Shown one piece after another: positions 1-57,430 of a stretch of DNA of 57,430 bases. Each line of letters begins with the position of its first letter. The first letter of the stretch is position 1. The DNA is taken from the IMG/VR virus record IMGVR_UViG_3300047557_002126, positions 1-57,430 of that record, one strand, 5' to 3'. The stretch comes from a virus. Below the pieces are notes generated by a model, which did no database searches, was not told the origin of the DNA, and saw only the letters and a list, made by a program, of their open reading frames with translations. Position numbers and translations under genes: made by a program.

Positions 1-168
1 TTCTTTTAACAGTTTAAGATACTTACATTCCTTGGCAGACTTAGCCCAATCCTTTGGGGGATTAGGCATTATCTTTTCTAGTTGCCAAAAATATTCTTGG
101 AGGCGTTCAGCCTCCGTTGGAAGTTTGTACTTAGCCAAAAGACGTAGGAATGTCTTTGGGTTTACCAA
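1..168 (-). CDS. hypothetical protein, partial (runs off window)
   Basis: Reading the minus strand from about 168 gives an open frame to the window edge, with a protein-like sequence containing EAERLQEYFWQLEKIMPNPP. The frame overlaps the end of the gene at 131-382. No ATG is available; the best candidate start is TTG at 168, with GGAG just upstream inside the previous gene. The coding frame is convincing, but the start is not, and a frameshift fusion with the upstream gene is possible. I do not recognise the product. Confidence 0.45.
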   Translation of the reverse strand, partial: MVNPKTFLRLLAKYKLPTEAERLQEYFWQLEKIMPNPPKDWAKSAKECKYLKLLKE

Positions 169-382
169 ACTTCTCCATGATTTCTTCCATGGATTCCAAA
201 GATTCAAGCCGCACCAGGATGTCGGTCAGCTGGCTGATGACAACAGGATGTTCAGTACGTGCAGCAAATGCCAATGCTTCGCGCAGGTTGGCGGCTGCAT
301 CATTGGTGCATTGTTTGACCTGACTGGACAATGCCATTTCGGAAACCTTTGGATTACGGGGAAGGAGAAATGTTTGCAACAT
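131..382 (-). CDS. hypothetical 83-aa protein
   Basis: This is an acidic, helix-rich protein of 83 residues with no family I recognise. It is the next minus-strand gene after the methyltransferase at 468-1115, separated by an 85-nt gap. An inverted repeat (387-404) sits four nucleotides before its ATG. Its C-terminal part overlaps the next frame (1-168). The sequence repeats short LESLESMEEIMEKF-like stretches that would form an amphipathic helix. Confidence 0.55.
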   Translation of the reverse strand: MLQTFLLPRNPKVSEMALSSQVKQCTNDAAANLREALAFAARTEHPVVISQLTDILVRLESLESMEEIMEKFGKPKDIPTSFG

Positions 383-386
383 GTCT

Positions 387-404
387 ATCGGTAATCATAC
401 CAAT
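387..404 (-). promoter_or_regulatory. start-codon-proximal hairpin before the 83-aa gene
   Basis: On the minus strand, ATTGGTA and TACCGAT (7 bp, one G-U) flank a 4-nt loop and end 4 nt before the ATG at 382. There is no clear Shine-Dalgarno sequence. It is one of a series of similar elements in this genome (1625, 5931, 15377, 25046, 36615, 44664). Confidence 0.45.
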
Positions 405-467
405 AAAACAATTGTTGCAAACACCATGCATTACGGCAATGTGGTAGACCGTAACTATTGGTAGGGT

Positions 468-1115
468 TTACGGTAATTCTTCCCAGAGCCAGCCGATTTG
501 ATATAGATCAAACATGGGTTCAATGCCAAGGGATTCCATGAGTTCGTAGATCAAACGACCTTTGCCCATGCGCTTACCTTGATGAATAACATTATCATCG
601 ACCACAATTAAAGTGCCGGTCTTGATAATGTTCTTGGCGGCAAACAGTTCCTTTAAATGGTGGGCTGCAGGCGCCCAATCGTTTAACCAGTTTTCAATGT
701 TATAAGAATCCAGGTAAAGAAGATCGCAACTGCCCCAGAAACTACCAAGAAGTTCAACAGAGTCGGACTCAATAATCTCCGCATGTTTAACAGCAGATCT
801 TGCTAGTTCGCATGCTTTTGGATCAATGTCAACAGAATACAAATTTCCGCCGAAACAATCGACAAAGTTATCAAAGAGAAGAGTAGAGCATCCGTCACCT
901 GTATAGTTGTTTTCTTCTCGGTAGGTTCCGGTTTCAATAATGACCGGAGGGTGCTCCAGGTCGATAAGGTGTTCAAAAATTTGCTCAAAGCTGTCTTTGC
1001 GTGCTCCAAGTTTGTCCTTGATTGCATCAAAATAACTATCCCATTTTACGAGTGCTTCAGTCTTGTCCATCTCAAGGATGTCTTCGTAGGAAACTTCGGT
1101 GTTGGTTGCGGTCAT
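468..1115 (-). CDS. class I SAM-dependent methyltransferase
   Basis: The 215-residue protein has a Rossmann-type methyltransferase core. VIIETGTY (about residues 58-65) matches the glycine-containing SAM loop region, NLYSVDIDP (about 90-98) matches the acidic motif II strand, and DLLYLDSYNIENW carries the motif IV-like acidic strand. Such phage methyltransferases of the Methyltransf_24 type usually modify small molecules or glycans; the substrate cannot be read here. Its ATG overlaps the stop of the upstream gene (TAATG), implying translational coupling within the hli operon. Confidence 0.7.
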   Translation of the reverse strand: MTATNTEVSYEDILEMDKTEALVKWDSYFDAIKDKLGARKDSFEQIFEHLIDLEHPPVIIETGTYREENNYTGDGCSTLLFDNFVDCFGGNLYSVDIDPKACELARSAVKHAEIIESDSVELLGSFWGSCDLLYLDSYNIENWLNDWAPAAHHLKELFAAKNIIKTGTLIVVDDNVIHQGKRMGKGRLIYELMESLGIEPMFDLYQIGWLWEELP

Positions 1116-1315
1116 TACAGTTCAATGCGGAGGTAATCAATTCCTTCTTGCTGAAGCTTTTCTTCGTGTAGGTCCGCTTCTATTGTTTCAAAATCATCAA
1201 AGGCCATCGCTTTGAATCGTTCGCCAGTTTTTTCTCCGTAGTAAAAACGGACAAGGTTGGGCACATGTTGATCCATGTCAGTGCTGTATTCCAGTGAGTT
1301 GCCAGATAGATGCAT
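1115..1315 (-). CDS. hypothetical small protein in hli operon
   Basis: About 66 residues starting at the ATG at 1315 (MHLSGNSLEYS); a TTG at 1342 would give 75. The product is polar and acidic with a FYYGEKTGERFKAMAFDD stretch, and it resembles no family I can name. It overlaps the end of hli by 38 nt, and its stop overlaps the methyltransferase start, so all four genes are probably cotranscribed. Confidence 0.55.
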   Translation of the reverse strand: MHLSGNSLEYSTDMDQHVPNLVRFYYGEKTGERFKAMAFDDFETIEADLHEEKLQQEGIDYLRIEL

Positions 1316-1517
1316 GGTAAAACAATTCCAAATGCAACACAATGACCAAGGTGATCATGGCCAGCCGACCATTAACACGCTCTGCATACCAGAGTATGTC
1401 GTTTGGATTTGTTGGAAACTTCCAAAACTTTAAATCCACACAATTCTCAAAGATTGCTACAAAAATCCAAGAGGTACAATGCCAGAGATCTTCAAACCAC
1501 CTGAGAATTTTTTCCAT
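1278..1517 (-). CDS. hli: high-light-inducible protein (Hli/HLIP)
   Basis: The 79-residue protein contains one predicted transmembrane helix with the chlorophyll a/b-binding signature: AERVNGRLAMI, with E46, N49, G50 and R51, followed by a hydrophobic helix ending LHLELF (E64). HLIPs sit in thylakoid membranes and protect photosystems by binding chlorophyll and carotenoid. They are common auxiliary genes of cyanophages and help maintain photosynthesis during infection. The start ATG overlaps the stop of a 28-aa membrane peptide upstream. This gene is a main reason to call the host cyanobacterial. Confidence 0.9.
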   Translation of the reverse strand: MEKILRWFEDLWHCTSWIFVAIFENCVDLKFWKFPTNPNDILWYAERVNGRLAMITLVIVLHLELFYHASIWQLTGIQH

Positions 1518-1603
1518 TACCGGTAAACCAGCAAGATGTCAATAATGGTAGCAGCCAACAATGAAACCATGATCACCACAATGCCTGTGTTGAAGTCTTC
1601 CAT
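1517..1603 (-). CDS. 28-aa single-pass membrane peptide upstream of hli
   Basis: A short reading frame beginning MEDFNTGIVVIMVSL encodes 28 residues, almost entirely one hydrophobic helix, ending ILLVYR. Its stop overlaps the hli ATG (TAATG), which supports real translation. It resembles in form the tiny subunits of photosystem II or cytochrome b6f, but I cannot match it to any one of them. An AGG lies upstream as a weak ribosome site. It is the first gene of the minus-strand hli operon. Confidence 0.6.
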   Translation of the reverse strand: MEDFNTGIVVIMVSLLAATIIDILLVYR

Positions 1604-1624
1604 GCGCAAATAAACCTGTTACAT

Positions 1625-1647
1625 TAGGGTTAATATACATAACCCTA
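1625..1647. promoter_or_regulatory. perfect 8-bp inverted repeat in divergent promoter region
   Basis: TAGGGTTA and TAACCCTA flank a 7-nt AT-rich spacer, in the only gap (45 bp) between the minus hli operon and the plus nuclease gene. The right arm ends one nucleotide before the nuclease ATG at 1649. It could be a repressor operator shared by both directions or an mRNA hairpin. On the minus strand the repeat is followed directly by ATG-TAA, a start-stop pair. Confidence 0.6.
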
Positions 1648-1648
1648 G

Positions 1649-2503
1649 ATGGTTGCTACAATAGATATTGAAACTCCTTGGATCCAGCTCCAGGAGCAGC
1701 AACCAGAATTGATGCGGGACCTAAACAGGCTGCCCGCCCGTGTAACAATTAATGGTAAAAGACATTACCATACTCCATTTGAAACAGGGCCAGCGCCTTC
1801 AGTTACCACAATATTGAGCGAGACAGCTTCCGAAGCAAACAAACGGAAGCTTGAAATGTGGTCGAAAAATAATCCCGGCGTAAAAGAAGCGGCTGCCGAA
1901 AGGGGAACAGCAATCCACTACGGTATGGAATGCTACCTAAAAGGGGATAAAAACCCTGAAATCCCAGAGGAGTACACGGACTTCTGGCAGGGTATGCCGC
2001 CAATCCTCGATCAATTTCAAGAAGTGTTATGGGCAGAGACACCTCTTCTAGAAAAACATCAGTTTGCTTTGTCAGAAGATGGGATCGGTCGGGTATGGGC
2101 CAGGGATAAAGAAGGTCGTGCTTGGGTGGGATCGCCTGACATCATTGGTGTGGTAAATGGAAAGCTGACGCTTGCCGACCTTAAAACCAGTGTCAAACCT
2201 TACAGCCGTAAGTGGCCTAAAGATCTGGAGAAAGGTAGCCCAGAATGGCGTGATCTCCTGGGTGGTTACATGAAATTTAAAAAATGTTTACGTCAGCTTG
2301 CCGCATACGATATTGGAATTGAGCAGACCTTGGGCATGAAAGTCCAGCAGGCGGCAGTATTGGTATCAACGCCTACACGTACCCAGGTCTTTAAGATCTC
2401 CAGGAATTATCTCAATCTGATTCGGACAGATTGGTATAAGGTCGTTGCAGAATATTATGCTCAGCTGGAAGCAGGCCATGAGTATGATGCTGATTTGATC
2501 TGA
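1649..2503 (+). CDS. PD-(D/E)XK nuclease (RecB/Cas4-like exonuclease)
   Basis: The 284-residue protein has the RecB-type nuclease motifs in order: RGTAIHYGM (conserved histidine), WVGSPDIIG (first catalytic Asp), LTLADLKTS (D-x-K) and RQLAAYDIG (Q-x-x-x-Y motif). Proteins of this type are exonucleases that degrade or recombine DNA, and many phages carry one next to replication genes, as here. There is no Shine-Dalgarno sequence; instead a perfect inverted repeat abuts the ATG. It begins the plus-strand replication cluster. Confidence 0.8.
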   Translation: MVATIDIETPWIQLQEQQPELMRDLNRLPARVTINGKRHYHTPFETGPAPSVTTILSETASEANKRKLEMWSKNNPGVKEAAAERGTAIHYGMECYLKGDKNPEIPEEYTDFWQGMPPILDQFQEVLWAETPLLEKHQFALSEDGIGRVWARDKEGRAWVGSPDIIGVVNGKLTLADLKTSVKPYSRKWPKDLEKGSPEWRDLLGGYMKFKKCLRQLAAYDIGIEQTLGMKVQQAAVLVSTPTRTQVFKISRNYLNLIRTDWYKVVAEYYAQLEAGHEYDADLI

Positions 2504-2508
2504 GGTCA

Positions 2509-2679
2509 ATGGATCAAGAAACTCAGGATGCTCTTGAGCGTTACAAAAAAGTTGCCTGGTCTATCGCATCTGAGACTGCAAATAAAACAAAGGGTGATCC
2601 GGTGCTCATCTACAAGAAGATGATGGAGCGCCTGCAGGTAGATTACCTGTCAAATCTGGAGTCTCAAATTAAGTCTTAG
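2509..2679 (+). CDS. hypothetical 56-aa protein
   Basis: A short helical, charged protein starting MDQETQDALERYKKVAW, preceded by a good GAGG ribosome site five nucleotides after the nuclease stop. It is probably cotranscribed with the nuclease and replication genes. I see no recognisable family. Confidence 0.6.
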   Translation: MDQETQDALERYKKVAWSIASETANKTKGDPVLIYKKMMERLQVDYLSNLESQIKS

Positions 2680-2760
2680 TAGTCTAAAAGCCTTTAGAAA
2701 TTTCTAACGGTTCCCTTGGATTGGGCGCCGTAGGATGAGTAGACAACCAACAAGCCTCCC

Positions 2761-2949
2761 ATGGAAATCCACCAGGTTTTCGTGGGTGAGTGGATGAATG
2801 GCCTTATGCGTCGCATGAATAATGCGGCGGATGGGGATTGTTTTGTCCTCCCCACCCAAATGCATCTCCATGCCTACAACCTATTAAAAAACGATTTTTT
2901 CCAGGGGCGAGACTTTAAAGTAACAGTAGAGGAATCCAAGAACGCATGA
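2761..2949 (+). CDS. hypothetical 62-aa protein before primase-helicase
   Basis: The protein begins MEIHQVFVGEWMNGLMRRMN and overlaps the primase-helicase start by 4 nt (ATGA), supporting translation coupling. No domain is recognised. The 81 bp upstream (2680-2760) hold only a weak CTAAA/TTTAG hairpin and no clear promoter. Confidence 0.6.
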   Translation: MEIHQVFVGEWMNGLMRRMNNAADGDCFVLPTQMHLHAYNLLKNDFFQGRDFKVTVEESKNA

Positions 2950-5567
2950 CGAGCAAGCAACAAATGTCTTTAAAACCTGGAGAAATTCGCCTTGATTACA
3001 TTCCGCTGGATTGGCCGCTCACGCCACTGTCTGCCAATAAAGACCCATATGTTGTTGGTTGGCAAGGTAAACCGTACAGCGTCCGAGATATCGAAGAAGA
3101 AATCCTCACTGGTCGCTGTAAAGCCATTGGCCTGCTCGGTGGTCCTGTCTATAACAATCCCTATGGTTTGGTTTGGGTTGACGTTGACGGCCCAACCGTC
3201 TACCAACTCATTGAAGAAATCTCCGGTACAACATTTGATAACGCACTTCCCAATACCCTGACCATTCGTAGCGGTAAAGAAGGGCGCGAACGCAAGCTCT
3301 ACAAATTAGATAAAGAAAAACACAAACATTTTGTACGGAATAAATACACTTGGCATGCTGAAGGCAACAAAGAAAAGCTTGAGATCCTTTGGTCTAAACA
3401 CCAGGGTGTGTTAATGGGTTTACATCCGGAAACGGATGGTTACTTTACAGCTGAAGGCCAAGGGTTTGAGTGGGTGCAAGAGCTGCCTGAGTTCCCTGAA
3501 TGGCTGCTGTCCTGCATCATCAATAAAAATGTAAAGCAAGGGATTCCGGCCAAAGAAACAACCCGTGTTGTGGGCCAGGGATTTGCCATCAATTCAGTCA
3601 TTGGGCTTGAGCGCGACATCAAACTGGCGCGTGAAGCGATGTGGGGTATGCCCCCAGAGGCAGCAGATGATTACGACATCTGGATTGTTGTTGGACAATC
3701 TCTTCATTCATTGGACGAATCACTGCTCGATGATTGGGATGAATGGTCTAAGCAATCTGAAAAATATAGGGATGGTGAATGTCACAGGCGTTGGCTTTCC
3801 TTTAGTAAAGGTGGTGGCCGCAGCATTGGTTCACTCATCCATACCGCAAAAGAAAACGGCTGGCAACCATCGGAAGATTACAAAGCAATGAACGTTGACG
3901 ATGACACATTGGAGCACGTGTCTCAAATGCTGACTGAAATTGAAAACGACATCAAAACAACCTTTGTTTCATCCTTAGCAAAACCTTTGATTGCTCCAAC
4001 GGAAGGTAAACGCACTAGGACGCGAACTAAAAAAGAAGGGGAGGAGAAAGAGCAAAAACCGCGCAACCCACCTTCCAGTGAAATTGCAGACCTTCTCCTT
4101 GGAAATTACGCAGGCAACTTACTGTACAGCCAACAGCATGGTCAATTTTTCATGTATCAAAAAGAAGCGCCCGGTCTTTGGTCGCCCATGACAAAAGTTG
4201 AAGTGCTTGGTGATATTCGCATGCGCTTGCAAAGCATGGGTGACTTTCTGCCAAAGGGATTCACCTCTAATTTGATGAACGATATCTTTATTCAACTTCA
4301 GGCAACACTTGTATTTAACGATTGGTATGACGGAAGTAATTACCTTCTGTTTACCAACGGTGTGTTGGAGGTTGATACCAGGACATTGCTTCCGTTTAGC
4401 CGTGATAAATACATCACGCAGCAAATGCCATATGACTATGACCAGGCTGCCACCTGTGAACCCATCATCAAATGGCTAAAGCATACCCAACATGGAAGCT
4501 GGGAACGTGCTCAAGTTCTGCGTGCATGGCTGCGTGCAACACTGCTTGGCTGCTATGACATTCAGAAGTTTATTGAAATTGTTGGCCCAGGTAAGTCGGG
4601 TAAATCGACCTACGCAAACCTGGCAGTAGCACTGGTTGGTAAACAGAACACCTATTCGACAGATTTTGAAAACCTGGAGAAAAACCGTTTTGAAGCTGCA
4701 AGCTACATGGGTAAAAAGCTTCTGCTGTTCCAGGACGCTGATCGTTGGGGCGGTTCTGTTTCCAAGCTGAAAGCTATTACGGGTAACGACTGGATTCGTA
4801 GTGAACGTAAATATCAATCCGAAGGACAAGATCCATTCCAGTATCACGGGATGGTAATGATCACGGCCAACGAAGCTATCCAATCAACTGACTACACCTC
4901 AGGTCTTGCCCGTCGCCGTCTCACTGTTCCGTTCGATCGTCCATTTGAAGGTGGTCAAGCAGAGCAAAAAGAACTGATTAAGTTTGATCCCAAGGGGCGG
5001 CCTCAGGGTGTGTTTGCGCCATTGCTTCCAGGGCTTGTGAACTGGTTGCTGGATATGTCCACAGAAGAGATGCGCTCTTACCTAATGGAAACTAGCAAAC
5101 GTGTCAACTTTTTCCAGAAGTACGAAAAGATGCAAAGCCTGCGTTCCAACCCGCTGCTTGACTGGATGGAGCACAAACTTGTCTTTGATCCAGGGGCATC
5201 AACACCTGTTGGTTTCTGTAAATCAATCGCTGGTGGTTCTAATTTTTATGTGAACTGGAACCAGTGGTTGTATGCAAGTTATGCAGAATTCTGCCGTAGC
5301 TGCAATGTTGGTATCATGTCTCGCGGTCGATTTGAACCCCTTTTCCTTGACATCTGCAAACACCAATTAAAACTCAATGTGTTTGCCAAAAAGAACAGCA
5401 AGGGGATGCGGATCTTTAACGTTGTGGTTCGGGATTCAAACCCTAAATACGATCCGTATCCTTCAATTGTTGAAGTGTCAGCAGATAAAGAAAAATATTC
5501 GGAATTTTATGGAATGGTCTTAGATGAACCTACTAATGAGAAAATGGAAGCTGATGCGGAAATGTAG
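2946..5567 (+). CDS. bifunctional primase-SF3 helicase (D5-type)
   Basis: An 873-residue replication protein. The N-terminal region has a Prim-Pol-like acidic strand, GLVWVDVDG (residues 74-82). A PriCT-2-like module follows (IWIVVGQSLHS, then RRWLSFSKGGG). The C-terminal half is a superfamily 3 helicase: Walker A GPGKSGKST (547-555), Walker B LLLFQDAD (about 591-598), motif C VMITANEA (Asn642) and an arginine finger in LARRRL. D5/P4-type proteins open DNA and prime replication. A Lys/Arg/Glu-rich linker near residues 355-375 separates the two parts. No DNA polymerase is present in the window. Confidence 0.85.
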   Translation: MTSKQQMSLKPGEIRLDYIPLDWPLTPLSANKDPYVVGWQGKPYSVRDIEEEILTGRCKAIGLLGGPVYNNPYGLVWVDVDGPTVYQLIEEISGTTFDNALPNTLTIRSGKEGRERKLYKLDKEKHKHFVRNKYTWHAEGNKEKLEILWSKHQGVLMGLHPETDGYFTAEGQGFEWVQELPEFPEWLLSCIINKNVKQGIPAKETTRVVGQGFAINSVIGLERDIKLAREAMWGMPPEAADDYDIWIVVGQSLHSLDESLLDDWDEWSKQSEKYRDGECHRRWLSFSKGGGRSIGSLIHTAKENGWQPSEDYKAMNVDDDTLEHVSQMLTEIENDIKTTFVSSLAKPLIAPTEGKRTRTRTKKEGEEKEQKPRNPPSSEIADLLLGNYAGNLLYSQQHGQFFMYQKEAPGLWSPMTKVEVLGDIRMRLQSMGDFLPKGFTSNLMNDIFIQLQATLVFNDWYDGSNYLLFTNGVLEVDTRTLLPFSRDKYITQQMPYDYDQAATCEPIIKWLKHTQHGSWERAQVLRAWLRATLLGCYDIQKFIEIVGPGKSGKSTYANLAVALVGKQNTYSTDFENLEKNRFEAASYMGKKLLLFQDADRWGGSVSKLKAITGNDWIRSERKYQSEGQDPFQYHGMVMITANEAIQSTDYTSGLARRRLTVPFDRPFEGGQAEQKELIKFDPKGRPQGVFAPLLPGLVNWLLDMSTEEMRSYLMETSKRVNFFQKYEKMQSLRSNPLLDWMEHKLVFDPGASTPVGFCKSIAGGSNFYVNWNQWLYASYAEFCRSCNVGIMSRGRFEPLFLDICKHQLKLNVFAKKNSKGMRIFNVVVRDSNPKYDPYPSIVEVSADKEKYSEFYGMVLDEPTNEKMEADAEM

Positions 5568-5926
5568 TGAGCAATGGTCGGCACCTGATCCTTGATCTGT
5601 ACGATTGCGATCCAGGGATCCTTGATGATTATGAGGAGCTTCAACGTTTGCTTGAAGCTTCTCTTGTTATGGCTAAAGCCAACATCCTCAGGATTATTGG
5701 TGAAAAATTTAATCCTCAAGGTGTGACCCTGCTTGCACTACTAGCCGAATCCCACGCATCTATTCACACATGGCCCGAGATTGGCTATGCAGCAGTTGAT
5801 CTGTATACATGTGGCGACAAAACAGAAACCCATAAGGCTGCAGAGTTTCTGAAAACAAAACTAAAGGCTGGAATTACCGAACAGAAAGAGTTAAAGCGTT
5901 CTGTTACTCCACAAGTTTCTGTATAG
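5567..5926 (+). CDS. speD: S-adenosylmethionine decarboxylase proenzyme
   Basis: The 119-residue protein matches bacterial-type SpeD in length and active site. ESHASIHTWPE holds the self-cleavage site (E61-S62, where Ser62 becomes the pyruvoyl group), His67, and then Cys82 in DLYTCGD; these are close to the classic S63/H68/C83 set. It supplies decarboxylated AdoMet for spermidine synthesis. It starts at GTG overlapping the primase-helicase stop (TAGTG). speD is a known auxiliary gene of cyanophages. A short charged C-terminal tail extends beyond the domain. Confidence 0.88.
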   Translation: MSNGRHLILDLYDCDPGILDDYEELQRLLEASLVMAKANILRIIGEKFNPQGVTLLALLAESHASIHTWPEIGYAAVDLYTCGDKTETHKAAEFLKTKLKAGITEQKELKRSVTPQVSV

Positions 5927-5930
5927 TACA

Positions 5931-5946
5931 TCCAGAATTATCTGGA
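5931..5946 (+). promoter_or_regulatory. hairpin partly masking the ribosome site of the GT gene
   Basis: TCCAGA and TCTGGA are perfect complements around a 4-nt loop, 6 nt before the GTG at 5953. The GGAAG likely serving as Shine-Dalgarno lies partly inside the 3' arm, so the hairpin could limit translation. Confidence 0.45.
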
Positions 5947-5952
5947 AGTTCT

Positions 5953-7218
5953 GTGTCCAAAAAGCCAAAACTCCTCTGGTCTGGAGATATTATTGCCAAG
6001 ACCGGTTTTGCGCGTGTAACTGAAAATGTTCTTGCGCATCTAGGCGATAGCTACGAAGTAGTGGTACTTGGTAACAATTTTTGGGGCGACCCAGATCCTT
6101 TGCTGGACAAATATAAAATTTATCCTTCTTCCAATCGCTATCAAACAGCGCCATTCGGTGAGCAGCGCATTCGAGAAGTCGTAGAAAAAGAAAAGCCGGA
6201 TCTGGTCTTCATCATGAATGACCTCTGGATCTTGAATGAACTGTACCGGCAGATCCAGGACATCCATAAGACTGGTGCCTTCAAGTTTGTGGGTTATTAC
6301 CCCATGGACAGCTACGGCTGGACTGGATGCATTCTTGACACCATGAATGATTGGGACGCATCCGTTTGCTACACGCAGTTTGGTGCGCAAGAAGTTATTG
6401 CTGCTGGCTACCAGAAGCCCATCGCTGTGATCCCCCATGGCATTACACCAGGGCAGTTCTATCCCATGGATAAGGCTGAGGCACGTAAGCAGCTGAATCT
6501 GTCCGAAGACCTGTTCATTGTTTTTAACGGGAACCGAAATCAGTTCCGCAAACGGATTGACATTACTATCGAGGCTTTTGCCAAATTTGCAGTTGATAAA
6601 CCCAATGCACAACTGTATCTGCATATGGGTTTGAAGGACCAGGGCTGGGATGTGATGCCGTTGTTTGCACGTGCCATGCAACGTGAGGGTCTTGATCCCA
6701 ACGGTCGCATTATCCTTACTGCCCAGACGGAAGGGCCGCCGAATGTTGAGGTTGATTTCCTGAACGTCATCTATAACGCCGCTGATGTGGGCGTTAATAC
6801 CTGCAAGGGAGAAGGCTGGGGCTTGGTCAACTTCGAGCATGCGGGTTGCCGTGTGGCCCAGGTGGTGCCTAACCATACGTCTTGCCGTGAAATTTTTGAA
6901 GGGTATGGCCGCCTCATCCACTGCAACCACGTTGATGTAGACACCAACTACGCACGTGAGATGCCATGTCCGTCATCGGATCACCTGGCCGAAATTCTTA
7001 CGGATCTTTACAACAACAAAGAAAAGCTTGACGCTACAGCTGAGCTTTGTTACCAGCGTGCCACGGATCCTCGGTTTAGCTGGGAGACAGTAGCCAGTCA
7101 GTTTGATGGTGTGTTCCAGGAGGTGTTGAGTGGTGCCTTCCTGGAGGAGCACGACCTGACGCAGCAGGAAGTTAAGGAGAAACCTAAAAAACGGAAGAAG
7201 GTCAAAATCGGGGCCTAA
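5953..7218 (+). CDS. glycosyltransferase, GT4-like (GT-B fold)
   Basis: The 421-residue protein has GT-B features. The N-terminal domain includes TGFARVTENVLAHL, and the hinge VIPHGITPGQFYP precedes the C-terminal Rossmann domain with FNGNRNQFRKRIDI (phosphate-binding Arg/Lys). ADVGVNTCKGEGWGLVNFE resembles the E-x7-E nucleotide-sugar motif of family 4 enzymes. It would transfer a sugar to an unknown acceptor such as DNA, virion protein or host glycan. The last 15 residues are very basic (KEKPKKRKKVKIGA). It starts with GTG and ends the operon just before a strong terminator. Confidence 0.8.
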   Translation: MSKKPKLLWSGDIIAKTGFARVTENVLAHLGDSYEVVVLGNNFWGDPDPLLDKYKIYPSSNRYQTAPFGEQRIREVVEKEKPDLVFIMNDLWILNELYRQIQDIHKTGAFKFVGYYPMDSYGWTGCILDTMNDWDASVCYTQFGAQEVIAAGYQKPIAVIPHGITPGQFYPMDKAEARKQLNLSEDLFIVFNGNRNQFRKRIDITIEAFAKFAVDKPNAQLYLHMGLKDQGWDVMPLFARAMQREGLDPNGRIILTAQTEGPPNVEVDFLNVIYNAADVGVNTCKGEGWGLVNFEHAGCRVAQVVPNHTSCREIFEGYGRLIHCNHVDVDTNYAREMPCPSSDHLAEILTDLYNNKEKLDATAELCYQRATDPRFSWETVASQFDGVFQEVLSGAFLEEHDLTQQEVKEKPKKRKKVKIGA

Positions 7219-7240
7219 GCTCTAACTGGGTAGAGGAGAG

Positions 7241-7267
7241 AGCCTCCGCTTCGGCGGGGGCTTTTTT
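7241..7267 (+). terminator. Rho-independent terminator after glycosyltransferase
   Basis: A 9-bp stem (AGCCTCCGC / GCGGGGGCT, one G-U) is closed by a UUCG tetraloop and followed by six T residues, 22 nt after the glycosyltransferase stop. It ends the plus operon that begins at 1649. Confidence 0.92.
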
Positions 7268-7721
7268 ATTGGCCTGAATCAGTGAGACGCAAGTTGAGAC
7301 GTGAGACTACCAGGTGTCTCATTTGTGTCTCAGATGATGGGGTAAATGAGACTGAGACTGGGGAAAAAGGCCTGTTGTAAGGGGTGAGGTCGGACTTTAC
7401 CGATTCAACAGGGTTTTTAACCCTACGTAGACGTGCATGACATTTTGGGGTCGTTTTGTAATTATGAGCTGGTGGCGGTGGGCAAAAGGGGTGGGTATAG
7501 TCGGAATCTTGGAATCTCGTCAATCTTGCGGTGAGAAAACACTGAGACTACAGAGATTGCGATCATACATAAACACCTGCTTGACGCAAATGACAAAATG
7601 ACCCCAAAATGTAATTCGTGTCTATATAAAATTAAAATCCGTGTAAGATCGGTTTTTTCGTCCCAAAGTCCGACCTGGCCCCCAAATTCGGGGGTGTATC
7701 CCGTTCTTCAGTCCTTTCTCA
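7268..7721. other. 454-bp non-coding region with nested inverted repeats
   Basis: No convincing gene lies here. AGGTCGGACTTT (7387-7398) is repeated perfectly in inverse at 7665-7676. Inside it, a 20-bp sequence at 7440-7459 is repeated in inverse at 7593-7612 with one mismatch. Both pairs centre near 7526-7532. Local hairpins are AGGGTT/AACCCT (7410-7424) and CCCCC/GGGGG (7679-7694). The left part contains clustered TGAGAC hexamers. A replication origin or control region is a reasonable guess. Confidence 0.7.
7283..7548. repeat. cluster of TGAGAC hexamers in both orientations
   Basis: TGAGAC occurs at 7283, 7295, 7302, 7347, 7353 and 7543, and its complement GTCTCA at 7316 and 7327, which makes eight copies in 266 bp. 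Several are tandem or closely spaced, like iterons or a multi-site operator. Confidence 0.65.
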
Positions 7722-8096
7722 ATGCCACGTGCCTACAAGCCAATGCTCCCCCTCTGGTACGTCCGTGCCAGGCTGAAACTCACCCAGGAGTACCCCAGTG
7801 GTCTGATGTGGATCGACACCACGGGGCACCACAAGGCCGGTGAGATGGCCGGTAAATGGAACGGGCGTTACTACATGGTGCGCATGAGCGGCGATCAGTT
7901 CCACGCCCACCGCATCGTGTACTACCTACGCACCGGCAAAGATCCCGGCAGTGCAGATGTACTACATGGCAAAGACAATCCAGAGCGTGACAACCGCAAA
8001 CCTTTAACCCTCTTCCAAAGAAAACCACCTAAATACTCTTCATCCAGCGCTCACCGCCGCGATTTCAAACCCACTATCCAAACAACTGATGGCTAA
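7722..8096 (+). CDS. HNH-like endonuclease (HNH_3 type), degenerate
   Basis: The 124-residue protein contains FHAHRIVYYLRTGKDPGSAD followed by LHGKDNPERDNR. This is the layout of phage HNH_3 endonucleases, in which a His-Arg helix precedes the D-H-x-N-x-x-x-N metal site. The usual DH(I/K)DGN core reads LHGKDN, so the first Asp is lost and activity is doubtful. It lies just downstream of the large non-coding region and overlaps the next gene, another HNH-type protein, by 8 nt. Confidence 0.6.
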   Translation: MPRAYKPMLPLWYVRARLKLTQEYPSGLMWIDTTGHHKAGEMAGKWNGRYYMVRMSGDQFHAHRIVYYLRTGKDPGSADVLHGKDNPERDNRKPLTLFQRKPPKYSSSSAHRRDFKPTIQTTDG

Positions 8097-8742
8097 TCCA
8101 TTTCTTGTCGCCTCTCCCTTTACTTACTACGGAGAACTCAATGAAAAAACTGATGAAGAACTTGATGCACTTGGCTTTTATCGGGGCTACCCCTGTGCAC
8201 ACAACCATGTCATTCGCAACAAACAAGACCATTGGTGTTATGAATGTGTCCATAAAATCGTTTCAAATGTCTGTGGCTTTGACGTTAATTACTTACATGC
8301 TTCCTACAAACATAAATACGCTGCCCTTTGGGACTCGGTACAAATGCATTCCTTTGCTGAATGCTGGACATTTAAAAACAAAAAATCAAAGTCTTCCAAG
8401 CGAATATGCTTGCCTTCCTATCGATCTGGCTACAGTAAGCAATGCGCAGAAAATGTAACCGTACATAAAGCCATTTATCAATGCGCCTGGGGTGACGTAG
8501 GAAACCTTAGTGCTACCAGGACGTGCGGCAACAAAGAATGCTGCAACCCTCTTCACTTGACATCTGAATTCAATCGGCTTACACCACCAAAAACAATTGC
8601 ACCATTTGATATGAAATTTAAAGCGGAAAAGCTTATGTTTTATGCAGAACAACAAGAACGTGGAACACTAAAAAATTTCCTACGTTCTCAATACAAACTT
8701 TCAATCACTAAAGCATCATTAGTCAAAGAACCAGAACAGTAA
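8089..8742 (+). CDS. zinc-binding HNH-type endonuclease
   Basis: The 217-residue protein ends its core with CGNKECCNPLHLTSE, the Cys-Cys-Asn-Pro-His-Leu signature of zinc-containing phage HNH nucleases that begin with a CGN-x-x-C knuckle. The N-terminal part has a second possible metal site (PCAHNH with WCYECVH). Such genes often behave as mobile homing endonucleases. The C-terminus is basic and ends KEPEQ. Confidence 0.65.
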   Translation: MANPFLVASPFTYYGELNEKTDEELDALGFYRGYPCAHNHVIRNKQDHWCYECVHKIVSNVCGFDVNYLHASYKHKYAALWDSVQMHSFAECWTFKNKKSKSSKRICLPSYRSGYSKQCAENVTVHKAIYQCAWGDVGNLSATRTCGNKECCNPLHLTSEFNRLTPPKTIAPFDMKFKAEKLMFYAEQQERGTLKNFLRSQYKLSITKASLVKEPEQ

Positions 8743-8766
8743 AATAAAGAAAAACAATATAGTAAA

Positions 8767-9522
8767 ATGTCGCGTATTGGCAATGGTTCTACACAACGAC
8801 AGCGCACCAGGCAAAACCCTTTGGCGCTTGGGTCATTTAGTGAGACTGCCGTTCGCTACTTGCAAGGCAAACTAGGTCCAGAAAATAAATTAGTTGGGCG
8901 GGCAGATACAAATCAAACATCAAATGGCGGTTTTGGCGGGGGTACATACAATCACTGGTTCAAAATTAAACTTGAGACTCCCGCCTGGATTATCGTTGCC
9001 AAAGGACCACCGCGTCCCAAGTACATCAATGTTTCTGCATACGATTTAAACTACGACCCTATCCAAGGGCGTGGAATTTTTGATGCGGATAGCGTCATCC
9101 TGAATGATGATGGCACTATCTATCACCCATATGTTGGCCACATAATGGGTGCTCAATCTGACTTGTACAATTTTTACAGCCCCAACAGATTAGACAAAGG
9201 GGATGATCGTTACTACCCCCTAGAGATTGGTGAATACTTGTTATGTATTTCAAGTACTCGCAACGAACCTCTTGATTATGCTGTTGCACTTGTTATTGAA
9301 GTTGCGGATCCAACACCTGTAATCCTGCTAGAAGATTTTTCTCGGCTACTATTTGAAGATGTCGTCAGAGAAGACTTTGTTTTATGTGATACAACAGAAA
9401 ATTACACCGGGGCCGAGACTCATGAACATTCATTAACAGAGTGGCAAGCTGCATGGAATCGCGAACGTCAACCAGGTACTCCATTTCCAGAGGTTCTTGT
9501 TCCTTTAACAACAAAACCATGA
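8767..9522 (+). CDS. hypothetical protein, possible virion component
   Basis: A 251-residue protein beginning MSRIGNGSTQRQRTRQN. It is rich in Gly, Asn, Asp and Tyr with predicted beta structure, including GGFGGGTYNHWFKIKL and two related LLEDFSRLLFEDVVREDF blocks. The composition fits an extracellular or virion surface protein, but no domain is recognised. Its stop overlaps the next ATG. Confidence 0.6.
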   Translation: MSRIGNGSTQRQRTRQNPLALGSFSETAVRYLQGKLGPENKLVGRADTNQTSNGGFGGGTYNHWFKIKLETPAWIIVAKGPPRPKYINVSAYDLNYDPIQGRGIFDADSVILNDDGTIYHPYVGHIMGAQSDLYNFYSPNRLDKGDDRYYPLEIGEYLLCISSTRNEPLDYAVALVIEVADPTPVILLEDFSRLLFEDVVREDFVLCDTTENYTGAETHEHSLTEWQAAWNRERQPGTPFPEVLVPLTTKP

Positions 9523-9665
9523 TTAAAATCTACAACTGGCTTCTGTGTAAACTGTTTAAACAATGCGAGCTTGAATTAAAACCAATAGAAGTGCACAAAA
9601 CAAGTCTTGAAAAGTACTGTGAATTAAACCCCTGGGCACCAGAGTGCAGAATCTATGAAGTATAA
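9519..9665 (+). CDS. hypothetical 48-aa protein
   Basis: Starts MIKIYNWLLCKLFKQCELEL, with ATGA overlap to the upstream stop, and overlaps the next start. It has an amphipathic N-terminal helix and four cysteines, including a C-terminal pair (KYCELNPWAPECRIYEV). No family is recognised. Confidence 0.55.
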   Translation: MIKIYNWLLCKLFKQCELELKPIEVHKTSLEKYCELNPWAPECRIYEV

Positions 9666-10071
9666 GAGGAAAAAACAAACGTTTGTTTTTAATCTTCCTC
9701 AAGGCAAAATTCTTAAAATGAGATTGCTTCCCTGGATGTATAACCAGGGAAGTTGTACTTGGCTTGTGTCTTTAGCTGTTGCAAAATCAAAACGTCAAAT
9801 CAACGACTGGTTGCAACGACGCAAAAATCAACGCACTAAAAAATTAGATTCAAATCTTACTGGAACATTTGGTCCGCTTGTCCAAGCTATTGCTGTACGT
9901 CAGCTAAGGAATTGGATGTTATGGCTGCCAGTGGGGGACTCACTGTGTCTACGGTGTGAATCTTCTAAGCCAGACAAACAATTTCAAGTATGGAAAAAAT
10001 GGTTTCAACGTCATGAAAATAAAAATTGGATTGTCAACCAAGACCACAAATACTTTCTGTATTACAAATGA
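9655..10071 (+). CDS. hypothetical basic protein
   Basis: The 138-residue product is very basic and rich in Trp, Gln and Lys, beginning MKYKRKKQTFVFNLPQGKI. It is fully embedded in a chain of overlapping genes. Nothing identifies its function; a nucleic-acid-binding role is only suggested by its charge. Confidence 0.55.
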   Translation: MKYKRKKQTFVFNLPQGKILKMRLLPWMYNQGSCTWLVSLAVAKSKRQINDWLQRRKNQRTKKLDSNLTGTFGPLVQAIAVRQLRNWMLWLPVGDSLCLRCESSKPDKQFQVWKKWFQRHENKNWIVNQDHKYFLYYK

Positions 10072-10100
10072 TCTAAAATAAAAAAAAACGGGGTAAGCCC

Positions 10101-10265
10101 ATGGACAAGATTAATCAGTACTTTGAAATTCTTCTTGCGCTGCATGCGCTGTGCTCGTTAATTGCCGCAACAACTAAAACCCCCAAGGACGATAACTTTG
10201 TCGGCAAACTTTATAAGTTAATTGAGATTGGTGGTCTAGTTATTGGCCGTGCCAAAATGCGTTAA
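10101..10265 (+). CDS. 54-aa small membrane protein, holin-like
   Basis: Begins MDKINQYFEILLALHALCSL; residues 7-24 form one hydrophobic helix. A TTKTPKDDNFVGKLYKLIE segment follows, a pattern seen in many small phage proteins of unknown role. It lies head-to-head with the end of the endolysin operon, so a holin role is an inference from size, hydrophobicity and place. A small GGG/CCC pairing abuts the ATG. Confidence 0.6.
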   Translation: MDKINQYFEILLALHALCSLIAATTKTPKDDNFVGKLYKLIEIGGLVIGRAKMR

Positions 10266-10448
10266 TTAGTTTTCAATTGCCGTAAACCACCATACGCAAC
10301 CACCTTTGCTTTCAACCCATTCACGCGTAGCGTAGGCCTGATCTTTGGTCAACGTTACGCACTTTTTTTCATCATCTAATTCCCAGCACATATTAACTTT
10401 TATCTCTTTGTTTCTTTTTACTTTCACTTTAATAGTCCCAACGTACAC
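10266..10448 (-). CDS. hypothetical 60-aa protein downstream of endolysin
   Basis: A short charged protein starting MYVGTIKVKVKRNKEIKVNM, overlapping the endolysin end by 20 nt. Its stop directly abuts the stop of the plus-strand membrane protein, so two convergent units meet here without a recognisable terminator. WVESKGGCVWWFTAIEN at the C-terminus is distinctive, but I cannot place it. Confidence 0.5.
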   Translation of the reverse strand: MYVGTIKVKVKRNKEIKVNMCWELDDEKKCVTLTKDQAYATREWVESKGGCVWWFTAIEN

Positions 10449-11448
10449 GTGGTTTACCTGGTCGAATTCCTAAATGCACAAACCCTTTTGGTGCGCCATA
10501 GCCTAAAGAGTATGGCCAATTTTTATCGCACCAATCTTGTAAAACATATGTATTTACTCCTTCAATGTAAAAATCAATTGCTCCTTTATTGACTGCATCA
10601 TATGTATGCTCACTGTTTTTAGCACCACCAACTTGTGCGTTAATTGGCTCTGGCCGTGATGCACTTGTAATAGTGATCGGTTTACCACCAAAATGCGCAC
10701 GTGCTTTTTCAACAAAACGACATAATTCCAATGCCGTATCACATTGATACTGTTGAGTAAAACGCCGTGCTTCTTGATTTAACGTTAGTTCTCCATAGGT
10801 AATATTGGGTGTTACCTTGTAGCCAAATGGGCTTTTAGGATTAAACTTTTGTGCTTGTATTGGATCCGTAAGTTTGCTTGAGACGTTACCACTGGTCCCA
10901 AGTTTATTATCCATAATTTGAATTAATTTTGTGGCATAACCTGGATCGGTCGCGTAACCTTCTTTTACCAATAAATTGGCACATTCATTCCTGCTGGCAG
11001 CTCTGTTAACGCCTTGGTATTTACCAAAGTCTTTATACCAGCGATCAACAAGGTAACAAACGCAGGTGTAAAGGTCAGGAAAGTCAATAAACCCTGCTTT
11101 AATTGTTATCCATTTTCCGTTAATAAATTCCTGTGTATTAACCTGTGTTCCGTTTCCTTTAAGACCAAAGTAGTTATTTAAACCAGAGGTGTGTTGACCC
11201 CAGCCAGATTCTAGTGCCCATTGTGCCGCCACAACTTCAGGCCATTTAGCACCAGCGTCTTTACCAGCTGCTAAAACACCTTCCCATGTATTGGTATATT
11301 TATTAACAAGTTGAGGCTTCGTGCGATAACGCATCGCAAAAGACTCCAGGGTTTCAGTAGTTAACTGATCCTGGAGCCAATTCCAGGCTTCAATTTGATG
11401 CTGTTCTTCTGCAAAATACTTTGCAGCGTCAATTAATTTTATTGTCAT
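10429..11448 (-). CDS. endolysin: GH73-like glucosaminidase plus M15 peptidase
   Basis: A 339-residue two-domain cell-wall hydrolase. Residues about 35-185 resemble FlgJ/GH73 glucosaminidases, with AAQWALESGWGQ (Glu80 as likely catalytic acid) and NNYFGLKG. Residues about 215-339 match M15-type D,D/L,D-carboxypeptidases: SASRPEPINAQVGG, SEHTYDAVNKGAIDFYI (His281, Asp292) and GFVHLGIRPGKPRVRW (His325). Together they would cut glycan and peptide parts of peptidoglycan. AGGG five nucleotides before the ATG can serve as a ribosome site. No signal peptide is evident, so a holin or equivalent is needed. Confidence 0.85.
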   Translation of the reverse strand: MTIKLIDAAKYFAEEQHQIEAWNWLQDQLTTETLESFAMRYRTKPQLVNKYTNTWEGVLAAGKDAGAKWPEVVAAQWALESGWGQHTSGLNNYFGLKGNGTQVNTQEFINGKWITIKAGFIDFPDLYTCVCYLVDRWYKDFGKYQGVNRAASRNECANLLVKEGYATDPGYATKLIQIMDNKLGTSGNVSSKLTDPIQAQKFNPKSPFGYKVTPNITYGELTLNQEARRFTQQYQCDTALELCRFVEKARAHFGGKPITITSASRPEPINAQVGGAKNSEHTYDAVNKGAIDFYIEGVNTYVLQDWCDKNWPYSLGYGAPKGFVHLGIRPGKPRVRWDY

Positions 11449-11491
11449 TGCCCTAGATGCTTTAATACAAATCTAAAGCAACTAAATGTAT

Positions 11492-11821
11492 TTACCAGGG
11501 GACGCCGTTGGCGGTGGTTGGGTTCAAAATATTTTGCACCTTGTCAACCAAACTGGCTTCAATTGCAGTAACTTGTTCTTCGCCAAGAATGCCTTTAATC
11601 CAGCCTAATACTTGTTCCTTGGTCAATTCAGAATAAGGAATGTAATCCTCTGGATCTGGATCGGAAAAACCAACACTACCATAGGCATATGCAGATTGAC
11701 CATCCTCCTCGTACGTTGCAGTCCATCCGCCAGCATAAATGGCTCCTTCTGGACACGTATCGCCATCCGGAAGCTTGCGATCTAAACCAGAAACGTCCCA
11801 GGTAACTACAGAATTTGTCAT
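11492..11821 (-). CDS. hypothetical virion-associated protein
   Basis: A 109-residue acidic protein with GSVGFSDPDPEDYIPYSELT, followed by a helix region VLGWIKGILGEEQVTAIEASL and a C-terminal NGVPW. Similar small proteins occur in many podoviruses and cyanophages near fibre genes, with unknown role. The ATG is preceded by AGAAG. It diverges from the glycosyltransferase at 11867. Confidence 0.65.
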   Translation of the reverse strand: MTNSVVTWDVSGLDRKLPDGDTCPEGAIYAGGWTATYEEDGQSAYAYGSVGFSDPDPEDYIPYSELTKEQVLGWIKGILGEEQVTAIEASLVDKVQNILNPTTANGVPW

Positions 11822-11843
11822 TGCTTCTGTCTTTTTTACTATT

Positions 11844-11857
11844 ATAGGTTTACCTAT
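11844..11857. promoter_or_regulatory. inverted repeat in 45-bp divergent region
   Basis: ATAGGT-TT-ACCTAT is centred in the short gap between the divergent genes at 11821 and 11867. The gap is also 45 bp, the same length as the other divergent gap with a palindrome (1604-1648). A shared operator is possible. Confidence 0.4.
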
Positions 11858-11866
11858 TTACCCAAC

Positions 11867-12544
11867 ATGGATTTAATTGCAGGAAAAACTTTTGTCATTT
11901 GCATACCGGGACGCCAGTTTTCTTCTGAGTTTATGTTGAATTTAATTGAACTTGTTGCATTTATTTCAAGACATGGTGGAAATTTTAAATTGTCCGTTCA
12001 GTATCTTCCTGTAATTAATGCATCGCGCTGTAAATGCCTTGCTGCTGATCTGGCCAACGGTAAAAAACAAAAACCTTTTAATGAGATTCAGTATGACTAC
12101 ATCCTTTGGATTGACTCTGACGTAATTTTTAACAATGACGCATTTTTAAAATTACTTCAGATGGATAAAACTATTGCTTCAGGCTGGTACGCGCAACCTT
12201 CTCAGGCATTAGATGGGACAATGTTTACACCTGTTGTGGAACATGCAGATCCAGAATATTTCAAAAAGAACATTACGTATAAATTTATGACTGTTAAAGA
12301 TATGTCAAAAAAGAAAAAACCATTTACTGTCGATCATATTGGTTTTGGATGGGTACTCATAAAACAAGGTGTATTTGAAACCCTGGAATATCCCTGGTTT
12401 GCGCCACGTATGCAAACAGCGGGTGAGTTCCAGGATCTTTGCTCAGAAGATGTGGCCTTTTGCTTGGACGCACAAAAAGCCGGTTATGAAATATGGCTAG
12501 ATCCAGCGTGTCGTGTAGGGCACGAAAAACAACTGGTTATTTAA
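11867..12544 (+). CDS. GT-A fold glycosyltransferase
   Basis: A 225-residue protein with a nucleotide-sugar binding core. NEIQYDYILWIDSDVIFNND contains the DXD-type metal motif (DSD) at the end of a hydrophobic strand, and VDHIGFGWVLIKQGVFE and SEDVAFCLDAQKAGYEIWLD resemble acceptor-side motifs of family 2 enzymes. It sits between the endolysin operon and the fibre genes, so decoration of virion or host surface glycans is possible. It is a single plus gene between two minus operons and converges with the fibre gene with 16 bp between stops. Confidence 0.78.
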   Translation: MDLIAGKTFVICIPGRQFSSEFMLNLIELVAFISRHGGNFKLSVQYLPVINASRCKCLAADLANGKKQKPFNEIQYDYILWIDSDVIFNNDAFLKLLQMDKTIASGWYAQPSQALDGTMFTPVVEHADPEYFKKNITYKFMTVKDMSKKKKPFTVDHIGFGWVLIKQGVFETLEYPWFAPRMQTAGEFQDLCSEDVAFCLDAQKAGYEIWLDPACRVGHEKQLVI

Positions 12545-12560
12545 AATCAAGTAAGTTTTA

Positions 12561-15371
12561 TCAAGACAATCTATATGTAACAAAAGTATTAGCTGCGGTA
12601 CGTCTAGTTGCAAAACGGCCAGATGTACCTGTAGCCACAGAGCCAGAGCCAACAATAGTATGTGCAGTATTTGCAAGTACACGAACTAGGCTGGGACCTG
12701 TATTAATAACACTCCATTCAAATGTCATGTTGTTATAGATATTATTAACACCAGTATTAAAACCAGCTTCCGTGTTGGTTCCTGTTGGCAGCGTCATGTC
12801 CGTAGCCGCTGCAGAAGTACTTGTAATAATCCCTGCTTTTAAGTTGGCAGCGGTAAGAGTTGCTGTTGCATTAACAGCTGCCGGAGCCACCTGATTGTAT
12901 GCAATAATTCCATCGCTGGTTATGCGAAGCTGTTCCGTCGGGTTGCTCGCACCTGAACTTGTCGTGCTCAGGACAATTCGGCCCGGCATTGAGTCGGTGC
13001 CGGGGGTGTTGTCTACAAAAGATTCTATTGAAGCAGTGGCATTATTTAAGTCAGTACCGTCGTGCCCGGCAAAGATAATAAAACCAGTTCTGTCGCCGCT
13101 TGCAACCACGCTCGCGGATGCTCTTGCCCTGCCCAAGAACAAACCAGCAGAGTTTCCTGCACCTGTACTGTCTTGGCGATACAGGGATAGGCTTGACTGT
13201 GCATAGGTTGTGCCAGATAGCTGCAGGTTACTCTCAACCCCATAGATATTATTGCTTCCAGTCGTCCCCATCAGCAACCTGCCGGAGCTGTCGATGCGGG
13301 CGCGTTCAGTTGCAGCATTTAATGTCGTACCTGTTGTACCAGTAGATGCGATGGAGAATACGATTGGGCCACCTGCACCTGTGCCTGTTCCCCTACCACC
13401 TTGAACGGTAAGAGTAGCACCTGTGATGTTGGTGCCAGAACCACCAGTTGCCGCGATTAATGCATTTGCTGGAGAAGCATTTGTTTCACCATTACCAAAG
13501 AAGATTGTTCCTGCATTATTAATCCTCATCCGCTCCGTCGGCGGGCTGCTCGCTCCATCGGCGGTGGTGCTGAAGACCAAACGTCCCGGCATGTCGTTAG
13601 CGCCGGGGGTGCCGTCTACTTGGCACTCAATAGTTCCCGCTGTAATTGGTGCCGAACCATCAAAGCCAGACCAACGAATCTTGCCAAGACTGTTTCCACT
13701 TAAAACAATACTACCTCCATGAGTCTTGAGAAACTCAAGGTTGGGAATCCTTCCCCCAGAGGCTGAATTATGGTGAAGCAGTAGGTGGGTATTCTCTGAA
13801 GACAAGGCCGAATAGATTTCAACGGACCCAGCGCCAATGGCTCCAGTAGATGCACTACTCGTCCCCACCAGCAGCCTGCCGGAACTGTCGATGCGGGCTA
13901 CTTCGCTGGCGCCGATGTTGGTGATAAAGGGCGCTGTACTAGCATTAGCCGATATTGTCGTGCTACCCAGGTAGTCAACTTTGAACCTTTCGGTTAGCGC
14001 TCCAACCCCGTTATCGAGCTTGATTGTAAAGTTGCTTGCTGAGCCTGCCGTATTGATCGACGTGGCATCAAAAACCACATGATTGCGTGCCGCTCCACCG
14101 CCAGAAGAGTCGGCATTGAAAAAGCTAATTCTGCCCCACGGATCTGTAGTAGACCAGTCGCTACCTACTGACGTTGTTCCAATCCTCAGCTCAGTCGGCG
14201 TTGGAGAGGCGCTGCCGGTTGCAGAAGAAAGATGAAGCAGGGTGCTGGGGCTCGCGGTGCCAATACCCACATTGCCTGCATGGGTAATCCGCACAACTTC
14301 AGCCAACGTGTCATTGGAAGACGCGCTGGAATGCGTAAAAAAAGCAAGACCTAATCGATCGTCATCTACATCTGTTTGTACTGATGCGATAGCAGCACCA
14401 GGGCGATCACCATTGATCTTGCTAAGAGCGATTGCTGTTGAATAAGCGCCATTTGCTGGAGTACCACCAGATTGTTGGATGTAAAGGCCAGCAGTCGACG
14501 CACCTAAGTTAGCGTCAAACTGAGCTGTTGATAAAACTTGAAGTAATGCTCGCGGACTTGTGGTGCCCAGACCTAAACGGCCTGAGGAATCAATCCTCAT
14601 CCGCTCATCAATTCCGCCACTCGTATTGTTGGTGAGAAAACGAAGATCGCTGGCGCCACCATTGCTATTGGCATAAATATCAATTGAGGCCCTTACCGAT
14701 GCACCTGCCGGAGTCGAGGCATCACCAGAGTAAAACTCCAGTGCAGCGGTTGATTGATTTGCTACACCGTTGTAATTATTGCTAATGCGTAGTGTCGTAA
14801 CTTCCGAGACGATATTACTTGCGACTTCTAGCCTTGTTGCAGGGCTACTGGTCCCCAGACCTAAACGGCCACTTGCATCAACAAACAATCGTCCATTGCC
14901 ACTTGTTGTGATTGCTAGTTGATTTGCACCAGGGCTATATAAACCTGTATCCGAATCTCCACTTACAGATAACGAAGGAGTTGCTGCAAGACCCGACGCA
15001 ATAACTGTTGTACCAGTAACTGTAATGTTTGGGAAAACAAATGTACCGGTAGTTGCAATAGAAGCGGGAATTACAGTGCCGTCACTGGGCGTACCAACAG
15101 CTTGTACATCGCCTAGAACGGTAGCAAAAAATGTAGTGCCAGAGACAGGCGGCGTTGTAAAGGTAAGGCCAGATCCCGACACTAAATAGTCAACCCCTGG
15201 TTGCTGGATAACACCACCAAGGGAAAGTAATACGTTTTGGGCAAGGCCAGGGATAACACCTTGGCCACCAGCAGTCATGGTAAAGCCGGATGCTGTGCCG
15301 TTAAATCCCCCGGAAATTTGATCCAGGAGAATGTAACGACCAACAACCGGCTGCTGCCCAACGTAAGCCAT
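12561..15371 (-). CDS. tail fibre protein with repeated shaft modules
   Basis: About 936 residues from the ATG at 15371 (MAYVGQQPVVGRYILLD); an in-frame upstream start at 15386 is less likely because a hairpin occupies that leader. The N-terminal 110 residues look like a virion-attachment head common to cyanophage fibres. The shaft repeats modules such as IDSSGRLGLGTSSP and LRITSDG, typical of beta-helical fibres with GIGT(T/S)SP motifs. No intramolecular chaperone domain is seen; it ends TAANTFVTYRLS. It shares near-identical DNA blocks with the fibre gene at 15900-18161. Likely role: host recognition. Confidence 0.82.
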   Translation of the reverse strand: MAYVGQQPVVGRYILLDQISGGFNGTASGFTMTAGGQGVIPGLAQNVLLSLGGVIQQPGVDYLVSGSGLTFTTPPVSGTTFFATVLGDVQAVGTPSDGTVIPASIATTGTFVFPNITVTGTTVIASGLAATPSLSVSGDSDTGLYSPGANQLAITTSGNGRLFVDASGRLGLGTSSPATRLEVASNIVSEVTTLRISNNYNGVANQSTAALEFYSGDASTPAGASVRASIDIYANSNGGASDLRFLTNNTSGGIDERMRIDSSGRLGLGTTSPRALLQVLSTAQFDANLGASTAGLYIQQSGGTPANGAYSTAIALSKINGDRPGAAIASVQTDVDDDRLGLAFFTHSSASSNDTLAEVVRITHAGNVGIGTASPSTLLHLSSATGSASPTPTELRIGTTSVGSDWSTTDPWGRISFFNADSSGGGAARNHVVFDATSINTAGSASNFTIKLDNGVGALTERFKVDYLGSTTISANASTAPFITNIGASEVARIDSSGRLLVGTSSASTGAIGAGSVEIYSALSSENTHLLLHHNSASGGRIPNLEFLKTHGGSIVLSGNSLGKIRWSGFDGSAPITAGTIECQVDGTPGANDMPGRLVFSTTADGASSPPTERMRINNAGTIFFGNGETNASPANALIAATGGSGTNITGATLTVQGGRGTGTGAGGPIVFSIASTGTTGTTLNAATERARIDSSGRLLMGTTGSNNIYGVESNLQLSGTTYAQSSLSLYRQDSTGAGNSAGLFLGRARASASVVASGDRTGFIIFAGHDGTDLNNATASIESFVDNTPGTDSMPGRIVLSTTSSGASNPTEQLRITSDGIIAYNQVAPAAVNATATLTAANLKAGIITSTSAAATDMTLPTGTNTEAGFNTGVNNIYNNMTFEWSVINTGPSLVRVLANTAHTIVGSGSVATGTSGRFATRRTAANTFVTYRLS

Positions 15372-15376
15372 TTGAT

Positions 15377-15404
15377 ATAGGAACACAAATACTTATGTTC
15401 CTAT
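15377..15404 (-). promoter_or_regulatory. perfect 9-bp hairpin before fibre start
   Basis: ATAGGAACA and TGTTCCTAT flank a 10-nt loop on the minus strand and end 5 nt before the ATG at 15371. It fills most of the gap between two minus genes. There is no T-run for a terminator and no Shine-Dalgarno. Confidence 0.6.
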
Positions 15405-15411
15405 TTTAATG

Positions 15412-15600
15412 TCACTCGACTTCAGAAGTTGTTTCTACTGTTGACTCTTCTTCCAGCTCGCGCAGTGCATTAATTGCACCTTGAAGGCTAATTGCCTGCT
15501 CACGGCAAGAATTGATGACTTGAACAGCTTGATTGTGTTGTTCCACAACCTTTTCAAGTTCAGCAGTCAGCGATTCAATTTTTTCTGCGGGTGTTGCCAT
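15412..15600 (-). CDS. small coiled-coil protein
   Basis: A 62-residue protein, almost wholly an amphipathic coiled coil (KIESLTAELEKVVEQHNQAV...), with an acidic tail. It is located between fibre genes. No family name can be given; it could be a fibre-assembly or chaperone-like factor, judging only from place and form. Confidence 0.6.
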   Translation of the reverse strand: MATPAEKIESLTAELEKVVEQHNQAVQVINSCREQAISLQGAINALRELEEESTVETTSEVE

Positions 15601-15629
15601 GTTTCAAAACAATCTGGATAAATTATATC

Positions 15630-15836
15630 TTATTCACCCCAGATGGCGTTAGCAATTGCCACCACCTTGGGATCTTCGGTAGTTAGATTTGCACCAGGTT
15701 CCAGTACATGGCGGTGGTAAGTCTGGGACAGAACATTGCCGTCTTCCAGGACGCGAATGGCGGTGCGGACTTGGATATGCCCGGTCTCCAGCACTTCGAT
15801 CTTGTCAACGACGGATTCTTTGGTGAGTTCAGCCAT
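15630..15836 (-). CDS. hypothetical 68-aa virion-region protein
   Basis: Starts MAELTKESVVDKIEVLETGH at 15836; an overlapping in-frame ATG at 15845 is also possible. A GGAGG ribosome site lies directly upstream of the 15845 ATG. The IQVRTAIRVLEDGNVLSQTYHR motif, with a beta-strand pattern and C-terminal WGE, is familiar from small phage proteins near fibres, but the function is unknown. Confidence 0.6.
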   Translation of the reverse strand: MAELTKESVVDKIEVLETGHIQVRTAIRVLEDGNVLSQTYHRHVLEPGANLTTEDPKVVAIANAIWGE

Positions 15837-15899
15837 TAGGGTCATCCTCCAGATGAGACAGGTTTAGGCCGTAGTTTTGAGCCGTTGCGGGCTTTGGCG

Positions 15900-18161
15900 T
15901 TACACAAAGTAACTGCCAGACACCATTAGTTCACCTGCCGCATCTAAAGGAATCACTACACTTGCTCCTCCGCCCGTTGGTACCTGATGCAATCTTATAT
16001 TGCTTGAATTGACCAGGCAGTATGCTTGCAGTATATTACCTGCCGTTAGCGCAATGTTGCTTGCCCATGCAGACAAGACAGCAAAGCTGTTTGCGACCGA
16101 AGAGGTAGTAAAGGGGAGCCCACTAAGGTCCATGTTACCCGTACCAGTATGGGCAGTCCATGTGATATAAATATTAAAGATCACGCGATTGCCAATCTTG
16201 GTGTATCTGCCTACTTGACTGCCATAGGTTCCCGTACCAGCAGTGCTTGTTCCTATAACTGTCGGCGTAAACGCCCCCTCCTCATAATCATCCAGTGCAT
16301 TAGCCGCTGCGGTGTCGCCACCGAACTGGATGCCGCCCGTGCCAGAGGCGAGGCGGATGTAGCGGTCGCTGGTTATGCGAAGCTGCTCCGTCGGGCCATT
16401 TCCGCCATCGGCGGTGGTAGAAAATATCAAGCGCGCCGGCATTTCTGCAGTTGTTGGCGTACTTTCGCAAACTGCTTGTATTACTGCGCCGCCCCGCATT
16501 ATTGGCGTCGTCGATGCATCTACACCATAAAAATCAATCTGCCCGAGAACGTCATCGGTCTGTACTGTGCCGCCAGTGTAATCAAAGCCTCCTGCGGTTG
16601 TTGCTCTGTTTCTGAATAAGGCCAGGCGGCAGTTGTTAGAAGCACTGTTGGCATAAATTCCAAGAGTGGAGGAAGATAGTGACGAGTTAGTAGAATTTAA
16701 CTGAAACGCAGGCGTTAATCCAGTCGAGCTGACGCTTTGCGCGGAAGAGGCCCCCACCAACAGCCTGCCGGAGCTGTCGATGCGGGCTACTTCGCTGGCG
16801 CCGATGTTGGCGATAAATGGTGCGGTTGCCGCAGCAGAAGTTAGAGTTGTAGTACCACTATTATTAACCGTGAATGGTGTGGTTGCTGTAGATACATTAT
16901 TTACCTGAAATACAGATGTTGTAATTTTAATCTCATAATCGGATTGAGTACCGCCAGCGGTATCCTCTAATCGAATAACAGGGTCATCTGCGGCAATGTG
17001 CAGCAAGGTTGCTGGACTCGTGGTACCGATACCGACGCGGCCATCGGAGGTAATGCGAAGCCGCTCCGTCGGGCTGCTCGCTCCATCTGCGGTGGTACTG
17101 AAAACAATCCGGCCCGGCATATCAGTGGTATCGCCACTGGTATCTGGCTGCCCATCAACAGCTACATAGATGCCTGCAGCCTTTACAAAAGCTGCAGCAG
17201 TGCCTGAGTATCCGGTGAACTCAAGAGCACCCAAGAAATCATCTTGAGAAACAACAGTCGGAGAAGCCGTAGTTCCCCTGGATCTAGAAAACGCTAAATA
17301 CGGACTTGTGCTAGCGGAAGCGTTTGCTGTAAAAAACTCACCAATGCGGCCATTATTGTCTCTTACTTGGAGAAGATGATTGTAGTTAGAAGTAGAAGTC
17401 GTCCCCACTAGCAACCTGCCGGAGCTGTCGATGCGGGCGCGTTCGGAGCCAATGTTTGCGGTTTCAAACTTAATATAGCCGCCCCCTCGATATGCTGAAA
17501 TTACTATTCCATTGCTCGCGCCAGAATCTCCGGTGGTCCCAATAACTCCTCCACCATTGCCATCCACGGATAACAGGTTTATTGCACGTTCATTACTAGT
17601 AGCAGTACCGGAAACGTAAAGCCCTGCACTACCCAATCCAGAGTTAGCTGTTGCAGCTATTAGTGCATTTCCATTGACATGCAAACTGTAGCCAGGTGCG
17701 GTAGTGCCAATCCCTACGTTTCCTGAGGAATTGATCGTAAGTCGTGGACTAGTAACTTCAACTCCGGTGTTATTTTGTGTATAGAACTCAAGCGCAGATG
17801 GGGCATTCCACTGCGTTATAGTTGACCATGTACCGTCTTGTCGGGCGCGAATACTTGCGGCAACGGTAAAGTTAGAAGTCTTGAATCCCTCCCATTCAAT
17901 GCGACCAATTTCTTCTGTTCCAGCCGTTGCTTCCAGGTTGTTACTGGACTCGATGCGAAGCTTTGGTGTATCTCCGCGATAATGCAAACCAACGTCTGGA
18001 CTGGTCGTCCCCAGGCCTACACGGTTGTTTGTATCATCAAGATACAAAGTTCCACTATCATAATCAAATGGCTGCGATAACTTCTCTCCCGTTACCGCAC
18101 CATTATTAATATTTTCAGTGCCGATATTAAAATCGGTCAGAACATTACCGATGTATGGCAT
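15900..18161 (-). CDS. tail fibre protein (second, related)
   Basis: A 753-residue protein starting MPYIGNVLTDFNIGTENINN, a head resembling fibre N-termini of cyanophages. The shaft repeats IDSSGRLLVGTTS, RLRITSDGRVGIGTTSP and FSTTADGASSPTERLRI units shared with the fibre at 12561-15371. The C-terminal 150 residues (ALDDYEEGAFTPTVIGTS onwards) form a distinct beta-rich tip domain seen in several cyanobacterial phage fibres. Probably a receptor-binding fibre. It ends immediately upstream of a 54-bp gap before the 68-aa gene. Confidence 0.82.
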   Translation of the reverse strand: MPYIGNVLTDFNIGTENINNGAVTGEKLSQPFDYDSGTLYLDDTNNRVGLGTTSPDVGLHYRGDTPKLRIESSNNLEATAGTEEIGRIEWEGFKTSNFTVAASIRARQDGTWSTITQWNAPSALEFYTQNNTGVEVTSPRLTINSSGNVGIGTTAPGYSLHVNGNALIAATANSGLGSAGLYVSGTATSNERAINLLSVDGNGGGVIGTTGDSGASNGIVISAYRGGGYIKFETANIGSERARIDSSGRLLVGTTSTSNYNHLLQVRDNNGRIGEFFTANASASTSPYLAFSRSRGTTASPTVVSQDDFLGALEFTGYSGTAAAFVKAAGIYVAVDGQPDTSGDTTDMPGRIVFSTTADGASSPTERLRITSDGRVGIGTTSPATLLHIAADDPVIRLEDTAGGTQSDYEIKITTSVFQVNNVSTATTPFTVNNSGTTTLTSAAATAPFIANIGASEVARIDSSGRLLVGASSAQSVSSTGLTPAFQLNSTNSSLSSSTLGIYANSASNNCRLALFRNRATTAGGFDYTGGTVQTDDVLGQIDFYGVDASTTPIMRGGAVIQAVCESTPTTAEMPARLIFSTTADGGNGPTEQLRITSDRYIRLASGTGGIQFGGDTAAANALDDYEEGAFTPTVIGTSTAGTGTYGSQVGRYTKIGNRVIFNIYITWTAHTGTGNMDLSGLPFTTSSVANSFAVLSAWASNIALTAGNILQAYCLVNSSNIRLHQVPTGGGASVVIPLDAAGELMVSGSYFV

Positions 18162-18163
18162 GG

Positions 18164-18535
18164 TTAGATCGTATTATCTTGCGGGTTCAACATGTAGGAG
18201 ACCGTAAGGTCTACCGAATTAGCAGTACCTGCATAAGCACGGATAACATCTTGGGATTCAACAATAATTTTATTTCCGGTCATAAACTCTAGAGAAGACT
18301 GGTTGGGGACCGTGCCAGAAGTAATAAGAGATCCCGTAATTGTTCCGCCGGATTTAATAATTTGTACAGTAACGTTTTGAGAATTAGCGGTTGTGTTGGA
18401 AGCAAGAATACCAAGAATTACGCCATAGGTTCCAGAGGGAACGCCACTAGAATTGCTTACGCCAGTAATAATGGGAGTCGGAGATGCTGATCCGCTGGCA
18501 ATACTGCGTCTAACTACAGAAACAAACCGGGCCAT
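18164..18535 (-). CDS. beta-rich structural protein
   Basis: A 123-residue Ser/Thr/Gly/Ile-rich protein beginning MARFVSVVRRSIASGSASPT and ending VSYMLNPQDNTI. It lies between two fibre genes, with only 2 nt to the next one, and is composed mainly of predicted beta strands. It may be an adaptor or tip component. A TATAAT-like sequence lies in its 43-nt leader, but there is no clear -35. Confidence 0.6.
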   Translation of the reverse strand: MARFVSVVRRSIASGSASPTPIITGVSNSSGVPSGTYGVILGILASNTTANSQNVTVQIIKSGGTITGSLITSGTVPNQSSLEFMTGNKIIVESQDVIRAYAGTANSVDLTVSYMLNPQDNTI

Positions 18536-18578
18536 TTATTTGCGAATCAGGTGCACATTTTCTTTAATTATAACGTCT

Positions 18579-20048
18579 TTAACCAAGGGCAATAGCAAAC
18601 ACAATAGCAGTGTTATCTGCATATGGTTGTGTAGCAACCGTTTGACCACTAAACGTTAAACCAGATGCAAAAATTCCGCTTACACCGCTAATTACACCAC
18701 CGCTTAAATTCTGAAAAACGCCTGATGTACCTTGAATTACATTGCCTGTAACCGTGGCACCTGAAACAGAAGTCGTAAATACACCTGCAATTCCAGTTAA
18801 ATTTGTAAATTGCCCAGTGTCTCCTGTAACTAAAAGACCTGAGACACGCGTAGTAAACGTGCCCGAAACACCTGTAACATTGCCAAATAAACCAGTGGCA
18901 CCAGTAACAGTCGCACCTGAAACACTGGTAGTGAAGGTACCGGAAATTCCAGTGATTGTGCTGAATTGACCAGTATTACCTGTAACGGTTGCACCAGACA
19001 CGCGGTTGGTAAATGTACCGGAAATCCCCGTTAACGTGGTGAATAAACCGGTGGCTCCGGTAATTGTGGTGCCAGAAAGATTTGTGTAAACGCCGGAAAC
19101 ACCTGTAATATTAGAAAACTGACCAGTGTTCCCAGTGATCAGGGCACCCGAGAAAAATTGTGTAAAGACGCCGGAAACACCGCTGACATTACCAAAAGCA
19201 CCGGTATTACCAGTAACAGTTGCGCCGGAAACACGTGTGGTAAACGTTCCGGAAACTCCTGTGACAACTGTAAAGCGACCTGCGTCACCAGTAATAACAG
19301 CACCACTAAGCTGACTGGTAAATGTACCGGAAACACCGGTGATGTTTGCAACACGAACAGTGTCACCTGTAATGGTTGCACCAGAAAGTGTTCCACTGAC
19401 ATTGACACCAGAACTAAACTGAGCTAATCCAGAAACAAACAGTCCGCTGACGACGGTTAAATTACCGCTAACAACCAGAGTTGGCGTTGAAAGGGAATTA
19501 AAAATACCACTGGTTGCTTGAACGGTATTACCTGTAATTGTCTGGCCGCTTAAATTTAAAAATACCCCAGAAGTTCCTGAGATTGTATTGCCGGTAATTG
19601 TTGCGCCACTTAAACGTGTGGAAAAATTACCGCTGATCGCATTAATCGTGTCCCCTGTAACAGACGTAGCCGTTACATTGCCAGCATTAACGTTTGTGCC
19701 TTGAATATTAGTACCTGTAATTGTGGTACCACTAATGGTTCCACTAACAGTTGCGTTATTTTGAACGATTAATCCACTAACCGTGGCGCTGTTGCTAACG
19801 GTTAAACCAGATGTTGATGTCGAACCTGAAACCGTTAGGCCACTCTCAATAATAACGGAACCACTAATGGTTCCCCCTGTGCGGGGAAGGTAGTAAACAT
19901 TTAAATACGCCTTAGTTCCAGATATTGTTAGTTTCTTATTTTTAATCGCCGGGTCTGGCTCGGCAACATGGACAACCGTAAACAGGTCATTATCCGCAAG
20001 ATCAAGTCCTGCGAGTTCCTGTAATTCGCTAATTCTACGGTTGGCCAC
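18579..20048 (-). CDS. repetitive fibre protein (about 26-aa repeats)
   Basis: A 489-residue protein that starts at GTG (20048). The first 60 residues (RRISELQELAGLDLADNDLF...) look like a virion-attachment domain. The rest is a run of about fourteen imperfect 26-residue repeats of the form TGVSGTFTTRVSGATVTGNT, predicted to form a triple-stranded or beta-solenoid shaft. Composition is dominated by Gly, Thr, Ser and Val. No enzymatic motif is present. It is probably a fibre shaft or spike. Confidence 0.78.
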   Translation of the reverse strand: MANRRISELQELAGLDLADNDLFTVVHVAEPDPAIKNKKLTISGTKAYLNVYYLPRTGGTISGSVIIESGLTVSGSTSTSGLTVSNSATVSGLIVQNNATVSGTISGTTITGTNIQGTNVNAGNVTATSVTGDTINAISGNFSTRLSGATITGNTISGTSGVFLNLSGQTITGNTVQATSGIFNSLSTPTLVVSGNLTVVSGLFVSGLAQFSSGVNVSGTLSGATITGDTVRVANITGVSGTFTSQLSGAVITGDAGRFTVVTGVSGTFTTRVSGATVTGNTGAFGNVSGVSGVFTQFFSGALITGNTGQFSNITGVSGVYTNLSGTTITGATGLFTTLTGISGTFTNRVSGATVTGNTGQFSTITGISGTFTTSVSGATVTGATGLFGNVTGVSGTFTTRVSGLLVTGDTGQFTNLTGIAGVFTTSVSGATVTGNVIQGTSGVFQNLSGGVISGVSGIFASGLTFSGQTVATQPYADNTAIVFAIALG

Positions 20049-20100
20049 TAACTATTGCATGAATACCCTTCACACAATTATAGTTCGGGTACTCCAAACC

Positions 20101-20439
20101 CTACTTTACTTTAATTTCAATTCGAGGCAGAACATTGCTAACAACATTCCAGCCATATTGGAGGCCCGTAACAATGCCACAAGAAATGACAAAAACCAAA
20201 ATTAATTCGGCCACTGTCAAATTTCGCCGCACATAAATAACCTTTGGCTGCTCGCTCGGTGCCTGAATAGCCATTGCTCGCTGCTGTGCCATGGCTTGTT
20301 GAATCGCAATCTCCTTGGCACGCGCCTTCATAAGCTCCAGCTGTTCTGGAGTGATTTGACCCGGAAGTGGACCCTGCGGTTGCGGTTGAGGTTCAATTGG
20401 ATTACCAGGGATTTGACTGGAAGGTACTTGTTCTTCCAT
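20101..20439 (-). CDS. Pro/Gln-rich membrane-anchored protein
   Basis: The 112-residue protein has a Pro/Gln-rich N-terminus (residues 1-35), a helical AKEIAIQQAMAQQRAMAIQ segment and one C-terminal transmembrane helix (AELILVFVISCGIVTGLQYG). Similar one-helix proteins occur near phage tail genes. It is the first gene of the minus fibre cluster, divergent from 20494. The function is unknown; a spanin-like or virion membrane role is only a guess. Confidence 0.6.
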   Translation of the reverse strand: MEEQVPSSQIPGNPIEPQPQPQGPLPGQITPEQLELMKARAKEIAIQQAMAQQRAMAIQAPSEQPKVIYVRRNLTVAELILVFVISCGIVTGLQYGWNVVSNVLPRIEIKVK

Positions 20440-20493
20440 AATGGACGCAAAAGTTCTGCAAAAACATTAGCATCTAAATAAACGAATTGCTTT

Positions 20494-20949
20494 ATGGCTT
20501 ACGGAACAAGAAAAGGTCTTGAAGACATTGCGTACGAACTAAAAGGAATCAGAAATATTCTGGGTTCTATTTGGAGCGCACGTTACCAAAACAACGAAAC
20601 AGACCAGCTGCATCCCGATCTGTACGCAGATGAGTACATTTCAACAGAAGAGTGCGCTCGTAGGCTTGGGGTATCGGACCAGACTTTGCGTAATTGGATT
20701 CTGACCGGCAAGAAAAATCCTAAAAAAGGTTGGATCCAAAACGTACATTACGTCAACATCTCTCCGGACGTTACCAAGAAAGACGTAATTCGCATCCCCT
20801 GGAACAGGCTGATCGCTTCCTTTGTGCGAAACAACGAGGTAAGCCTGATGTCTTTCCGCAGTCCAAACACCTATAAAAGCACTAGGCAAGAAGACAAGGG
20901 TCGTGAAATTCCAAACCCCTCAGTTCCAGACGTTGATGAGGACGAATGA
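20494..20949 (+). CDS. helix-turn-helix DNA-binding protein (excisionase/MerR-like)
   Basis: A 151-residue protein with an HTH_17-like segment: YISTEECARRLGVSDQTLRNWI (written in part: residues about 50-71), followed by a wing-like KKGWIQNVHYVNI. An acidic tail ends PDVDEDE. Likely a transcription regulator or DNA-architecture factor. It begins a five-gene plus operon and overlaps the next gene by 4 nt. Confidence 0.68.
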   Translation: MAYGTRKGLEDIAYELKGIRNILGSIWSARYQNNETDQLHPDLYADEYISTEECARRLGVSDQTLRNWILTGKKNPKKGWIQNVHYVNISPDVTKKDVIRIPWNRLIASFVRNNEVSLMSFRSPNTYKSTRQEDKGREIPNPSVPDVDEDE

Positions 20950-21413
20950 CAAATCGTTTTCAAAACCTGGACATAAATAGTGTTTCCGTAGAAAACTATT
21001 TAGACATTCTTCCCGAGAGCCTGCGTGCTCAGGTTGAAATGTTTCTGCCACCAGAAGGATCGTTTGATGATGGTTGCCTACGCAGGTATCTTTTCAACCT
21101 TAAAAATTACGAAGAGGAAGACCCAAATTCCAGCACAACCCTGGCCAATCGCTTGCGACTTGCATTTCTTGATATGCAACCAAGTACGATCTGCGGAAAA
21201 TTCCCCCTGGCAGATCTTGCCTTAAAACGTAGGCTTAGGTGTGTAGCTGAGTACTTAATACGTGCCGGAGAATTTGATAAACTACGGGACGAAAACAACA
21301 AGCTAATAAAAAAACGAGGAAATCTTGGCAAACTTGTGGTTATTTACAAGCCACTGCCCAAGATGAAACAAGTGTTATTTCGACAGGGACTTTTAAAAGA
21401 TGAACAGACGTGA
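20946..21413 (+). CDS. hypothetical protein
   Basis: A 155-residue, mostly helical protein with VENYLDILPESLRAQVEMFL near the N-terminus and a basic C-terminal half (KLIKKRGNLGKLVVIYKPLP). It overlaps both neighbours. The family is not recognised. Confidence 0.6.
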   Translation: MTNRFQNLDINSVSVENYLDILPESLRAQVEMFLPPEGSFDDGCLRRYLFNLKNYEEEDPNSSTTLANRLRLAFLDMQPSTICGKFPLADLALKRRLRCVAEYLIRAGEFDKLRDENNKLIKKRGNLGKLVVIYKPLPKMKQVLFRQGLLKDEQT

Positions 21414-21786
21414 AAAATTAATCGCCTCTGCGCTCCAGGGGGATTTAAACGAGACTAACACCAAGATGCTAGATGCAACCATTAAGCTAATTCTTGGAGA
21501 TCTAGGCGAACAATACTGTAAGTTCTGGGACGCAGAAGGCCCTGGAATTATGGTGTTCCAGCCTGAAAGCAAAGAGCGATCCATGTTTTTCATGACGCTA
21601 AAAGAATTACACTCAGCACAAGAAAGTTGTGAAAAAGATAATGATGGTGATCTGGCGGAAACTTTCCGTCGCATTCTCCAGGCTGCACAAAAGATTGATC
21701 CAACAGAAAAGGCTGGATATCTGGTTAACGATGTTAACGGGATGCGCTATCTTGAAATTGATTACAACAAAGTAACTGACGACTGA
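21400..21786 (+). CDS. hypothetical acidic protein
   Basis: A 128-residue protein starting MNRREKLIASALQGDLNETN with ILGDLGEQYCKFWDAEGPGI. It overlaps the preceding gene by 14 nt, and its last base is the first base of the following ATG. No domain is identified. Confidence 0.6.
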   Translation: MNRREKLIASALQGDLNETNTKMLDATIKLILGDLGEQYCKFWDAEGPGIMVFQPESKERSMFFMTLKELHSAQESCEKDNDGDLAETFRRILQAAQKIDPTEKAGYLVNDVNGMRYLEIDYNKVTDD

Positions 21787-22379
21787 TGCCTGCGTTTCGT
21801 GGCAATGAACGAATGGAGTCCTATGAATGGATCTCCAATAAAGATCTTATTAATTCTGCCCATATGTTAATGGGTGGAATTGATCTGGATCCTGCAAGTT
21901 CTGATATTGCAAACGAATACGTCAACGCAGACACATACTACACACCTGCCGAAGACGGACTTAACGAAAAAGAATGGTTTGGCAAGGTCTATCTCTTTCC
22001 GCCGAACCATTCATATTTCTGGCACCACAAAGCACAACGCTGGAAAAAAACAAGGGGATTGTCACCGACATTAATCTCCGGTTATTCCCTGTGGTGGCGT
22101 ACGTTAAAACGCAAATGGCTCTCTGGAGAAGTTGAGCAGGCTGTATATTTTTGCAACTGCCCTGACATGGTTCGGTACTGTCAGGATATTTTTGATTTTC
22201 CAATCTGCTTTTTAAAAAGCACCCCAACTCTTTATAGGCATTTCTTTGACAGTGGTACCAGGGACTATCGCAACACCTGCACCTCTTTTGTGGTATATCT
22301 TCAACCTTCTGACGGGGACGACGATTACACCCAAAATTTTATTGACATTTACTCTGAAAAAGGTCGCATCATTGTCTAA
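21786..22379 (+). CDS. Dam-like (PF05869-type) protein with altered catalytic motif
   Basis: The 197-residue protein carries the signature of phage DNA N6-adenine methyltransferases: GGIDLDPASSDIANEYVNAD, then YYTPAEDGL and WFGKVYLFPP. In that family the last segment normally reads WLNPPY, holding the catalytic N/D-P-P-Y/W. Here it reads LFPPNH, so the motif is changed and N6-methylation activity is doubtful. The rest of the fold seems complete. It may bind DNA or SAM without acting as a standard methylase. Confidence 0.68.
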   Translation: MPAFRGNERMESYEWISNKDLINSAHMLMGGIDLDPASSDIANEYVNADTYYTPAEDGLNEKEWFGKVYLFPPNHSYFWHHKAQRWKKTRGLSPTLISGYSLWWRTLKRKWLSGEVEQAVYFCNCPDMVRYCQDIFDFPICFLKSTPTLYRHFFDSGTRDYRNTCTSFVVYLQPSDGDDDYTQNFIDIYSEKGRIIV

Positions 22380-22412
22380 GAAGCCTATACTGATCTTCGA
22401 TCCACAAGATTC

Positions 22413-23000
22413 ATGAGCGTTCTTGCCGACTGGGAAATCCAAAAACTTGCTGAAGAAGAGGAGATGATTTCTCCTTTTGTTGATCACCTGGTAAGCAAAG
22501 AAGATGGCCGCAAGCTTCTTAGCTATGGCCTTAGCTCTTATGGGTATGACATTCGGTTGTCGCCAAAACAATGCATGATTTTTGGCAAGGTTCAGTCCGG
22601 TGATTGCGATCCAAAAAATTTTGATACTGGCATCCTCAAGCCCTCCGAATTATTGGAGGACGAACGCGGTCAATACTTCTTGCTCCCTCCGTATGGTTAT
22701 TGCCTTGGCGTGGCAATGGAACATATTAAGCTTCCGCGTGATGTCACAGTTGTTGCCGTTGGAAAATCAACGTACGCACGTTCTGGCATCCTGGTAAATA
22801 TCACTCCTGCCGAAGCGATGTGGCAGGGGTATCTAACCCTTGAGATCAGTAACTGCACGGGGCTATTCAACCGTGTCTACGCAAATGAAGGAATTACGCA
22901 ACTTCTTTTCTATCGCGGTAATCCCTGTAAGGTCAGCTACCAAGATCGAAAGGGTAAGTACCAAGACCAACCCTACGAGGTTGTCTACAGCCAGGTTTAA
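22413..23000 (+). CDS. dcd: dCTP deaminase family protein
   Basis: A 195-residue protein of the dUTPase/dCTP-deaminase superfamily. SSYGYDIRLSPK near residue 45, VVAVGKSTYARSGILVNITP (about 109-128) and GYLTLEISNCTG (with the likely catalytic Glu) follow the Dcd order. The length matches E. coli Dcd (193 aa). It would convert dCTP to dUTP, feeding dTTP synthesis. The usual DPGF/W stretch is replaced by AEAMWQ, so substrate preference could differ. It is the last gene of the operon and overlaps the convergent minus gene by 4 nt. Confidence 0.8.
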   Translation: MSVLADWEIQKLAEEEEMISPFVDHLVSKEDGRKLLSYGLSSYGYDIRLSPKQCMIFGKVQSGDCDPKNFDTGILKPSELLEDERGQYFLLPPYGYCLGVAMEHIKLPRDVTVVAVGKSTYARSGILVNITPAEAMWQGYLTLEISNCTGLFNRVYANEGITQLLFYRGNPCKVSYQDRKGKYQDQPYEVVYSQV

Positions 23001-23377
23001 CCAAACCCGTAGAAAGTACCACCCATGCGGCCAGGCTTTCTAGCGTAGTTGGTACCACCAGCTTGTCCAATACGATCCCCAAGATTTGGAATCTGTACAC
23101 CCTTAACGGTTGCTTCCGATCTTGGGGTTTTTCCATTAATTGTTGTGTCTCTCAACAGTTGGGATTGCTTAAATTTTCCAGCGCTTTTAGATGCGCGTAA
23201 AAATTTTGCAACTCTGTTCTGATCTGAGTTGATATCTTCTACTGAACTTCGCGCCTGTGAATCAACACGCCGAAGGTCCGTATCGTATGCCTGCTCTGGC
23301 CTTAGATCAGAAACCTCAGCTCCTGATGTACCAGAGTCCTGGCGCGGATCGTAGTTTGGATCAAAGAATCTTGCCAT
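22997..23377 (-). CDS. hypothetical protein, isolated minus gene
   Basis: About 126 residues from MARFFDPNYDPRQDSGTSGA at 23377; an upstream ATG at 23404 is possible but adds only a hydrophobic stretch. It is basic and polar, ends MGGTFYGFG and is low in hydrophobic residues, which suggests a disordered virion-associated protein. Its end overlaps the dcd stop. Confidence 0.55.
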   Translation of the reverse strand: MARFFDPNYDPRQDSGTSGAEVSDLRPEQAYDTDLRRVDSQARSSVEDINSDQNRVAKFLRASKSAGKFKQSQLLRDTTINGKTPRSEATVKGVQIPNLGDRIGQAGGTNYARKPGRMGGTFYGFG

Positions 23378-23418
23378 GATAATATTATAAAAAAGATAAA
23401 TCAAACCAAGGAATAAAT

Positions 23419-23766
23419 ATGCATAACGCCGCAGGTTTCTTGGACTCCTTCGTGCAAGACGAAATTATGTGTCGTTGTCTTGACGAAGATGATTTTGGTC
23501 AGCCGTTAGATAACACCGAGAACGACGTTCCGTTGTACGATATGTACAATCGCGGTTTGACGTTATGCGAACAAGGGCTGGAAAGGAACCCCTTGAATCT
23601 CGAGGGAGCACGGCCTGGAATGACGGGTTACATCCCGTCGATGGAGGAAGCGGTATCTCAGTTCCCGGCGTCCTCTCCAAAACCGAAAGCACTGGTTCTG
23701 GATCTGGGCAGCCCCAACGAGGAGATGCTGGAAGCGTCTCTGAAGCGCCGTGGTTTGCGCCGGTAG
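23419..23766 (+). CDS. hypothetical acidic protein
   Basis: A 115-residue protein, MHNAAGFLDSFVQDEIMCRC..., with a good AAGGA ribosome site before the ATG. The second half is Pro/Ser-rich and ends ASLKRRGLRR. It precedes the DUF3310 gene by 14 nt. No family is recognised. Confidence 0.6.
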   Translation: MHNAAGFLDSFVQDEIMCRCLDEDDFGQPLDNTENDVPLYDMYNRGLTLCEQGLERNPLNLEGARPGMTGYIPSMEEAVSQFPASSPKPKALVLDLGSPNEEMLEASLKRRGLRR

Positions 23767-23780
23767 ACGAACCAGAAGTA

Positions 23781-24062
23781 ATGGATTGCCCAGGGGGTGT
23801 ATGCCCTGTACCCTGGGCTACGATCCCAGAACGCCCCGTGCTCCAAGAAGATAAGGTTAACCACCCGTCCCATTACAAGGACCAGGGGTCAATCGAATGT
23901 ATTGAAGCAATTGAATCGCAACTAACTCCTGAAGAGTACCAAGGTTATCTACGTGGTAACTGTGTCAAATATCTTTGGCGCTGGAAAAACAAAGGCGGTG
24001 TAGAAGACTTGAAAAAAACACGTTGGTACCTAGACCGCCTTATCGAAACAGAAGAAGGCTAA
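23781..24062 (+). CDS. DUF3310 protein (T7 gp1.7-related family)
   Basis: A 93-residue protein from ATG 23781. A longer frame opens at 23565, but that part overlaps a real gene and looks non-coding. The domain reads VNHPSHYKDQGSIECIEAIE, then YLRGNCVKYLWRWKNKGGVE and DLKKTRWYLDRLIE, the classic DUF3310 signature. In T7 the related gp1.7 is a nucleotide kinase; whether this small version is active is unknown. It converges with the NblA-like gene with a 4-bp overlap. Confidence 0.8.
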   Translation: MDCPGGVCPVPWATIPERPVLQEDKVNHPSHYKDQGSIECIEAIESQLTPEEYQGYLRGNCVKYLWRWKNKGGVEDLKKTRWYLDRLIETEEG

Positions 24063-24361
24063 AACGGCTGCAGATCATCTTCATCATCGTCCTCGTCGTC
24101 GTATACACATGCGGCGGCGAGTTCTGCTAATTCAAGATCCGTTGGAAAATCCCAATCAATTTCAATATTTTCACCAGCCATAATATCCTTGATGGCATAC
24201 CACTCCATTAGGCGCTGGTGGTAAAGGTTTAAAAGAGCGGAATACAGTTGCTCCCATGTCATTTCCTGAGCTTGTAATTCCGCCTTACGCATGGCAAATT
24301 GCATCTCAAGCGGAAGTTCAAAGTCCCTGGGCTCAACCGACCGTTCCATTCCGCTCTGCAT
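24059..24361 (-). CDS. nblA: NblA-like phycobilisome degradation protein
   Basis: A 100-residue protein from ATG 24361 (an in-frame TTG lies at 24367). The central helix pair matches the NblA pattern: LPLEMQFAMRKAELQAQEM, then TWEQLYSALLNLYHQRLM, compared with the family consensus L-E-Q-Q-F-x-x-R, M-(S)-x-E-Q and L-Y-x-Q. NblA acts as an adaptor for ClpC-dependent phycobilisome breakdown. Phage copies are known from Microcystis phage Ma-LMM01. The 35-residue acidic tail (DDEDDDEDD) is unusual, because NblA is usually about 60 residues. The call rests on pattern only. Confidence 0.65.
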   Translation of the reverse strand: MQSGMERSVEPRDFELPLEMQFAMRKAELQAQEMTWEQLYSALLNLYHQRLMEWYAIKDIMAGENIEIDWDFPTDLELAELAAACVYDDEDDDEDDLQPF

Positions 24362-24385
24362 GCTCAAGATGTAACTATTCTAATT

Positions 24386-25045
24386 CTATCTGTCAAAGAC
24401 AGAATTGAAATCATCCATGGGGTAATCGTCCCAAGGATTGTCATCAATCCTAAATTCGTTTGCAAACGCCGACAGCAAATAAGGATTTAAGTTGCGTTCC
24501 AGGTTGCGGATGGCGCTTACTTCATGTGGAGCAGCTGTGTAGTTCCTAAATGCTGCCAGGAGAATCTCGGTCGTGATGATAGGTGAGTTATCCAGACCTT
24601 CAAGGAATAGTGCAATTTCTTCTCGTCGCCGCTCCAGGAGGCTGCCGATTATCTGGTGGTCAGAATCAAAAACCCATCGCCCGATCTCTTCTGTCACTGC
24701 ATAAAAATTATCGTTTTCCAGATTGTCGACAATGCTGCTGTAAAAAAATGGTTCCCACCCAACAGAATGAATAAATGAAATTAAGGCTTGGCGCATCGCA
24801 TCATCTAGGCCAAGATTTAATTTTTGTAGCTGGGTATCAATTATGCTAACTTCGTGAAATAAATATTCCAGTGCTTTTTCTTTGCTGCAAAGCTGCCCGC
24901 GTTTGACCGGAGAACCATCTGGGTAAAATTGTGTGCCATACCCAATGGTGTAAGGCTCTGCCCCTGTAACGGGATCGGCATAAGCCTTTTCATTAAATCC
25001 CTCGTGTTTGCGAATTAAATTTATCGCATGCGAGAAATCTGCCAT
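24386..25045 (-). CDS. GH24 (T4-type) lysozyme
   Basis: About 219 residues from the ATG at 25045 (MADFSHAINLIRKHEGF); a start at 25078 would cross the leader hairpin. Glu15 in RKHEGF, then DPVTG and PYTIGYGTQFYPDG, match the catalytic Glu/Asp/Thr region of GH24 muramidases. A C-terminal extension of about 70 residues is acidic and ends DDFNSVFDR; it has no recognised fold. It could act in lysis or as a virion hydrolase. It is the second cell-wall hydrolase in the window, with the endolysin at 10429. Confidence 0.78.
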   Translation of the reverse strand: MADFSHAINLIRKHEGFNEKAYADPVTGAEPYTIGYGTQFYPDGSPVKRGQLCSKEKALEYLFHEVSIIDTQLQKLNLGLDDAMRQALISFIHSVGWEPFFYSSIVDNLENDNFYAVTEEIGRWVFDSDHQIIGSLLERRREEIALFLEGLDNSPIITTEILLAAFRNYTAAPHEVSAIRNLERNLNPYLLSAFANEFRIDDNPWDDYPMDDFNSVFDR

Positions 25046-25067
25046 GGGGATAACACTAGTTATCCCC
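25046..25067 (-). promoter_or_regulatory. perfect 9-bp inverted repeat touching lysozyme start
   Basis: GGGGATAAC and GTTATCCCC flank a 4-nt spacer and end directly at the lysozyme ATG (gap 0). There is no Shine-Dalgarno. It may be an operator or a translation-blocking hairpin. Confidence 0.6.
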
Positions 25068-25081
25068 AATATACACAAATT

Positions 25082-25204
25082 TTACTTACCTTGTCCGCGA
25101 GAAAGTTTACGTCCGTGACTTGGTTTTGAATTACGTCCCTGTCCCTGTCGAGTGAGCTTGGGCTTGGATTCCAGGCGAACAGTTGTGGATTTGGGTTTTG
25201 CCAT
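25082..25204 (-). CDS. 40-aa basic protein
   Basis: A short reading frame starting MAKPKSTTVRLESKPKLTRQ and ending SHGRKLSRGQGK. It is extremely basic and resembles small proteins of cyanophages in the same context, with unknown role. It lies between the HNH gene and lysozyme. Confidence 0.55.
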   Translation of the reverse strand: MAKPKSTTVRLESKPKLTRQGQGRNSKPSHGRKLSRGQGK

Positions 25205-25230
25205 GGGATTGACTTGCAGGCATCACCACT

Positions 25231-25857
25231 TTACATCCTTTTTGGATGAAATACTTGCCCGCTGGAATTCCAGCGCCCTTCTTGAAATAAAAATTCTTGA
25301 GGGCATCCTGTTTCAATGCGGTTCTTTATGGATTCAGGATCTCTACCAGATTTTTTACAAGCGTCATTTAAGCACATTTTTTGGCCCTCATAAACAACAA
25401 AAATGTTATTTCTCCTGTTTCTATTCTGTTCTTTTACAGTGGCCCACCTAACATTTCCTTTTTCATAATTTCCGTTAACGTTTATTCTGTCAAGACTGCA
25501 ACCCTCGGGCCTTGGTCCAAGAGCTTGCCAGAATTCATCAAAAGATTCAAACAAAAACAAAACATGTCCATACGCGTTTTTATGGTTTTCATTAACTCTT
25601 TTCTTGGCTCGCCAGTAACTTTTCCATGCGCCATTTTTTAATGGATCATGCTTTGCGCAAGGACTTAAAATATTCAACTTTCGTCCAGTATATGCACAAG
25701 ATCTGCAAATCCATTCTCCTTTTTTACGGTTATATTGATCGATCCTTATGCTTGAACTTGCACTACATCTTTTGCAATTTACATCAACGTAACGCCAGGG
25801 ACCTGCAGGCATTGGTTTAAAATCTCTCCAAGCATTATACCACTTAGGATCATCCAC
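25231..25857 (-). CDS. HNH-like homing endonuclease
   Basis: A 208-residue protein starting at GTG (25857) inside the end of the DUF5872-like gene. The core LGPRPEGCSLDRINVNGNYE and GNVRWATVKEQNRNRRNN is the well-known phage endonuclease motif (S-x-D-R-I-x-x-x-G-x-Y then R-W-x-x-x-x-E-Q-x-x-N-R). An N-terminal CKRC...CRSC knuckle may bind zinc. A C-terminal stretch around ICRNDACK-type residues suggests a DNA-binding module. It is likely mobile. Confidence 0.75.
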   Translation of the reverse strand: MDDPKWYNAWRDFKPMPAGPWRYVDVNCKRCSASSSIRIDQYNRKKGEWICRSCAYTGRKLNILSPCAKHDPLKNGAWKSYWRAKKRVNENHKNAYGHVLFLFESFDEFWQALGPRPEGCSLDRINVNGNYEKGNVRWATVKEQNRNRRNNIFVVYEGQKMCLNDACKKSGRDPESIKNRIETGCPQEFLFQEGRWNSSGQVFHPKRM

Positions 25858-26153
25858 TTTACACGGTGACTCCAGTATCTGGCAGAAAGTTTTGAAGGAT
25901 TGGCATCTTGTGCGTTGTGACGCGCATAATAAGATTTGCGACGCGCCTTCTCTTTGGCGGACTGTGGGTTTTTCCCTGCGCCTTCAACTCCTTGCTGCCC
26001 AAACCTAACAATTTTTTCTTTACCTTCTGCGCAAGCTTTCACAATATGGCTTTTAGTTGGGTGCCCAGGAGTTCGCTGGGGTTTATTGCACGCCATCTTA
26101 TCTTTCTGATAACGTTTTGCAGCCTTAGCTGCATTTTTCTTTTTGTCTGCCAT
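25779..26153 (-). CDS. DUF5872-like protein with HNH gene inserted at its end
   Basis: The 124-residue product contains CNKPQRTPGHPTKSHIVKAC and KEKIVRFGQQGVEGAGKNP, which fit a short conserved phage family of unknown role (probably DUF5872), ending YWSHRVKW. Beyond that point the frame continues for about 24 residues (MILSGIMLGEILNQC...) through sequence that also encodes the HNH gene. The tail is probably an insertion effect. Confidence 0.65.
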   Translation of the reverse strand: MADKKKNAAKAAKRYQKDKMACNKPQRTPGHPTKSHIVKACAEGKEKIVRFGQQGVEGAGKNPQSAKEKARRKSYYARHNAQDANPSKLSARYWSHRVKWMILSGIMLGEILNQCLQVPGVTLM

Positions 26154-29100
26154 CAGAAAGAACCAAAGAAAGAATTTGAGAACGGATCAGATAAATCAGA
26201 GCCAGTGCTTTTACCTGCTGTAGGTGAAAGCTTTAAACGAGATTTAAATTCCGCCAAAATATCACCACCTCTTTTAATTTTAACTGGAGAACTCGGTTCT
26301 TCTTCCTCTTCTGTATCTTCATCTGGAAAGAAAGAAAAGTATTTACTCTTAGGTTCAGCTGTTTTACGAGCCGTGGTAGTTGTAGTTTTTTGCGCTGGAG
26401 TTTCTTCTTCTTCTTCTTCGCCAAAAGACATCATGCCTTCTAATTTGCCTAAATCGGAGAAGGGATCTCCAGTTGGCTTAAAGCTATATGTGTCTTTTAA
26501 TGATTTACCACCAAACGCTGTTTGGAATAACCGTCGATCTTCTTCTGTTACATCTGGCATAAATTCACCGTAAAAATCTTCCTCTGTACCCTGGTAACCA
26601 GCTGACTTAAATCTGTTAAACAAAGCATCTTCACTCTTTGCTTCGGCTTCTTCACGTTTATCAGAAGCACGTTGAATGTATTCAACACCCAACAATTCTT
26701 GCGTAGGAGTTTCACCGGCCTGGTTTAACTGTTTAATTTGTTCTCGAATATCTAAAGCAGTACCACTTTTGATACTGTCGGAAATCATTTTCTTTAATTC
26801 GGTAAGATCTTCGGTATTTGGATCCATACCGTAAATCTTTAATACTTTTTCAACCTGTTCTCGATTTTTTACTGGATCTAATTTACTTACAAATTCTTCT
26901 GCAAAATCATCAGGGTTTACAAACTGACCAAACACTGTGCCAATCTGCGCGTATTTATTGGCAAGATAAGGGGTTAAAACTTGTTTTAAATAAATTTCAG
27001 CAATCTTTGGGCTAAATACATCTGGGGCGGAATCATATTGCTTGCCTTGTCCAACAACTTCAAAATGTAATTTGGCAAAATCTTCTTTCTTGTTTACATC
27101 AAGACCATACATATAAGCCTTGGCTTGCCAGTTAATATCGTTACCTTTTTCATTTTTTGTTATTAATCCTTTTTTAGCTGCGTCCCAGGCTGTTTCTACA
27201 TCTTGTTTTTGTTTGACGTACTGATCAGGCAATGCATTGCCCCATTCTTTTTGAAACTGATCACCAAGAAGAACAGGTACGTCTCCAGTGCCGCCAATTC
27301 CTTTTTCAATGTAATAACCAGCTGGATTAAAATAATAATCAGCGTTAAATTTAGAAGGTTGCAGGCTATCTAGTGCCTTCATCCAAGATACGGATGCTGA
27401 TTCAGCAGCACGTTTTAATGTATTCAAGCGATCTTCAGTTTGAAAAATATTCTGCTTATCTCGATCAACGTTAATGTAATCCCTAAATTCACTGATTGAT
27501 TTAGATGCGTTAAAACGAGGAAGCAGGTAATCATTAAAAAAGTCTTGCGCAAATTTTACGTCATCATCAATACGCTTGCCAGGCTCCAAATAATCTTTTG
27601 GTCTCTTGTTATATATTTCTTGTGCCTTTTTCTTTTGCTCAGGAGTTGCAGATGTATTTTGTAGTGTTTGATATGCGTCATCATATTCAGACCACTTAGA
27701 AAGTGTTTCGGAATCAACCCAGCCCATCTCACGGCGTTGAGCTTCATAATCTAACCAAGATTTTTGTGTCTGTTTTCGTTTTTCAACAGGTACATAATCC
27801 TTGGGTAGGCTACCAGGCGAAACTAAATTTTGCGCGGATGTATCACCAGGATTTGTTTTTAATCGCTCGTATGCATCATCATATTTTTTCCAGGATGCAA
27901 TTTGCTCTGGAGTAGCAAAACCATTTTGAATAGTTCGCTGATAACCAGGCACATAATCATCGGGAACATCCAGTCCACCTGCATATTTTTTTTCTATTTG
28001 ATCGTAAAACCAACGTTCCCAGTTATACAAAATTCCGTTGTTACTACCAAAGACTTTTCCGGTATCTAAAGATAGTCCAAGGCTTTTGGTTAAGTCTTCA
28101 GGTTTTTTTCCGCCCATTGCAAGAAGGCCGCCAATGCCAGACTCCTGCATGACAGAATTTGCAATATTTTCTCGTAGTCCAAGAATTTCCTGGCCAAAAG
28201 ATGTGCCACTCAACAAATCAAATTTTTGTTCAAGCTGTTTTGCTTTAATTAATTCACGCCTGGAATCTTCCAGGAATTGTTTCTGCAGTACGGCAGCTTG
28301 CTGTGTAAGTTTAGCTTCTGCTTCACCAGCAACTTTAGTTAAAGCAATATCATATTGAGAGAGTTTTGTATCAACCTTCTGTACCTCTGGATTTTTTTTA
28401 ATATCCCCAAGGAGTGTTTGTATGCCTGAATACTTGCTTGGATCTAATTGGTTGGCCTTTGCTAAAAGCTCTCCAAATCCAGCCTCAGTGCGAATTTCTG
28501 GCTCCGCACCAGTCGCTTCTTTTACAGCATCGTACAATTTTGCCCAGGGTTGTTTAGTTTCTTTTGGAAAACGCTCAGCGTACAAAATCTCTGCTTGAGC
28601 AGTTTCCCATTGATCTTTTATTTTTTGACTGGAATTAACCAACTTTTCATATTGTCCAATAATGTCTTTAAGTTCATATGTTTGCTCAAGTTGAGTACCA
28701 CCAGGGCCGATTGGTTTTTGTATTTGTTTTAAACCAAGAATATCTCCCGCAATTTTGTCGCGTTCAAATTGACGTTGAGCGTCGGTTTTACCAGGTACTG
28801 TCTCTTCAATTTTTGCGTATTTAAATCCGTCGGTTGGCGTTACTGGTTTAAAGCCAGGATCTCGAATTCCTTTTTTTCTTGCTTCGTTTTGACCAATGTT
28901 TGTGTAATGCCATAGTGCATATGATTCGTAGTTGGGAAATTGACCAAGTATATAAAGATCTCCCTTTTTAACCGCGTTATCCCAATTTGTTTTTACAGAT
29001 TTGCCAATATCTGTTTCTTTGTAATAACCAGGGTCAAAGCGTATTGTGTTTTCAAATCCCTCAAAGGGAACTTTTGCGGCGTTTTTTTGATCCCAAAGAG

Positions 29101-29635
29101 ATACAATTTCTGTCTTGTAAAAACTATCAAATTCATTTTTTAATACTTTTCTAACCGTATCATCAGTACCAGTACCATTTAATGTGGACAAAAATTTTTT
29201 ATAGTCATCTGGTTGGCCCGTAATCTTTGCATTGTCTGCAGCTTTTTTTATGGTGTCATATGCTTTGTTGTTTGTGGTTGCAATAGTATTAGCATCTTGA
29301 TTTCTTTTATTGTCTCCCTTGGCACTGATTTGACTTGTTTGTACGCTTTCTATAACTGGATCTTGTTTTACACCCAAAGAAATTAAATAGTTACTTTGAA
29401 ATGTATATCCGGCCTGTCTTAATTTAGATGTGATCTCCTGAAAGGAATCATCTAACCCAAATTTAACAGGCACGTTTTCCTGATAAGCCCTCCAAGTAGT
29501 GCCGCCTTTACCGCCAAAGCCGGAAACATACTTTGTAACTGGAACATTTACTGAAACCTCAGAAAGAATAGGTCTATTTGCATTTTCATACTCAATGTTC
29601 CATTTTTTGTTTTTGGTGTCATATGAAATTCCCAT
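26153..29635 (-). CDS. large virion protein, possible internal/ejected protein
   Basis: 1160 residues, the largest gene of the window. The protein is helical, rich in Lys, Glu, Asp and Gln, with no signal peptide or membrane segment. It shows internal similarity: YVPGYQRTIQNGFATPEQI and YVPVEKRKQTQKSW...EMGWVDSETLSKW, each followed by a KYDDAYERL or EYDDAYQTL helix, look like two copies of one unit (about residues 560-680). The C-terminus is acidic and low-complexity (EEEEEE, TTTTT). It resembles neither T7 gp16 nor a tape measure by motif. Structural role is inferred from size and place. Confidence 0.6.
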   Translation of the reverse strand: MGISYDTKNKKWNIEYENANRPILSEVSVNVPVTKYVSGFGGKGGTTWRAYQENVPVKFGLDDSFQEITSKLRQAGYTFQSNYLISLGVKQDPVIESVQTSQISAKGDNKRNQDANTIATTNNKAYDTIKKAADNAKITGQPDDYKKFLSTLNGTGTDDTVRKVLKNEFDSFYKTEIVSLWDQKNAAKVPFEGFENTIRFDPGYYKETDIGKSVKTNWDNAVKKGDLYILGQFPNYESYALWHYTNIGQNEARKKGIRDPGFKPVTPTDGFKYAKIEETVPGKTDAQRQFERDKIAGDILGLKQIQKPIGPGGTQLEQTYELKDIIGQYEKLVNSSQKIKDQWETAQAEILYAERFPKETKQPWAKLYDAVKEATGAEPEIRTEAGFGELLAKANQLDPSKYSGIQTLLGDIKKNPEVQKVDTKLSQYDIALTKVAGEAEAKLTQQAAVLQKQFLEDSRRELIKAKQLEQKFDLLSGTSFGQEILGLRENIANSVMQESGIGGLLAMGGKKPEDLTKSLGLSLDTGKVFGSNNGILYNWERWFYDQIEKKYAGGLDVPDDYVPGYQRTIQNGFATPEQIASWKKYDDAYERLKTNPGDTSAQNLVSPGSLPKDYVPVEKRKQTQKSWLDYEAQRREMGWVDSETLSKWSEYDDAYQTLQNTSATPEQKKKAQEIYNKRPKDYLEPGKRIDDDVKFAQDFFNDYLLPRFNASKSISEFRDYINVDRDKQNIFQTEDRLNTLKRAAESASVSWMKALDSLQPSKFNADYYFNPAGYYIEKGIGGTGDVPVLLGDQFQKEWGNALPDQYVKQKQDVETAWDAAKKGLITKNEKGNDINWQAKAYMYGLDVNKKEDFAKLHFEVVGQGKQYDSAPDVFSPKIAEIYLKQVLTPYLANKYAQIGTVFGQFVNPDDFAEEFVSKLDPVKNREQVEKVLKIYGMDPNTEDLTELKKMISDSIKSGTALDIREQIKQLNQAGETPTQELLGVEYIQRASDKREEAEAKSEDALFNRFKSAGYQGTEEDFYGEFMPDVTEEDRRLFQTAFGGKSLKDTYSFKPTGDPFSDLGKLEGMMSFGEEEEEETPAQKTTTTTARKTAEPKSKYFSFFPDEDTEEEEEPSSPVKIKRGGDILAEFKSRLKLSPTAGKSTGSDLSDPFSNSFFGSF

Positions 29636-29636
29636 G

Positions 29637-29999
29637 TCATCCAGCCATTGATAACGTATCTACTTGATAAACAAAAACATTAATCGGTTCTTGTTTAATC
29701 CAAGCATTAATTCTATCCATCTTAGCCTGACAAAAAAACTCTTGATGTTCAAACCACTCTTGAACCTTGCTACTGGCTTTAGATGTATTACATCTTCTGC
29801 ATGCCGGTACTAAATTATTTCTGTTGCTAGACCCAGAACGAAACCTTGGTACAATGTGATCCAGTGATGTGGCATCAGCTTCGCAGTAAGCGCACTTGTA
29901 ATCCCAGGCTTCGTAAATTGACTGTCTATAACGTTTCTTGGCAAGTTTAGGTGTTAGTTCAATAAGCAGGGCGAGAGGCTCTTGCTCACTGTTGAACAT
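29637..29999 (-). CDS. HNH endonuclease
   Basis: A 120-residue protein with a full HNH/zinc core: YKCAYCEADATSLDHIVPRF, then SSNRNNLVPACRRCNTSKAS. This contains Cys-x-x-Cys, D-H-I, the N-N-L pair and a second C-x-x-C. An aromatic C-terminal QEWFEHQEFFCQAKMDRINAWI region is typical of cyanophage homologues close to structural genes. AAAGAG precedes the ATG. Its stop overlaps the leader of the large virion gene. Confidence 0.85.
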   Translation of the reverse strand: MFNSEQEPLALLIELTPKLAKKRYRQSIYEAWDYKCAYCEADATSLDHIVPRFRSGSSNRNNLVPACRRCNTSKASSKVQEWFEHQEFFCQAKMDRINAWIKQEPINVFVYQVDTLSMAG

Positions 30000-30135
30000 A
30001 CTCTTTAATTGCCGTTATCTTATTTTAATTTGACCTAGCCATTTACCCCAAAAGAAAACAATATTACAGTTTGTTTACAATCATTGCATCTCTCTTGAGA
30101 CTCGATACGTTATAGGTGTAGGCCATTCAAGATTT

Positions 30136-30342
30136 ATGGCGTCCAGAGCAATGTGGGTTTCAGCCCAAAAAGCCGAAGAGATTCTTGGCATTGACAAGAA
30201 GACCCTCTTCAAGTACCGAGATGACGGCACTCTGAAGCTTGGTCCCCACTACGCTGCCTTTCCAGAGACTCGCTCCAGGGACAGCTACAGGTGGAACGTA
30301 AAAGCAGTGAAGAAACACCTGGATAAAATCAACGCCAATTAA
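30136..30342 (+). CDS. small helix-turn-helix protein (excisionase-like)
   Basis: A 68-residue protein starting MASRAMWVSAQKAEEILGID with an HTH_17/MerR-like segment (SAQKAEEILGIDKKTLFKYR) and a basic C-terminus (VKKHLDKINAN). It is a lone plus gene in a minus block, with its own leader of 136 nt from 30000 and a terminator directly after the stop. Likely a DNA-binding regulator. It is second to the HTH protein at 20494. Confidence 0.72.
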   Translation: MASRAMWVSAQKAEEILGIDKKTLFKYRDDGTLKLGPHYAAFPETRSRDSYRWNVKAVKKHLDKINAN

Positions 30343-30351
30343 ATTAGATGG

Positions 30352-30373
30352 GCCGGGGGAAACCCCGGCTTTT
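30352..30373. terminator. bidirectional terminator
   Basis: A 7-bp stem GCCGGGG / CCCCGGC with GAAA loop is followed by TTTT on the plus strand. It ends the 30136 gene and overlaps the end of the convergent minus gene at 30372, so it may serve both directions. Confidence 0.85.
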
Positions 30374-31937
30374 ATATTGAAGGTTTACCATCCAAACTTG
30401 GGACATATTCAATTCCATTTTTGTCAATCATTACAAAATTTTCCATGACAATAAGATTGGAAGGAATATTAAATAACTTCTGCATCATCGGCATCATCAT
30501 TGGCGATTGACAGTTATACGGAGGAACATCCATTCGAGACAAAGATCTACGAGCCAAGCGTGAAGCACTTGATTCAAGCTGTTCAGATTCTGTTTCATCT
30601 ACAATCTTTTGTTCCCAAGCAGCCATTGAACCAATACCCACAGGGAAATCAGATGGCTCTGGAGGGAAAGTGCCGTCTTTAAACTTAAGGGCATAAATGT
30701 GTTTGCAATAACGGAACTCATCTAGCAATGGCGTCCAGTTATCACTGATTTGTGTAATTTTTCCGTTGGCAGAACTGTAATCGTCATAGCCCGGCATGCT
30801 TTCTGCTGTTGATCCAGGTATTGATGGATCTGCTGGCGCACTTGTTTTGCGTAAATAAATTGCACCAAAATCCCTAAACACTCCAGGGTTGTCACGATTA
30901 ACATTCTCCCCCTCTTGAACGGAGCCGCCCTGACCCAGAGACACAGGAAAACCTGAAGGTGCGTACACAGTCATCCTTCGATTAACCTTAGCGCTTGTCA
31001 TTGCACTGTTATCTACAACACCACTAAGGGTCATAATTTCGTTTCGACCGGGTTTAATATTGGCAATGCTTGTTCGGGGAAACTGCTTACTGGTTGTATC
31101 ACCATTTGACTGAATAAACGCATAATCGCGGCGCGTAAAATCTTGGCACGAACAGCAAAAACGCGCACCTGTAATTAAAAACCTTCCAGGTGTAAATCCA
31201 ATTGGAGAAGGTGTAAGTAGTTCTTTGTCTGGCGATACGTATACGGAACCTGCCTTGCGGAATTTAAGTATTCCCGTTAACGATCCAGTATTTACCAAGA
31301 CTGCCTGTACGTATCCATATCGCGTTTGGGTTGCAGGATTAATTGTGTCAGCGTTAATAATTTCACCACCTTCAACAATTACCCTATCTTCCATAATCTC
31401 GGTAGTAATTGGCGTAATACCAAACGGACCACCCCCTAATCTCACAAAAAACGGTGGAGGAAGCGGGTTGCTTGGCCCCCAAGAACCAGCAAGTTTAACG
31501 TACCAGTAATCCTTGTCTTCCGTGACTGATTCAATAAATAATTTCTGCGAAGAAACTGGATCAGTTAATTTGTCGCAACGTAGGGAGCCTGCATAACGCC
31601 ATCCGGCCCAATGCATCCCAAGCTCTTTGTTCTTAGTTGGGAAGCCTACAAATGCGCCAGATACTGTTGGTTGTGGGTTGGCAACTGAACTAGGTGTGCT
31701 GCCAGGTACTGGAATAGTGTATTTAAAGGGATATTGAAAGTCGTTGTCATAAAACGTTGCATTGGCAAGTTCATATCCTCTTCTCCAGCGGGTCCAGGCA
31801 GATTCACGGTTTGCAGCCGCAAGTGAATCCGGGACGCTTCCCTTGGAGAATTCTGTTGTAATAGGTTGGACAACCTTCGGTAAAAAAGGCTGTGAGGCCT
31901 GGAAATTACCAAAGCTATTTCCAGATTTTTTTGCCAT
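30372..31937 (-). CDS. structural protein, unknown type
   Basis: A 521-residue protein beginning MAKKSGNSFGNFQASQPFLP. WRRGYELANATFYDND, IPVPGSTPSSV and long beta-rich stretches with GARFCCSCQDFTRRDYAFI (four Cys close together) are noted. Pro and Gly are abundant. It lies between the HTH gene and a 261-aa probable virion protein, 4 nt from the latter's stop. I cannot assign it to a known tail or head family. A tail or spike role is an inference from position. Confidence 0.6.
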   Translation of the reverse strand: MAKKSGNSFGNFQASQPFLPKVVQPITTEFSKGSVPDSLAAANRESAWTRWRRGYELANATFYDNDFQYPFKYTIPVPGSTPSSVANPQPTVSGAFVGFPTKNKELGMHWAGWRYAGSLRCDKLTDPVSSQKLFIESVTEDKDYWYVKLAGSWGPSNPLPPPFFVRLGGGPFGITPITTEIMEDRVIVEGGEIINADTINPATQTRYGYVQAVLVNTGSLTGILKFRKAGSVYVSPDKELLTPSPIGFTPGRFLITGARFCCSCQDFTRRDYAFIQSNGDTTSKQFPRTSIANIKPGRNEIMTLSGVVDNSAMTSAKVNRRMTVYAPSGFPVSLGQGGSVQEGENVNRDNPGVFRDFGAIYLRKTSAPADPSIPGSTAESMPGYDDYSSANGKITQISDNWTPLLDEFRYCKHIYALKFKDGTFPPEPSDFPVGIGSMAAWEQKIVDETESEQLESSASRLARRSLSRMDVPPYNCQSPMMMPMMQKLFNIPSNLIVMENFVMIDKNGIEYVPSLDGKPSI

Positions 31938-31940
31938 TCG

Positions 31941-32726
31941 TTAGAAGAATCCGCCTTGCGCAATCACATGTGCGCCAGGGATATAGCCAGAAGAGTTGGG
32001 GCCGTCAGGGAACACACCCACATAAATGCGATCGCCACGCTCCAGGTAAATGCCTTTGTTGCGTAAAGGAGCCGTCTCGCCAAGACCAGTGGTGTTGCCT
32101 GCGTTAACAACAGGAACGGCAAGCTGAGGCATCACATCAGAACAGTCAATTGTCTGCGTACCAGCTGGAACAGTCTTGGCAAACAGGACTCGATAGTCAC
32201 CGGAACCAGGGATCGGAATCGTGGTGCCACGGGTGTGGTAAAACACAAATGTCACAGCCTGCTGGTAGCCGTAAGCAACGCCGTTATACAGGAAGCCAGA
32301 GGCAATACCGCCGGAGTAGTTAAGTGCTGTGTTGACGCCTGTAAGGGTGCCAGAGCCAGTGTAGGTGTAATAACCGTAGCCGCTGAAGGGAGCGCCACCA
32401 CCGGTCAGAGAACCTGTTGCTGTGATTAAAACAACCTGACCACTGACCAAAGAAATGGGCGTACCAGATGTCGAGGCGTTAACTGTGTAATCGGGATCCC
32501 GATAAAAATCGTTGCGAGTAATTGTAATTGAATCAATAAGTCCACCGTTATTATTATCTTCACTCAACGTGGCATCCATGTCCACCAGGATGGATGGAGC
32601 CTGACCACCTTGCACAAATAAAGTATTAGTTGCTGCACTTCCAACGGTTTGAGTTGTTACACGAACCGTATCAAATAACGGACGGTCAATAAGCAGGGGC
32701 TGCTTGTTGGTACTAGTAGATGCCAA
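31941..32726 (-). CDS. structural protein (beta-rich)
   Basis: A 261-residue protein starting at TTG (32726) with a strong AGGAGGT site six nucleotides away. It is rich in Ser, Thr, Gly and Val, with blocks such as GGQAPSILVDMDATLSEDNN and YGYYTYTGSGTLTGVNTALN. The composition fits a virion beta-sandwich protein. Function is unknown. Confidence 0.6.
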   Translation of the reverse strand: MASTSTNKQPLLIDRPLFDTVRVTTQTVGSAATNTLFVQGGQAPSILVDMDATLSEDNNNGGLIDSITITRNDFYRDPDYTVNASTSGTPISLVSGQVVLITATGSLTGGGAPFSGYGYYTYTGSGTLTGVNTALNYSGGIASGFLYNGVAYGYQQAVTFVFYHTRGTTIPIPGSGDYRVLFAKTVPAGTQTIDCSDVMPQLAVPVVNAGNTTGLGETAPLRNKGIYLERGDRIYVGVFPDGPNSSGYIPGAHVIAQGGFF

Positions 32727-32798
32727 ATTAACCTCCTTTAGCTACAGCCTTTACTGCAAAATCTAATTCTTGCCAATATTCTAACGAATAACTCTGCT

Positions 32799-33089
32799 TT
32801 ACGCAAAACCACCAAGAGGACCAAATGGTGTATTGGGCATCTTCATTGCAGAACGAGCAAGTAAGTCAGGGTCTTGCTGCAACGCCAGAAAACGTTCAAA
32901 CGATTCTGAACGTGGTGCATTACTTACAGAAGATGTCAACCGATTAAAGTCATCAACTTTATACAACTTGGCAAGGCGATATTGCATTTCTTTGCTGGGG
33001 TCGGGTTTGTTGCTCCGACCACCAGACAAATAACTGTTGTATTCACCAGGGAGCGAATCGCCCGACTCAAGATAATTTTGTCGGTTCAT
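32799..33089 (-). CDS. hypothetical 96-aa protein
   Basis: Starts MNRQNYLESGDSLPGEYNSY and ends FGPLGGFA. Overlaps the tail lysozyme end by 4 nt. It is polar, with no domain recognised. The 72-nt gap after it carries a TATTC/GAATA hairpin and the AGGAGGT site of the next gene. Confidence 0.55.
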   Translation of the reverse strand: MNRQNYLESGDSLPGEYNSYLSGGRSNKPDPSKEMQYRLAKLYKVDDFNRLTSSVSNAPRSESFERFLALQQDPDLLARSAMKMPNTPFGPLGGFA

Positions 33090-33748
33090 TGCAAAATACC
33101 CCCTGGCATTAGATTTGTAATTAAACCACCTGGCATCATGTTGCTAAGAACTTGAGCCTTAAATGCATTAAGCAAACTGCCAGACACGCTTTGGGCTTGC
33201 TCTTCCGCATCTTTAGGTTGAATTTCCAAGCCTGCATTGCGCAGTGTGTCTAGAACACTTGGCATCTCTCCAGGGAGTGCTGGGCGTGAAAAATCAATAC
33301 CTTGATCAAGCTGGCCGACCTTCCCGTAATAATCACGGGCAGCTTTCATACGCACTTCATCTTTTGGGATCCCAGCACGTTCAAAATCACGGCGGAATAC
33401 CAAAGCAGCTTGCTCAGGAGATTGTGCTTTACGCAAGGATGCGGCAGCACGGCTCTCTGGTCCTTGTAGTTCATATACAAGGAAATCTGCTTGAAGCTCA
33501 GGATCACCTGGGTCCTTTTTGCGTTGCTTTGCAAAATTAACCAAAGCACTCTGTCGGCCACCCGTCCATTGGGCAAGGCCATAGCCGCCACGGCCCATTG
33601 GACCACCCACCTTGCCACCTTCGTTGACACGCGGATTAAAACCAGATTCCTGAGCAAAATTTCCAAGTACGCCAGCAATCTGGGCATTGGAAAAACCTTG
33701 TTGTTTTAATCGTCTTGCGACAACAGCGGCGGCGGGATTTAATGACAT
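33086..33748 (-). CDS. phage tail lysozyme (lytic transglycosylase-like)
   Basis: A 220-residue protein whose first 150 residues match the phage tail lysozyme family: LKQQGFSNAQIAGVLGNFAQ, ESGFNP (likely catalytic Glu), YGLAQWTGGRQSALVNFA and FLVYELQGPESRA. It would degrade peptidoglycan during entry as part of the virion. The C-terminal 60 residues (SGSLLNAFKAQVLSNMMPGG...) are hydrophobic, perhaps a membrane-contact tail. A similar LLGAFKQQILGNVL end occurs in the M23 gene at 35454. A strong AAGGAG precedes the ATG. Confidence 0.8.
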   Translation of the reverse strand: MSLNPAAAVVARRLKQQGFSNAQIAGVLGNFAQESGFNPRVNEGGKVGGPMGRGGYGLAQWTGGRQSALVNFAKQRKKDPGDPELQADFLVYELQGPESRAAASLRKAQSPEQAALVFRRDFERAGIPKDEVRMKAARDYYGKVGQLDQGIDFSRPALPGEMPSVLDTLRNAGLEIQPKDAEEQAQSVSGSLLNAFKAQVLSNMMPGGLITNLMPGGILQ

Positions 33749-33761
33749 TCTCGGCTTCTCC

Positions 33762-33878
33762 TTAATCTCCTACCCAGTTTGAACTTGCTCTGAGACCAGG
33801 AATAAAAACTGTTTGCAGAACCAAGGCGGTTGCAAGATGGGTCAAAGAACGCTTAACAAGTCTGGGACAAAGAATCAT
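33762..33878 (-). CDS. possible 38-aa small protein
   Basis: In the 221-nt gap between 33749 and 33969, an ATG at 33878 opens a 38-residue frame, MILCPRLVKRSLTHLATALV..., ending NWVGD, 13 nt before the next ATG. The sequence forms a plausible basic-hydrophobic helix. No ribosome site is clear. The remaining 91 nt up to 33969 hold small hairpins (GAATC/GATTC, CCAG/CTGG) and no gene I can support. Confidence 0.35.
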   Translation of the reverse strand: MILCPRLVKRSLTHLATALVLQTVFIPGLRASSNWVGD

Positions 33879-33969
33879 TGGATTAAAGCAACAACACTGG
33901 CCCCCGTGAATCTATGATTCGTGTCCAGCAGGCTGGGCTTACATGCAAAGCAATGCCAGGTGTTTTATT

Positions 33970-34953
33970 TTACTTGTTCTTAGCCTGACCTAAAAGTTGA
34001 CGCTGGTATGCTTCAATCATTTCAGGTGTTAAATTCTCATCAGAGAAATTAAGAAACGGAGCGCCTTCGCCGCCAACAAACGTTGGGCTAGCAGGATTTA
34101 ACGCTTGATCAACTTGAGGAGTTAAAGGTGTCGGGCCAAGGGTAGGTTCACCCATTGTCGTCGAGCCGCCTCCTGTTTGATAACCAAATGTCCGTTGCAT
34201 TAACGGATTAAAAGAAGGGGCTGGCATTTGACCGGTCTGCTTCTGGATTACATCAAACCCGGATTGACCAGGTTGAACTTTTGCTGCAAGTTTAGGATTA
34301 GCCTTGGCCCACATGGCCATACCAATATCTTCAGCCGACTGGACTTGCTCTGGAGTGGCGCCAGGTGCTGCTGCAAGTCGACGAGCAGCCTCATAACGTT
34401 GTAATTCAGGATCTTGTGCAGTCAGCTGAGCAACACGAGATTTCTCTTGTTGATAAGCGCGTTCTGCAGGATTGCGTCCCTCAGTGCCTGCAAACGAAGT
34501 TTCTGCGGGAATATAGCTAGCCATGTTCCCGCCACCAATGCCACCGCCTGCAGTCGGGCCAGTAGCTGCGCGAGCGGCTGCAGATAAACGCAATTCATCT
34601 CCACGGTAATTAGGAGGTAAATTGCCAACACGCGGTGAAGTATAGGGAATCTGCCCTTGCATTAACTGACCAGCTGCATATTGCAGCTCATTTATTGGTC
34701 CGCGAGCAATATTTAAAACATCTGCAGCGTTACGTTGTTTTTGTTCTTGATAGCCAGGGATGGAATAAACAAGACTGGCTAATCCTGCTCCAAGATTTCC
34801 TCCCCTTGGTGCCAATGCACCTCCCCGCGTTGATAAGGAGCCAGCCCGAGTAACGGCTCCCGCAGCAGGAGGTAATGCTCTGGTATTTGTTACGTCACGT
34901 ACTTGAACAGGACGTACACCACCGCGACCAAATAACGAATTAAACCAAGACAT
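33970..34953 (-). CDS. hypothetical virion protein, Gly/Ala-rich
   Basis: About 327 residues from the ATG at 34953 (MSWFNSLFGRGGVRPVQVRD), which overlaps the previous stop (TAATG); an in-frame TTG at 34962 is less likely. Regions rich in Gly, Ala, Pro and Gln suggest disorder. It is one of several similar proteins in the morphogenesis block. Function is unknown. Confidence 0.6.
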   Translation of the reverse strand: MSWFNSLFGRGGVRPVQVRDVTNTRALPPAAGAVTRAGSLSTRGGALAPRGGNLGAGLASLVYSIPGYQEQKQRNAADVLNIARGPINELQYAAGQLMQGQIPYTSPRVGNLPPNYRGDELRLSAAARAATGPTAGGGIGGGNMASYIPAETSFAGTEGRNPAERAYQQEKSRVAQLTAQDPELQRYEAARRLAAAPGATPEQVQSAEDIGMAMWAKANPKLAAKVQPGQSGFDVIQKQTGQMPAPSFNPLMQRTFGYQTGGGSTTMGEPTLGPTPLTPQVDQALNPASPTFVGGEGAPFLNFSDENLTPEMIEAYQRQLLGQAKNK

Positions 34954-35414
34954 TACCGCCAAACCTCATGTAAATAAATGCGGGTGCCAACACCTACGTC
35001 AGCTGGACCAGGGAGGGCCTGGATAAACTCAGCGCCAGAGCGCTCAAAGCGATACCGAGCCTGGAACGGATCTTTGTAGTTGGGAACATAAAGAATATTG
35101 GCAAGTCGATTTGTCTCATAGAGATAAATCTCATCCCAAACCTTTAAAGCTTCTTTGGCATTGCTGGAACGGATCGTACGATCAACGTCACCAACAATGT
35201 TCTCGATCCGTGTCGAGGGGGAAGATGCAACCTCTGTCTTTTTCTCGGCAGTATCGCAGCGCCCAACCTGGATAATAATTTTGTCGTAGAAGTACGAATC
35301 TGGGACCGTATTCATCGCTTCTTCCAGACGGGCATAGTCACCCGCTGGAACAGAAACGGTAAAGTATCCCAAATGATACCTAACCCTACTTTTGTCGAAG
35401 TCAGATAACTGCAC
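34953..35414 (-). CDS. hypothetical structural protein (adaptor-like)
   Basis: A 153-residue protein with a GTG start: SDFDKSRVRYHLGYFTVSVP, then YDKIIIQVGRCDTAEKKTEV. Proteins with this opening recur in cyanophage head-tail regions. It could be a head-tail connector or stabiliser, judging only from its place, size and mixed alpha/beta form. It overlaps the gene after it by one base of the stop/start. Confidence 0.6.
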   Translation of the reverse strand: MQLSDFDKSRVRYHLGYFTVSVPAGDYARLEEAMNTVPDSYFYDKIIIQVGRCDTAEKKTEVASSPSTRIENIVGDVDRTIRSSNAKEALKVWDEIYLYETNRLANILYVPNYKDPFQARYRFERSGAEFIQALPGPADVGVGTRIYLHEVWR

Positions 35415-35453
35415 TTATACGACCCAGGATATTTTTATTATAAAAGCAGCAAA

Positions 35454-36146
35454 TCAAACGGTTTCGTAACCGGTTGTTAATCCATATGCGCCAAATGGAT
35501 TCATTGCTGTTTGAAGAACATTGCCGAGAATTTGTTGTTTAAATGCACCCAGTAATGTTTGTGGTTCTCTCTTTTGTTCCGCCTTGCGTGGCTCGTAATT
35601 TGTGCCAAGCATAAAAGCTTCGATCAAATCACCGGTACGACGCTGAGATTCGTCATAGCTAATACCAGGATTTGCAGCAACGCTTGTATTGGTCAGATCT
35701 GTTGCCTCGCCTAAGGTCTTCATGTGACCATAGCCAAGTTCATATTTCTGGTCTGGTGTTGTCCAGGTAGCAAGGTTTCCATAGCCACCTACATTAGAAC
35801 GAGGGGTAAATTTAATGTCGCCCTCAACATAAATCTCTGTCCCTTCTTTACCTGCGTAATCGCGCCCGCGATGATATCTACTTGCGCCGGGAATGCCTGT
35901 ATTGCGTGGACCCCATCCAGATGTCATGGTTAGTCCAGCAGCCGGATTTAAAATAACCTGACCGCTTTTATCTTGAATATATTTGGGTACGCGATTTGGA
36001 CCCACACGTACGTTTAAAAATTTGCTGCGGTGAATACCAGGATCTTCGTATTCACCAGTAACTAAATTTTTTACATACGCATGAAGATGGGGGCCACTAG
36101 ATACACCAGTGGATCCAAGCTGTCCGAGTCTTGTAATCTTTGCCAT
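35454..36146 (-). CDS. M23-like peptidase with permuted motif order
   Basis: A 230-residue protein. SSGPHLHAYVKN (H-x-H) is at residues 16-27, and SGWGPR...YHRGRDYAGKEGT (H-x-x-x-D) comes only at about 75-102, followed by GGYGNLA and YELGYGHMKTLG. In ordinary M23 enzymes the HLH motif closes the domain, so this is a circular permutation or one complete site made from halves of two copies. Zinc peptidases of this type cut peptidoglycan cross-links. The C-terminus is hydrophobic (AFKQQILGNVLQTAMN), like that of the tail lysozyme. Confidence 0.72.
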   Translation of the reverse strand: MAKITRLGQLGSTGVSSGPHLHAYVKNLVTGEYEDPGIHRSKFLNVRVGPNRVPKYIQDKSGQVILNPAAGLTMTSGWGPRNTGIPGASRYHRGRDYAGKEGTEIYVEGDIKFTPRSNVGGYGNLATWTTPDQKYELGYGHMKTLGEATDLTNTSVAANPGISYDESQRRTGDLIEAFMLGTNYEPRKAEQKREPQTLLGAFKQQILGNVLQTAMNPFGAYGLTTGYETV

Positions 36147-36165
36147 GATTACATTTTAAAACAAG

Positions 36166-36189
36166 AAAACCCCCGGTTTCCCAGGGGTT
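36166..36189 (-). terminator. terminator of the HhH gene (minus)
   Basis: On the minus strand, AACCCC-T-GG and CC-G-GGGGTT pair around a 4-nt loop with one mismatch, followed by TTTTCTTGTTTT. It lies between the HhH gene stop and the M23 start and probably ends or attenuates transcription from upstream. Confidence 0.75.
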
Positions 36190-36201
36190 CTTGAGATGAG
36201 A

Positions 36202-36612
36202 TTAAACCCTAATCAGATCGGCTGCCATCACAGCCTCCCAATCAACTCTTTTAATTTGTTTTAACTGCTCAAGACTGTTAAATCTTTCACCCGACAAAGA
36301 CATCTGAAGATCTTTGATTTCCCGAGCAGTCTTCAGTCCAATGCCCTTGATATGATCAGCGATCATCTGAGCAGTGGCCGAATTAATATTTAATCGGGTA
36401 TCAGGGGGAAAGGCGCGGGGCTCTTCTTGTGCCGCTCGATCTTTTACCTGAAGAGTTTTAACCTTTTTGGTTGCACCTTCGTCAGGTTCAATTTCTGTTT
36501 TGTAAACGGTATAAAGGCGACCGTCCTGATCCTCGACCATGAACCAATCGCCGTTATCCCATTCGCTAACAACTTTGACGCGAGCGCCGTTCTTTTTGTG
36601 CTTATAGAGCAT
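36202..36612 (-). CDS. helix-hairpin-helix protein (ComEA-like)
   Basis: A 136-residue protein. The N-terminal 70 residues look like a small beta barrel (VKVVSEWDNGDWFMVEDQDG) and the C-terminal half is a ComEA-type HhH: RLNINSATAQMIADHIKGIG, LKTAREIKDLQ and FNSLEQLKQIKRVDWE. HhH domains bind DNA non-specifically. Located among the head genes, so a DNA-packaging or virion-DNA role is possible. A 9-bp hairpin sits 2 nt before the ATG. Confidence 0.72.
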   Translation of the reverse strand: MLYKHKKNGARVKVVSEWDNGDWFMVEDQDGRLYTVYKTEIEPDEGATKKVKTLQVKDRAAQEEPRAFPPDTRLNINSATAQMIADHIKGIGLKTAREIKDLQMSLSGERFNSLEQLKQIKRVDWEAVMAADLIRV

Positions 36613-36614
36613 AA

Positions 36615-36639
36615 GGACCAGGGATCAAATCTCTGGTCC
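36615..36639 (-). promoter_or_regulatory. 9-bp hairpin at HhH start codon
   Basis: GGACCAGAG and CCCTGGTCC (one G-U) pair around a 7-nt loop on the minus strand, ending 2 nt before the ATG at 36612. No T-run follows, so it is not an ordinary terminator. Confidence 0.6.
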
Positions 36640-36652
36640 TAGTTTACCCCAA

Positions 36653-37456
36653 TCAGCTGACAGTGCGACCGGTCAGATAACCGTCGATGTCTTCGTAGCC
36701 AGGAGCTTCGTCGGGCTGGATGTAGCACACTTCCACAACCAGGTAACCGGTACGGCCAGCATTGGCATCACCGCTGGAGATGTAGAAACCACCAGAAGTT
36801 GTGGTGCTGTTAGCAGTCTCCTTAGCGAACACCTTCAGGGTGGTAGCAGCGGTAGCGGCGTAGTTCACGTTACCGGCGGTCACACCAGCAGCGCCCGAAG
36901 CGATCAGGAAAGGATTGGTGCTGTAAGCAGCGGAACCACCAGCGAAGAAGATTTCACCAGCCTGGGTACCAGACACAGTGGAGGCCAGGTTGGCCTGGAT
37001 CACACCTTCGCCAATACCGGAGGCAGCGGTAGGGCTGCCAGCATTGGAGCGACCGAAGGAGATCACGTTGCCGGTAGCGGCATACACACCGGAAGCCACG
37101 CGGCCATCACCCCAGCCAGAAGCCACGGAGATGGTGGTGCGGTACACATAAGCAGGCAGAGTGCTGCTACCAGAGATCACCATGCCGGTGATGTCGGGCC
37201 GGGTGTCGTCCTGGCGATAGGGCGAAGGAACGATCACATCAGCCGAAGCCACAGCGCCAGCGCCAGAGGTGGTGGTCACAGGGACATAACCACGCTGCTG
37301 GAAGTAACGATAACCAGGAACGGCCAGCACAGAAGTGGGGCCACCCTTGGACGAATCGTTGGTGCCGTTGTCGTTGGTATCAATGTTCTTGTACCAACCG
37401 TTCAGAGGCTCTGCCCAGTTACCTGGGTAGATCTTTTTAGCAGACAAATAAGTCAT
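36653..37456 (-). CDS. probable capsid-associated (decoration-like) protein
   Basis: A 267-residue protein beginning MTYLSAKKIYPGNWAEPLNG, rich in Gly, Ala, Ser and Thr with beta-sheet character (VASGVYAATGNVISFGRSNA). It follows the major capsid gene directly, has a strong AAAGGAG site, and like that gene uses codons ending in C or G far more than neighbours do, which suggests very high expression. A decoration or second capsid protein fits this, but no motif proves it. Confidence 0.6.
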   Translation of the reverse strand: MTYLSAKKIYPGNWAEPLNGWYKNIDTNDNGTNDSSKGGPTSVLAVPGYRYFQQRGYVPVTTTSGAGAVASADVIVPSPYRQDDTRPDITGMVISGSSTLPAYVYRTTISVASGWGDGRVASGVYAATGNVISFGRSNAGSPTAASGIGEGVIQANLASTVSGTQAGEIFFAGGSAAYSTNPFLIASGAAGVTAGNVNYAATAATTLKVFAKETANSTTTSGGFYISSGDANAGRTGYLVVEVCYIQPDEAPGYEDIDGYLTGRTVS

Positions 37457-37490
37457 TTATTTCTCCTTTTGTTTTGTGCTAAGAGAATTA

Positions 37491-38654
37491 TCAGATGCTG
37501 CCGTCGTCAGACACGAAGCTGAAGGCAGTGGTCACGAAGTCCTTGTTCAGGATTTCGAAGCCAGCGTACAGCTGCCAAATCAAAATGATGAAGCGGCTGA
37601 AGTCGTCGTTGTTGTTGATGAGGACCTGAGCGTTCGGGCCACCGATACCAACACCAATCGCCTGAGGACCGAAGAAGTAACCTTGGGCAACTTCTTGGGA
37701 GGTGTAGCTGGAACCACCATCGAACGAAGCGGTGACGTTCTTGGTCGGGAAGTTGGTCGACTCGAAGAACTTAACGCCTTCAAACTGCACGCCAGTCGGC
37801 ATCACAGGCTCACCAGCCAGGAAGTAGCCCTGACCAGCTTGGGGACCCATGTAGAACGATGCGTTGTTAGGCATCGCAGGGTTGCCCATGTACATGCCCT
37901 GACCGGGGTTGCCAGCGTAACGGGCAATCTCACGGAAGTCAGGATCACGACGCAGGTGCATCATGAAGGTGGGATCGCAAATGCAGCGATACAGACCATC
38001 AGCGTAGGTAGGAACGTTACGCTTACGCAGGTCCTTCACCACATTCAGCAGGTCGGTACGGACCTGGAACTGCTGCACCTGGTTGCCGTACTCGGTGGTG
38101 GTGTAAGAAATACGACCGGAAGCATCTTTGTTTTTACCACCAGCGAAGTAGTAACCGCCCTGGGTGGTAGAAGCTTCACCATTGGCTTCGGCTTTGGCGA
38201 GTTCATCAATGAACACGCGGTCGCGCCAACGGCGATAGTCGTCGAGCAGCGTCAGGCTACCGATCGACTGATGGAACATGTTGAGGTTACCGGTGTCCAG
38301 CAGAAGACGCTGGGCGGTAATCAGGGTCTCACGAGCAATCTTGAAGGTGCTCGGCTGGGTCGGATCGCCCGGATCAGCAGGACCGGTGTACTCTTTCAGC
38401 ACCACAAGCACCTTTTCCTTGGTGATGTTGCGGCTGTTAGCAGTACCGATAGTCTGGTCAGCAATACGCTCCCGGCTATCCTTCGTGCCAGGGCTACCCC
38501 AGAACTTGTAGCGGTCTAACTGAACGGTTTGACCAGGCTGACGGGTGAAGTCGTGAACAACCACGGGCTCCACTGCCATTTCAGCGATGTAGGCAGGATG
38601 CGGACGGTAGAGTTCCGCACCAAGGATTTTTGGAAAATCGTTATCAAGAAACAC
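37491..38654 (-). CDS. probable major capsid protein
   Basis: A 387-residue protein starting at GTG (38654), with GGAGG 12 nt upstream. It follows the portal and scaffold genes in the usual head order. It contains a long N-arm (RQPGQTVQLDRYKFWGSPGT), a helix-rich core (LLNVVKDLRKRNVPTYADGL, MMHLRRDPDFREIARYA) and a C-terminal GVGIGGPNAQVLINNNDDFS. This resembles N4 gp56-type capsid proteins. Codon use is strongly biased to G/C-ending codons, expected for the most abundant virion protein. Confidence 0.72.
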   Translation of the reverse strand: MFLDNDFPKILGAELYRPHPAYIAEMAVEPVVVHDFTRQPGQTVQLDRYKFWGSPGTKDSRERIADQTIGTANSRNITKEKVLVVLKEYTGPADPGDPTQPSTFKIARETLITAQRLLLDTGNLNMFHQSIGSLTLLDDYRRWRDRVFIDELAKAEANGEASTTQGGYYFAGGKNKDASGRISYTTTEYGNQVQQFQVRTDLLNVVKDLRKRNVPTYADGLYRCICDPTFMMHLRRDPDFREIARYAGNPGQGMYMGNPAMPNNASFYMGPQAGQGYFLAGEPVMPTGVQFEGVKFFESTNFPTKNVTASFDGGSSYTSQEVAQGYFFGPQAIGVGIGGPNAQVLINNNDDFSRFIILIWQLYAGFEILNKDFVTTAFSFVSDDGSI

Positions 38655-38764
38655 TGTTTAATATCCTCCAGAGTCGCAGGACTTGTGGGTGAAAGATTTA
38701 GACAAGTTTTGTCTTATCTAAAACAAATTTTAGCAGGATCTAATTTTTTGTTTAAATAAACAAA

Positions 38765-39256
38765 TTAGACGTACTGCAGATTACTGGAACCATAAGATTC
38801 CGGATTAATTCCTTGCTGCATTCCAGGAATTCCGATGGCGTTGTAAATGTCTGCACCGCCACCACCGGCAAGGCCGCCAATACCTGCTGCAATAGGAACA
38901 CCTAAGGCTCCTTGAACAGCAAGAGTTGTAGGCAGCGTACGAGCACTATTTACAGCTTGCTTAGCTGAAATTTTTGCTGCACCAGCAGCTACTGCATCAC
39001 CAGAACGACGGGCTTTGCTAGCAGCACGGATGGCATCAATTGCATTTTGCTTTCCAAGAGCGCGTGCCCTTGGTGCAAGGCCAGCAACAAAACCAGGAAT
39101 TGCGGCAAGTGATGCAGCATTTAATGCCTCCATGCCCAAACGAAGCGGACCTTCACCTCGTTCGTCATCCATTACGTTGCCAATAAGAGAGCCACCAGCG
39201 CCGAGAACAGCGCCGGTAGCAGCTCCAATCAGTGGTCCGTATTTACCGGCTAACAC
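38765..39256 (-). CDS. Gly/Ala-rich membrane-associating virion protein
   Basis: A 163-residue protein from GTG at 39256 with a GGAG site; its start lies 4 nt after the scaffold stop. Hydrophobic Gly/Ala segments (LIGAATGAVLGAGGSLIG, LAVQGALGVPIAAGIGGLAG) look like membrane-inserting helices. It may be an ejection or portal-channel protein, by analogy with similar Gly/Ala-rich proteins at 48276-50717. The 110-nt gap after it has a TTTGTTTA/TAAACAAA repeat and a GACAA/TTGTC hairpin. Confidence 0.55.
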   Translation of the reverse strand: MLAGKYGPLIGAATGAVLGAGGSLIGNVMDDERGEGPLRLGMEALNAASLAAIPGFVAGLAPRARALGKQNAIDAIRAASKARRSGDAVAAGAAKISAKQAVNSARTLPTTLAVQGALGVPIAAGIGGLAGGGGADIYNAIGIPGMQQGINPESYGSSNLQYV

Positions 39257-39260
39257 TGAA

Positions 39261-40268
39261 TCACTCCATTACAAACAGTTTGTTGGCAACGGTTTGAGGC
39301 TGAGCTTGATTCAGAACACGCCAGGCGTTCTGGGGATCACGTGCCATCATTTCGCTGAAGGTGCCCCAGAAGTTTTCAGGCTGTTGAGGAGCAGCTGCAG
39401 CGGGAGGAGCGGGGAACTCACCAATCTGGCTGTAAGCATCAGTGGTGGGATAGCCACGGGTCTCCAGTTCAGCTTCGCTTTCATACACCGGGCAAGGACC
39501 TTCGGGACCGAAGAACTTAAGGGTGTAATCGCTCAGAACATCTGGGTTGGTAAGAATCTCGTTATAAGCAAGATTCTCCTGGTGCTCATTAACTGCAAAG
39601 TTGGCATAACCAACAATCAGATTTTGGGCACGCTCGCCCCAGGCAACAGCACTATCCAGCATCTGTTCCAGCTGGACGGCGTAATTATTTAGAACGGCGG
39701 GAGCTTCGGTTCCGAACGCGTTTAGCACCTCGCGTGTTTCCGGACTCATCCGGTAATAATCCGCGATCGCGTTGTCCACTTCCGCGCTCGGATCCTGATT
39801 CAGAGCCTGTGAGAGCGCCGAATAAATTGGGGAAGAGTTGGGAGAGTAATCCTGGCTGGGCGACCAAGTCGGCTGAGCCGATGGTTGCATAGCTGGGCTG
39901 CTGACTTGGCCGTAATTCGCCGGGGTAAATTGAGTCGGCGGAATCGATGGTTGAGCCTGGAACGGGGATTGAACTGGTGCGCTCAGCAGGTTCACCACCT
40001 TGTTGAACGCCGATTCCCAGGGATTCCCCGCCGGTTCCGAAGTCGGTTGGGATTGGGGGGCGTACGCTGTAGGGGCGGATTGGTAGCTGGGGCTCGCCTG
40101 TGGTACTGCTTGGGGGTAGCTGGTACCCACCTGATAAGCCACTGGAGCTGCCTGGTAGCTGGGGGCTGGTGCCGCCGCTGTCGGAGCTGCCACCACGTAG
40201 CTGCTGGGGGCTACTGCTACTGGTGCTTGGCTCGTCTGTGGGGTCGATTGGACGGTAGCGTCCTGCAT
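39261..40268 (-). CDS. probable scaffolding protein, overlapping portal
   Basis: A 335-residue acidic protein. The N-terminal 150 residues are Pro/Ala/Gln/Ser-rich and disordered (PSYQAAPVAYQVGTSYPQAV), and the C-terminal part is helical and acidic. It lies between portal and capsid genes, the common place of a scaffold. Its first 195 codons (40268-39685) lie within the portal gene in another frame, and a canonical AAAGGAGATGAGTT ribosome site precedes the ATG. Confidence 0.6.
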   Translation of the reverse strand: MQDATVQSTPQTSQAPVAVAPSSYVVAAPTAAAPAPSYQAAPVAYQVGTSYPQAVPQASPSYQSAPTAYAPQSQPTSEPAGNPWESAFNKVVNLLSAPVQSPFQAQPSIPPTQFTPANYGQVSSPAMQPSAQPTWSPSQDYSPNSSPIYSALSQALNQDPSAEVDNAIADYYRMSPETREVLNAFGTEAPAVLNNYAVQLEQMLDSAVAWGERAQNLIVGYANFAVNEHQENLAYNEILTNPDVLSDYTLKFFGPEGPCPVYESEAELETRGYPTTDAYSQIGEFPAPPAAAAPQQPENFWGTFSEMMARDPQNAWRVLNQAQPQTVANKLFVME

Positions 40269-42018
40269 AACTCATCTCCTTTTGTAATGCTTCTAAGGTG
40301 CGATACAGATATGGGGTTAAATCCAATCGCGGATCCGCAGCCATCGGTAAGTCCGGTGATTGCGGGTGGGGAGTCTGCATCATCCCCCCCACAAGGCGAG
40401 CAAATTGAGAATAAGCATTCTGCAATTCATTCACCATCCTGAACGGGAACCCAGATAACATCTCGGCCCTTTCCTCGTCCGTTTTAGACGGAAAGAGGTA
40501 CTTCAGTGCTTCAATGCTATCAACACCTAATTCCTGAAGGTTCCTAACAACGATAGAGTTGTTAAGAATATCCTGCGTTGAATCTTCATACACAGGTCCA
40601 GTCCAGCGCCATAACATTGTTACATCGCCGTCAGGAATCAAGCCAATAACACCTGGTGGAATCATTTTTGTTTCCACGCAAGCCATCATGATTTCTTTAA
40701 CTTGATCGTTAAATACTTTCATTGCTTCTTTGTAACCGTTGATGTCTGCTTCGCTTGCATCAACAGGCAGATCGACTGGTTTTTCAATACCAGCGGCAGC
40801 CGCTAACGACTGACGGAACATTTGCTCTTCCTGGTAAATAATTAATTCCAAGCAACGGCAAATGCCATATGTATAAATTGCGTTTGCTTTTTTCTTTGAA
40901 GTTGCAGAAACGCGGCCAAACAATGATTTGTACTCCGTTGCAGTCACGCCAGCAGAAATAGAAAGTTCGTCTACACCACCAAGTGCTGTGCGAATCTCTT
41001 CCCTATACTGACGAGCAAATTGATTTTGATCACCAGTGATAGCATCTGGAACAATGTAACCAACTCGATCGTTTGGCTCCAGGTTTGCAATGATGCGTGG
41101 AACACGAATCTGTCCATCAACACCACGGCTGACCGGATCAGCCTTGAACATTGACGCACTTAATTGAGAAGGACTTGTAAAACCAGAGTTTGCTGCAATA
41201 GAAGGACGTTGAACAACAGAATCTCCACCGGCCTCAATTAGATCTGTCTTGGGACGAGAAGAAAGAAGGGTTGGGTTACCAAAGAACTGAACGTTTTTGC
41301 GCATGGTGCGAACCATTTCGTCATGCGTGACAATATGGTTGGCCATTGCATCAAATTCACCAACACCCTCATTAGCAAAGCCTTTGGGGTTGTTAAAGAT
41401 TTCAACGCAAGGAATAAATCCAAGTGTATTTTTAAATGTTTTAGTTTTGCCTGTTACGGCATATTCAGGGAGATCAAAAGAAAGCTCGCCTTCCGAATGA
41501 GTTTCTTTAATTTCTTTTCTTTTAATTGACAGACGGATGTATCGACGGGATCCGTTGCTATCCCCAATAGATTTACCAGTTAAATTTGTTTGATTAATAT
41601 CAGCGCCAAATCCACCTGGCCGACGAATCTTGTAGCTGTAGATCACCACGACTTCATCAAGCTCGCCATCTACGTTGTAGAACGTACGATATTCATGTTC
41701 TCGGAAATAATAGATGCGATAGTTAATTTTGGTTGGACGAATATAAAAAAGGCCCTTGCCATCACAAAGAAAATAATCCCAGATGGAATCCAGGCGAACA
41801 TCAATTTGATTGTATTTAATTACTCGATCGATAAAATCTTTGCGCTGATTACCGAAGTTATCTTGGCTGGGAAAAAATTCAACACCCTGGCGGATGCCAA
41901 ACATTTTCATCTGCGCTAAATGAGAGGCAACAACACCTGTATCGACAACCGTAGAGCTGTCTTTGTCGATGTAGGCATTAATAATTTCTTGAAGCCTAGC
42001 TTTAGCGTCAGCAGCCAT
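39685..42018 (-). CDS. portal (head-tail connector) protein
   Basis: A 777-residue protein whose first 580 residues resemble podovirus portal proteins: LQEIINAYIDKDSSTVVDTG, FYIRPTKINYRIYYFREHEY, DPVSRGVDGQIRVPRIIANL, then ALGGVDELSISAGVTATEYK. The portal ring at the capsid vertex is the DNA channel. The C-terminal 195 residues are low-complexity Ser/Gly/Pro, end with RNRSSRRSK, and share DNA with the scaffold. Its start overlaps the stop of a 48-aa gene. Confidence 0.75.
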   Translation of the reverse strand: MAADAKARLQEIINAYIDKDSSTVVDTGVVASHLAQMKMFGIRQGVEFFPSQDNFGNQRKDFIDRVIKYNQIDVRLDSIWDYFLCDGKGLFYIRPTKINYRIYYFREHEYRTFYNVDGELDEVVVIYSYKIRRPGGFGADINQTNLTGKSIGDSNGSRRYIRLSIKRKEIKETHSEGELSFDLPEYAVTGKTKTFKNTLGFIPCVEIFNNPKGFANEGVGEFDAMANHIVTHDEMVRTMRKNVQFFGNPTLLSSRPKTDLIEAGGDSVVQRPSIAANSGFTSPSQLSASMFKADPVSRGVDGQIRVPRIIANLEPNDRVGYIVPDAITGDQNQFARQYREEIRTALGGVDELSISAGVTATEYKSLFGRVSATSKKKANAIYTYGICRCLELIIYQEEQMFRQSLAAAAGIEKPVDLPVDASEADINGYKEAMKVFNDQVKEIMMACVETKMIPPGVIGLIPDGDVTMLWRWTGPVYEDSTQDILNNSIVVRNLQELGVDSIEALKYLFPSKTDEERAEMLSGFPFRMVNELQNAYSQFARLVGGMMQTPHPQSPDLPMAADPRLDLTPYLYRTLEALQKEMSYAGRYRPIDPTDEPSTSSSSPQQLRGGSSDSGGTSPQLPGSSSGLSGGYQLPPSSTTGEPQLPIRPYSVRPPIPTDFGTGGESLGIGVQQGGEPAERTSSIPVPGSTIDSADSIYPGELRPSQQPSYATIGSADLVAQPGLLSQLFPNLFGALTGSESGSERGSGQRDRGLLPDESGNTRGAKRVRNRSSRRSK

Positions 42019-42164
42019 TAAGTATTAACCTCACTATTTAAATTGATCTTAGCAGTTTTCTTTTGTTTCTTTTCAAGTAACCACCGGTCAAAAAAAGCTA
42101 GCTCCGCAGGAGAGAAAAGATCTGGATGTTCCAGTGCTTGTTTAACTAGCTTTTTCTTTTTCAT
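42018..42164 (-). CDS. 48-aa basic protein before portal
   Basis: Starts MKKKKLVKQALEHPDLFSPA and continues with AFFDRWLLEKKQKKTAKINL. Such small Lys-rich proteins with HPDLFSPAEL and the WL-x-x-K-K-Q-K-K core are common next to phage portal genes, with unknown role. It overlaps both neighbours (TAATG and TGATG). Confidence 0.65.
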   Translation of the reverse strand: MKKKKLVKQALEHPDLFSPAELAFFDRWLLEKKQKKTAKINLNSEVNT

Positions 42165-42628
42165 CAGGAAACAAATTTATTTTGAAACCCGGCGGGAATG
42201 CTTGCGTTCCAAGGGACAGTGCTACCTGGTGTTGGGCCAGGGCGCTCCCACATTGGTTGTGGACGGAAATTAGGATTACCAGGGGGCTTAATCATACCTG
42301 GATTCCAGCCTGGGGCAGGAAGTGGCGTATTCGGGCCACGGGGGATTTCAGAAGCAACTGCACCAAGATTACCTGGGGCACCAGGAATTAATGAATCACC
42401 AAAAGCAAGCGGAAGCTGTGGGCCAGCACCGGGCATAATTCCACGACGCATCAGCTCATCGTTGAGTTGTTGATTCTGCTGGGTACCGCCCTCGTAAAGA
42501 CGCTTCAGCTGCTCGCCAGACCTGCCGCCAAGTGCTCCTGGACGCTTGTTAATTTCAAAGCTAGGACCTCCAGCGAGCATACCAGCTTGATTTCCCACCG
42601 AAGGAGCACCGTTGTAGTAACGAATCAT
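42164..42628 (-). CDS. hypothetical Pro/Gly-rich virion protein
   Basis: About 154 residues from the ATG at 42628 (MIRYYNGAPSVGNQAGMLAG), chosen because TTGGAGGATTAAA lies directly upstream; in-frame start at 42664 lacks this. Very rich in Pro, Gly and Asn; ends IPAGFQNKFVS. Probably a structural or disordered protein. Confidence 0.6.
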   Translation of the reverse strand: MIRYYNGAPSVGNQAGMLAGGPSFEINKRPGALGGRSGEQLKRLYEGGTQQNQQLNDELMRRGIMPGAGPQLPLAFGDSLIPGAPGNLGAVASEIPRGPNTPLPAPGWNPGMIKPPGNPNFRPQPMWERPGPTPGSTVPWNASIPAGFQNKFVS

Positions 42629-42629
42629 T

Positions 42630-42812
42630 TTAATCCTCCAACACCTCGTAACCAGACATTTCATTAAGTCTACTCAATACAACTCCATCTCCCTTAATAT
42701 TCCACTCAAGAATATCGTCCTCTTCCCAGCCAAGCTCCTCAATCAAATCGTCAGGAAATGTGATGAACAAATCACCGTTATCATCTTCCTGCACTTCAAG
42801 GATGTAGCTCAT
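42630..42812 (-). CDS. AbrB/MazE-like (SpoVT) domain protein
   Basis: A 60-residue protein with the swapped-hairpin pattern: DNGDLFITFPDDLIEELGWE, EDDILEWNIKGDGVVLSRLN. This is like AbrB-type transition regulators and MazE-type antitoxins. No toxin partner is evident next to it. It may act as a small DNA-binding regulator within the late block; its stop is 1 nt from the start of the next gene. Confidence 0.65.
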   Translation of the reverse strand: MSYILEVQEDDNGDLFITFPDDLIEELGWEEDDILEWNIKGDGVVLSRLNEMSGYEVLED

Positions 42813-43102
42813 TTTGCCAAAAGCTTTTCAATTAGCTTATCAAGCTTAATATTGATTTGCTTAAAGTTGTCATGCATTGTTTGAATTTCCCTCAAAAAAT
42901 CAACTTTCAATACGTATTCCAGAGGCATCCTGTTGATGGTATCTTCAAGTGATTTAATTTTTTCATCTTGACGATGTAGTTCTTCTTGCACATCCCTAAC
43001 GCGTTCGTGTGCACGGTTTAAGAACTTATTCATAACCCAGCTCCCGCCTGTTACAGCAGAACCTACCGCCGTTATGACTAAGGCGAGATACTCGGGACCC
43101 AC
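42809..43102 (-). CDS. one-TM coiled-coil protein (DUF7201/spanin-like)
   Basis: A 97-residue protein from GTG at 43102 with an N-terminal hydrophobic helix (LALVITAVGSAVTGGSWVMN) and a long coiled coil (VRDVQEELHRQDEKIKSLED). This fits the small anchor proteins found near cyanophage terminase genes. It could assist lysis as an inner-membrane spanin or be a virion membrane component. Confidence 0.55.
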   Translation of the reverse strand: MGPEYLALVITAVGSAVTGGSWVMNKFLNRAHERVRDVQEELHRQDEKIKSLEDTINRMPLEYVLKVDFLREIQTMHDNFKQINIKLDKLIEKLLAK

Positions 43103-43131
43103 TTGACCAAAGCTTTTTTACCATTCTAATT

Positions 43132-44661
43132 TTAGTAATCAAACTGAAGTTGACTTTTTTTAGAAAGACCAGTAACCAACCAAACCAGTGCGTCAACACA
43201 GTCATCGTGACTACTGACACCAAAGTTTGTAAGCTCTTCAAACATATTTGTGAAATTTCGGTAGCGGTTGAAGATAATTTTGCGATCCTCAAACATGCCC
43301 ATAATTCCACGGAAACGAGCCAACTTATCTGCACGGAATCCTTTGACAGGGTGCCAAATTAAGTTATAAAGACCTTCACCGTTTAAGCACACACGCTTGA
43401 AGTCGGCCTCCAGGGATGCCTGGTACTGTACCGCCTCACTCCATACGTCACACGTTGAATATGTTGGGAAGTAATTACCGTTCTCATCTTTTCCAAGTAC
43501 GCACCAATCATTGAGAAGTTCCTTGAGTGCATCTAGTTTTTCAAGGTTACCCATAACGCGCATCCGGCGATAATCAATGATATGAATATGATCACCAATG
43601 CGTCCGCCAAGAACAAATACGGTGTAATCGTTTTTCTCCTTAGTACCAGCAGAGAGGTCAACCCCAACTCCCAAGGCATCAAATTCAGTTGCAATTTCAG
43701 CTTTAACCAACAACTCTGGTGCAAGCGACAGTTCGTTTTGGCGAACAATTTGATTCATGTACTGAAAAGAAAAAGCAATTGGAGCTTGCCGTTTCTTTTC
43801 CTTTAGATAATCCAACGACCACATGTCGGGCCAATAAGATTCTTCTTCTCCAGTTTCATCGTTATTTAAAATTGCAGATAGAACAATCTGTGACCAATTG
43901 TTTTGTGGATTAAAGGTTGTGGCATGCACATCATCATGACGGAACCGTGTACCAAGACAAATGGCCCTGCCACCCTCAAACATGGTGGGTGCAATAACTG
44001 CATTCCAATTATCCTGCATGATTTTACGGATATCTGGATTGGCAATATCAGAAGCTGATTTGATAGGGTCATCGATGATGACCAGGTGAGAACGCTTTGA
44101 AGTCACCGAGCCTTTAAGGCCTGCAGCGCAAAGTGTAAATTGTTCTTCACCAGTGGTGTCGATGCCTGCAAATTTATGGTCAATGGACCAGTACTCATTG
44201 CTGGTTACGTTCTTTAAAAGTTTTACACAAGGGAATACTTCTTGGTATTTTTTGCTTTCAATAATACGTTTAATTGTTGCCGACTTGGAACGAGCAATAT
44301 CAACCGTATAAGAAAGATAAAGAATTTGCAGTGTGCGTTTTGCGAGAGTATGAATGCCAATGGCCCAGGCCGTAAAAAGACCGAGCACTGTTGACTTAGC
44401 AGAACCCCGTGGACCTAACAAATCAATATTGGGGCCAGCAATTTTAATAAGGCAAGAACTGTCCTCGTTTGATACCAGGTGTCGATGCCAGTTTTTGTGG
44501 TGTTGCGCCGGAGGCTTATCTGCTACGTACTCACAAAAGAAACCAAAATCCTCTTGTGCCTTCTTCAGTAAATCTTCGTTATTGCTTTTGCGGACTTTGT
44601 GATTTTTTGCAGCAGCCTGCGCATTCCGCCGATAAGCAAGATGAAGATGAGAAGGAGACAT
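43132..44661 (-). CDS. terL: terminase large subunit
   Basis: A 509-residue packaging motor. The ATPase has LLGPRGSAKST (Walker A, 81-91), SHLVIIDDP (Walker B, about 191-199) and CLGTRFRHDD (coupling motif, 235-244). The RNase H-like nuclease starts with GVDLSAGTKEKND (Asp335) and includes STCDVWSEAVQYQ and DDCVDALVW near the C-terminus. The motor cuts and translocates DNA into the prohead. An 8-bp hairpin lies 2 nt before its ATG. It is followed by small genes and preceded by a possible small subunit. Confidence 0.92.
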   Translation of the reverse strand: MSPSHLHLAYRRNAQAAAKNHKVRKSNNEDLLKKAQEDFGFFCEYVADKPPAQHHKNWHRHLVSNEDSSCLIKIAGPNIDLLGPRGSAKSTVLGLFTAWAIGIHTLAKRTLQILYLSYTVDIARSKSATIKRIIESKKYQEVFPCVKLLKNVTSNEYWSIDHKFAGIDTTGEEQFTLCAAGLKGSVTSKRSHLVIIDDPIKSASDIANPDIRKIMQDNWNAVIAPTMFEGGRAICLGTRFRHDDVHATTFNPQNNWSQIVLSAILNNDETGEEESYWPDMWSLDYLKEKKRQAPIAFSFQYMNQIVRQNELSLAPELLVKAEIATEFDALGVGVDLSAGTKEKNDYTVFVLGGRIGDHIHIIDYRRMRVMGNLEKLDALKELLNDWCVLGKDENGNYFPTYSTCDVWSEAVQYQASLEADFKRVCLNGEGLYNLIWHPVKGFRADKLARFRGIMGMFEDRKIIFNRYRNFTNMFEELTNFGVSSHDDCVDALVWLVTGLSKKSQLQFDY

Positions 44662-44663
44662 AT

Positions 44664-44685
44664 GTATTCAGCTTTGACTGAATAC
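44664..44685 (-). promoter_or_regulatory. perfect 8-bp hairpin at terminase start codon
   Basis: GTATTCAG and CTGAATAC flank a 6-nt loop on the minus strand, ending 2 nt before the terL ATG at 44661. It fills nearly all of the 28-nt gap between the two genes. No Shine-Dalgarno and no T-run. Confidence 0.65.
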
Positions 44686-44689
44686 TAGC

Positions 44690-44848
44690 CTATTTCTTTT
44701 GTTTACGTTTTTGCTCTTGGTATTTACGTGCCTTTTCTAATGCCGCTTTACGTTTTTCTTTATCATTCATCTCAGTGCCGTCTTCGTTTTTAGCTTCTTT
44801 TTTCTTGAAGTGCTCAAGAAGCTGGGGCGGCATTTTATTCTTAGGCAT
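44690..44848 (-). CDS. 52-aa basic protein
   Basis: Starts MPKNKMPPQLLEHFKKKEAK and ends ARKYQEQKRKQKK. Highly charged and helical. Proteins of this type (PPQLLEHFKKK with a Lys-rich tail) recur beside cyanophage terminases, with unknown role. Its start is linked to the preceding gene by a nearly overlapping stop (ATTTAATTAAATG). Confidence 0.65.
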   Translation of the reverse strand: MPKNKMPPQLLEHFKKKEAKNEDGTEMNDKEKRKAALEKARKYQEQKRKQKK

Positions 44849-44852
44849 TTAA

Positions 44853-45029
44853 TTAAATAGCGCGACGGGATGTTCCAGGGCCAAATTTAATCCCTGGTCG
44901 ATCTGTTGTGGGACGTACTTCACGTGATGGTTGGGATGGACCACGATCACCCGATTCGTTTGGCTGGGGGCGCATGCCAACTTGTGGCCGGTTTCCAGCA
45001 AGAGGAATGTTAGTGCGTGTTGCGCCCAT
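44853..45029 (-). CDS. 58-aa hypothetical protein
   Basis: Starts MGATRTNIPLAGNRPQVGMR and ends FGPGTSRRAI. Rich in Pro, Arg and Gly, so probably disordered. It is in a different frame from a longer open frame in the same place (44849-45091), which looks like a shadow. A weak GTTT...AAAC pairing precedes the ATG. Confidence 0.55.
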   Translation of the reverse strand: MGATRTNIPLAGNRPQVGMRPQPNESGDRGPSQPSREVRPTTDRPGIKFGPGTSRRAI

Positions 45030-45059
45030 TGTTTAAGCTTTTTATGTATTTTAAAACAG

Positions 45060-45716
45060 TTATTCGTCAAGTTGCATTTTTGCCCACACACTCATCGAAG
45101 CTTCATGCAATGGACCTTCAATTGGATCATCCTTAAAGATTGCCATAAGTTCACGCATTGCACGGTCGGCACCGGCCATGAGTAAGCCTTTGCGATCTTT
45201 CATGGATGTAAATGATTCAACCTGTGCAATAGTGCTGCGCAATTCTTTTTGCATCGAGGCAATACGTGCTACACCCACATCACGCTTGACGACATAATTC
45301 TCAATGTCTTCCCTGAGTTTTCTAATGTCCTCCTGCATCTCTCCAATTTCCATCAGGAGAGTTTTGCGGTGATCAGGCTTAGGATATTTTTGTTTTAACC
45401 AGGCGTCGCAGTAAGAAATCTCTCCGCGATAGCCAAGAAATCGCGCATAAAGATAACACTCCACAACAGAGTAGTTATCCTTGGCAAAGCAAAGAAATGA
45501 CTCTTGGGTAGAAGAGTCAAGATTATCTACCCAAGAATAAAAAATTTTAGAATCTATATCCTCGCTGGGACTGCTGGTAATCCCGTTCTTCGTCGCGTTG
45601 CTTAAACTCTTGGGCTTGAGTGGTTCCTGCCCGAGCTTCTTCTGCTCCCTTTGCGATGGTTGCACGTTCTTGTTCTCCCTTATACTTGGCTGCTTTTTCG
45701 CCAAATTCGGCGCCAA
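45060..45716 (-). CDS. possible terminase small subunit
   Basis: Up to 218 residues. The N-terminal 55 overlap the upstream gene in another frame, and the start is unsure: the frame opens at about 45716, and TTG or GTG are the only alternatives. From the YSWVDNLDSSTQESFLCFAK region on the protein is clearly coding. It has a helical first half and a coiled coil (MEIGEMQEDIRKLREDIENY), and it ends SMSVWAKMQLDE. Two small genes separate it from terL. The small-subunit role is inferred from position and coiled-coil form. Confidence 0.5.
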   Translation of the reverse strand: MAPNLAKKQPSIRENKNVQPSQREQKKLGQEPLKPKSLSNATKNGITSSPSEDIDSKIFYSWVDNLDSSTQESFLCFAKDNYSVVECYLYARFLGYRGEISYCDAWLKQKYPKPDHRKTLLMEIGEMQEDIRKLREDIENYVVKRDVGVARIASMQKELRSTIAQVESFTSMKDRKGLLMAGADRAMRELMAIFKDDPIEGPLHEASMSVWAKMQLDE

Positions 45717-45924
45717 GTTCTAAAGTAGCACGTGCTTCATCTGTGGTGCCGCCGTAATAACGATCTGCAGCTTCTTTTTTCAGACGCGATTTAGTTGCGT
45801 CATCAAGGCTGGTGTCTGCATCAATGTCAGAAATGCGGCTTTGATAATCACCGCGATTTTTCTGGTAATTGTATGCAGCACCAGCGGCGTCACGATAAGC
45901 CTGCAGGCGTTCTTCGTCGGACAT
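45547..45924 (-). CDS. hypothetical charged protein
   Basis: A 125-residue protein starting MSDEERLQAYRDAAGAAYNY, rich in Glu, Arg, Ala and Gln and strongly helical. It overlaps the start of the possible small terminase by 170 nt in another frame. No ribosome site is clear. Confidence 0.6.
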   Translation of the reverse strand: MSDEERLQAYRDAAGAAYNYQKNRGDYQSRISDIDADTSLDDATKSRLKKEAADRYYGGTTDEARATLELGAEFGEKAAKYKGEQERATIAKGAEEARAGTTQAQEFKQRDEERDYQQSQRGYRF

Positions 45925-45934
45925 TTTAAAGGAA

Positions 45935-46195
45935 TTAGAAGTTGCTCATCATGCCAGCAAGACCACCGGCCATGATGTCACGGCGACCTTCCACAGACTT
46001 CTGACGCTGTTGCTTCATCTTGGAGCCTTCCAGGCGGCCCAGGAGGCCTTCAAATTCAGCCATATTAAAACTGGAAGGGGTATAAGCAGACTCAAACAGA
46101 CGCTTGCGCTGTTCGGCTTTGGTTGCTTCATCAACACCACCGGCTCTATTGATTTCAGCAAGAAGGCGGTTGTATTCTCCCGAAGACATTGTCAT
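45935..46195 (-). CDS. hypothetical 86-aa protein
   Basis: Starts MTMSSGEYNRLLAEINRAGG and ends AGGLAGMMSNF. Helical, with a basic KMKQQRQKSVEGRRD segment. AAGGA lies before the ATG, and a TTATTTA/TAAATAA 7-bp hairpin is just upstream of that ribosome site. The C-terminal GGLAGMM resembles the membrane-active ends of other virion proteins here. Confidence 0.55.
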   Translation of the reverse strand: MTMSSGEYNRLLAEINRAGGVDEATKAEQRKRLFESAYTPSSFNMAEFEGLLGRLEGSKMKQQRQKSVEGRRDIMAGGLAGMMSNF

Positions 46196-46255
46196 TGGTT
46201 TAATCCTTACTTATTTAACGGACTAAATAAATTATAGCAATCTAGATCTAATTTA

Positions 46256-47170
46256 TTACCAGAAGCCAGACGCTAATGCACCATAGATATTGGTCTTAGA
46301 AGAAATTTCCGCAACTTCACGGGTGCCTTTATTTTTAATTTTTTGTATGTCGGAATCAATCTGACCTTGCAACTTAGTTAAACCAGCGTTATAAGCAAAC
46401 TCATCACGTTGACGTAGCTTTTGTTGCATATTTTCAATTTCTGCAACACTTCCAGTAAAGGAAGAAGGCATTGCGCCAAATTTAAGCCCGACCGTTTTTT
46501 CAAGATCCGGATCAAGAGCAGGAGAAAAACCTGTGCCTGTTGAGATGGTATAACGACCTGTACTTTTGTACCAGTCAGGTGCACCCTCTTGGCCCTTGAC
46601 AAGTTCTTTCTCGCTGGGACCAAAATAACTGCGATAGTAATTTTCTAGATAGCTACCACCAACTTTTTCTTTATATTCATCGCTAGCTTTAATTGAAGTA
46701 CCAATAGCATCAATATCAAGCTTGCCACCAGACTTTTGAATTTCGTCCAGACGTGTTTTAAGTTCTTGATCAGATGCTTTGCGTCCAAGGAGATCCTGGA
46801 ACGCTCGCTGAACCAGCGTTTCGCGTTGCGTTGGCAGCTGCTCTAATGTGTATTGCTCAATGCCAGCAAGTTGCCCGGAAACATCACCGGCTTCAAGTCC
46901 GTACTTTTGTTGGAATTTTTCAAGTTCTTCCTTAGCCCGATCGGCAGTTAAAGCACCGGACTTAAGTTGTTGCTGATAAAGATTTGAATATTGGCCAAGA
47001 TTTTGAAGACCCGTTGTGCGTAAGTTTGCTTTACGTGTTGCTTCCGCCAGTTCTTCTTGGTCTTTTTTATCTCTTGCGTATTGAATATCTTTTGCAAGTT
47101 CAGCATAATATGCACGCTGTTCTGCGCTTTCTTTAGGAGCTTCTACAGTTGTACGTCCGCCGCCACCCAT
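46256..47170 (-). CDS. virion-region protein with DUF4214-like repeat
   Basis: A 304-residue protein. Residues about 125-175 read LVQRAFQDLLGRKASDQELK, then IGTSIKASDEYKEKVGGS, which fits a DUF4214/linker-type helical repeat (Y-x-D-L-L-G-R). It begins MGGGGRTTVEAPKESAEQ and the C-terminal part is coiled coil. Likely a virion or assembly component. AGAG lies before the start. Confidence 0.6.
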   Translation of the reverse strand: MGGGGRTTVEAPKESAEQRAYYAELAKDIQYARDKKDQEELAEATRKANLRTTGLQNLGQYSNLYQQQLKSGALTADRAKEELEKFQQKYGLEAGDVSGQLAGIEQYTLEQLPTQRETLVQRAFQDLLGRKASDQELKTRLDEIQKSGGKLDIDAIGTSIKASDEYKEKVGGSYLENYYRSYFGPSEKELVKGQEGAPDWYKSTGRYTISTGTGFSPALDPDLEKTVGLKFGAMPSSFTGSVAEIENMQQKLRQRDEFAYNAGLTKLQGQIDSDIQKIKNKGTREVAEISSKTNIYGALASGFW

Positions 47171-47197
47171 TTGTTTTCTCTATTGCTTTAATCTATT

Positions 47198-47788
47198 TTA
47201 TGCTGATTGCATCCAGGCTGGATTTGAGTAGCGTGATGCATTGAACACAGGTGCACCAAACATTGCATCTGTGATTGCACGGCGTTCTGCTGCACTTTCT
47301 GCCAAAGCGCCCGCCCTGCGGCGTGCGGAGAGTTCTCGACCTTCTGGCGACAACTCATCACGGAAAGCCTGAAGAGTATCTTCAGAACGAATCATGCGCT
47401 CTTGCGGAGCAAAGAAAAGATTTTCATATTCCCGCGCACGTTTTTGACGTTGGTATTCATACTCAGGTAAAGAAACCTGACCCCATTGATTCGTTTGGGC
47501 ACCACGGAAAGCTGCCTGCATAGCAGCTTCGGCTTGCATTTTGCCAAGGTCTGCGGCAAGTTGCCGGTTTGCAGCTTCCTGCCGACCGCCAAAAATACCA
47601 CCGAGTACACTGCTGCCTAATGTGGCTGCAGCCATGAATGGAAATGCCATACCTGATGCTCCTGATGTGCCCTTAGCAGCGTCTAAACTTTTAATGCCAC
47701 TGAGTTTTAAATTGGCTCCAGTGCCAAAATCTATTCCCGAGAATGGGGAACCACTGAAACTATTATAAAACTCATTACCTGTGGCCAT
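47198..47788 (-). CDS. structural/ejection-type protein
   Basis: A 196-residue protein with a central hydrophobic Gly/Ala stretch (GMAFPFMAAATLGSSVLGGI) and helical Gln/Arg/Ala-rich C-terminal half (AAMQAAFRGAQTNQWGQVSL). The mixture fits proteins that associate with membranes during DNA entry. Family not recognised. Confidence 0.55.
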   Translation of the reverse strand: MATGNEFYNSFSGSPFSGIDFGTGANLKLSGIKSLDAAKGTSGASGMAFPFMAAATLGSSVLGGIFGGRQEAANRQLAADLGKMQAEAAMQAAFRGAQTNQWGQVSLPEYEYQRQKRAREYENLFFAPQERMIRSEDTLQAFRDELSPEGRELSARRRAGALAESAAERRAITDAMFGAPVFNASRYSNPAWMQSA

Positions 47789-47792
47789 TTAA

Positions 47793-48263
47793 TTAAAAGT
47801 AACGTTGACCAACTTGTGGAGCAACCCGTGGCACCGCTTGTAATCCAGCAAGATATGCATTACCAATGTTACCAATGGCTTGACCCATATAATCAGGGCT
47901 TACACCATAGCCACCAAACGCTGCCCGAGCAGCCTGGCCCAAGTTGCCAATGGTGTCATTAATCATGCGATAACGCATTTGTTGCTCACCGCGTGCTTTG
48001 TCAAATTCAAGTTGTTGCTCCAGGATTTCACGGCGTCCCTTAGGAGACATTGCGTAAGCCTGTTGTTCAACAATTGGTCGGAACATCCCTGCAAACTCAG
48101 CATCGGGATTCATCGCGCCAGTTAAAAATTGACCGACAGCTTTTTCTTTTACAGTGTCAGGAATTTTATCCGTACCACCGTATAAAGTGCCGACTTCATC
48201 AAGGATGGACTTCCAGCGTCCAGCTTGAGGTATTTGAGGTTGTTGTACTGGCATGATGCTCAT
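47793..48263 (-). CDS. hypothetical virion-region protein
   Basis: A 156-residue protein starting MSIMPVQQPQIPQAGRWKSI with TAGGAGGTTGCT before the ATG, a strong ribosome site. It is helical, with a Gly/Ala/Tyr-rich C-terminus (AYLAGLQAVPRVAPQVGQRY). Its stop is 4 nt from the next gene. Confidence 0.55.
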   Translation of the reverse strand: MSIMPVQQPQIPQAGRWKSILDEVGTLYGGTDKIPDTVKEKAVGQFLTGAMNPDAEFAGMFRPIVEQQAYAMSPKGRREILEQQLEFDKARGEQQMRYRMINDTIGNLGQAARAAFGGYGVSPDYMGQAIGNIGNAYLAGLQAVPRVAPQVGQRYF

Positions 48264-48275
48264 AGCAACCTCCTA

Positions 48276-49040
48276 TCAGCCCATAGGGCCGCGAATAGCA
48301 CCGGTCTGAAGCACGGAATTTGCGTAGGGGTTAGAGGTAAGCATCTGACCTGTCAGAGCGCCACCAATATTCATGGCTTGGCCAGCAAGTTGCATGCCAC
48401 CAAGGTTACGCTGCAGTTGGGCGGTGAGACCAGCAAGCTGTTGGTTCATCTGCATCTGACGACCCACATCCCGATCCTTCATTTTATTGACCACCTGGTA
48501 ACTACGCTCCATGGCTTCGGCTGGTGCGTTAACACCTAACTGTTTTAAAGCCATAAACTGATTGTATTCCTGCTGGGACATACCACCCAGGCCAGCTTCT
48601 TTGCCTGTACCAGCAGCAGTGCCAGCTTCGCGTTGAGTACCTGCAATTGCTGCTGCGGCGTCACCAACAGCTGCCTGTGTACCACCAACTAATTGACCAA
48701 GTCCACCCTGTACACCACGGCCAAGCTGAGCACCAACACTGCCACTAAGAAGGCTACCGCCAATCTGTGCGCCTAAACGGAGATAGGGATTGCCAATGCC
48801 AGAAGTAAGACCACCAAGTAACTTACCTCCAACAACCGTACCCACACCTGCGCCAATACCACCGGCAAGATCACCTTGAAGAGCAGAAGAAACCGCAGTT
48901 GCCGCGCCAGCACCATACCGTGCGCCTTTAGTATCAACTGCAGTGTTTACGGCACCGCCTAGAAGATTTAACAAATTTTGAAAAAGTCCCGGATCTGCCG
49001 ATGTAGTCCCAGGGGGCAGTTGGGGTGTACCTTGGGCCAT
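48276..49040 (-). CDS. Gly-rich, membrane-active virion protein
   Basis: A 254-residue protein with long alternating Gly/Ala/Leu stretches (GAGVGTVVGGKLLGGLTSGI, IGGSLLSGSVGAQLGRGVQG), then a helical Gln/Met-rich C-terminal half. Such glycine-zipper-like regions insert in membranes in some phage ejection proteins. A palindrome AATACGTATT lies one nucleotide before the ATG. Confidence 0.55.
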   Translation of the reverse strand: MAQGTPQLPPGTTSADPGLFQNLLNLLGGAVNTAVDTKGARYGAGAATAVSSALQGDLAGGIGAGVGTVVGGKLLGGLTSGIGNPYLRLGAQIGGSLLSGSVGAQLGRGVQGGLGQLVGGTQAAVGDAAAAIAGTQREAGTAAGTGKEAGLGGMSQQEYNQFMALKQLGVNAPAEAMERSYQVVNKMKDRDVGRQMQMNQQLAGLTAQLQRNLGGMQLAGQAMNIGGALTGQMLTSNPYANSVLQTGAIRGPMG

Positions 49041-49074
49041 GAATACGTATTATTTTCTTGGTACTTTAATTTTA

Positions 49075-50052
49075 TCAGCTTATATTTTGATCGTATTGAG
49101 TTGTAGAAGGATAGGTAGGACGATTGGCGCGGGCAATAACTTCATTGGCTACGTTGCCAAGAAGTACACCACCAACAGAACCAGCAAGTCCTGCAACAGC
49201 TCCACGAACTAAACGCTGTGCTGGGGTGCCAGTGCGTGGCATTTGTGTGTCGCGTTTTAAAGATGCTTTTGCCGCAAGAGAGCCACCAACAAAACCTCCT
49301 GCCATCGGCAAGTTGGCAGGGAAACCAAGAAGTCTTAATTCAGGTTTGCCTTCCAAGTTCTCCATTGTTCCCTTGACAACACCAAGGCCAAGCAACCCTT
49401 TATCTTGGTACAAGAATTGTTGATAATTTGCGTAACGTTCTGGCGTTAAATCAGGAATTTCTTGTTTAGCCGTTTCGTATTTTAATGGGTCGCCGGTACG
49501 TCCCAAGAAGAAACGCTCGAATAATTCTGGACCTGCTTGCGTAGTTGTACGCCGATCTTCTGCACCAACTTCTGCATAACGTTGTGCATAACCTTTAGGA
49601 CGAAATTGTTCGTCGGGATTTGTAATATCGTAAGTACCAGCGGCTGCGATAGCAGGGAATGCAATGCCTGCCTGCACCAGGGCCTTGCCTGTTGGAGAAG
49701 CCGTGTACTTCCCCATATATTTGTCACTTAAAGCTTGAGAAATTGCAAGGGGATGATTGTATCGCCAGAAATATGTGCGCGTGCCATCATTGGCTACATC
49801 AACAAGTAAGCGCGATGAATATGCACCAAGGAATTCAGCGGGATTTTCTTTGAAGGAAACACCTTGTCCCCTGACAGCCTGGCGATAACGAGGATCAAGA
49901 ATACTCTGGCCGTAACCTGTCGTGCGAATTAATTGGCGTTGAGCGGCATCTGCTTTACGCAGACCCGACGCATAGCTTTGCGCAAAAGGTTGAACCTTTT
50001 CGGCAATATTATGAGCAATATCAGTCAGGCCTTGGGCTGCGCGGGCAAACAT
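49075..50052 (-). CDS. virion protein with hydrophobic segments
   Basis: A 325-residue protein with two hydrophobic Gly/Ala blocks at the C-terminal half (MAGGFVGGSLAAKA, LVRGAVAGLAGSVGGVLLGNV). The N-terminal part is basic and includes SYASGLRKADAAQRQLIRTT. Overlaps the upstream gene (TAATG). It fits the ejection-type proteins of this block. Confidence 0.55.
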   Translation of the reverse strand: MFARAAQGLTDIAHNIAEKVQPFAQSYASGLRKADAAQRQLIRTTGYGQSILDPRYRQAVRGQGVSFKENPAEFLGAYSSRLLVDVANDGTRTYFWRYNHPLAISQALSDKYMGKYTASPTGKALVQAGIAFPAIAAAGTYDITNPDEQFRPKGYAQRYAEVGAEDRRTTTQAGPELFERFFLGRTGDPLKYETAKQEIPDLTPERYANYQQFLYQDKGLLGLGVVKGTMENLEGKPELRLLGFPANLPMAGGFVGGSLAAKASLKRDTQMPRTGTPAQRLVRGAVAGLAGSVGGVLLGNVANEVIARANRPTYPSTTQYDQNIS

Positions 50053-50717
50053 TAGATTGCACCTCGTGATAAACCGTAGGGATCCAAAACGTTCGGAGGG
50101 ATATAAGATGCTTGACCAGTCACTGCACGTTCGGGCAGACCTTGAAGTTGGAATTGCGTTCCAGGGACATTCATTTCCTGCTGGAGATTATTAACTGCAA
50201 TGCGTTGGGCGTCTTGTTGGGTGGCAACCTGTTGTTGACCTTGCGGCTGGTAAGGTTTTTGCATGCCCGCCATGATCATTGAACTTGCAATCGGCGTAAG
50301 CGTAAGGGCAACATCTTGCGCCATTGATGGCCTATAAATTTTGTCTGTAACTGTTTCGCCTTTGCGATTAACATGGGTCAGCATCCCAAGGCGCCCTGGA
50401 GCAAACCTACCTGCCAAAGCAAGACCGCCTGCACCTAATCCCAGATCAAGGGCTGTAGCACCAGCAGCTTGGAGAGGATCTCCTGTTCCAGCCAAAGTAA
50501 GGCCACCTGTTACCAAGGCATTTGGAAGCAGTACTTCGGCAATCTGACGTGCGCCTGTTCCAGCCAAAGGTTGTGCCGCCTGTGCAACATTACGCACTTG
50601 CGATACGCCAGGGCCAGAAACGCTGACCTGTTGAATAGGGGGCGTACCAATACCTACGCGTCCCAAACGGGTCTTAAGTGAATTAAGTGCCGTATTAAGA
50701 GAGGCGCGTAGGCTCAT
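50052..50717 (-). CDS. virion protein with hydrophobic segments
   Basis: A 221-residue protein with AAGGAT before the ATG. LLPNALVTGGLTLAGTGDPL and LGLGAGGLALAGRFAPGRLG are hydrophobic Gly/Ala blocks; the C-terminal part is Gln/Pro-rich (QPQGQQQVATQQDAQRIA). It is similar in style to the two following genes, and the three probably act together in the virion. Confidence 0.55.
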   Translation of the reverse strand: MSLRASLNTALNSLKTRLGRVGIGTPPIQQVSVSGPGVSQVRNVAQAAQPLAGTGARQIAEVLLPNALVTGGLTLAGTGDPLQAAGATALDLGLGAGGLALAGRFAPGRLGMLTHVNRKGETVTDKIYRPSMAQDVALTLTPIASSMIMAGMQKPYQPQGQQQVATQQDAQRIAVNNLQQEMNVPGTQFQLQGLPERAVTGQASYIPPNVLDPYGLSRGAI

Positions 50718-50754
50718 ATCAACATCCTTTTAATTGATTATATTTCAAGCAAAT

Positions 50755-51348
50755 TTATGCTTGCTGCTGTTCTTTTTCTTCGACTTTTGCACCGGCCTCT
50801 TCGTTTTGTTTAGCTGTAAACTCTTTTGACTTAACAACTTGTTCAGCCGTTGGTTCCGCGCCGGTATCTTCTTCTGCTTGTTTTTGTGCTCGCATGGCAA
50901 GAAAGTTTTGCGGATCTGGATTATTAATGTTTGGCATTGTTTTTGCCAGATCGTCTTCTGGGTTGCGAACTGGACTTAGTAAATACTTTTCAACCCACAG
51001 TTGATTAAAATCTGGATCTTCTTTAAATGACCTTGTAATAGGGCGACCGGTATCAAAGTCGTAACCATTTTCTGGATCATCAGGATTAAAACGTCCCAGG
51101 CCAATAAAGCCCTCTGTTTTTTGTGGATCTTCAGGATCAACAAAACCCTTTCGTGGGTTAAGAATGCGCTCCCTGGATTTAACGCGATTTACAAAATCTG
51201 ACGAAGTAAAATGCCCGTAGTTCCAGGGGGATTCCTGGCCTACTTTTTTGGCTGATACGTCAAATAATTCTTTGAAGTTTAATTTGGTTTTGCGGTTAAA
51301 AGTACCGTCAAAATATTGAGCTGCCTCTAGGCGTGCGTCTCTGGGCAT
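50755..51348 (-). CDS. hypothetical acidic virion-region protein
   Basis: A 197-residue protein rich in Asp, Glu, Pro and Asn with WNYGHFTSSDFVNRVKSRER and a long GRFNPDDPENGYDFDTGRPI stretch; the last 40 residues are Glu/Gln/Ala-rich. No domain is recognised. It begins directly after the stop of the 71-aa gene. Confidence 0.55.
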   Translation of the reverse strand: MPRDARLEAAQYFDGTFNRKTKLNFKELFDVSAKKVGQESPWNYGHFTSSDFVNRVKSRERILNPRKGFVDPEDPQKTEGFIGLGRFNPDDPENGYDFDTGRPITRSFKEDPDFNQLWVEKYLLSPVRNPEDDLAKTMPNINNPDPQNFLAMRAQKQAEEDTGAEPTAEQVVKSKEFTAKQNEEAGAKVEEKEQQQA

Positions 51349-51351
51349 GGT

Positions 51352-51567
51352 TTATTTTTTCTCTTGTTTTTTCTTGCCGTGTAATCCTACCAACGTCTTG
51401 CGAAGGTTTGCCTGCTTCACTGTTTTTTCATCATATTTTTCAGGATTTGACAGAACGTTTTCCTGAAGCTGTGCAGTGGTAATGCCTTTCTTTTTGGCTT
51501 TAGCAGTGAAGGCGCCTTCCTTCATCTGCATGCCTTGAATCCACTTTTTCTTTTTCTTTTCAGCCAT
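51352..51567 (-). CDS. 71-aa basic protein
   Basis: Starts MAEKKKKKWIQGMQMKEGAF, with the motif of the phage small proteins that read KKWIQ-x-A-x-x-K-K-G (here GAFTAKAKKKGITTAQLQEN). It is highly basic. The role is unknown, possibly DNA or RNA binding. Confidence 0.6.
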   Translation of the reverse strand: MAEKKKKKWIQGMQMKEGAFTAKAKKKGITTAQLQENVLSNPEKYDEKTVKQANLRKTLVGLHGKKKQEKK

Positions 51568-51594
51568 TATGTTTTCTAAGTTTTTTTTATTTTA

Positions 51595-54465
51595 TCAAGG
51601 CTCAGCGCGATAAGTCCTCATAGGACCACCACGCCTAAATGCGGAACGCATTAAATCATTCTGCCAATCTTCTCCGCCAATTCCATAACGAGGAATGTTG
51701 GTTGCAATGTTGCCAGAGTAATCAGGTGCTTGGCGAAGCGGTGTCATATGGGGATATGCGATACGCTGACCAATCGATGTTGGTTGGATGATTTGTTTGC
51801 CGCCAGCACCAATGATTGGATCTTCGTAATAACCACCGACACGAGATAAACCAGGTGATTGTGTCAGAGGACCAATGGGAGAAGGCTCTTGGCCTGTAAT
51901 AAATTGTGTTTGTGGAAGTTGGCTGTAATAACGAGCTTTCTCTCCACGGCGAGTCAGATCCATTGTTCCAGGGCGTGCACCAATATCCCTACTAGCAGGA
52001 ACGGGCTTGCTTGGTGTCTGAAGCGTTGCAATTACGGTGCCGCCTGGCATGTCACCAATGAATGGGCTGATGGGTGCAGCAACACTCCGGCCTGGGCGAT
52101 ACTGGGAGTAATTAGTGCGCTTGCTGGGTTCTTGGCCGGGAAGTCCCAGGGATCCTGCCAAGCTTAAAGGAGAAACACGCGGACCATATTGTGGAGGAAT
52201 AACAGGACCTGGTTCACGGGCAGGAGTAACATATGGAGCTGGTGTACTAATTGCTTTTTGCTGCAGACCACCAGCAAGAGCATCAGCTAAGAAATTTTGT
52301 GCATTCTGTTCAACTTGTGCGGCAATAGCACGATTACGCGGTGTACCAGCAACGTTATAAACAGTGCCAATAACATCAGGATTGTCCTGAGTTAGATACC
52401 TGCGTCCAGTAGCGGTTTCAACTGCACCTGTAATGCGAGGGCCACGGATAACACTATTGGCTTTACTCTTTCCAGTAAAGATAACAGGGCCTGCTGCTTC
52501 GGCGGCGGCACCGGTATAAACGTCGGGAGCGCCAAGGATTGGGCCGATGTCTCCTTTTTCTTCCGAAACGTAGCCTGTACGTAATTGTTGAACAGAAGGA
52601 AATTCAGGCAGCGGCTCAGAGGGTTCAACACTCATGCCACGGCGCAATGTCTCCATGGCCCGAGCAACATCTTGTGCAGGACCAGGGGCAAGTGTTGGGC
52701 GTTGATTACGAGCCTGATTAAGGATTTGGCGCGAGAGATCAACAGAAGCCTGGGCGCGTTCCAGAGCACTTAATTGAAGTTGAGTTGGCTCTACGTTGTA
52801 GGTTGCACGTGAGCGTAATACTTCAGACGCAAGGCGAGCAGTGTCTGCTTCCAGGGGGGTACGCGGCTGGTTGCTTGCAAAAGCTTGTTGATTTTTTTGA
52901 AGGATGTAAGTTAACTCTTCATCAGAAGCTTCGCGCAAACGATTGAGAGTCCGAGCTTTTTCTTCGAATTGTGGACCTTGTTCTTGGCGTGCTTTTAAAC
53001 CGGTATCTGCAGAAGCAAAGCGTCCAGCTTCGTCAAGGTAAGCAATGTCACCTGTAATGCCAGGCTTGCCACCACGTAGCTGCCTGCCACGCATGGTGGT
53101 TTCAATTGGGGCAATCCCACCAGTCAGGAGAGATTCAATATCCTCACCAATTTCACGTGTTTCTTCACCACGTAGTTCTGCTCGTTGGCGAGCGTTATCA
53201 ACTAACGCAAGTTGATCATTTAATTCTTCTCGATATTGTTTATTAAATTCAGCTGCAAATTCCTGTGGCGATGCTTGAGGGCTCACTTGCTGGCCTTCAA
53301 GTTTAATTTCGTCCAGGATTTGATTGGCTTGATTACGCAGTGCTAAAGCACGACGAATGCGTTGATTGACTTGTTGGGTTTGAATTGCATTTTCAGCAGA
53401 GTAGTCATAATCGAGATCAATTTCTTGTGCGCGGAGATAACGTTTGCCTTGCTCAACAAGTTGGTTGATACGACCTTCACCTTCAGCCTGGTCAACCGGA
53501 AGTCCATCAGTAAGAGATGCTGCCACTTGATTGATAGGCTCATCCTGCTCCATGCCTTGGATACGGCTTTGCTCAGCCATTTCCTCCAGAAGATCTACTT
53601 GACTCATGTCAAGATCTTCGTTGCGTTGGAGTTGTGACTTAACACGACCAGTCATCTGGTCTTCTGCAGAACCAATTGCGTTTGCAATTTGATCATTTAA
53701 AAATGACTGGGCGTTTTGCTGTTTTGTTACCAGAGATTCCGGCTTAACTTGCTCAACAGCAACAATTGGGGCGGTTTCAGTTGCAGCTTCAGTTAAATAT
53801 CCGGCAGGAGTACCGGTTTTTTGGAAATAACCCGCAATAAAATCTTTGGCGCCGGGAAGTTGACGCTCTGCTGCGGTTGGTGTGATATCAGAGACCGCAA
53901 CTTCGGTGATTTCAGCCGGAACAATGCCAGCTTGACGGGGAGTACGGGTAATTTCACCGCCAGGCTCCCGGCCACGCAGTAAGCCACGGGGTTCTGTACC
54001 AGGGAGTTGGCTGATATCAGCTAATTGCACCCCACCACGGCGGGATCCAGCTGGCCGTGGGGTTGGTGTGGGGGCAGCAGTGGAAGTTGGGGCTGGACGA
54101 GACGGTGCAGGACGCGACGGCGGGGGTTGAGTGCGTCCTGCGGCGCGATAAACGTTCCCAAGATCCTCAAAATCAACCTCTTGTACACCTTGGGCTGCAG
54201 CACGACCCACATTGCCCATCCGTACGCCACCACGGCGACCTAGTGCACGTAAGCCAAGGACACCAAGACCGGCTGCTGCTGCACCAAGGCCCAGAGTTTG
54301 GAGGAGATTAGAGGATTCCGCTTGTTTTGTCTCGGGTGATTTGAGTTGATTACGACGCCATTCCGCAACTTGAGGCGCAATACGTGCTTTGGCTTCCGGA
54401 TCTTCCACCACGGGAGTGCCTGTTGCACGACTAAAGGCGTAAAAATCGGCGTCGGATAAAGCCAT
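51595..54465 (-). CDS. large virion protein, first gene of late operon
   Basis: A 956-residue protein beginning MALSDADFYAFSRATGTPVV. One hydrophobic segment (LGLGAAAAGLGVLGLRALG, about 52-72) lies near the N-terminus; the rest is Gln/Arg/Pro/Ala-rich, with long helical regions (ERLRE-type DNARQRAELRGEETREIGED) and disordered Pro-rich spans (RPAPSRPAPTSTAAPTPTPR). It may be a DNA-ejection or internal protein. It is the most upstream gene of the minus block, with the divergent control region behind it. Confidence 0.6.
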   Translation of the reverse strand: MALSDADFYAFSRATGTPVVEDPEAKARIAPQVAEWRRNQLKSPETKQAESSNLLQTLGLGAAAAGLGVLGLRALGRRGGVRMGNVGRAAAQGVQEVDFEDLGNVYRAAGRTQPPPSRPAPSRPAPTSTAAPTPTPRPAGSRRGGVQLADISQLPGTEPRGLLRGREPGGEITRTPRQAGIVPAEITEVAVSDITPTAAERQLPGAKDFIAGYFQKTGTPAGYLTEAATETAPIVAVEQVKPESLVTKQQNAQSFLNDQIANAIGSAEDQMTGRVKSQLQRNEDLDMSQVDLLEEMAEQSRIQGMEQDEPINQVAASLTDGLPVDQAEGEGRINQLVEQGKRYLRAQEIDLDYDYSAENAIQTQQVNQRIRRALALRNQANQILDEIKLEGQQVSPQASPQEFAAEFNKQYREELNDQLALVDNARQRAELRGEETREIGEDIESLLTGGIAPIETTMRGRQLRGGKPGITGDIAYLDEAGRFASADTGLKARQEQGPQFEEKARTLNRLREASDEELTYILQKNQQAFASNQPRTPLEADTARLASEVLRSRATYNVEPTQLQLSALERAQASVDLSRQILNQARNQRPTLAPGPAQDVARAMETLRRGMSVEPSEPLPEFPSVQQLRTGYVSEEKGDIGPILGAPDVYTGAAAEAAGPVIFTGKSKANSVIRGPRITGAVETATGRRYLTQDNPDVIGTVYNVAGTPRNRAIAAQVEQNAQNFLADALAGGLQQKAISTPAPYVTPAREPGPVIPPQYGPRVSPLSLAGSLGLPGQEPSKRTNYSQYRPGRSVAAPISPFIGDMPGGTVIATLQTPSKPVPASRDIGARPGTMDLTRRGEKARYYSQLPQTQFITGQEPSPIGPLTQSPGLSRVGGYYEDPIIGAGGKQIIQPTSIGQRIAYPHMTPLRQAPDYSGNIATNIPRYGIGGEDWQNDLMRSAFRRGGPMRTYRAEP

Positions 54466-54575
54466 TAGGTTTATTTGTTACTTATTTAGAGCCTTAGGTT
54501 TATTTTATGCGATAAACACCCAAAGAATATAAGGTGTATAGTATATGAAGGATTAAATAAACACGAAAGATCCCG
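54465..54575. promoter_or_regulatory. divergent intergenic region with 12-bp direct repeat
   Basis: TTAGGTTTATTT occurs at 54465-54476 and again at 54494-54505. The region separates the long minus late operon from the plus gene at 54576 and therefore should hold promoters for both. TATAGTATA around 54537-54545 is a possible -10 on the plus side. Confidence 0.5.
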
Positions 54576-54785
54576 ATGAACGACGAGGATCGTCTGAAAA
54601 AAGTAGAAGGTCTGACCGCTATTAAATCCCGTGCGGAAAAAATGGCGACAGAAGGGGCTGATGCTTTTACAGTTCGTGATTTTATTAATGAAGGCGCAAA
54701 GAAACTTGCGTTCCAGCACCCCGATACAGAAGCTTTTCGTAAGGCGGCCGTTGCTGCGGCCCGCCAAGTAAAGAAAAAGATCTAA
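54576..54785 (+). CDS. hypothetical 69-aa basic helical protein
   Basis: Starts MNDEDRLKKVEGLTAIKSRA and ends AARQVKKKI. It has a charged helix followed by a DAFTVRDFINEGAKKLAFQH segment and a basic tail. It is a lone plus gene upstream of the large non-coding region. I do not recognise it; a DNA-binding role is possible from charge only. Confidence 0.6.
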   Translation: MNDEDRLKKVEGLTAIKSRAEKMATEGADAFTVRDFINEGAKKLAFQHPDTEAFRKAAVAAARQVKKKI

Positions 54786-54867
54786 TCAATAATTAAAACA
54801 GAATAACCGACGCGCGATTTTGTCTAAATTCTTGGGCAAAGTCGTGTTTTTAATGACATTTTTGTGA

Positions 54868-54904
54868 TTTTAGCAAATTTTAGAAAATGTAATTTTTGCT
54901 AAAA
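54868..54904. repeat. 10-bp perfect inverted repeat
   Basis: TTTTAGCAAA and TTTGCTAAAA flank a 17-nt AT-rich spacer. It could be a bidirectional terminator-like hairpin or a protein binding site in the AT-rich part of the non-coding region. Confidence 0.55.
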
Positions 54905-55175
54905 AGTTATTTGCGCATTACTTGTATAGTCGGATAGTAACCTGCGACATTTCTGGGTATATTTCACTTTTACAAATTTATATTTTGGTGTTATTCCAGG
55001 GTTTAATTACACGTTTTTTCTGCGGCAACGTGAGGTTTTGACCCTCAAAATGCTGTTGGCTACTCGATTCTTCTCCACCCACCCACCCGAGAGGGAATAC
55101 GGGAAGAAAAAAAGAAAGGGGGTGGTGGTAACAATTATAGTAGCAGCGCGAGCGTGAGTGAAGCCTGCTGCGATT

Positions 55176-55275
55176 GAAGGTTAGTTTAAGTTACCTGACT
55201 ACGTTTATATGTAGTATAAGCGTAGAGGAACTGTCATAATGCGTAGATTAACCTACGCTATAATCCCTAACCTTC
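55176..55275 (+). ncRNA. candidate structured RNA (three-way junction)
   Basis: GAAGGTTAG (55176-55184) pairs perfectly with CTAACCTTC (55267-55275). Inside are ACTAC/GTAGT (55198-55215) and GCGTAG/CTACGC (55241-55258). A second GCGTAG copy at 55220-55225 could compete for the same CTACGC. TATAAT at 55259 could instead be a -10 box. The strand is uncertain. Confidence 0.35.
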
Positions 55276-55447
55276 CATTATATCCTAGGCTAGCTCGCGG
55301 GAGATGGGAGAAAGAAGACAGTTGTAATTGAGAATTATATGTTGAGAGATTGAAGGTATGTAATTGAAGAAGATGAAGATTGTGTAACAAGTGATCGGGG
55401 GCTGCGCATCCGTAACACGCAGATGTTCCACTACTCAGCTCAACACA

Positions 55448-55627
55448 ATGGTCATTAGCTGCACTTATGTAACTGATGAAGCTGTCTACGAGTTCCAGGT
55501 GAACAAGACAGAAGATTGCGCTCGTGTAACTAAGTGGGTCCGTAAGGGCGCACGTGGTTATGACAAGAGCACAAGCATGACTGTTTCAATGGCACGCAAG
55601 TTGGCCAAGCAACTTGTTAATAGCTGA
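55448..55627 (+). CDS. hypothetical 59-aa protein, first small early-type gene
   Basis: Begins MVISCTYVTDEAVYEFQVNK at 55448; a frame opening at 55391 is less likely, as its first part overlaps the non-coding leader. Polar, with a basic C-terminus (ARKLAKQLVNS). The leader CAACACA has no Shine-Dalgarno. Family unknown. Confidence 0.6.
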   Translation: MVISCTYVTDEAVYEFQVNKTEDCARVTKWVRKGARGYDKSTSMTVSMARKLAKQLVNS

Positions 55628-55642
55628 TCCGTATAAGCGGGA

Positions 55643-55691
55643 CCCAGGGTGCAAACCCCTGGGCAGTAATTGCCTCCAGCGGAGATAGGCA
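55643..55691 (+). ncRNA. tandem hairpin element A (T-loop-like)
   Basis: Hairpin 1 has a perfect 7-bp stem, CCCAGGG/CCCTGGG, with the 7-nt loop TGCAAAC. After a CAGTAAT linker comes an imperfect hairpin, TGCCT...AGGCA. It lies between two small genes and 21 nt before the ATG at 55712. Confidence 0.5.
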
Positions 55692-55711
55692 CCGCACCAC
55701 AGCACAACACC

Positions 55712-55876
55712 ATGGCTGTACGTAAGACCATTGCTCAGCAACTCTCCAAAGCTGCTAAGGCTCTGGAGAATGATAAGAGCAAGGAGAAGCTTGGCGTTGC
55801 AATGTTTACTGCAAGGGTTGCATTGGCGAATGCCATCATGCCCAAGCAATTCAACATGCCGACCAGGAAGAACTGA
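55712..55876 (+). CDS. hypothetical 54-aa basic protein
   Basis: Starts MAVRKTIAQQLSKAAKALEN; a basic, amphipathic helix with a C-terminal PKQFNMPTRKN. The leader CAACACC is CA-rich with no ribosome site. It may bind nucleic acid, judged from charge only. Confidence 0.6.
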   Translation: MAVRKTIAQQLSKAAKALENDKSKEKLGVAMFTARVALANAIMPKQFNMPTRKN

Positions 55877-55886
55877 TCCATTTACT

Positions 55887-55953
55887 GCTGAGTACCAAGC
55901 GTGATGCTGGGGATCGAATCCCCACTCAGCTATTGCCAGCCGCCAAGGCTGGC
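55887..55953 (+). ncRNA. tandem hairpin element B (T-arm-like)
   Basis: TGGGG-ATCGAAT-CCCCA resembles a tRNA T-arm (7-nt loop with C56, G57 and A58 equivalents). GCTGAGT (55887-55893) and ACTCAGC (55924-55930) pair around it like an acceptor stem, sharing one end base. TATT follows, then GCCAGCC/GGCTGGC with a 5-nt loop. It ends 14 nt before the ATG at 55968. Confidence 0.55.
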
Positions 55954-55967
55954 CTACATCACAACAC

Positions 55968-56150
55968 ATGCGTACTTTCTTCATCTCCTTCAGCACTGCG
56001 ATGACTGCTGGCATGATGCTTATTGCTCCAACCATTGCTCATCACTTGCATGAGGCAACTCTCAAGCAATGTGTAATGCATGATTGGCCAGCGCACCAGG
56101 CTGAAGCACACCTCAAGTTCTGCGCTGATTACGTCAAGCAGAACGGCTAA
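55968..56150 (+). CDS. 60-aa membrane or secreted protein
   Basis: Begins MRTFFISFSTAMTAGMMLIA, a hydrophobic N-terminal segment or signal anchor, then HHLHEATLKQCVMHDWPAHQ and AHLKFCADYVKQNG. The C-x3-DWP-x3-A-H-x3-C pattern is found in small cyanophage proteins of unknown role. No ribosome site; CA-rich leader. Confidence 0.6.
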   Translation: MRTFFISFSTAMTAGMMLIAPTIAHHLHEATLKQCVMHDWPAHQAEAHLKFCADYVKQNG

Positions 56151-56165
56151 TTCGTCAAAGCGAGT

Positions 56166-56213
56166 GGCAGGGTGCAAACCCCTGCCTAGCTATTGCCACA
56201 CACTGAGTGTGGC
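56166..56213 (+). ncRNA. tandem hairpin element C (T-loop-like)
   Basis: GGCAGGG-TGCAAAC-CCCTGCC is a perfect 7-bp stem with the same 7-nt loop as element A. The linker TAGCTATT follows, then GCCACAC/GTGTGGC with a 5-nt loop. It ends 11 nt before the ATG at 56225. Confidence 0.55.
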
Positions 56214-56224
56214 TACCTATCAAA

Positions 56225-56305
56225 ATGCTTACTATCTTTGCATTGATCGTGGCTGCACCCTTCGTACTCGACTATATCGAGAAGAAGGGTAAGACACGTA
56301 AGTGA
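56225..56305 (+). CDS. 26-aa membrane peptide
   Basis: MLTIFALIVAAPFVLDYIEK followed by KGKTRK: a hydrophobic helix and basic tail. A tiny gene placed directly after element C. Its status rests on the regular spacing of the neighbouring genes and the preceding tandem hairpins. Confidence 0.5.
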   Translation: MLTIFALIVAAPFVLDYIEKKGKTRK

Positions 56306-56341
56306 TCTTGTCTAATCATCTGTTCAACTACAACTCAATCC

Positions 56342-56569
56342 ATGTTTATCTATCAACCTTTCATCAACTCAGGCGACCGTGTCGCTTGGTATGGCGGTGA
56401 GTCCACACAACTGCACTACGAAGTACAGGTGGATGGACACGATGGCAATCCTGATTGGATTGAACGTGGTGTCCGTACACTAGGCGGTGGCATACCAGTA
56501 GGTATGTCCGAGCTACATGCAGAGCTTGTGGACTACTACAACTACTGCCAAACCACTGACGGTATCTGA
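56342..56569 (+). CDS. hypothetical 75-aa protein
   Basis: MFIYQPFINSGDRVAWYGGE and IERGVRTLGGGIPVGMSELH: a mixed alpha/beta protein with no family recognised. Leader ACTCAATCC, with no Shine-Dalgarno and no tandem hairpin. It is 2 nt from the next gene. Confidence 0.6.
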   Translation: MFIYQPFINSGDRVAWYGGESTQLHYEVQVDGHDGNPDWIERGVRTLGGGIPVGMSELHAELVDYYNYCQTTDGI

Positions 56570-56571
56570 TC

Positions 56572-56772
56572 ATGAAGAACGAACTATTCCAAGTCAATCT
56601 CGCTGTCATGATGGGCATTGGTATTGGTGCATTGCTTTGTGTCTTCGGACAGAAGGCAATTAATGCATACAGTATCCGTACATGCCCATCGAAACCAGAC
56701 CATGTGCTGGTTCGTATGACCAACAGTTTTGTGGGCGACGCAGTTTATTGTGTCGAACGCAAGTATGTTTGA
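56572..56772 (+). CDS. 66-aa membrane protein
   Basis: Starts MKNELFQVNLAVMMGIGIGA and continues LLCVFGQKAINAY: one transmembrane helix at about residues 9-27 and a C-terminal domain with two cysteines. Function unknown. Confidence 0.6.
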   Translation: MKNELFQVNLAVMMGIGIGALLCVFGQKAINAYSIRTCPSKPDHVLVRMTNSFVGDAVYCVERKYV

Positions 56773-56782
56773 TTCTTGCACG

Positions 56783-56821
56783 AAGGGCCTACGGGCCTTT
56801 CCTGCAGGATTCACTCCTGCA
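56783..56821 (+). ncRNA. tandem hairpin element D
   Basis: AAGGGCC and GGCCTTT (7 bp, one G-U) are closed by a UACG tetraloop; two nucleotides later TGCAGGA and TCCTGCA pair around the 5-nt loop TTCAC. It resembles A-C in having two 7-bp hairpins in tandem, without the T-loop. It ends 18 nt before the ATG at 56840. The first hairpin could act as a weak terminator. Confidence 0.45.
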
Positions 56822-56839
56822 TTCAATGTCAACGCAACC

Positions 56840-57040
56840 ATGAAACATGTTGTTAAGCTTGGTGCCAAGCAGTACGTAACACTTGATTCTTACGGTGGGT
56901 CTTATGAGACTCGACGCAAGGAACAAGTCATCGTGCTGATCCTTGGCATCCTTGTTGCTGCACTCAGCATTGGCGCACTGATGGGCGCTGACATCACTCA
57001 ATTCGAACCTCAACTCACCAATGGGCAACCTCGCAATTGA
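56840..57040 (+). CDS. 66-aa membrane protein
   Basis: MKHVVKLGAKQYVTLDSYGG, then a transmembrane helix (VIVLILGILVAALSIGALMG, about 30-49). I chose the ATG at 56840 because the upstream in-frame ATG at 56765 would make element D coding. A five-codon frame, MSTQP (56826-56843), overlaps the start. Function unknown. Confidence 0.55.
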   Translation: MKHVVKLGAKQYVTLDSYGGSYETRRKEQVIVLILGILVAALSIGALMGADITQFEPQLTNGQPRN

Positions 57041-57347
57041 AACTGCTCTGATCGAAGAACGTATTGAGACACTCAGGCAGAAACTACTGGAGAACTACAA
57101 GTCTCAGTACCACAAGACACAAGTGGATTTTAACCTGGTCAAAGGCAAGAAGTATTACAAGCTTGTCCTGATGGATCCAGGTGCCTCTGTCCACTGCTTC
57201 ATCAGTCGTCAGACTGGTGCCGTATACAAGCCAGCTACATGGCAAAGACCAGCGGCCCATGCACGGTACAACTTGTTGGATGACATCTCATTTGCTGAGT
57301 GTCTACGCCGTGCTGACTGGGCTGGAAATTATTTGTATTTGAGGTAA
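57021..57347 (+). CDS. conserved phage protein, DUF7717-like
   Basis: A 108-residue protein, with a helix (ETALIEERIETLRQKLLENY) and then KKYYKLVLMDPGASVHCFIS, QTGAVYKPATWQRPA and ARYNLLDD. This ending, with VHCFI, TG-x-VYKPA and RYNLL, is shared by many phage proteins of unknown role. It overlaps the previous gene by 20 nt. Confidence 0.65.
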   Translation: MGNLAIETALIEERIETLRQKLLENYKSQYHKTQVDFNLVKGKKYYKLVLMDPGASVHCFISRQTGAVYKPATWQRPAAHARYNLLDDISFAECLRRADWAGNYLYLR

Positions 57348-57349
57348 CT

Positions 57350-57430
57350 ATGAACTCTCCTTACCAGAAACGAATGAATAAGCTTCGTGAAGCATTTGGA
57401 AACAAGTGCATTAAATGCGGAGCTAAAGAC
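57350..57430 (+). CDS. start of a probable HNH endonuclease (truncated by window)
   Basis: MNSPYQKRMNKLREAFGNKC followed by IKCGAKD: the first 27 codons reach a CIKCGA Cys-x-x-Cys knuckle like those opening HNH nucleases. The rest is outside the window. Confidence 0.45.
   Translation, partial: MNSPYQKRMNKLREAFGNKCIKCGAKD

Follow-up and report, generated by a model that had tools for sequence, protein, structure and literature searches.

Background

In tRNAs the acceptor and T stems (7 + 5 bp) add up to 12 bp, and in the elbow two D-loop nucleotides, G18 and G19, form pairs with T-loop positions 55 and 56. tRNA mimicry as a form of gene punctuation has been known before from organelles and eukaryotic viruses. 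In animal mitochondria (tRNA punctuation) and plant mitochondria (t-elements), tRNAs or tRNA-like folds lie between coding regions, abut stop codons and mark processing sites. tRNA-like folds also exist within long eukaryotic RNAs, as in the MALAT1 and MENbeta 3' elements (mascRNA and menRNA), which recruit RNase P and RNase Z. In the TMERs of MHV68, a viral tRNA-like sequence precedes stem-loops, and tRNase Z carries out the processing (PMC7773990). In bacteria, cleavage of polycistronic mRNAs by RNase P is on record (Alifano 1994; Li and Altman 2003, both as cited in PMC4919922).

Here we have analysed a window of DNA, namely the whole 57,430-base virus sequence of its source record, in which an earlier note had described a tandem family of four elements, each a pair of hairpins. 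Three of the four, namely copies A, B and C, are members of a family with one common fold and more than 140 distinct copies in S-EIVl-like and T7-like cyanophages.

Elements in the window

Copies A–C are located in a plus-strand block of small genes at the right end of the window, and a long minus-strand gene lies upstream of this block (Table 1). The hairpins described earlier (the first hairpins of A, B and C, and the second hairpins of B, C and D) are present, and so is the 7-bp helix said to close the arm of copy B. The unit, however, is not a pair of hairpins but a three-way junction, the 5' strand of which begins upstream of those hairpins and includes the upstream stop codon. Nor is the arrangement tandem, since A, B and C are scattered, each between two cistrons. 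The second element of copy A is an H-type pseudoknot, not a 7-bp hairpin. Downstream of the 3' hairpin of copy C, the start ATG of the next small gene is found near 56225.

A covariance model whose 80 seed sequences included the window copies themselves matched copy C with 77.8 bits (E 1.6e-21), copy A with 74.0 bits (E 2.2e-20) and copy B with 30.5 bits (E 5.2e-7). These are the top three matches in the window, all on the plus strand, and the next best has an E of 0.12. A structural descriptor detected A, C and one poor match with an AGTAAAA loop on the plus strand of the window, and nothing on its minus strand or in eight dinucleotide shuffles. Judged by sequence and predicted fold, A, B and C are members of a real, widespread RNA family and not chance resemblances. 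The subclass to which the diverged copy B belongs recurs in relatives (L126, L128, L156, L157 and L173). Membership of the fourth element, D, is ruled out by the lack of any covariance-model match even with the filters off, and the proposed family of four is reduced in the window to three. Element D is likewise placed between small genes.

Table 1. Elements A to D and neighbouring stop codons, by position in the window
Feature	Position	Strand	Basis
Copy A, tRNA-like domain	55622..55667	+	Covariance model, fold, pair counts in relatives
Copy A, P1 GCTG/CAGT	55623-55626 / 55664-55667	+	
Copy A, P2 TCCG/CGGG, loop TATAAG	55628-55641	+	
Copy A, P3 CCCAGGG/CCCTGGG, T-loop TGCAAAC	55643-55663	+	
Stop TGA of upstream gene (ORF 55391-55627), within P1 5' strand of copy A	55625..55627	+	ORF list
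Copy A, discriminator-like A and UU spacer, from tRNA-like domain to 3' domain	55669..55671	+	
Copy A, 3' domain, H-type pseudoknot	55671..55696	+	Covarying alternatives in relatives
Copy A, pseudoknot stem TGCCT/AGGCA	55671-55675 / 55687-55691	+	
Copy A, pseudoknot stem GCGG/CCGC	55679-55682 / 55692-55695	+	
Stop TGA of upstream gene, before copy B	55874-55876	+	Sequence
Copy B, diverged tRNA-like domain, 7 + 4 bp	55887..55930	+	Model score; subclass in relatives
Copy B, P1 GCTGAGT/ACTCAGC	ends of 55887-55930	+	
Second in-frame TGA, inside P1 of copy B	55889-55891	+	Sequence
Copy B, small arm AGC-GTGAT-GCT	55898-55908	+	
Copy B, P3 GGGG/CCCC, T-loop ATCGAAT	55909-55923	+	
Copy B, spacer ATT and 3' hairpin GCCAGCC-GCCAA-GGCTGGC (hairpin 55935-55953)	55932..55953	+	
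Copy C, tRNA-like domain, 5 + 7 = 12 bp	56145..56191	+	Covariance model
Copy C, P1 GGCTA/TAGCT; P2 TTCG/CGAG, loop TCAAAG	within 56145..56191	+	
Stop TAA of upstream gene (ORF 55968-56150), inside P1 of copy C	56148..56150	+	ORF list
Copy C, P3 GGCAGGG/CCCTGCC, T-loop TGCAAAC	56166-56186	+	
Copy C, spacer ATT and 3' hairpin GCCACAC-ACTGA-GTGTGGC (hairpin 56195-56213)	56192..56213	+	
Element D, TACG tetraloop hairpin and unrelated 7-bp hairpin (TTCAC loop; 56803-56821)	56783..56821	+	

Distribution of the family

Synechococcus phage S-EIVl is the sole annotated DNA relative of the window in the phage collection, and it carries the motif, with different stems, in two intergenic regions of the corresponding block. 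The DNA pattern AGCGNGNNNNNNNGTGCAAACC, derived from A, C and S-EIVl, yielded 120 viral-contig stretches, with the full structure at about 75 loci; the remainder were chance, unpaired matches. Further copies were added by a second DNA pattern with a tRNA-type T-loop. Matches to the raw pattern were often chance or true tRNAs, which were removed by demanding paired stems. The covariance model gave 191 matches in 81 loci, many of them counted twice through overlapping loci, and one to seven copies per record in 38 records, grouped within 1–2 kb. A protein-based scan of viral contigs found nothing. The elements recur in relatives with preserved stems and outside translated genes, as the earlier note had expected of a genuine family, save for their overlap with the upstream stop codon.

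Among the named phages, a single copy is present in S-CBP2, where it separates genes 0002 and 0003. The T-loop pattern combined with structural parsing gave convincing copies in S-TIP37, S-RIP1, S-RIP2, P-SSP7, Syn5, 9515-10a, S-SBP1 and S-CBP3; this combined descriptor is the specific one, the raw T-loop pattern not being clearly above a reversed control in every genome. Copies are found upstream of the major capsid gene in P-SSP7 (20632-20678), Syn5 (19842-19882), S-TIP37 (20516-20560) and S-RIP1 (44208-44273). The upstream ORF stops at nucleotide 4 of the element in S-TIP37, S-RIP1 and S-SBP1, the +3 offset that is seen in the family.

The window has no match at the gathering threshold to Rfam 15, which includes tRNA (RF00005) and tmRNA, and five copy-rich loci gave only a chance match to astro_FSE (20 bits, against a threshold of 70); no known riboswitch or other Rfam family matches. 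Among 84,980 cellular genomes there is a single match to the strict DNA pattern, located at a contig edge in a cyanobacterial MAG, and a cellular origin was set aside on this ground. The family is absent from Rfam and we found no description of it in the open-licence literature, a search that does not amount to proof of novelty. The family, its placement in phage mRNAs and its overlap with stop codons look undescribed; tRNA-like structures and tRNA punctuation are in themselves already known kinds. To our knowledge, tRNA-mimic gene punctuation has not been described in phage mRNAs. The family adds an RNA outside Rfam to well-studied marine phages (P-SSP7 and Syn5) and to many uncultured ones; P-SSP7, Syn5 and S-TIP37 are available as laboratory isolates.

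Fold and covariation

In the common fold three helices meet in a three-way junction: P1, P2 (which resembles a D-arm) and P3 (which resembles a T-arm). In the alignment of 80 sequences, P1 has 5 bp, P3 has 7 bp with the loop TGCAAAC, and P2 occurs as ATCCG/CGGGT, ATTCG/CGAGT or ATACG/CGTGT with the loop TNNAAG; the search pattern had fixed parts of the P2 3' strand and the T-loop, which explains in part why these two are invariant here. Paired cells amount to 96.1%, whereas shuffles give 79.1% and slid partners no more than 47.5%. Two-sided changes are seen at 12 of the 17 pairs in this alignment. RNAalifold, given no structure, recovered the same three helices, the covariation term being -3.86 kcal/mol. 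Base-pair covariation in the predicted fold of the family is strong, and the pair counts in relatives bear out the compensatory stem changes that had been noticed within the window.

Weaker members of the family have the T-loops TTCGATT, TTCAATT, ATCGAAT and TTTAAGT, P2 can be reduced to an 8-nt single strand (NNGGTGNA), and a few copies carry an extra arm. There are 21 T-loop sequences of 7 nt, nearly all of the form N-K-Y-R-A-N-N, in which R57 and A58 and no other positions were demanded by the parser and GTGCAAACC was also fixed by the seed search. Copies with the extra arm between the D-like and T-like parts (L128:1234-1299, minus strand; L179:1462-1527) are near-cloverleaf, and may hint at descent of the family from tRNA genes.

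Kissing or pseudoknot pairing of GCAA in the T-loop with TTGC in the linker was ruled out, since S-EIVl has TTAC with an unchanged loop. Likewise, anti-Shine-Dalgarno pairing of TGATCC was ruled out by the variants TAATCC and TGATTC, which preserve pairing in P2. The conserved parts are accounted for by predicted RNA pairing.

Twelve-base-pair helix and elbow

P3 runs straight into P1 on the 3' strand, giving one continuous helix. In a parse with no preference for total length, P1 and P3 add up to 12 bp in 80 of the 126 distinct copies and to 11–13 bp in 122 of them. Base pair 12 is paired in 83% and base pair 13 in 22%, with the same drop for 6-bp and 7-bp P3, and splits of 5 + 7, 6 + 6 and 7 + 5 are all present among the copies.

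The final dinucleotide of the P2 loop varies together with T-loop positions 55–56: AG goes with GC in 100 copies, CG with GC in five and GG with TC in eight, as counted without correction for shared ancestry. The GG/TC copies carry seven different P2 stems, the short D-loops NNGGTGNA, which contain GG, are found with TTC loops only, and two copies (L142 and L129) have the dinucleotides GA/TT. In L156 and L173 there is a joint change to TTAAGG and TTCAAAC in the usual background (TTCG..CGAG, AAAC). Exceptions to the simple dinucleotide rule are L163:11581 and the ATCGAAT subclass, which includes copy B of the window.

This covariation supports the predicted D-loop/T-loop tertiary pairs 18-55 and 19-56. 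The T-arm likeness first seen in the window is thus confirmed in relatives, which carry literal tRNA T-loops (GGTTCGATTCC), a covarying D-loop-like partner and a 12-bp coaxial helix. We infer that each element mimics a tRNA top half, in most cases without an anticodon arm. They are not tRNA genes of the cloverleaf type with an anticodon arm sought by ARAGORN, which found no tRNA in the window or in the copy-bearing loci L126, L127, L128 and L130. Nor do they resemble plant-virus-type tRNA-like structures at the 3' end, where CCA is lacking and A73 is followed by UU in nearly all copies.

Position in messages

The copies are intercistronic, lying between co-directional genes in the sense orientation. 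An ORF ends near the element in 139 of the 145 distinct copies, and in 95 of these 139 (about two-thirds) the stop codon is at nucleotides 3–6 of the helix, starting 2–3 nt in. Downstream, a start codon is found in 143 of the 145, at a median distance of 38 nt from N73. The stop codon covaries with its partner, as seen in copy A (TGA-CAG) versus copy C (TAA-TAG), and the pair at columns 10/51 is GC in 63 cases and AU in 13. In some copies (L008, copy B and others) the stop codon lies outside the fold, which is kept, and the copies in L148, L150 and L164 come after a leader, with no upstream gene. Read-through of the stop codon was ruled out, as the frame after the stop is not open and the downstream distance varies among copies.

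A conserved core in the linker to the second hairpin, another claim of the earlier note, does exist, but it consists of A-U-U directly after P1, followed by the 3' domain. N73 is A in 111 of the 145 copies, and T occupies N74 in 135 and N75 in 141. The 3' domain is a hairpin or, in about one-third of the copies as typed by eye (automatic typing over-calls), an H-type pseudoknot, the second stems of which covary (GCGG/CCGC, GCAGG/CCTGC, TGTGG/CCACA and CCGG/CCGG).

Downstream of pseudoknot-type copies there is often a small hairpin containing both a GGAG Shine-Dalgarno sequence and a GTG or ATG start (ACAGGA-GAA-TCCTGT-G). This hairpin was seen at L001:8070-8095 and in L004, L005 and L009, with stems that differ and stay paired, and a translational control of its own is possible. 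At 55397-55422 of the window, before the first small gene, is a conserved leader, GGGGCTGCGCATCCGTAACACGCAG, with the hairpin CTGCG/CGCAG. It has 52 matches, some of them overlapping, in the fetched loci, sometimes several per phage, and in L164 a similar leader is directly 5' of the tRNA-like element; possibly it is a second structured element or a transcript start region. S-EIVl also has inverted intergenic elements in the same kind of place (L001:10317-10360, 11010-11070 and 12964-13011), of the CCTGGGC..GTCCCAGGA and TCCTGAGTATGAC..CTCAC types. These have no match to the model and may be other punctuation elements.

Possible functions

Tentatively, we favour the view that the elements are docking or processing sites for tRNA enzymes, with an RNase Z-type cut on the 3' side that would separate or cap cistrons. 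Host enzymes that read the elbow and the 12-bp acceptor/T length would dock on the element, and the RNA would be cut, as by RNase Z, between A73 and U74. The upstream mRNA would then retain its stop codon, with a compact tRNA-like cap as its 3' end; the 5' end of the downstream mRNA would lie two nucleotides before a hairpin or pseudoknot that shields it. The docked enzymes would in this way process the message, making or protecting the ends of single cistrons.

Since the tRNA elbow is bound by RNase Z, through a flexible arm, and by RNase P, which clamps it and measures along the acceptor/T stack (PMC4810234), the features under selection in the family appear to be those that tRNA enzymes read. 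A C straight after the discriminator inhibits RNase Z (PMC7479834), and C74 is found in only two of the 145 copies. Most RNase Z enzymes prefer substrates with a mature 5' end; in vitro, that of B. subtilis is slowed by 5' extensions of at least 33 nt and, unlike archaeal enzymes, does not process pre-tRNAs without arms (PMC7479834). Against an RNase Z-type cut, the 5' extension here is a whole gene, and the 3' domain is so near A73 that it could hinder access. Against processing, translation up to the stop codon would open P1 and P2.

It is unlikely that the elements serve, uncut, as structural barriers, in which exonucleases (PNPase or RNase II in the 3'->5' direction, or RNase J in the 5'->3' direction) are halted by the tRNA-like fold together with the hairpin or pseudoknot 3' of it, so that each cistron has its own stability, as may be compared with REP elements and exonuclease-resistant viral RNAs. 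Very stable, compact structures do lie at these gene boundaries, where small early genes end and ahead of the capsid gene, and the type of 3' domain varies as if structure alone mattered. Such a barrier, however, has no need for the 12-bp rule, the covarying D/T elbow or the conserved A-U-U spacer.

We consider it quite unlikely that the element acts in translation, the tRNA mimic helping to keep a ribosome that has terminated in P1 on the message, to recycle it, or to let it reinitiate at the start codon some 38 nt downstream, in the manner of an IRES or other tRNA mimics. The covarying stop codon within the fold and the nearly constant start codon downstream would fit such a role, as would the lack of a Shine-Dalgarno-like motif at 69 of the 82 starts behind hairpin-type copies. 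However, cyanobacterial genes commonly have no Shine-Dalgarno motif, a terminating ribosome would unfold P1 and P2, and the fold is kept where the stop codon lies outside it. Moreover, the few copies with no upstream gene imply that termination is unnecessary.

A cut by RNase P at the 5' end of the 12-bp helix, after which the downstream mRNA would begin with the tRNA-like structure, is improbable. RNase P cleaves minimal acceptor/T stem-loops, bacterial mRNAs and phage-induced RNAs (PMC4919922), and the stack that it measures is the same (PMC4810234). In most copies, however, the stop codon would lie some 3 nt beyond the cut, so that a non-stop mRNA would result; in addition, many copies have A-U, G-U or no pair at base pair 12, and there is no conservation at position -1.

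T4-type phages have intergenic exchange cassettes, known as PeSL. It is very improbable that the elements are primarily a shuffling cassette of this sort, a repeated intergenic sequence for recombinational exchange of small accessory genes with RNA structure secondary, because recombination needs similar DNA, yet here the stems change with pairing kept and great divergence is tolerated at a constant fold, although several copies per phage do lie in one 1–2 kb small-gene block and near-identical elements separate different genes in different contigs. Such shuffling could go along with any RNA role.

Returning to processing by tRNA-maturation enzymes, a wider claim can be made that we hold to be somewhat unlikely: cyanophages of several lineages (S-EIVl-like and several T7-like genera) might flag cistron boundaries, including that before the capsid gene, with stop-containing tRNA mimics that host enzymes cut, the cut being gated by the state of translation at the stop codon. 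If true, this would be a general "tRNA punctuation" strategy in DNA phages, and it could account for the way in which expression is set in T7-like cyanophages at gene boundaries, for instance the one ahead of the capsid gene.

Comparison with known systems

Plant viral 3' tRNA-like structures are a further case of viral tRNA mimicry with an elbow, but they are 3'-terminal and usually aminoacylated or CCA-ended, whereas the phage elements are internal and have no CCA. The tRNA-like domain of tmRNA shares the acceptor/T helix, the D/T elbow, the lack of an anticodon arm and the attached pseudoknots; in contrast, the phage elements are embedded in mRNA and have no CCA end, tag reading frame or visible identity elements.

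Phage T7, a relative of the T7-like cyanophages that carry the element, punctuates its early mRNAs with RNase III sites, which are irregular hairpins without a tRNA elbow or the 12-bp rule. In bacterial mRNAs cleaved by RNase P, a tRNA enzyme carries out intercistronic processing, as proposed for the phage elements; we know of no conserved tRNA-like family at those sites. The MALAT1 and MENbeta elements likewise are tRNA-like folds within a longer RNA, but they mark the 3' ends of eukaryotic lncRNAs with one site per RNA, whereas the phage elements are repeated between genes.

Mitochondrial punctuation is similar in its tRNA-like folds between coding regions, next to stop codons. Unlike it, the phage elements contain no functional tRNA and usually no anticodon arm, their stop codon lies inside the acceptor-like helix, the host is a bacterium, and cleavage is only proposed. 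With the MHV68 TMERs they share a viral tRNA-like domain directly followed by hairpins. TMERs are separate RNA polymerase III transcripts that yield miRNAs, whereas the phage unit lies in a polycistronic mRNA beside a stop codon.
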